Shown here: positions 1-19,573 of the stretch, one piece after another
How the letters are laid out: each line of letters starts with the position of its first letter
Position numbering within the stretch: position 1 is the stretch's first letter
Notes under the pieces: model-generated
What the model saw: the letters and a program-made list of their open reading frames with translations, nothing else
Database searches by the model: none
What the model was told of the DNA's origin: nothing
Program-made: the position numbers and the translations under genes
Assembly: GCA_025774805.1 (NCBI GenBank)
Contig: JALGZR010000074.1
Span: forward strand, 1 to 19,573
Direction of reading: 5' to 3'
DNA length: 19,573 nucleotides
From: a bacterium
GTDB taxonomy: Bacteria > ARS69

Positions 1-1242
1 GGGCGTGAGGGCCGCGTACCGCCCCGGGACCGCGCGAAGCTCCTCCGGCCCCAGCCCCACGGAAAGGGCGTCGCCGAGGTGCCACGCCGTGTGGATGGGT
101 GTCCGGTACTGGATCGGTAACCGGCCCAGAAGGTGCGATTGCGTCCGTGCGAACTCCTCCTCCGTGATTCCGTCCCGCACGAACCCCTCGACGACCGATC
201 GTATCGTTCGCATCGCCCGGACGAGCTCCCCCGGTCGGGTCGACGTGCGCACGAGCCAGCGGCCGGTCGTTCGCGTGGCCACGTTCGTTGCATGGACCCC
301 GTAGGTCTGGCCGCCCTCCGATCGCAATGCCTCCATGAGTCGCGAGTCGAAGCCCCCGCCACCGACGGCGAGACTCCCCAGCTCGAAAGCCTCCCGTGAG
401 GGTGCCCGACGCGTCGGGCCGGGCCCTCCCCAGAGGATCGTGGCCTGCGCGAGGCCCGGCTTGTTCACGAGGCGCACGCGCGGAGGCGTCGCCGTCCGTA
501 CCTCGGGGGCCGGCGCGACGGGCGCCTCTCCGCGCGGCCAGCCCGCGAGCTCCTCCGTCAGGACAGCCGCGGCGTCGGCCGCGACGACGTCTCCCAACAC
601 GATCACCGCCGTCCGGTTCGGCAGGAAGTGATCCCGGTGAAACCGCCGCACGTCGTCTCGCGAGATCCGACCGATCGTCCGCCACGTCTCGTGAGTGGCG
701 TTCTCGTACCAGACCTCACGGAAGTGACGGCTCGCGAGCCGGTCGGGAGTCTCTCCGGTCTCCCGGAGGATCCCCTGCCGCCGGCTCTTGATGCGGGACA
801 GCTCGTCCGCCGGAAAGGTCGGTTCCCGGAGCATCGCGACGAAGAGGCGAAGACCTTCCCGCCAGTTCTCGGCGATCACGTCCAGACGGAGAAACGTGGC
901 GTCCCACGTGGTCCACGTGCGGAGGCTCGCGCCCAGCCGCTGCAGCTCGTGCTTTAGCTCCAGTCCCTCGTGCCCGTCAACGCCCGAGCCGCACGACTGG
1001 GCGGTCACGAGAGCGAGTCCTCTCTTCGCGGGCGGCTCATGCTCCGCACCCGAGCCGACGACGGAGAGGATCGTCACGACCCGCTCGAAGTGATCCTCCG
1101 CAACGTAGAGCCGGATGCCGTTGTCCAGCTCGGTCGGAGCGAACGCGGGGATGAGCCGCTCCTCGAGCGGGCGGACCTGGGCCCGGGCGGGAGCCGGCAG
1201 GCTCATCGCGGCCGCGACGACCGCCAGGGGGAGAGTGCGCAT
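1..1242 (-). CDS. M16 family peptidase, non-catalytic partner subunit (partial, 3' end outside the window)
   Basis: The frame is open on the minus strand from an ATG at 1242 to the window edge (414 residues). It begins with a signal peptide (MRTLPLAVVAAAMSLPAPARA, cut near AQV), so it is periplasmic or exported. The N-terminal domain has the M16 pattern (ELDNGIRLYV, then VVTILSVVGSGAEHE). The segment that should carry the zinc motif HxxEH reads GLALVTAQSCGSG, with no His or Glu ligands. Later it has the second-domain pattern with NRTAVIVLGDV. Bacterial M16B peptidases commonly act as a catalytic plus an inactive subunit, and the gene immediately upstream (1250-2629) is the catalytic one. Only 7 bases separate that stop from this ATG, so translation is probably coupled. 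Perhaps 20-50 residues are missing beyond the left edge. Family call is firm; the substrate is unknown. Confidence 0.88.
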   Translation of the reverse strand, partial: MRTLPLAVVAAAMSLPAPARAQVRPLEERLIPAFAPTELDNGIRLYVAEDHFERVVTILSVVGSGAEHEPPAKRGLALVTAQSCGSGVDGHEGLELKHELQRLGASLRTWTTWDATFLRLDVIAENWREGLRLFVAMLREPTFPADELSRIKSRRQGILRETGETPDRLASRHFREVWYENATHETWRTIGRISRDDVRRFHRDHFLPNRTAVIVLGDVVAADAAAVLTEELAGWPRGEAPVAPAPEVRTATPPRVRLVNKPGLAQATILWGGPGPTRRAPSREAFELGSLAVGGGGFDSRLMEALRSEGGQTYGVHATNVATRTTGRWLVRTSTRPGELVRAMRTIRSVVEGFVRDGITEEEFARTQSHLLGRLPIQYRTPIHTAWHLGDALSVGLGPEELRAVPGRYAALTP

Positions 1243-1249
1243 GGGACCT

Positions 1250-2629
1250 CTAAAGGTGAAGCGTGGACATCAACCATCCCAGCACGTGGATCAGCTTGGA
1301 CGAGCGCTCCGGCTCGGCCCGGAACGTGGTCACGTTCTCGGGCGAGCAGTGGAGGCGGCCGATCTCCGTGACCTCCGCGGGGGTGAGAGCCGCGATCCGA
1401 TCGAGCCGCTCCCGGAACGAAGTGGGGCTCTCCTCTACGAACAGGGCGTTGCCCAGGTCGCGGGCGAGGCCGTCCACCGAGTACCGGCGCTTTCGCTCCT
1501 CGAGCAGGATCTGGTTGCGTACGCGCTCCAGCTCGTCGGAGGTCACCCCCGCCCCGAGGTACGCGGTGATCTCCGCGGTCACGGCCTCGGAGACCCGCTC
1601 TCCGTCGATGTGGAGAAAGTGCGCCCCGACCACGGCGAGCACCGACGTCTGCTTGAACGGCAGGAGATCGGCGTAGACGTAGACGCACAGCCGCCGTTCC
1701 CGCGTGAGCTTCTCGTCCACACGCCAGGAGAGGAGCCGGGAGAGTACCTCCAGCGCGATCGAGTCGTCGTGTCCGGCCGGGGGCCAGCGGTACGCGACCC
1801 CCGAAACCGGCACCGGAAGATCCGCCTTGCCCTGCAGGGCTCGCGGCCCCGACCACGTCGGCGGCGGTGGATCGTTGTGTCCGGCCTTCGACGCGGGCAG
1901 CGGACCGAAGTGGCGCCGGGCCATCTCCACGACGGCCGCCGGCTCCACGTCGCCGGACACGATGAGCGCCGCCCGGTTCGGGGCGTAGTGGGCGTCATAG
2001 TAGTTCTGGCAGTCCTCCACGGTGACCGACTCGATGTCCTCCATTGTCCCGATGACGCCGTAGGAGTAGGGGTGGTCGTCGAAGTACTGCTCGGCGAGCT
2101 GCTTGAGGAGGTTGGCGAACGGATCGTCCAGAACGGTTTCGCGGTACTCCTCCAGAACGACCTGCCGTTCCGTTTCGAGGACGTCCTCGTCCAGCTTCAG
2201 GCGTCCCATCCGGTCCGCCTCCATCTCGAGGACGAGATCGAGGCCCGCCACCGGAACGATCTGGTGGTAGACGGTCACGTCCTCGCTCGTGAAGGCGTTG
2301 ACCCGGCCACCCAGCGCCCGGATCCGCCGGTGATGCTCTTCGGGTCCGAAGTTCTCCGAACCCCGGAACATCATGTGCTCGAAGAGATGGGAGAGCCCGC
2401 GAATGCCGGGACGCTCCTGCAGCGATCCCGTGCGGTACCAGATCTGCACGGCGGCGATCGGCGCCGCGTGACGCTCGATCACCCAGATCTGCAGACCGTT
2501 GGCCAGCTCGTCGCGGGTGAGATCACCGTCCGCCGCGCGGGCGGGGAACGACGTGGCGAGAAGCGCCGCCACCGCGGCGATGAGCAGAACCCGTCCCACG
2601 CTCCCACCGACTCCGGATCGCATCAACAT
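1250..2629 (-). CDS. M16 family zinc metallopeptidase, catalytic subunit
   Basis: A 459-residue exported zinc peptidase of the insulinase/processing-peptidase (M16B) family. The signal peptide is about residues 1-33 (VGRVLLIAAVAALLATSFPARA). The inverted zinc motif is complete: H81-L-F-E84-H85, with the distal glutamate at E160/E161 (VVLEEYRE), about 75 residues on as the family requires. Next come NRAALIVSGDV and the second-half domain with VSGVAYRWPP. I chose the ATG at 2629 because GGAGG lies 5 bases upstream; 2623 is an alternative, and a longer open frame back to 2692 would put residues in front of the signal peptide. It is followed after 7 bases by an M16 protein lacking the zinc motif, so the two probably form a heterodimeric clamshell. 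It likely degrades peptides in the envelope; the substrate cannot be read from sequence. Confidence 0.93.
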   Translation of the reverse strand: MLMRSGVGGSVGRVLLIAAVAALLATSFPARAADGDLTRDELANGLQIWVIERHAAPIAAVQIWYRTGSLQERPGIRGLSHLFEHMMFRGSENFGPEEHHRRIRALGGRVNAFTSEDVTVYHQIVPVAGLDLVLEMEADRMGRLKLDEDVLETERQVVLEEYRETVLDDPFANLLKQLAEQYFDDHPYSYGVIGTMEDIESVTVEDCQNYYDAHYAPNRAALIVSGDVEPAAVVEMARRHFGPLPASKAGHNDPPPPTWSGPRALQGKADLPVPVSGVAYRWPPAGHDDSIALEVLSRLLSWRVDEKLTRERRLCVYVYADLLPFKQTSVLAVVGAHFLHIDGERVSEAVTAEITAYLGAGVTSDELERVRNQILLEERKRRYSVDGLARDLGNALFVEESPTSFRERLDRIAALTPAEVTEIGRLHCSPENVTTFRAEPERSSKLIHVLGWLMSTLHL

Positions 2630-2711
2630 CGGGGCCTCCGTTCTCTCTCCGAGGGCCACGGCGATCTTCCCCGGCTCGGGCACCAAGGTCAATCCGTCGA
2701 TGCAATCGGGA

Positions 2712-2742
2712 AGGCCCCGGACGCGGATTGCGTCCGGGGCCT
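2712..2742 (-). terminator. Perfect 13-bp hairpin between two minus-strand genes
   Basis: AGGCCCCGGACGC (2712-2724) and GCGTCCGGGGCCT (2730-2742) pair without mismatch around the 5-base loop GGATT. It lies 56 bases beyond the stop of the sorting-domain protein gene and 83 bases before the M16 start. It is strong enough to end transcription, but there is no U-tract on the minus strand (only UU), so a classical Rho-independent terminator is not fully supported. A processing or mRNA-stabilising stem is possible. Confidence 0.55.
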
Positions 2743-2797
2743 CGCGGTTCGAACCGGGACCCCGCCGGTCGGCGGGACCGGAAGGGATCGTTCCCTA

Positions 2798-4336
2798 TCA
2801 CTCCAGGCGGATCATCTTCTTGGCCTCGCGCCGATCTCCGACCTGGAGCTGGTAGAAGTAGACTCCGGTGGCCACGCGCCGCCCGTCTTCGGAGCGACCA
2901 TCCCACTGGAACGAGTGTGCACCCTCCTCCTGCCGGCCGCGGTGCAGCACGCGGACCACGGCACCTCGCACGTCGTAGATCTTGAGGCTGACCTCGGCGT
3001 CGCGATCCAGCGTGTAACGGATCGTCGTCACCGGGCGGAACGGATTCGGGAAGTTCTGCTCGAGGAACGAGTGCCGGACTCTGGGGCCGGCTTCCGGGAC
3101 CCCCGTCCCCGGCTTGGTCGACGTGGTATCGCAATGGAAGCGGAACGTCAGGGTATCGACCACCGCGCAGTCCGACCAGGCCTCGACGTCCACCTCGTAC
3201 CAGGACTCCCCCCCCGGCTTCGTGTAACACGAGTCCGGGATGCTGAAGACGACGTCCATTTCGGGCGCCATGCTGTCCACCGGCACCGGTTGGAAGAACC
3301 ACCACGCCTCATCCTGGTAGAGTGCGTCGGTCGAGTCCCAGTTCACCTTGCACCAGGAGGTCGGCTCCGTCGTGCACAGCGTGTCGAGATTGCAGATGCT
3401 GTTGCTCTTGAAGTAGACCGAGCTGTCGGGCAGACCGGGAGGTACCGAGATCCAGCGCGGGTGGAGCATGCGCAGCCGGTTGATGGTCGGGTACGTGGTC
3501 TTCCCGCCCGGATTCGTCATCGTGAACGTGAAGTGGATCGCCTTCTGCCACGAGTTCTGGATGAGCATCGGGGGCAACGGCGGAAGCAAGCCATGGGCCC
3601 GCAGGAGCGCCATTTCGTCGAAGCCCACGTTCATGGAACGTCCGCCGGATCCGTCGACTCCGGCGACGAAGTTCGTCGTGCAGCCGGGGACATGGAGGAT
3701 GTCGTACGGAGGTTGGTGTACCCACGGGGCCCCCGTCGCGTTGAAGTTGATTTCGGGACCCGGTCCCTCGCAGACGACGGTGGGCGGGCAGTCGTCGACC
3801 CGCGTGAAGATCAGGTACGGAATCACCGGGAGATCGGAGTCGAAGACTCCCCCGTTATCATGGGTCTTTGTGATCGTCATCGTTCCGATCGGCTGCGTCC
3901 CGGGGATCAGGGCGACGTCGAGCATCCAGTAGTAGGTATTGGCCCCGCAATGCACCTCGAACGGCTCGATGCTCTGCAGGTGGAGCTCGACGATCTCGAT
4001 GTCGATGGTGTCCGAGTCTCCTATCCCCAGATCCGAGGTGTCGGTGATGCGCCGGACGATGGTGTCGACGTTGCCGAGACCGGCCTCTGGGCAGTGAGGC
4101 GACTGCACGAGGGGGATTCCCCGGAGCACGATCGTCGTATCGCTCCCGATCGTGCAGGGGGGGCAGAGCAGCCCGAGGTCAGCAAGGTTCTCGTAGGTGT
4201 TCCCCGAGGCGTCGGTCTCGAGGAAGTCGAGCCCCGCTTGAATGATCTCCGCCTGCACCGCGGTGCCGGGTCCACACAGAGCGACCACGGCACCAAGAAG
4301 CAGCGCGAGCCCATCCCGGGGGATTCTGTGCATCAT
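2798..4336 (-). CDS. Secreted cysteine-rich protein with FlgD-Ig-like C-terminal sorting domain
   Basis: This 512-residue protein has an N-terminal signal peptide (HRIPRDGLALLLGAVVALC, cut near VQA-EII). The last ~85 residues are the FlgD-Ig-like/T9SS-type sorting domain: QNFPNPFRPVTTIRYTL, then VSLKIYDVRGAVVRVL, FQWDGRSEDGRRVATGVYFY and a KKMIRLE end. In FCB bacteria this domain directs export and attachment at the outer membrane. I do not recognise the ~390-residue middle. It is rich in Asp, Thr and Pro and carries many cysteines (for example CPPC, DDCPPTVVC, ICNLDTLC, DSC, SDC, FHC), which suggests disulfides outside the cytoplasm. AAGGAG lies 10 bases before the ATG at 4336; a second ATG follows directly. 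It has its own promoter (4426-4454) and hairpins at both ends, so it looks monocistronic. Confidence 0.87.
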   Translation of the reverse strand: MMHRIPRDGLALLLGAVVALCGPGTAVQAEIIQAGLDFLETDASGNTYENLADLGLLCPPCTIGSDTTIVLRGIPLVQSPHCPEAGLGNVDTIVRRITDTSDLGIGDSDTIDIEIVELHLQSIEPFEVHCGANTYYWMLDVALIPGTQPIGTMTITKTHDNGGVFDSDLPVIPYLIFTRVDDCPPTVVCEGPGPEINFNATGAPWVHQPPYDILHVPGCTTNFVAGVDGSGGRSMNVGFDEMALLRAHGLLPPLPPMLIQNSWQKAIHFTFTMTNPGGKTTYPTINRLRMLHPRWISVPPGLPDSSVYFKSNSICNLDTLCTTEPTSWCKVNWDSTDALYQDEAWWFFQPVPVDSMAPEMDVVFSIPDSCYTKPGGESWYEVDVEAWSDCAVVDTLTFRFHCDTTSTKPGTGVPEAGPRVRHSFLEQNFPNPFRPVTTIRYTLDRDAEVSLKIYDVRGAVVRVLHRGRQEEGAHSFQWDGRSEDGRRVATGVYFYQLQVGDRREAKKMIRLE

Positions 4337-4358
4337 GGTGAAAGAGCTCCTTCCGTTT

Positions 4359-4397
4359 CCCGGGCGGCAGCACGGGCGAGGAGCTTTTCCGCCCGGG
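4359..4397 (-). promoter_or_regulatory. 5' leader hairpin before the secreted protein gene
   Basis: CCCGGGCGG (4359-4367) pairs perfectly with CCGCCCGGG (4389-4397) across a 21-base loop. It lies between the proposed promoter and the Shine-Dalgarno of the 4336 gene, so it would sit in the 5' untranslated leader, about a dozen bases before the ribosome site. It may stabilise the mRNA or tune initiation. Short GC stems are common in GC-rich DNA, so confidence is low. Confidence 0.3.
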
Positions 4398-4425
4398 GAG
4401 AGAGGGACGGTAAGGCGCCGCTCCG

Positions 4426-4454
4426 TTCATAGCAGATCCCGACCGCCGACTCAA
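4426..4454 (-). promoter_or_regulatory. Probable sigma-70-type promoter of the secreted protein gene
   Basis: Read on the minus strand: TTGAGT (4454-4449), a spacer of exactly 17 bases, then TGC-TATGAA with the hexamer at 4431-4426, giving an extended -10. Transcription would start near 4419 and leave a leader of about 80 bases. The AT-rich hexamer stands out in this GC-rich background. No experimental support. Confidence 0.5.
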
Positions 4455-4561
4455 GAACCAGCGGAGCTCGTGATAGTAACGGGATGAACCGGAGCACGAG
4501 AGGAAGGGGCCACGGGCCGAGTGCCGGGGGGCGGGTCCGGGCCCGATAACCGCTTGGAGCG

Positions 4562-6547
4562 TCAGTCGTTCTCCCGGTGAGAGCCGCCGAGCCCTCCCAT
4601 CCGATTGGTGCCCGGCTTCCTCCTCTCCTCGGCGGTGAGATAGGCGCGAAGCGCGGCGTCTTCGTCGGGAGTGCCGATCTGATCCAGGAAACGCCGCGCG
4701 GCGCGGGAGGGGGTGCCCTCGGGATCGGCCTCGCGGAGGATGGTCTCGAAGTCGTTGCGCGCCCCTTCGGTACGGCCCATAAGAGCCAGGGCGAGTCCCC
4801 GGTGGAGCATGACCCGCCAGGAGCGCGGGTAGCGCTCGAGGATCTCGTCGGCCTCCCTCTTCGCTTGGTCCGAGGAACCGGCGAGGTTCAGCGCGTAGAT
4901 GCGACTCCAGCGGGCGAGGTCGTATTCCGGAAATACGCGCTGGGCCCGCAGGTACTCCTCCGCCGCGCGATCGTACTCGCCCCGCACCATCCAGATCTTC
5001 GCGTAGTTCTGGTGGGCGGCGGCCCACAGCCGCGAGAGCTGGGGGTTCCCCTCGGGGTCGGCGGACGTCCGGAAGAAGCGCAGGAGCTTTTGCTCTCCGC
5101 GATCGTAAAAGCCGTTCTGTATCTCTCGGGCTCCCATCGCCACGTCGACGAGATCCTTGGGATCGTAACCGACGAGGGCGAGCTCCTGCTCGCGCGATCC
5201 GGGGCGGATCGACCCGTCACCGCCCCCGAGGTAACCGAGCGATCGGAGGGCTTCCAGCGTCTCCGCGTCGGGGTTCGCGGCTTCGACCGCCGTCACCCCG
5301 AGGTCCAGAGTCTCGTCCACGAGATCTCTCAGCGTCTCGAGCATCCTCCGCGCTCGCTCCCCGTCCTCCTCGAACAGGTTGACGAGCTCGCCCGGGTCCC
5401 GTCTCAGATCATAGAGCTCCGGTCGGGGGGCCCAGATGAGCTTCGTCTCCGTGGTCCGCACCGCCTTGAGACCGGTGCCGGAGTAGAAGAGCTTCGTCTT
5501 GATCGATTCACAGTAGGCGCGCCTGTCGGGCGAGGCTCCGGTCCCCGCGAGAAGCGGTTCCAGGTTTTCTCCGATTCCGAGCCCGGATCCGGCGTGGCCC
5601 CCCAGCGCGAGGAGGGTCGGCGCGACATCGATCGTTCGCACCTGATCCCCGACCACGGTCGAGGGGGGCACCGATCCCGGCGCCCTCACGATCAGGGGAA
5701 CGCGGACCGTGTCGTCGTAGAGGAAGATGCCGTGGCCGTCTTCCCGGTGCTGGTCGAGTCCCTCGCCGTGGTCCCCCGTGACGAGAATCACGGTCTCGTC
5801 GAGGACGCCGCGATCCTCCAGCCACTCCACGACGCGCCGGAGGTGGCGGTCCGTGTACTGGATCTCCGCGACATACTTGTCCGCGGTCATCCGGCCCCAG
5901 GGGGGCGGCGGATCGAAGGGAAAGTGCGGGTCGTACAAGTGCAGCCAGAAGAAGAAGGGAGAGCCGGCGGAGTCCCCCATCCAGGTGAGGGCTCGGTCGA
6001 CGGCCTCTTCGGCGCGCCGGTCCGCCTTCGGCAGCCAGTGCGTCTCCCGGGGATAGAGGGACTCGTCGTGCTTTACGTAGCCGGGGGTCAGGTCGTCTTC
6101 GAAGAACCGGAATCCCTGAGCGATGCCGAACTTCGCGTCGAGGACGAGAGCGGAGATCACGGCACCGGTGTCGTAGCCCCGGCGCGAGAACTCCTCCGCG
6201 AGCGTCCGCGCCTTTTCGGCCACCTTGAAGTCCGCGTTGTAGCGCACCCCGTGGCCCAGTGCCGGGATCCCGGTCATGAGGGTCGTGTGGCTGGGCAGCG
6301 TGACCGGCACGTCGGCCACCGCCGTCTCCACCAGGGCTCCCTGCCGGGCGAGACGGTCGAGCAGGGGCGTGCGGCAGTCCGGGCGTCCGTAGGCGCCGAG
6401 CCGGTCGGGCCGCGTCGTATCGAGGGTGATCAGGAGGACGTTTCGACCTCCCGGGGGAGCCCGGTCGCAGGACGAAGTGAGAACCGCGAGGGCGACCACC
6501 GCGGCGAGAGCCGCTCTGCATCGAAGATATGCGAATCGACACTTCAT
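4562..6547 (-). CDS. Sulfatase-like (alkaline-phosphatase superfamily) lipoprotein with C-terminal TPR repeats
   Basis: A 661-residue envelope hydrolase or transferase. After a lipoprotein-like signal (LAVLTSSC, C27) comes the sulfatase fold: NVLLITLDTTRPDRLGAYG with metal ligand D43, then VTLPSHTTLMTG at residues 82-93, FFFWLHLYDPHFPF (198-211), VTGDHGEG (D259, H260) and H272. The catalytic position of type I sulfatases (C/S-x-P-S-R) reads T83-L-P-S-H. It is therefore not a formylglycine sulfatase, and a threonine nucleophile as in phosphoryl or phosphoethanolamine transferases of the superfamily is more likely. From about residue 500 the protein becomes helical with TPR-like units (NYAKIWMVRGEYDRAAEEYLRAQ and others to ~635), probably for partner binding. 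I chose ATG 6547 because it places the signal peptide at the N-terminus; the frame is open back to 6688 but lacks signal-like sequence there. No clear ribosome site is visible. Confidence 0.88.
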   Translation of the reverse strand: MKCRFAYLRCRAALAAVVALAVLTSSCDRAPPGGRNVLLITLDTTRPDRLGAYGRPDCRTPLLDRLARQGALVETAVADVPVTLPSHTTLMTGIPALGHGVRYNADFKVAEKARTLAEEFSRRGYDTGAVISALVLDAKFGIAQGFRFFEDDLTPGYVKHDESLYPRETHWLPKADRRAEEAVDRALTWMGDSAGSPFFFWLHLYDPHFPFDPPPPWGRMTADKYVAEIQYTDRHLRRVVEWLEDRGVLDETVILVTGDHGEGLDQHREDGHGIFLYDDTVRVPLIVRAPGSVPPSTVVGDQVRTIDVAPTLLALGGHAGSGLGIGENLEPLLAGTGASPDRRAYCESIKTKLFYSGTGLKAVRTTETKLIWAPRPELYDLRRDPGELVNLFEEDGERARRMLETLRDLVDETLDLGVTAVEAANPDAETLEALRSLGYLGGGDGSIRPGSREQELALVGYDPKDLVDVAMGAREIQNGFYDRGEQKLLRFFRTSADPEGNPQLSRLWAAAHQNYAKIWMVRGEYDRAAEEYLRAQRVFPEYDLARWSRIYALNLAGSSDQAKREADEILERYPRSWRVMLHRGLALALMGRTEGARNDFETILREADPEGTPSRAARRFLDQIGTPDEDAALRAYLTAEERRKPGTNRMGGLGGSHREND

Positions 6548-6590
6548 CCGGGAACGGTAGCAGGGGCCCCACGCCGCCGCAAGCGCGCGG

Positions 6591-6621
6591 CCCCCGATGA
6601 CGCGCCGGAGCGCGTCGGGGG
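6591..6621 (-). terminator. GC hairpin between the TPR remnant and the sulfatase-like gene
   Basis: CCCCC (6591-6595) plus GACGCGC (6599-6605) pair with GCGCGTC (6610-6616) plus GGGGG (6617-6621), with a 3-base bulge GAT and the tetraloop CGGA: 12 pairs in all. It lies about 50 bases beyond the stop of the truncated TPR frame and 44 bases before the sulfatase-like ATG. It could be the old TPR gene's terminator or a leader stem. No U-tract is present. Confidence 0.35.
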
Positions 6622-6671
6622 AACGCGTCCGTGCCGTGAGGGCGGGACCGGTCCCGAGCCCATGATCGGGG

Positions 6672-6869
6672 TCAGGGCAGCCGCTCACGCAGCTCGGTGG
6701 CGCGCGACTTCATGTCACGGGCTTCCGCGTCTCTTCCCAGCCGGCGGAAGAGTCGGGAGCAGGCTTCGAGGGACTCGGCGATGCGGTAGTGAGTCGGACC
6801 CACCGTCTTCTCGCGCACTTCCAGGGCCCGCACCAAAAGAGACTCGGCGTCGGCATAACGCTTCTGTTC
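6672..6869 (-). pseudogene. 3' remnant of a kinesin-light-chain-type TPR protein gene
   Basis: Reading the minus strand to a TGA at 6674-6672 gives a clear TPR C-terminus of about 65 residues: EQKRYADAESLLVRALEVRE, then KTVGPTHYRIAESLEACSRL, then FRRLGRDAEARDMKSRATEL. This is the usual 42-residue TPR pattern (YxEAExLxxRALxIREKxLGPxHxxxAxSL). The repeat pattern stops abruptly upstream near 6869, where the frame continues into unrelated sequence with no start codon. The only ATG inside is 20 residues from the end. A full protein of this type has many such repeats, so most of the gene is gone. It abuts another broken gene end on the opposite strand (6875-6961). Confidence 0.7.
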
Positions 6870-6874
6870 CCTCG

Positions 6875-6961
6875 GATCGACCGGTCCCCGCCGGAATCTA
6901 CTTCGTCCGCATCACGAGCGGCGGGCAGACCATCGGCCGAAAGGTCGTACGCGTGGACTAG
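6875..6961 (+). pseudogene. 3' remnant of a sorting-domain (FlgD-Ig-like) protein gene
   Basis: The plus strand ending in TAG at 6959-6961 encodes DRPVPAGIYFVRITSGGQTI and then GRKVVRVD. This is the last strand pair and C-terminus of the same sorting domain seen intact at 2798-4336 (GRRVATGVYFYQLQVGDR...AKKMIRLE). The preceding parts of the domain (PNPF, IYDxxG, WDGR) are absent: upstream of 6875 the frame has no similarity to the domain, because that DNA is the TPR remnant on the other strand. It is therefore a tail without a body. It lies convergent to, and overlapping by 50 bases, the methyltransferase gene at 6912-7763. Confidence 0.68.
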
Positions 6962-7763
6962 CCCGTTCGATCGAGAAAGGAGGTGCCGACGCACGGCCCC
7001 CGGTCTCCCTCGGCGCCGGGGGCCGATCCTGACCAGCATCCACGCCCAGAACGTAGATGACCCACGGCGCGATCTTCGTCTCGCTGACCCAGGAATACGG
7101 CTCCTCCTCGGTCCCCAGAGGGCGCAGAGTCTCGAGCGGGATCAAGTCCGCGCGTTCGTACACCTCCCGATAGGCCTCGTCCGTCCACACGATGTCCACC
7201 ACGGGGCGGGAGTCCTCGACGTCGAGCATCACGATGCGAACGCGGTCTCCGTTTCGGGCGTTCCGGTTTTCGGGAAAGGCCTTCGTCGTGAAGGAGGCCC
7301 ACTCGTGGACGTAGATGCCGGGGGACGAGACGACACTCACGATCTTTCCCGTCGGGCGGATGAGACGCCGGAGAGTCCGAAACAGCGCTACCTTCTTCTC
7401 CCGGGTCGGGATGTTGTCGAAGGTGAACGCGGACAGGACCAGGTCGTAGGCCCCGGCCGGAAACGCGCTCAGATCTCCGTCCGGGACGATGTGATACTCA
7501 CCCTCGGGATCCCGTGCCCGTGCCTTTTTCACCATGTTCCGCGCGATGTCGACGCCCACGGCCTCGTAGCCCAGCGCCCGCAGGAAGCGCGTCGACCGCC
7601 CCGTGCCGCATCCGAAGTCGAGTGCGCTCCGACCGCGGACGTGTTCGGAGAAGATCGCCGGCAGATCCCGGTAGGCCAAATAGTACGTTCCGGGAAATTC
7701 GAGCTTGGCGTAGGCCTCGGCCCGCCGCCCGTCCTCATAGACGTTGGAAAACCCTTCACCCAT
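6912..7763 (-). CDS. Class I SAM-dependent methyltransferase
   Basis: A 283-residue cytoplasmic methyltransferase. Motif I is at residues 48-56 (LDFGCGTGR), followed by the acidic end of strand 2 (AVGVDIARNMVKKAR), YDLVLSAFTFDNIP (motif IV region, 106-119) and LRRLIRPTGKIVSV (motif VI region). The catalytic fold seems to end near residue 243 (APWVIYVLGVDA). The last ~40 residues are Arg/Pro/Gly-rich and look unfolded, and their final ~17 codons run antisense to the sorting-domain remnant, so the native stop may have been lost in the rearrangement. The start at 7763 lies 8 bases after the stop of DUF3788 (7771), so the two are probably co-transcribed from the promoter at 8276-8305. No strong ribosome site. 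Substrate unknown (small molecule or lipid are both possible). Confidence 0.85.
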   Translation of the reverse strand: MGEGFSNVYEDGRRAEAYAKLEFPGTYYLAYRDLPAIFSEHVRGRSALDFGCGTGRSTRFLRALGYEAVGVDIARNMVKKARARDPEGEYHIVPDGDLSAFPAGAYDLVLSAFTFDNIPTREKKVALFRTLRRLIRPTGKIVSVVSSPGIYVHEWASFTTKAFPENRNARNGDRVRIVMLDVEDSRPVVDIVWTDEAYREVYERADLIPLETLRPLGTEEEPYSWVSETKIAPWVIYVLGVDAGQDRPPAPRETGGRASAPPFSIERASPRVRPFGRWSARRS

Positions 7764-7770
7764 CGGCGAC

Positions 7771-8190
7771 TCAGTTCGCCATCTTCGCCTCGGCCAAACG
7801 GAAGACGGCCGGGAGGTCCTTCTTGTATCGGATGTCCAGGCGGACGGCCCGGCCCTCGGCGTACTTCTTCGCCGTCTGGATCTCCTTGACCACGTTCCTC
7901 GGCAGACTCATTCCCAGCGCGGCGCGGACCGCCTTCTCTCCGAGCATGAAGCCGACCCGGAAGTGCTTCTGGCACGGAGTCAGGTAGACGACGGCGCGTT
8001 TCTTGTGCTTGAGCCTCATCGACCAACCCCACTTCGCCCCGGGGAGCTGCCACTCCTCTTCCAGGGGAGCATATTTCTCCGCCAACTGCTCCGTCAGGGC
8101 CTGCCAGGCGGCCCAACTCCGGCCGAGCTCCTTCCGGAGGGCGGCCGGCTGCGGTCTTCTCCTCTTGTCATCAAACGCGCTCAGCGTCAT
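7771..8190 (-). CDS. DUF3788 family protein
   Basis: This 139-residue protein matches my knowledge of the DUF3788 pattern: W-x-L-x-x-L...KWGWSMRLKHKKRAVVYLTP, then CQKHFRVGFMLGEKAVRAAL, then LPRNVVKEIQTAKKYAEGRA and VRLDIRYKKDLPAVFRLAEAK at the C-terminus. The family's biochemical role is not established; members are small cytoplasmic proteins. No signal peptide or membrane segment. I set the start at the ATG at 8190 (MTLSAFDDK), preceded by a GGCGGGG stretch; the frame is open back to 8277 but those residues do not resemble the family and cover the promoter. First gene of a likely two-gene operon with the methyltransferase downstream. Confidence 0.8.
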   Translation of the reverse strand: MTLSAFDDKRRRPQPAALRKELGRSWAAWQALTEQLAEKYAPLEEEWQLPGAKWGWSMRLKHKKRAVVYLTPCQKHFRVGFMLGEKAVRAALGMSLPRNVVKEIQTAKKYAEGRAVRLDIRYKKDLPAVFRLAEAKMAN

Positions 8191-8275
8191 GGAACACCCC
8201 GCCGATCCTTGATTTCTTGCGGAACCGATCGATCTCGCGCGGGACGCGATCCGGACCGCGTCCGGTCGGGCGATC

Positions 8276-8305
8276 ATTCTCCGAACGGGAGAGCGGCGGT
8301 GTCAA
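8276..8305 (-). promoter_or_regulatory. Probable promoter of the DUF3788-methyltransferase operon
   Basis: On the minus strand: a consensus -35 TTGACA (8305-8300), an 18-base spacer, and GAGAAT (8281-8276) as a moderate -10. The start would fall near 8269, about 80 bases before the ATG at 8190. The 247-base gap 8191-8437 is shared with the divergent membrane protein gene. On the plus side only a lone -35-like TTGACC at 8357 is seen. Confidence 0.45.
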
Positions 8306-8437
8306 CGGAGTTCGGGCGGGAATCCCGGCTCCGCGGCGCCCCCTCCGACTCGTGAATTGACCTTGCCCCCTCTGCGGAGGAAACTTCCCGGATCGAAACG
8401 CTCGACGGGCTCCACCGGGAGGCGGCGAAACCGAACC

Positions 8438-10153
8438 ATGGGCATCGGCGTCGGCGACACGTTTTCCACTCTCGGGGCTTATCTCCTGCTCGTGCTTCCG
8501 GGGATCCTCATCACCGCCGCCTTTCGACGGGAGCGGGCCTTCGGAGAGAACCTCCTGCTCGGCAATCTCCTGGGAATCTCCCTCGTCGTCCATCTCGGAC
8601 ATTCTCTGGGCCGAATCTCCCTGGAGTACTTCCCCCATCTTCTCGCCGCTCTCTACGTCGTGTCCGCTCTGGCCCTCCTCCTCCGTCGAAAGGGAGGCCC
8701 CCGATTCGCATTCGGACCGGTGTCCCCGGCCCTCCTCATCCTCTTGCTTCTCGTCTTTTCCTCTCGCTATGTGCCGCTTCTTCTCTCCACCCTTCCTCCT
8801 GGGATCGACCCCTCTTTCCATCTCGTGATCGCGAAGAAGATCGCCGTGGAAAACGCTCTGCCCCGCGACTGGCACCCCTTCGAGTCGATTCCGCTGAGCT
8901 ACTCCACCGGGCTGCATCTCTTCCTCGCCATGATCTCCCGCCTCTCCGGCGCTCCGCTCCACCAGGTCTTCAAGATGGGCTTTCCGATGTTCGCCGTTCT
9001 CACCACCGCCCTGATCTACGGGGTCGCCCGGTCCCTCACGGACGACCGCAGGGTCCCGCTCTTCGCAGCCGCCGCTTACGCCTTTCTCGCCGTCTGGGGA
9101 AGCGTCGACTACTACCGGTGGGGAGGTCTCCCGAACTTGACCGGCCAGATGCTGCTCCTCGGAGTCGTCTGGATCGCGATCACGGACTCCTCGCGGGGGC
9201 CGCTCTACGATGCTGCCCTGCTCCTCTCGGCGCTGGCGCTGGTGCACAACCACGGATTCCTGGTCGGGGGGCTGGTCCTCGTCGCGTATCTCCTCGTCTC
9301 GGGACTCGTGCGCCGCCGACCCGACCCCTTGGCCCGTCGGGTCGGCTGGACCCTGGCGATCTCCGTGCTGCTCTCCGCGCCGGTTCTCGTCGGGTACTTC
9401 CAGGGTCTCGTCGGCGGCACCCAGGACACCGCCCTTCTCCGTTTCTACGAGCCCCTCCTTCCGATCGACCAGGTTCTCCTTCGAGTCGGGGTCCCGTTCT
9501 CTCTTCTCGCGTTGATCGGGCTTCCCGTCTTCATCCGGCGGATCTCGACCTCGGCCGATCTCCTGCTGCTCACCTGGTTCGCGTCGCTCTTCACGGTTTT
9601 CGTGTTTCTCGAGTACGTCTACCGTTTCCTCGTCTTCGCGAACTCCGGGGAATTCTACACCGCCCTCACTCCGAGCCGATTCGCGACGGATACCGTCTAT
9701 CCTCTGTCCATTCCCGTCGCCTTCGCTTTCGTCGCCCTCGTCGACCGGTTTCGGCGGAAGGCCTGGGGACTCGTGGCTCTGCTTCCCTTCGCGGTCCACG
9801 CCTGGGGCCAAGCCTTCGAAATCGAGCGCCCGGACCTCGAGCACCTGGAGTGGATCGCGAATCACACCCCGGAGAACGCCTTCATTCTGAACAACGGAAT
9901 CTGGATGCCCTACGTCGCCTGGCGCGAGGGGAGTCTGACCGCTCTTCCGGCCTCGGAGCGGAGGAACGATCCCTCGGTCGTCTACAAACGCACGTCGCTG
10001 GTTCGGGATCCCGAGGAGTTCCTGCGGTGGCAGGGGACCCACGACCGTCCCGTCTACCGGATCGCGCGGGGAACGGAGCTGGGCCCGCCGTTCCGCGAGG
10101 TGCACCGAACCGATCAAGGAGTGAGAGTTTATGAGTGGCGGCGATCTGAGTGA
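8438..10153 (+). CDS. Polytopic membrane protein, GT-C glycosyltransferase-like
   Basis: A 571-residue integral membrane protein with roughly 12 hydrophobic segments (for example AYLLLVLPGILITAA, LLAALYVVSALALLL, ALLILLLLVFSS, then several up to VYPLSIPVAFAFVALVD) and a soluble ~100-residue C-terminus. The first large loop has GIDPSFHLVIAKKI (residues 122-135), where D124 and H128 sit where GT-C enzymes keep their acidic catalytic motif. YYRWGGLPNLTGQ later resembles uncharacterised GT-C-like families such as DUF6541. A role transferring sugar from a lipid carrier is inference. I chose ATG 8438; GGAGG lies 15 bases upstream, which is long. An in-frame TTG at 8357 is the alternative, but its 27 extra residues are basic and not membrane-like. 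Its 3' end overlaps the next small gene by 23 bases. Confidence 0.78.
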   Translation: MGIGVGDTFSTLGAYLLLVLPGILITAAFRRERAFGENLLLGNLLGISLVVHLGHSLGRISLEYFPHLLAALYVVSALALLLRRKGGPRFAFGPVSPALLILLLLVFSSRYVPLLLSTLPPGIDPSFHLVIAKKIAVENALPRDWHPFESIPLSYSTGLHLFLAMISRLSGAPLHQVFKMGFPMFAVLTTALIYGVARSLTDDRRVPLFAAAAYAFLAVWGSVDYYRWGGLPNLTGQMLLLGVVWIAITDSSRGPLYDAALLLSALALVHNHGFLVGGLVLVAYLLVSGLVRRRPDPLARRVGWTLAISVLLSAPVLVGYFQGLVGGTQDTALLRFYEPLLPIDQVLLRVGVPFSLLALIGLPVFIRRISTSADLLLLTWFASLFTVFVFLEYVYRFLVFANSGEFYTALTPSRFATDTVYPLSIPVAFAFVALVDRFRRKAWGLVALLPFAVHAWGQAFEIERPDLEHLEWIANHTPENAFILNNGIWMPYVAWREGSLTALPASERRNDPSVVYKRTSLVRDPEEFLRWQGTHDRPVYRIARGTELGPPFREVHRTDQGVRVYEWRRSE

Positions 10154-10274
10154 CATACGACGCGGGACGCGGGCGCTCGTCGTGATCCTGGTTCTGGGCG
10201 CCGTGATCGCGATCGCCGGGTCGGCGCTTTTCTGGTCCGGACGATTCGATCACCTTCCCTATCGGTGGTTCTGA
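10131..10274 (+). CDS. Small single-pass membrane protein (47 residues)
   Basis: A short frame overlapping the end of the GT-C-like gene in a different frame. The start is well supported: AAGGAG at 10116-10121, 9 bases before the ATG. It encodes MSGGDLSDIRRGTRALVVIL followed by VLGAVIAIAGSALFW and the tail SGRFDHLPYRWF, stop TGA 10272-10274. One transmembrane helix (about residues 15-35) follows a short basic segment, so the N-terminus is probably cytoplasmic by the positive-inside rule, with a short aromatic-rich C-tail outside. I recognise no family. Translational coupling to the upstream membrane protein suggests it is a partner or accessory subunit. A real gene is likely because a strong ribosome site, a start and a membrane segment coincide; absence of homologues would weaken this. 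Confidence 0.6.
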   Translation: MSGGDLSDIRRGTRALVVILVLGAVIAIAGSALFWSGRFDHLPYRWF

Positions 10275-10300
10275 GGAGAGAAAGGTCCGGGTTCCGAGCC

Positions 10301-10897
10301 ATGGTCGATTCCCCTTCTCGGCGCGTGAAACGATTGCGCGAGGACATCGTCTTCGAGACGACGCTTCGGGGGCGTTCGTTCACGTTTCACTCGACCTGGG
10401 GTCTCTTCTCTCCGCGGGGGATCGACGAGGGCACCCGGCTCCTGATCGAGCATCTCGAGGTCGGCCCGGACGCCGACGGACTCGACCTGGGCTGCGGCTA
10501 CGGCCCCATCGGGCTGGCGCTGGCCCACCTCGCACCGAGGGGCCGAGCCTGCCTCGTGGACAAGGACTTCGTGGCGGTCGAGTACAGTCGGAGGAACGCG
10601 AAGCGAAACCGTCTGGGGAACTGCGAGGCGTTCTTGAGCAACGGATTCGACCGGGTCGGGGAACGCCGCTTCGACATCGTGGCATCGAACATCCCGGCCA
10701 AGGTGGGCAACGAGATGCTCACCCTCTACCTCCACGACTCCCTCACCCACCTGAAACCCGGGGGGCAACTCTGGATCGTCTCGCTCAGCGGACTTCGGCG
10801 TTTCTTCGCCCGAGCCCTGCGGGAGGTGTTCGGCAACTACAAGAAGATCAAGCAGGGAAGGAATCACACGGTCTCTCGGGCGACGAAGCCGGGCTAG
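10301..10897 (+). CDS. RsmC/RlmG-like class I SAM methyltransferase
   Basis: A 198-residue cytoplasmic methyltransferase of the MTS (small-domain) type. The family start pattern FETTLRGRSFTFHSTWGLFS is followed by motif I LDLGCGYGPIG (residues 61-71), LVDKDFVAVEYSRRNAKRN, and the motif IV region ASNIPAKVGNEML (128-140) in place of the canonical NPPF/Y, then GGQLWIVSLSGLRRFF. Bacterial relatives methylate guanine N2 in rRNA (RsmC), but this short form lacks the N-terminal duplicated domain, so the exact target is open. I chose ATG 10301. A GTG at 10265 extends the protein by 12 residues and overlaps the small gene before it; the GAGGAG at 10273-10278 fits neither start well. The TAG stop (10895-10897) lies inside the palindromic repeat that begins at 10894. 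Confidence 0.83.
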   Translation: MVDSPSRRVKRLREDIVFETTLRGRSFTFHSTWGLFSPRGIDEGTRLLIEHLEVGPDADGLDLGCGYGPIGLALAHLAPRGRACLVDKDFVAVEYSRRNAKRNRLGNCEAFLSNGFDRVGERRFDIVASNIPAKVGNEMLTLYLHDSLTHLKPGGQLWIVSLSGLRRFFARALREVFGNYKKIKQGRNHTVSRATKPG

Positions 10898-10971
10898 CCT
10901 GCATGTCTCACGAGGCTCTGCTGCGGCAGCGGCGAAGCCGCGCGACGAGCCTGGTGAGAAATGCAGGCTAG
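10894..10971. repeat. Palindromic repeat family, copy A (short form, 78 bp)
   Basis: The left arm, 10894-10918 (CTAGCCTGCATGTCTCAC...), is the inverse of the right arm, 10947-10971 (...GGTGAGAAATGCAGGCTAG), with 2 mismatches in 25. The 28-base centre holds a small nested stem GCGGC-GAA-GCCGC. Related copies are at 12777, 14607 and 17148. The left end supplies the stop codon of the preceding methyltransferase gene; the right end lies 63 bases before the aldo/keto reductase start. As RNA it would form a very long stem and could act as a terminator or 3'-end stabiliser. Confidence 0.85.
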
Positions 10972-11034
10972 CGGATGCGCCGGCCTCCGCGAATTCGTCG
11001 ACTCGAGAGGCTCGGCCCACAGGAGGGACGCACG

Positions 11035-12075
11035 ATGAAGCACAGACTCTTGGGTCGCAGCGGGGTCCGGGTCTCCGAGCTCTGCCTCGGCACGATGACG
11101 TTCGGGGAAGACTGGGGCTGGGGAGCGTCCAAGAAGGAAAGCCGCAGAATTTTCGACGCCTACGTGAGCGCCGGAGGCAATTTCATCGACACCGCGATCA
11201 ACTACACGAACGGGACGAGTGAGAGGTACGTCGGCGAGATGATCTCTTCGGATCGCGACCACTTCGTGCTCGCGACGAAATACACTCTCAGTACGCATCC
11301 GGAGGACCCGAACCGGTCCGGGAATCATCGCAAGAACATGGCTCGATCGGTCGAGGCCAGTCTGAAGCGCCTCGGGACGGACTACATCGATCTCTACTGG
11401 CTCCACGCCTGGGACTTCACGACGGGAATCGACGAGGTCATGCGGGCGTTCGACGATCTCGTGCGGGCCGGCAAGATTCTCTACGCGGGCGTGTCCGACG
11501 CTCCGGCCTGGATCGTCTCCTCCGCGAACACGCTGGCGGATCTCCGAGGCTGGAGTCCGTTCGCGGGCTTGCAGATCGAGTACAGCCTGATCGAGCGAAC
11601 TCCGGAGCGCGACCTGCTCCCGATGGCCGAGCACTTCGATCTCGGCGTGCTCGCGTGGTCCCCCCTCGGGTCCGGGGTCCTGACCGGGAAGTACAAGTCC
11701 CTCGCCGACGGGGGCGCGGGAAAGGGACGCCTCACCGAGGGAAGTCGGCGGCTTTCCGAGAAGAACCTCGAGATCGCGCGGGCGGTCGGCGAGACCGCCG
11801 AGAAGCTGGGGAGCTCACCGTCCCGGGTCGCGATCGCGTGGCTGCGCCAGCGGCCCGGCGTCGTCATCCCCATGATCGGGGCGCGCACCCTCGCCCAGAT
11901 CGAGGACAACCTCGCCGCCGTCGGTCTCGCCCTTCCCGACGAGGACACGGAACGTCTGAACCGGGTCAGTGCGATCGAGATGGGCTTCCCGATGGACTTC
12001 CTCCGGCTCGACACGATCCGGGACATCATCTACGGAACGGCGCGGGGACAGTTCGACTTCCACCGGGGCGTGTGA
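11035..12075 (+). CDS. Aldo/keto reductase
   Basis: A 346-residue cytoplasmic NAD(P)H-dependent oxidoreductase of the aldo/keto reductase superfamily, a TIM barrel that reduces aldehydes or ketones. The N-terminus MKHRLLGRSGVRVSELCLGT is typical. The catalytic tetrad is visible: D52 and Y57 in FIDTAINYTNG, K82 in LATKYTLS, H124 in LYWLHAWD. The phosphate-binding end of the barrel is IPMIGARTLAQIEDNLAAV. The sequence most resembles AKRs annotated as YakC/potassium-channel-beta-like general reductases. AGGAGG lies 8 bases before ATG 11035, which decides the start over in-frame codons from 10975. The 3' end overlaps the convergent HD-domain gene by 46 bases (12030-12075). Physiological substrate unknown. 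Confidence 0.93.
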   Translation: MKHRLLGRSGVRVSELCLGTMTFGEDWGWGASKKESRRIFDAYVSAGGNFIDTAINYTNGTSERYVGEMISSDRDHFVLATKYTLSTHPEDPNRSGNHRKNMARSVEASLKRLGTDYIDLYWLHAWDFTTGIDEVMRAFDDLVRAGKILYAGVSDAPAWIVSSANTLADLRGWSPFAGLQIEYSLIERTPERDLLPMAEHFDLGVLAWSPLGSGVLTGKYKSLADGGAGKGRLTEGSRRLSEKNLEIARAVGETAEKLGSSPSRVAIAWLRQRPGVVIPMIGARTLAQIEDNLAAVGLALPDEDTERLNRVSAIEMGFPMDFLRLDTIRDIIYGTARGQFDFHRGV

Positions 12076-12635
12076 GGGGCGAGCGTCCCGGCCCCCTCGA
12101 CCGACAGCACCTCGCCCAGCAGCTCCTCCGCCACCTTTCGGGTCGCGGGGTGCTCGAAGGCGGGACCCTCGGGGCCGCGGCGCAACATCTTCTCGGTCAA
12201 CGGGTGACCGGCGTCGCGGTACGCCTCCGCCTGGAGCAGAAACTCGAGGTGGTCGACGGCGCGCACGAGCTTCGCCTCCTCCGATTCGCCCGCGCGCAGC
12301 TCGGTCAAAAGAATCCGGACCTCCCGGTCCTCTCCCCACTGCTCGCGCTGGATCCGTACCTCGGCGGCCTCGATCGCCTCCCGGGACAGATAGGCCTTCG
12401 ACGGGTCGGGGATGTCGGTGAGGCGCGCTTCGTGGACATCGTGCAGCAACATCATCAAGAGGACCTTGGCCGCGTCGAGCCCGGGAAGCTCGCGGGCCAG
12501 GCGCCAGGCGAGCAGGGCGGCGGCGAAGGAGTGGTCCGCCACCGACTCCGGGTGAACGATTCCGGCCCGGAACCAGCCGGCCCGGGGCATGCGCTTGAGC
12601 CGGTGGAGATCACGAATCCAATCGGCGGAGATCAT
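12030..12635 (-). CDS. HD-domain phosphohydrolase, YfbR/HDDC2-like 5'-deoxynucleotidase
   Basis: A 201-residue cytoplasmic metal-dependent hydrolase of the HD superfamily (HD_3 type), whose relatives dephosphorylate deoxynucleoside 5'-monophosphates. The metal-binding residues are in place: H35 in PESVADHSFAAALLAW, H65-D66 in MMLLHDVHEARLTDIP, and D128 in KLVRAVDHLEFLLQAEAY. Start ATG 12635 is preceded by a GAGGGAG ribosome site at 7 bases. The frame is open to 12908, but that extension translates the palindromic repeat and is not family-like. A strong leader hairpin (12674-12707) lies just upstream. The last ~15 residues (PHTPRWKSNCPRAVP) are encoded antisense to the end of the aldo/keto reductase gene. 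The nucleotidase role is inferred from family. Confidence 0.86.
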   Translation of the reverse strand: MISADWIRDLHRLKRMPRAGWFRAGIVHPESVADHSFAAALLAWRLARELPGLDAAKVLLMMLLHDVHEARLTDIPDPSKAYLSREAIEAAEVRIQREQWGEDREVRILLTELRAGESEEAKLVRAVDHLEFLLQAEAYRDAGHPLTEKMLRRGPEGPAFEHPATRKVAEELLGEVLSVEGAGTLAPHTPRWKSNCPRAVP

Positions 12636-12673
12636 CGGAAGGCTCCCTCTCGGCCGCGGGGTCGATGCTCGAC

Positions 12674-12707
12674 CGCTCCGGGGCGGCCGGTCGGCCGCAC
12701 CGGAGCG
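12674..12707 (-). promoter_or_regulatory. Long leader hairpin upstream of the HD-domain gene
   Basis: CGCTCCGGGGCGGCC (12674-12688) pairs with GGCCGCACCGGAGCG (12693-12707), 14 of 15, around the 4-base loop GGTC. On the minus-strand RNA three more pairs (one G-U) extend the base. It ends 39 bases before the ATG at 12635, so it would be in the 5' leader. It could be an attenuator, a protein-binding stem or an mRNA stabiliser. No U-tract follows. It shares no sequence with the palindromic repeat family next to it. Confidence 0.5.
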
Positions 12708-12776
12708 ATCCTCGATCGCGAGTTGGCGAGGCCTCATCCTACCCAAATCGCCCGGACTGCCGCCCGGAGAAACTGA

Positions 12777-12954
12777 CCTGCATATCTCACCAGCCTCTGC
12801 TGCGGCCGCGGCAAAGCCGCGCCTGGCCTCGTCGTTGGGGCGCTTCCGCCCTGCGACGGGGCTACGGCCCCGCCTCGGGCGAAAGCACTCCATCTCCTCG
12901 CCAGACACGATTATCCGCTGCCTCGCGACGAGCCTGGTGAGAAATGTAGGCTAG
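12777..12954. repeat. Palindromic repeat family, copy B (long form, ~178 bp)
   Basis: The left arm begins CCTGCATATCTCACCAGCCT (12777) and the right arm ends GGTGAGAAATGTAGGCTAG (12954). The outer parts match copy A closely (CTCTGCTGCGG, AAGCCGCGC, GACGAGCCTGGTGAGAAATG). Between 12822 and 12927 this copy has 104 extra bases containing a two-tier hairpin: GCTTCCGCCC/GGGCGAAAGC outside (12842-12851, 12877-12886; 9 of 10) and CGGGGC/GCCCCG inside. It lies between the divergent HD-domain and ECF sigma genes. Confidence 0.8.
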
Positions 12955-13163
12955 AAGAAAATCCGGAGTCGCGTGTAATTCCGGATGAAGGCACGATCGG
13001 GGGCGGCACGGAGGCCCGGTTCAGGAGGGGTGCCGGGTCGCCCGGGGCCGCCCCCCGGTCGGTCGTCGGTCGGCGTCGAGGACACCCGCCGTGGGCGGCG
13101 CCGTCACGGCCGTCGGTCGGGTCGGAGGCCGGCCCGCCGAAGAACCGCCGGAGAGAGGTCGCG
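12955..13163. other. Non-coding stretch upstream of the ECF sigma operon
   Basis: Together with the leader and copy B this completes a 528-base gene-free gap (12636-13163). I see no credible ORF. It has a 7-bp inverted repeat ATCCGGA/TCCGGAT (12961-12967, 12980-12986) with a 12-base loop, which could be an operator, and several GTCGGTCG-type tandem motifs around 13058-13075 and 13110-13120. No consensus sigma-70 promoter was found, which would fit an autoregulated ECF promoter whose sequence I cannot predict. Confidence 0.35.
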
Positions 13164-13745
13164 ATGGTGACCGCCTGGAACGAGACCGCCGAGGCCGAAT
13201 CGAGACTGATCGCGCACGCTCGCGCCGGGGACGACGCGGCGTTCGGGGAGCTGGTTCGGAGATCCATGCGGCGGGCGTACGCGGTGGCCCTCGGTCTCGT
13301 GGGCTCTCCCGACGATGCCCTCGACCTTTCACAGGAGGCCTTCGTCCGCGCCTACCGGGCGCGGGAAAAGCTCGACCCGGAGCGCCCGTTCTACGCGTGG
13401 ATTCACACGATCCTCCGCCGGCTCTGCTTCAACTTCAACCGGGATCGCCGCACGCGGCGGGAGAAGATCGCGTCCGCCGGTCCCTGGTTGGCCGAAGAGG
13501 CGGCGGCTCGGGGTCGCGCCGACGACCCCGATCGAGTGCTCGAGCGCAAGGAGCTGAGGCGAAAGCTCACCGCCGCGATCGAGGATCTTCCCGGGCGGGA
13601 GCGGGAGGTCCTCGTGCTCAAGGAGTTCGAGGGGCTCCGCTATCGGGAGATCGCCGAGCTTCTGGACATCCCCATCGGGACGGTCACTTCCCGTCTCTAC
13701 AGTGCCCGGCAGCGATTGGCCCGAGCCCTGGAGGAAGAAGGATGA
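13164..13745 (+). CDS. ECF-family RNA polymerase sigma factor (sigma-70 family)
   Basis: A 193-residue transcription initiation factor with only regions sigma2 and sigma4. Sigma2 spans about residues 24-92 (FGELVRRSMRRAYAVALGLV, then DDALDLSQEAFVRAYRA, FYAWIHTILRRLCFNFNRDR). An acidic linker follows, then sigma4 at about 132-187 (IEDLPGREREVLVLKEFEGL, then RYREIAELLDIPIGTVTSRL and YSARQRLARAL, the helix-turn-helix). The ATG at 13164 has GAGAGAGG 6 bases upstream. Its TGA overlaps the next ATG (ATGA at 13742-13745), a translationally coupled arrangement typical of ECF sigma and anti-sigma pairs. It would recruit RNA polymerase to a small stress or envelope regulon; the signal is unknown. Confidence 0.95.
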   Translation: MVTAWNETAEAESRLIAHARAGDDAAFGELVRRSMRRAYAVALGLVGSPDDALDLSQEAFVRAYRAREKLDPERPFYAWIHTILRRLCFNFNRDRRTRREKIASAGPWLAEEAAARGRADDPDRVLERKELRRKLTAAIEDLPGREREVLVLKEFEGLRYREIAELLDIPIGTVTSRLYSARQRLARALEEEG

Positions 13746-14242
13746 ACGAATTCACCCCCGGGGACCGATCGCACCGTACCGGAAGCGGTGCCGCTCCGGA
13801 CCGGGAGAGGATGCATCACCTGATGATGGCGGCGCTCGACGGCGAGATCGGGCCGGAGGAGCGCGAGGAGTTCGACCGGGCTCTGGACCGGGACACCGCC
13901 CTGCGAAAGGAGTGGGAACGCATGACGCGCGTGAAGGAGGTCACGGCCGAAATGACCCTGCGCGAACCGCCGGCAGAGGTATGGGATGACTACTGGGAGG
14001 ATATCTATCGCCGGAACGAGCGCAAGGTGGCCTGGATTCTCGTCTCGATCGGAGCCTCGTTGCTCCTCGGATACGGGATCTTCGAGTTCGTCCGCGAGAT
14101 CGTCGGCGATTCGACCCTGCCGGTGATCGTGAAGGGGGGACTCCTCTTCGCGGCTCTCGGCGGCGCGATCCTCGTCGTCTCGGTGATCCGCGAGCGGCTT
14201 TTCCTCCACCGCCGCGATCCCTACCGGGAGGTGCAGCGATGA
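13742..14242 (+). CDS. Membrane-bound anti-sigma-factor-like protein lacking the zinc ligands
   Basis: A 166-residue protein overlapping the ECF sigma gene by ATGA. Residues 24-60 (MHHLMMAALDGEIGPEEREE, then FDRALDRDTALRKEWERM) fit the zf-HC2/anti-sigma helical layout, but the Cys ligands are absent; only histidines 25-26 remain at the first ligand position. A linker WDDYWEDIYRRNERK leads to two membrane helices, about 95-113 (VAWILVSIGASLLLGYGIF) and 130-150 (KGGLLFAALGGAILVVSVIR), then a charged tail RERLFLHRRDPYREVQR. Both ends are probably cytoplasmic. The inferred role is to hold the sigma factor at the membrane until a signal arrives. Its stop overlaps the next start (ATGA at 14239-14242). 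Call rests partly on context. Confidence 0.72.
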   Translation: MNEFTPGDRSHRTGSGAAPDRERMHHLMMAALDGEIGPEEREEFDRALDRDTALRKEWERMTRVKEVTAEMTLREPPAEVWDDYWEDIYRRNERKVAWILVSIGASLLLGYGIFEFVREIVGDSTLPVIVKGGLLFAALGGAILVVSVIRERLFLHRRDPYREVQR

Positions 14243-14610
14243 TCATCACGCCCGGATCGAGCATCGCCGGACACCGGATCGTCGAGACCCTCGGGATCGT
14301 GAAGGGGAACACGATTCGCGCCCGGCACGTCGGAAACGACATCCTCGCCGGACTGAAGAACCTCGTCGGCGGGGAGATCCAGGAATACACGAAGATGATG
14401 GCGGAGGCACGGGAGCAGTCGCTCGACCGCATGGTCGCCGACGCGAAGGAGCTCGGGGCGAACGCCGTCGTCGACGTCCGCTTCGGCACCTCGTACCTGA
14501 TGAGCTCCGCCGCCGAGATCCTCGCCTACGGAAACGCCGTGCGGATCGAGAAGATCGAGAGGGTGGAGGCCGGGCCTCTCGAGGAAAGCCCGGAGGAGAA
14601 CTCGGGCTAG
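14239..14610 (+). CDS. YbjQ/UPF0145 family protein (heavy-metal-binding-domain annotation)
   Basis: This 123-residue cytoplasmic protein follows the YbjQ/UPF0145 pattern: IAGHRIVETLGIVKGNTIRA, RHVGNDILAGLKNLVGGEIQ (the family's GGE), EYTKMMAEAREQSLDRM, then AKELGANAVVDVRFGTS (the GANAVV signature) and a last strand AYGNAVRIEKI. Members form pentameric or decameric rings; a biochemical role is not established despite the heavy-metal-binding annotation. Third gene of the ECF sigma operon, coupled by ATGA with the anti-sigma-like gene, which suggests it takes part in or is a target of that response. The acidic tail ends in Gly-stop, with GGC-TAG coming from the start of palindromic repeat copy C. 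Confidence 0.9.
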   Translation: MIITPGSSIAGHRIVETLGIVKGNTIRARHVGNDILAGLKNLVGGEIQEYTKMMAEAREQSLDRMVADAKELGANAVVDVRFGTSYLMSSAAEILAYGNAVRIEKIERVEAGPLEESPEENSG

Positions 14611-14674
14611 CCTGCATTTCTCACCGGCTTCCGCCGTGGAAGCGGAGTCGCCGCTTGACGGGGCTCGGTGAGAT
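14607..14674. repeat. Palindromic repeat family, copy C (right arm decayed)
   Basis: The left arm CTAGCCTGCATTTCTCACCG (14607-14626) is the cleanest copy of the family. The right side retains only CTCGGTGAGAT (14664-14674). The centre is different from copies A and B and carries AAGCGG-AGTCG-CCGCTT. The stop codon of the YbjQ gene (14608-14610) lies in the repeat, and the right end is 15 bases before the PPK2 ATG. Confidence 0.7.
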
Positions 14675-14689
14675 CCCAAGAATACCCCC

Positions 14690-15565
14690 ATGTTCGAGGC
14701 TTCTCGCCATCGCTTTCTCGTGCCGTTCGACGGCTCGTTTCGTGTCGACGGGGCACCCACCTCGCCCCCCAAGGCCGTCTCCATGAAGAAGAAGGAGGCG
14801 CGCGCACGGCTCGCGAAGCGCGTCGACGAGCTCGACGACCTCCAGCGCCGTCTCTACGCCGACGCCCGCTTCTCCGTTCTCCTCGTGTTCGAGGCGATGG
14901 ACGCGGCGGGGAAGGATGGTACGATCCGAGCCGTGATGAGCGGCGTGAACCCCGCCGGCTGTCAGGTCTTCTCGTTCAAGAAGCCGTCCTACGAGGAGCT
15001 CGATCACGATTTCCTCTGGCGGACGGCCCGCCGGCTGCCCGAGCGAGGGCGCATCGGCGTCTTCAACCGCAGCTACTACGAGGAGGTGCTCGTCGTCCGG
15101 GTCCACCCGGAGCTGCTGCATTTCCAGCGCCTGCCGTACCGGCCGAAGGGCCGGCGCCTCTGGCGCGATCGTTACGAGTCGATCCGGGACCACGAAAAGC
15201 ACCTCGCGCGAAACGGCACCATCATTCTGAAGTTCTGGCTCAACGTTTCCCGCGAGGAGCAGAGGAAGCGCTTCCTCTCGCGCATCGACGAGCCGGAGAA
15301 GAACTGGAAGTTCGAGCCGGCCGACTGCCGAGAGCGCGGTTTCTGGGACGCGTACATGGCGGCGTACCAGGACGCGTTGAACGAGACGTCCCGCGCCTGG
15401 GCGCCGTGGTACGCCATTCCCGCGGACGACAAGCCGTTCATGCGATTCGCCGTGGCGGAGATCGTCGTGGACGCCCTGAAATCGCTCGGGCTCTCCTATC
15501 CGGACGTCGACCACGAGACGCGTGGGCGCCTCCAGGAGATGCGCGACCTCCTGGCGGACGAGTAG
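14690..15565 (+). CDS. ppk2: Polyphosphate kinase 2 family nucleotide phosphotransferase
   Basis: A 291-residue cytoplasmic kinase that moves phosphate between inorganic polyphosphate and nucleotides. Residues 66-77 hold the Walker A (VFEAMDAAGKDG), followed by MSGVNPAGCQVFSFKKPSYEE, HDFLWRTARRLPERGRIGVF and the Walker B/lid start NRSYYEEVLVVRVHPE. Further on are KFWLNVSREEQRKRFLSRID and NWKFEPADCRERGFWDAYMA, all conserved. The FNRSYYEEV form and length look most like the class that phosphorylates AMP and/or ADP (class III type), but subclass is inference. The N-terminal ~50 residues also fit the family, which supports ATG 14690 although it has no ribosome site and lies next to repeat copy C. 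ATG 14783 is a shorter alternative. It is probably transcribed apart from the sigma operon. Confidence 0.93.
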   Translation: MFEASRHRFLVPFDGSFRVDGAPTSPPKAVSMKKKEARARLAKRVDELDDLQRRLYADARFSVLLVFEAMDAAGKDGTIRAVMSGVNPAGCQVFSFKKPSYEELDHDFLWRTARRLPERGRIGVFNRSYYEEVLVVRVHPELLHFQRLPYRPKGRRLWRDRYESIRDHEKHLARNGTIILKFWLNVSREEQRKRFLSRIDEPEKNWKFEPADCRERGFWDAYMAAYQDALNETSRAWAPWYAIPADDKPFMRFAVAEIVVDALKSLGLSYPDVDHETRGRLQEMRDLLADE

Positions 15566-15591
15566 CAGACCCGCAGTCCATCCCACGATGG

Positions 15592-16494
15592 GTGATCGGA
15601 CGAACCTTGATCGGTGAGACCTGTGCTCTTCTCGCGGCGTTGACCTGGGCCTTCGCCCTCGTGCTCTTCAAGCTGAGTGTCGAGGACGTTCCACCGATCG
15701 CGCTCAACCTCTTCAAGAACGTCGTCGCCCTGCTCTTCTTCGGGATCACCCTCCTGATCCTGACCGACGACGGCCGAGATCTCGCGCGATACACACGAGG
15801 TGATTTCGGGATTCTCCTCCTGAGCGGCATCCTAGGGATCGCGGCGGCCGACACCCTGTTCTTCCGCAGCCTCGACTTGATCGGGGTCGGGATCACGGTG
15901 GTCGTGGACTGTCTCTACAGCCCGTTCGTGATTCTCTTCGCCCACCTCCTTCTGTCGGAGACGCTCGCCCCCCATCAGTACGTGGGCACGGCGCTGATCG
16001 TCGGCGCCGTTCTCCTTTCCACGGGACACGTTCCCCCGGCCGGGCGGACCCGGGGTCAGCTCGTTTACGGAATTGTCCTGGGAGTCTCGAGCATGGCGGT
16101 GATGACGTTCGGTATCGTCATCGCGAAGCCCGTGCTCGACGGGAGGGACTTCCCCCTCATCTGGGCGACGGCGATCCGCCTGGTCGCCGGGGCGCTCGCC
16201 CTGGCGATTCTGGCGCTCGTCTCCCCGCGACGAAATGCTTACTGGGCGGTTTTCCGCCCGTCGCGAATCTGGAAGTTCAGCGTGCCCGCCTCGTTTCTCG
16301 GGGCCTACCTGGCGATGATCTTCTGGGTCGCCGGGTTCAAGTACGCGAAGGCCTCGATCGCCGGGATCCTGAACCAGACCTCCATCATCTTCGCCGTCAT
16401 TCTGGCCACGCTGATCCTCAAGGAGGAGATGACGCGTCGTAAGTTGGTCGCCGTGATCACGGCGACCCTCGGCGTCGTCGTCGTGTCGATGTGA
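15592..16494 (+). CDS. EamA/DMT-superfamily transporter
   Basis: A 300-residue inner-membrane protein with ten hydrophobic helices arranged as two EamA repeats. The first begins GETCALLAALTWAFALVLFK and includes GILGIAAADTLFFRSLDLIG and AHLLLSETLAPHQYVGTALI. The second begins GIVLGVSSMAVMTFGIVIAK and includes MIFWVAGFKYAKASIAGILN and LATLILKEEMTRRKLVAVI. The family exports or imports small metabolites such as amino acids or sugars; the substrate cannot be assigned. The start is uncertain: GTG 15592 gives the expected short N-terminus, TTG 15607 is possible, and neither has a clear ribosome site. The ATG at 15588 is in another frame and soon stops. It lies 26 bases after PPK2 and is probably co-transcribed with it. 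Confidence 0.85.
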   Translation: MIGRTLIGETCALLAALTWAFALVLFKLSVEDVPPIALNLFKNVVALLFFGITLLILTDDGRDLARYTRGDFGILLLSGILGIAAADTLFFRSLDLIGVGITVVVDCLYSPFVILFAHLLLSETLAPHQYVGTALIVGAVLLSTGHVPPAGRTRGQLVYGIVLGVSSMAVMTFGIVIAKPVLDGRDFPLIWATAIRLVAGALALAILALVSPRRNAYWAVFRPSRIWKFSVPASFLGAYLAMIFWVAGFKYAKASIAGILNQTSIIFAVILATLILKEEMTRRKLVAVITATLGVVVVSM

Positions 16495-16500
16495 CGCGGT

Positions 16501-16515
16501 CGGGCCCGCGGCCCG
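16501..16515. terminator. Short GC hairpin between convergent genes
   Basis: CGGGCC-CGC-GGCCCG (16501-16515) is a 6-bp perfect stem with a triloop in the 26-base gap between the convergent EamA and DinB-like genes, a sensible place for a bidirectional terminator. No T-tract on either strand, so low confidence. Confidence 0.35.
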
Positions 16516-16520
16516 TCCCC

Positions 16521-17066
16521 TCAGGATCCCTTCTCTTCGAGATATGAACCCGGGGACTCGTTGAAGGCCTTCGAGCCTCCCCTCTCCACACTGAGGGATC
16601 GCCATCGATCCCCGGCATGGAGGCGTGCGACGTACACGATCTGACCGGTGTGATAGGCGTAGTGCGTGATCTGGCGGTTGATCGCCTGCAGAACCGTGTG
16701 CGGTTCCTTTCGAATGTGGACGATTCGCTCGAGGTCGTCCTGCGCGAGGGGCGCCAGCGCGTCGAAGAGGCGCTCCCAACCCTTCTCCCACCGTCGCCGG
16801 AGATCTTCCCGCGTGTCCGGCTCCGAAATCACGAACTCGGAATCTCGATCGCGATCGGGCTTTTCGCCGTCGGTGGTCAGAAAGTCCCGCCATCTCGAGA
16901 GCAGGTTTCCGGCAACGTGCTTCAGGAGGACGGCCGCGCTGTTCCCGGAACCCGCCGGCGCCTCGAAGAACTCCGAGTCGTCGAGCTGCTCGAGCGCGTC
17001 ATCGGAGAGCTGCTTGAGACGTCGCAGCTCCCTCAGCATGGTGTCGAGATACGATTCCTTCTTCAT
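16521..17066 (-). CDS. DinB-superfamily protein, DUF1572-like
   Basis: A 181-residue cytoplasmic four-helix protein. The three histidines that bind metal in DinB/YfiT-type folds are present: H50 in AAVLLKHVAGNLLSRWRDFL, and H135 and H139 in RQITHYAYHTGQIVYVARL. The opening MKKESYLDTMLRELRRLKQL and the segment LRRRWEKGWERLFDALAPL are typical of DUF1572. Some DinB-fold proteins are thiol-dependent transferases, but for DUF1572 no reaction is established. Start ATG 17066 has GGGAG about 6 bases upstream. It is convergent with the EamA gene and divergent from the glycosidase gene; the gap at 17067-17400 carries a solo repeat arm. Confidence 0.85.
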   Translation of the reverse strand: MKKESYLDTMLRELRRLKQLSDDALEQLDDSEFFEAPAGSGNSAAVLLKHVAGNLLSRWRDFLTTDGEKPDRDRDSEFVISEPDTREDLRRRWEKGWERLFDALAPLAQDDLERIVHIRKEPHTVLQAINRQITHYAYHTGQIVYVARLHAGDRWRSLSVERGGSKAFNESPGSYLEEKGS

Positions 17067-17147
17067 GGCTCACTCCCGGGACGGTCGGGATCGCTCCCCG
17101 TTCGCTTCGGCCTGCCGATCGAAAGACCGTCGGATCGGTCGAAGTCC

Positions 17148-17166
17148 AGCCTGCATTCCTCACCAG
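17148..17166. repeat. Palindromic repeat family, copy D (solo left arm)
   Basis: AGCCTGCATTCCTCACCAG matches the left arm of copies A-C with one or two changes. There is no matching right arm within 200 bases; the sequence turns AT-richer immediately after. It is a relic or a half-site. Confidence 0.6.
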
Positions 17167-17264
17167 ACTTGTTCAATATCTACGCCGTCGGACGCCGTCG
17201 GTGGTTCGCATGGGGGAGAAGCCCCACTTTCTTCTCAGGAATTTCCCCACACCGATCCGCCGTG

Positions 17265-17273
17265 TGCTATACT
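17265..17273 (+). promoter_or_regulatory. Possible extended -10 promoter of the GH113-like gene
   Basis: TGC-TATACT (17265-17273) is a good extended -10, with no recognisable -35 at 16-18 bases. Start would be near 17280, giving a leader of about 120 bases that includes the hairpin at 17308. Confidence 0.4.
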
Positions 17274-17307
17274 ATGTGCCTCAGGGAGTCCGCCCCGACG
17301 CGAGCCT

Positions 17308-17328
17308 GAGGCGCCGGCAAGGCGTCTC
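17308..17328 (+). promoter_or_regulatory. Leader hairpin before the GH113-like gene
   Basis: GAGGCGCC (17308-17315) pairs with GGCGTCTC (17321-17328) with one G-U, loop GGCAA; flanking CCT/AGG can add pairs across a 2-base bulge. It sits in the proposed leader, just before the C8 run at 17334-17341. Confidence 0.35.
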
Positions 17329-17400
17329 GCAGGCCCCCCCCGCACCGCACACTTCCCCTTGACAGTTTTGACCGCACTCGAGCCGCGACCGGGGACTCTC

Positions 17401-18492
17401 TTGCCCACCGCTATCTTTCGGCGGATCTTGCTCTCGCTGGTCGTCCTCGGGCTTTTCTCGCCGCCCGCGGGAGCGCAATCGGAGCCGCCCGATCCCGACC
17501 CTTACGCCGTGGTGCGCGGAATGACGGTCTCGTGCCCCGACGACGGGAGAGTCTGGGGATCGCGCGCGATGGTCGCCACGCTGGAGAGACTCGCGGACCT
17601 GGGGGCGAACTGGATCGCGATTCATCCGTACGGGGGAATTCGCGGGGACGGGACGGTCGGCCGCTCGCGGATCGACCGGCTCTACCGGGATCCATCCTGG
17701 CTCACCCGGGCCATTGACGAGGCCCATCGCCAGAATCTCAAGATCTTGGTCAAGCCGCACCTCGCCTACTGGGGAAGTCCGTTCGCGTGGCGTGGAGAGA
17801 TCACCTTCGGCGACGACGAGATGAAGTGGCGGAGGTTCTTCACGACCTACGAGGAGTGGATCACGCGGGTCGCCACGCTGTCCGAGCGGGCGGACGCGTT
17901 CGCCGTCGGAACGGAGCTGGACCGGACGGTTCAGCGCGAGGACGAATGGCGGGCGATCATCGCATCCGTCCGGGCAAGGACGGACGTCCCGCTGACCTAC
18001 TCGGCGGGATGGGACACCTTCGAGCGCGTCCCCTTTTGGGACGCCCTCGACGTCATCGGCATCCAGGCCTACTTCCCGCTCGTCGATCACGAGGGAGTGC
18101 CCACCGAGCACGAGATCCGGACCGGGTGGGCTGCCGTCCGGGACCGTCTCGAGGAGTTCGGAAGGGACTGGAACCGACGGGTCGTCCTGGGCGAGCTCGG
18201 TTACAACCGGTCGCTCTCGGCCGCAGTTCGACCCTGGGAACATCGCCAGCATGCCGATCCCGAGGCCGAGGCTCTGCAGATCCTCTGCCTGAGCGTGGCC
18301 CTGGAGACGATTCGGGAGAGTGAGGCAATCGTGGGCTCCTTCCTCTGGAAGTGGTTCCCGGGTGAGCTGCCGGTCGGAAACTTCCTTCTCTCGTCCCCCG
18401 CGGTTCGCCGGGCGATCGGCCGGCAGTGGGCGGCGGTGGATCACCCGGATATCGGTGCCACGCCGGTTGAAATCGAACCGGTTCGGCCGTAG
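17401..18492 (+). CDS. Secreted GH113-like TIM-barrel glycosidase
   Basis: A 363-residue exported protein: signal peptide about residues 1-25 (FRRILLSLVVLGLFSPPAGA), then a barrel beginning VRGMTVSCPDDGRVWGS, LERLADLGANWIAIHPYGGI (strand 2), AIDEAHRQNLKILVKPHLAY (strand 3), DAFAVGTELDRT with E172 as likely acid/base, VPLTYSAGWDTFERVPFWDA, LDVIGIQAYFPL, and RRVVLGELGYNRS with E265 as likely nucleophile. The order HPYGG, VKPH, GTE, GIQAYFP, GE(L/I)GY is that of glycoside hydrolase family 113, known for beta-mannanases; the true substrate here is not proven. I chose the TTG start at 17401 because GGGGA lies 5 bases upstream and it gives a proper signal peptide; TTG 17359 is a longer alternative. 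No ATG is available. The stop codon forms part of the next gene's -10 element. Confidence 0.8.
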   Translation: MPTAIFRRILLSLVVLGLFSPPAGAQSEPPDPDPYAVVRGMTVSCPDDGRVWGSRAMVATLERLADLGANWIAIHPYGGIRGDGTVGRSRIDRLYRDPSWLTRAIDEAHRQNLKILVKPHLAYWGSPFAWRGEITFGDDEMKWRRFFTTYEEWITRVATLSERADAFAVGTELDRTVQREDEWRAIIASVRARTDVPLTYSAGWDTFERVPFWDALDVIGIQAYFPLVDHEGVPTEHEIRTGWAAVRDRLEEFGRDWNRRVVLGELGYNRSLSAAVRPWEHRQHADPEAEALQILCLSVALETIRESEAIVGSFLWKWFPGELPVGNFLLSSPAVRRAIGRQWAAVDHPDIGATPVEIEPVRP

Positions 18493-18495
18493 AAT
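18467..18495 (+). promoter_or_regulatory. Strong sigma-70-type promoter for the propeller-protein gene
   Basis: TTGAAA (18467-18472), spacer of exactly 17 bases, TAGAAT (18490-18495): 5/6 and 5/6 matches to consensus, the best promoter in the window. The TAG of the -10 is the stop codon of the GH113-like gene, and the -35 is inside its coding region. Start near 18502 leaves a ~160-base leader before the GTG at 18664. Confidence 0.65.
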
Positions 18496-18663
18496 TACTG
18501 AGATGACGTCGCGTCTCTCGGGACGTCTCCCCACGCGCACAGTATGAGGACCGGTTCCGGGCGGGATTGCAGCGCTCCCCCACCGCCCACCCGGTGCCCG
18601 TCCCGGCGCTCTCTCCCCCCGACCGTTCGCAGACTGTCCACCCCGTCTTCCCGGAGGCTCTTC

Positions 18664-19573
18664 GTGCTCGCCCGTTTTCGACCTCTGCTCGTCGATGACC
18701 GTCCCCCCGGAGGCCGCGTCGCCGCGATCGTCTGCGGACTGGCCGCCCTCCTTCTCCTTTCGAGCGCGATCGCCTCCCGCGAAGCAGGGGCGGCGGACCG
18801 CTCCGCCGCGGCGGGAAAGAACCCCGTGAGCACCTGGATCGCCGAGAAGGCCGCGTGGTACGAGGCCCGTCCCGAGCTCCTCGAGCAGAGAGGGAGCGGC
18901 TGGAAGCCCTTCCAGCGCATCAAGTGGTTTCAGGAGATCCGGATGACCGACGGCGAGCTGCCGCCCCCGGGGGCTCGCCTCCGGGCCTGGCTCCGGAAAA
19001 CGGAGCTCGAGAGGGCCGGAGCGGTTCACCGGGGCGGGAGCTCCTGGTTCAGCCTCGGGCCGATCAACTTCGCCGGCCGCATGCTCTCACTCGCTTTCGA
19101 TCCTGTGGACACGGACATCGTCTACGCCGGATCGGCGGGCGGGGGGCTCTGGAAGTCGACAGACAACGGCCACTCCTGGACCCCCATCACCGACGAACTC
19201 CCCAGTCTCGCCATCGGTGGGGTCGCGGTGAGCCCGAACGATCGGAACGTCGTGGTCATCGGAACCGGCGAGGCGACGTACAACATCGATCGCATCGGCG
19301 GGGTGGGCATCCTGCGCTCGACCGACGCCGGGGCGACGTGGAACACCACGAACGTGACGTACGCGGTGAACTCGGGACACGGATTCCACTTCATCGAGGG
19401 GAACCCGATGAACGGGACCCTGCTGGCCGGGTCGACCGCCGGTCTCTGGCGGTCGGAAAATGACGGCGTCTCCTGGACCCAGGTGAAGACCGAGGGCCAC
19501 TTCTTCGACGCGAAGTGGAAGCCGGGCGACCCGAACGTGGTCTATACCGTGCGTGGGGGCAGCGGATCGGCCA
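18664..19573 (+). CDS. Secreted Asp-box (BNR/VPS10-like) beta-propeller protein, partial
   Basis: The frame opens with GTG 18664, preceded by GGAGG at 6 bases, and runs off the right edge after 303 residues. The signal peptide is long (VAAIVCGLAALLLLSSAIAS, about residues 19-38). A pre-domain AWYEARPELLEQRGSGWKPF resembles the head of large T9SS-sorted sortilin-like glycosidase/propeller proteins in FCB bacteria. The propeller then starts SLGPINFAGRMLSLAFDPVD, and three Asp boxes (SxDxGxTW) follow: STDNGHSWT (residue 165), STDAGATWN (219) and SENDGVSWT (264), each preceded by a GGLWKS/GILRS/AGLWRS strand. Such proteins usually exceed 700 residues and end in a sorting domain, which would be outside the window. 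Ligand unknown; it may bind or cut surface glycans, or be structural. Confidence 0.88.
   Translation, partial: MLARFRPLLVDDRPPGGRVAAIVCGLAALLLLSSAIASREAGAADRSAAAGKNPVSTWIAEKAAWYEARPELLEQRGSGWKPFQRIKWFQEIRMTDGELPPPGARLRAWLRKTELERAGAVHRGGSSWFSLGPINFAGRMLSLAFDPVDTDIVYAGSAGGGLWKSTDNGHSWTPITDELPSLAIGGVAVSPNDRNVVVIGTGEATYNIDRIGGVGILRSTDAGATWNTTNVTYAVNSGHGFHFIEGNPMNGTLLAGSTAGLWRSENDGVSWTQVKTEGHFFDAKWKPGDPNVVYTVRGGSGSA

What the first reader, a model, noticed from the sequence alone, without database searches (positions are those of the whole stretch)
10894..17166. Dispersed palindromic repeat family, four copies in 6.3 kb
Four intergenic copies (10894-10971, 12777-12954, 14607-14674, 17148-17166) share the arm CTAGCCTGCATTTCTCACC and, where complete, its inverse GGTGAGAAATGCAGGCTAG. 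Copy A has 25-base arms with 2 mismatches. No copy was found in the first 10.8 kb, so they cluster. They resemble REP/MITE-type elements but I know no family with this sequence. If mobilised by a RAYT-like (Y1) or other transposase in trans, this would be a new element/transposase pair; otherwise they may be terminators or RNA-stabilising stems spread by copying.
Basis: partly seen in the sequence, partly recalled or inferred. Interest (0 to 1): 0.65.

Follow-up and report, generated by a model that had tools for sequence, protein, structure and literature searches.

The report
Mobile hairpin repeats across bacterial phyla
The four repeats are copies of a short transposable element present over 100 times in this genome and apparently moved by a borrowed IS1380-type enzyme; relatives in at least six bacterial groups keep the same folded single-strand hairpin while their sequences and ends change, which is unusual for such elements.

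Summary
Observation confirmed and extended. The arm occurs 245 times (at most 1 mismatch) in the 5.1-Mb genome; the element is 174 bp between two CTAG tetramers, with shorter deletion forms. It is a MITE. Matching 15-bp ends and 4-bp CTAG/CTAA flanks bound intact IS1380-family transposases in other genomes carrying the repeats, and a copy inside dnaE2 of a single-contig genome is a clean insertion with a 4-bp duplication. No Y1/RAYT gene was found. The own genome keeps only one IS1380 fragment.

The new part: the whole element is one hairpin whose 140-nt core is shared by elements in Deltaproteobacteria, Gammaproteobacteria, Acidobacteria, Verrucomicrobia, Nitrospira and Eisenbacteria. Two loop motifs are nearly fixed, 34 of 37 modelled pairs covary, and core length is constant while terminal repeats differ. 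One strand is favoured (G-U 243, A-C 53), yet singleton changes in resident copies show no bias (15, 16) and orientation to genes is random. So the fold appears selected during propagation, not at resident sites. What reads the hairpin, and whether as RNA or single-stranded DNA, is not shown. No Rfam match and no description in the papers searched.

The parts
12773..12954 (-). Copy B: full-length element (182 bp with flanking 4-mers), hairpin strand is the minus strand
   Evidence: Model R1 113.9 bits, minus strand; RNA fold -116.4 kcal/mol, z -10.3, against -95.8 for the other strand
10894..10971 (-). Copy A: internally deleted element (78 bp) with both ends and CTAG on both sides
   Evidence: Model R1 69.8 bits, minus strand; fold z -8.5; arms
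14607..14674 (.). Copy C: exact left arm after CTAG, decayed remainder
17146..17164 (.). Copy D: single arm, 1 mismatch in the 15-mer, preceded by CCAG
12777..12791 (+). Terminal inverted repeat of copy B, one end (1 mismatch to CCTGCATTTCTCACC)
12936..12950 (-). Terminal inverted repeat of copy B, other end (1 mismatch)
10894..10897 (+). CTAG flank of copy A; its TAG is the stop codon of the methyltransferase ORF 10265-10897
14607..14610 (+). CTAG flank of copy C; its TAG is the stop codon of the YbjQ-like ORF 14239-14610

Best explanation
The repeats are copies, mostly old and some internally deleted, of a non-autonomous transposable element (MITE). Its 15-bp terminal inverted repeats are those of IS1380-family elements, whose DDE transposase most likely moves it in trans into CTAG-like tetramers with a 4-bp duplication (ends, flanks and one interrupted gene are shown; the act of transposition is inferred). 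The element is one ~182-nt hairpin. Its 140-nt core is an old module found across several phyla that keeps two loop motifs and its length while stems covary and the terminal repeats change type (shown). I infer that the fold of one particular strand, as RNA or single-stranded DNA, helps the element to copy itself or to establish in new hosts, and that resident copies then decay neutrally. The molecule that reads the hairpin is unknown.
For: Copy number and control. Intact IS1380 transposases bounded by the same ends and 4-bp flanks: L181 CTAG/CTAG, L173 CTAA/CTAA, L174 CTAG/CTAG, L283 CTAG/CTAG. Co-occurrence with IS1380 in 274 Gammaproteobacteria, 11/28 against 32/246, p 0.0012. Insertion in dnaE2: only one retained 4-mer restores the frame, and homologues align without a gap. 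Nine of 13 copies identical in one MAG. Covariation. Strand bias. Neutral decay of resident copies. Random orientation to genes. Core constant, ends variable.
Against: The own genome has only one IS1380 fragment, and 17 of 28 Gammaproteobacterial carriers show no PF13701 match, including no convincing one in the single-contig G265. IS1380 ends do not contain the core motifs. Identity of non-CTAG flanks in the MITEs is not above chance, so the 4-bp duplication rests on the IS copies and on dnaE2. No experiment shows movement or transcription. Fitted alignments and related sequences inflate the covariation and G-U counts.
Confidence: 0.8

Rival explanations
1. An ordinary IS-derived MITE: the hairpin is only a palindrome left by internal deletion or end duplication, spread by horizontal transfer, and the fold has no function.
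For: MITE transcripts commonly form stable stem-loops (PMC10969869). Resident copies decay neutrally. No orientation bias.
Against: Double changes in 34 of 37 core pairs, 631 cells against 227.6 shuffled; fixed non-paired motifs and constant core length across groups; consistent strand preference, G-U 243 against A-C 53. Unconstrained palindromes would lose pairing on both strands alike.
Confidence: 0.2
2. A structured RNA acting at each site (mRNA stabiliser, RNase III substrate or terminator) and kept by selection on the host.
For: Strand-specific fold; copies often abut gene 3' ends, 42 of 105.
Against: Co-directional neighbours: 20 same, 23 opposite orientation. Singleton changes show no G-U excess, 15 against 16. 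None of the terminator-like sites found lies on a copy. The 3'-end preference is largely that of CTAG itself.
Confidence: 0.07
3. A REP-type element moved by a Y1 (RAYT) transposase acting on single-stranded hairpins.
For: Strand-specific hairpin, many intergenic copies.
Against: No Y1_Tnp in the genome (the same search rings in 5 control genomes). The element is 182 bp with TIRs and 4-bp flanks shared with IS1380; REPs are 20-40 bp and tagged GTAG or CGTC at one end (PMC3733652). No replication-strand bias in G265 (7 against 8, low power).
Confidence: 0.03

Closest known systems
IS1380 family insertion sequences (used as the prokaryotic outgroup of piggyBac, PMC10813416)
   Same: Terminal repeats CCyGCATTTCTCACC and 4-bp YTAR-type flanks; a second end type is also shared with an IS1380-type gene.
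   Different: No gene; the IS ends lack the CGTnGCGAG / CGCAGyAG core motifs.
Hairpin-forming bacterial MITEs (ERIC, Correia/NEMIS, RUP, Nezha)
   Same: Short, non-coding, TIR-bounded, intergenic, transcripts would form long stem-loops (PMC10969869, PMC3733652).
   Different: Those are described from one or a few related lineages; here the core crosses phyla, with covarying stems and exchanged ends. Direct sequence comparison with them was not made, beyond the fact that no Rfam family matches.
Coxiella burnetii QMITE2
   Same: 150-190 bp, TIRs of 23-29 bp, core of 113-145 bp, long hairpin, transcribed (CbsR16) (PMC5896051, PMC10969869).
   Different: Direct repeats of 7-11 bp instead of 4. Sequence not fetched, relationship untested.
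REP / RAYT elements
   Same: Dispersed palindromes in many phyla.
   Different: 20-40 bp, tag tetranucleotides, Y1 transposase (PMC3733652); not met here.

Membership tests
MITE mobilised by IS1380 | Short non-coding element with terminal inverted repeats, many dispersed copies | tested here: met
MITE mobilised by IS1380 | Terminal repeats match an intact IS1380-family element | tested here: met
   L181 has CCTGCATTTCTCACC at one end (15/15), L283 has CCCGCATTTCTCACC at both ends; transposase is NF033539 at 405.6 bits
MITE mobilised by IS1380 | 4-bp target duplication | tested here: met
   IS flanks CTAA/CTAA and CTAG/CTAG; dnaE2 frame restored only with one 4-mer. Non-CTAG flanks of the MITEs alone are inconclusive
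MITE mobilised by IS1380 | Transposase source in the same genome | tested here: inconclusive
   Own genome: one 115-residue fragment. G006 and G293: intact IS1380 present
MITE mobilised by IS1380 | Movement in trans by that transposase | not testable with these tools
   Needs a transposition assay
REP / RAYT | Y1 transposase in the genome | tested here: not met
REP / RAYT | 20-40-bp palindrome tagged GTAG or CGTC at one end | tested here: not met
   174-bp element bounded by CTAG; REP definition from PMC3733652
Any Rfam family | Match at the gathering score | tested here: not met
   only sub-threshold miRNA-like hits
Coxiella QMITE2 | Sequence similarity of the core | not tested

The most novel reading that the evidence does not exclude
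A mobile hairpin of a kind not described before: a 140-nt single-strand structure, conserved across at least six phylum-level groups with covarying stems and two inverted GA-type loops, that itself takes part in propagation (as RNA or single-stranded DNA read by a widely conserved factor) and exchanges terminal repeats to ride on different IS1380/piggyBac-type transposases.
Probability: 0.4. Interest if true: 0.85.

Novelty: new variant of a known kind. Interest (0 to 1): 0.62.

Why it matters
MITEs are usually taken as deletion debris tied to one lineage. Here the sequence of the stems is almost free, but the fold of one strand, its length and two loop motifs are kept across phyla, while resident copies decay neutrally. 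That points to a structure used in spreading, and makes testable how a transposon without genes persists across hosts and across transposases. The models also let annotators recognise a family found in 33 of 274 sampled Gammaproteobacteria and 35 of 247 sampled Acidobacteriota.

Tried and rejected
Y1/RAYT search: none. Arm search in family/phylum with 1 mismatch: none outside the own genome, although the structure model finds 4 matches in G001 and 2 in G004. Plasmid search with the full element: none. Flank-identity permutation on non-CTAG flanks: not significant. Stop-codon targeting: 55/97 against 170/383 for other CTAG sites, so mostly a property of CTAG in this genome. Possible degenerate IS1380 in G265 at 1154048-1155604: two solo arms around an ordinary gene. 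Replication-strand bias in G265 (counted by hand): 7 against 8, low power. Deletion forms as evidence that the core is dispensable for movement: not used, because their junctions lie at short direct repeats and look like slippage in place. Sarcin-ricin, kink-turn, attC and single-strand-origin resemblances were considered from memory and not tested. Literature by sequence and by name: no description found.

Full report
OBSERVATION. The window is the whole contig C5 of a 5.10-Mb assembly of 284 contigs. Copy B, at 12773-12954, is the only full-length one; copy A (10894-10971) is an internal-deletion form, C is half decayed, D is a single arm. Shuffles give 0.33 arms where 7 are seen. In the whole genome the arm CCTGCATTTCTCACC occurs 245 times with at most one mismatch and its reversed control 0 times; a structure model gives 129 matches (a few places are counted on both strands).

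ANATOMY IN THIS GENOME. In 1.11 Mb taken out of the genome, 59 arm pairs fall into a class of about 174 bp (26 of 173-174 bp) and shorter classes of 47, 57-78 and 90 bp. The four bases outside the arm are CTAG (0.81-0.95 per position) and nothing further out is conserved. CTAG is rare here (305 in 1.11 Mb), and 97 arm ends abut one. Neighbouring copies can share a single CTAG. Thirty full copies give a 182-bp consensus at mean pairwise identity 0.88.

WHO MOVES IT. No Y1 transposase is present. A scan of one genome per species with the 19-mer hit contigs titled Deltaproteobacteria, Bryobacterales, Verrucomicrobia, Gammaproteobacteria, Nitrospira, Eisenbacteria and others. In 9 of 20 of these genomes IS1380-type transposase sequence was found. 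Intact ones are bounded by the same ends and 4-bp repeats: L181 (CTAG/CTAG), L173 (CTAA/CTAA), L174 (CTAG/CTAG), and L283, with perfect CCCGCATTTCTCACC ends and CTAG/CTAG, in a genome carrying many copies. The L283 protein is an IS1380 transposase by NCBIfam (405.6 bits). Elements and PF13701 co-occur in 274 Gammaproteobacteria (11/28 against 32/246, p 0.0012). The own genome has only a 115-residue fragment, so the family here is probably old, or its IS was lost or not binned.

PROOF OF INSERTION. In the single-contig genome G265 one copy lies inside dnaE2. Joining the flanks with one 4-mer restores the reading frame; with none or two it does not. The joined protein aligns without a gap across the junction to Polaromonas and Methylibium homologues. 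In one Deltaproteobacterial MAG 9 of 13 copies are identical, on different contigs or at different places.

THE CONSERVED HAIRPIN. Elements from the different groups share more than the ends. They fold as one long hairpin (L063: -127.9 kcal/mol, z -15.4; copy B of the window, minus strand: -116.4, z -10.3). An alignment of nine shows islands CGTnGCGAG and CGCAGyAG and a central hairpin, with stems that differ between groups. Covariation is strong in that sequence-based alignment (27 of 57 pairs; 61 double-change cells against 26 shuffled), in an 18-row one and in a core-only 58-row one (34 of 37 pairs; 631 cells against 227.6 +- 12.6; 90.5% paired against at most 42.6% when slid). The larger alignments were fitted to the structure and their rows are related, so the numbers are descriptive. 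One row of the 58 is a reverse-strand match and one is partial. By inspection of the folds, the internal loops at both ends of the core have the form C-GA-G opposite C-GCA-G, in opposite orientations; in the own family the apical one is flipped.

CORE AND ENDS EVOLVE SEPARATELY. A core-only model finds members in 33 of 274 Gammaproteobacteria and 35 of 247 Acidobacteriota. The core stays near 140 nt in nearly all, while the ends change: CCCGCATTTCTCACC, CCCGGATTATTCATGAGG, CCTAAATTAATCAGTTG, AAGCACTCCCTGTTCACC and others. An end of the CCTA...GCAGTT type also bounds an IS1380-type gene in G212, whose core elements carry CCTAAATTCAGCAGTTGG.

STRAND AND SELECTION. With the strand fixed by the loop motifs, that strand folds better in 30 of 30 own copies and in 54 of 57 cores. 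Wobble G-U pairs outnumber A-C mismatches 243 to 53, in 49 of 58 rows. But among changes seen in only one copy of the own genome, new G-U and new A-C are equal (15 and 16), and orientation to co-directional genes is random (20 and 23). Copies do prefer convergent over divergent gaps (31 against 11; background 88 and 91), as expected of insertions tolerated away from promoters. The simplest reading is that the fold is selected in the lineage that propagates and not at the resident sites. Whether the selected molecule is RNA or single-stranded DNA, and what binds it, is unknown.

COMPARISON. It works like a MITE and passes the tests for one moved by IS1380, except for direct transposition and the missing IS in this genome. 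It is not a REP, it is not an Rfam family, and no paper found describes it. Coxiella QMITE2 (PMC5896051) is similar in size and fold and was not compared. Novelty therefore lies in the cross-phylum, covarying, strand-specific core with exchangeable ends, not in the MITE habit itself.

Noticed in passing
L066:4841-5088, L114:2317-2565, L127:1506-1754, L149:1343-1633: Gammaproteobacterial elements of 240-290 bp have the same terminal repeats and CTAG flanks but a different interior without the core motifs; possibly a second hairpin family on the same ends.
   Followed up: no
L095:2100-2172, L116:1866-1938, L163:2298-2370, L064:4290-4362: Verrucomicrobial genomes carry a form of about 73 bp with the same ends at several places.
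   Followed up: no
G265 contig C1: Arms are unevenly spread: most lie in 0.06-1.84 Mb and few in 1.9-3.2 Mb of the 3.66-Mb single contig.
   Followed up: no
G000:C17:1747-2085 (L031): The only IS1380-type sequence of the own genome is a C-terminal fragment with no matching arm within 1.5 kb.
   Followed up: partly
L072, L096, L097, L117 and others of JAPPLB01: In a Bryobacterales MAG many elements contain an extra insert of ACGAATCACGA-type short repeats inside the hairpin.
   Followed up: no
Own genome, 1.11 Mb sampled: CTAG is about ten times rarer than base composition predicts (my estimate from GC 0.68), and a large share of CTAG sites sit at ends of these elements.
   Followed up: partly
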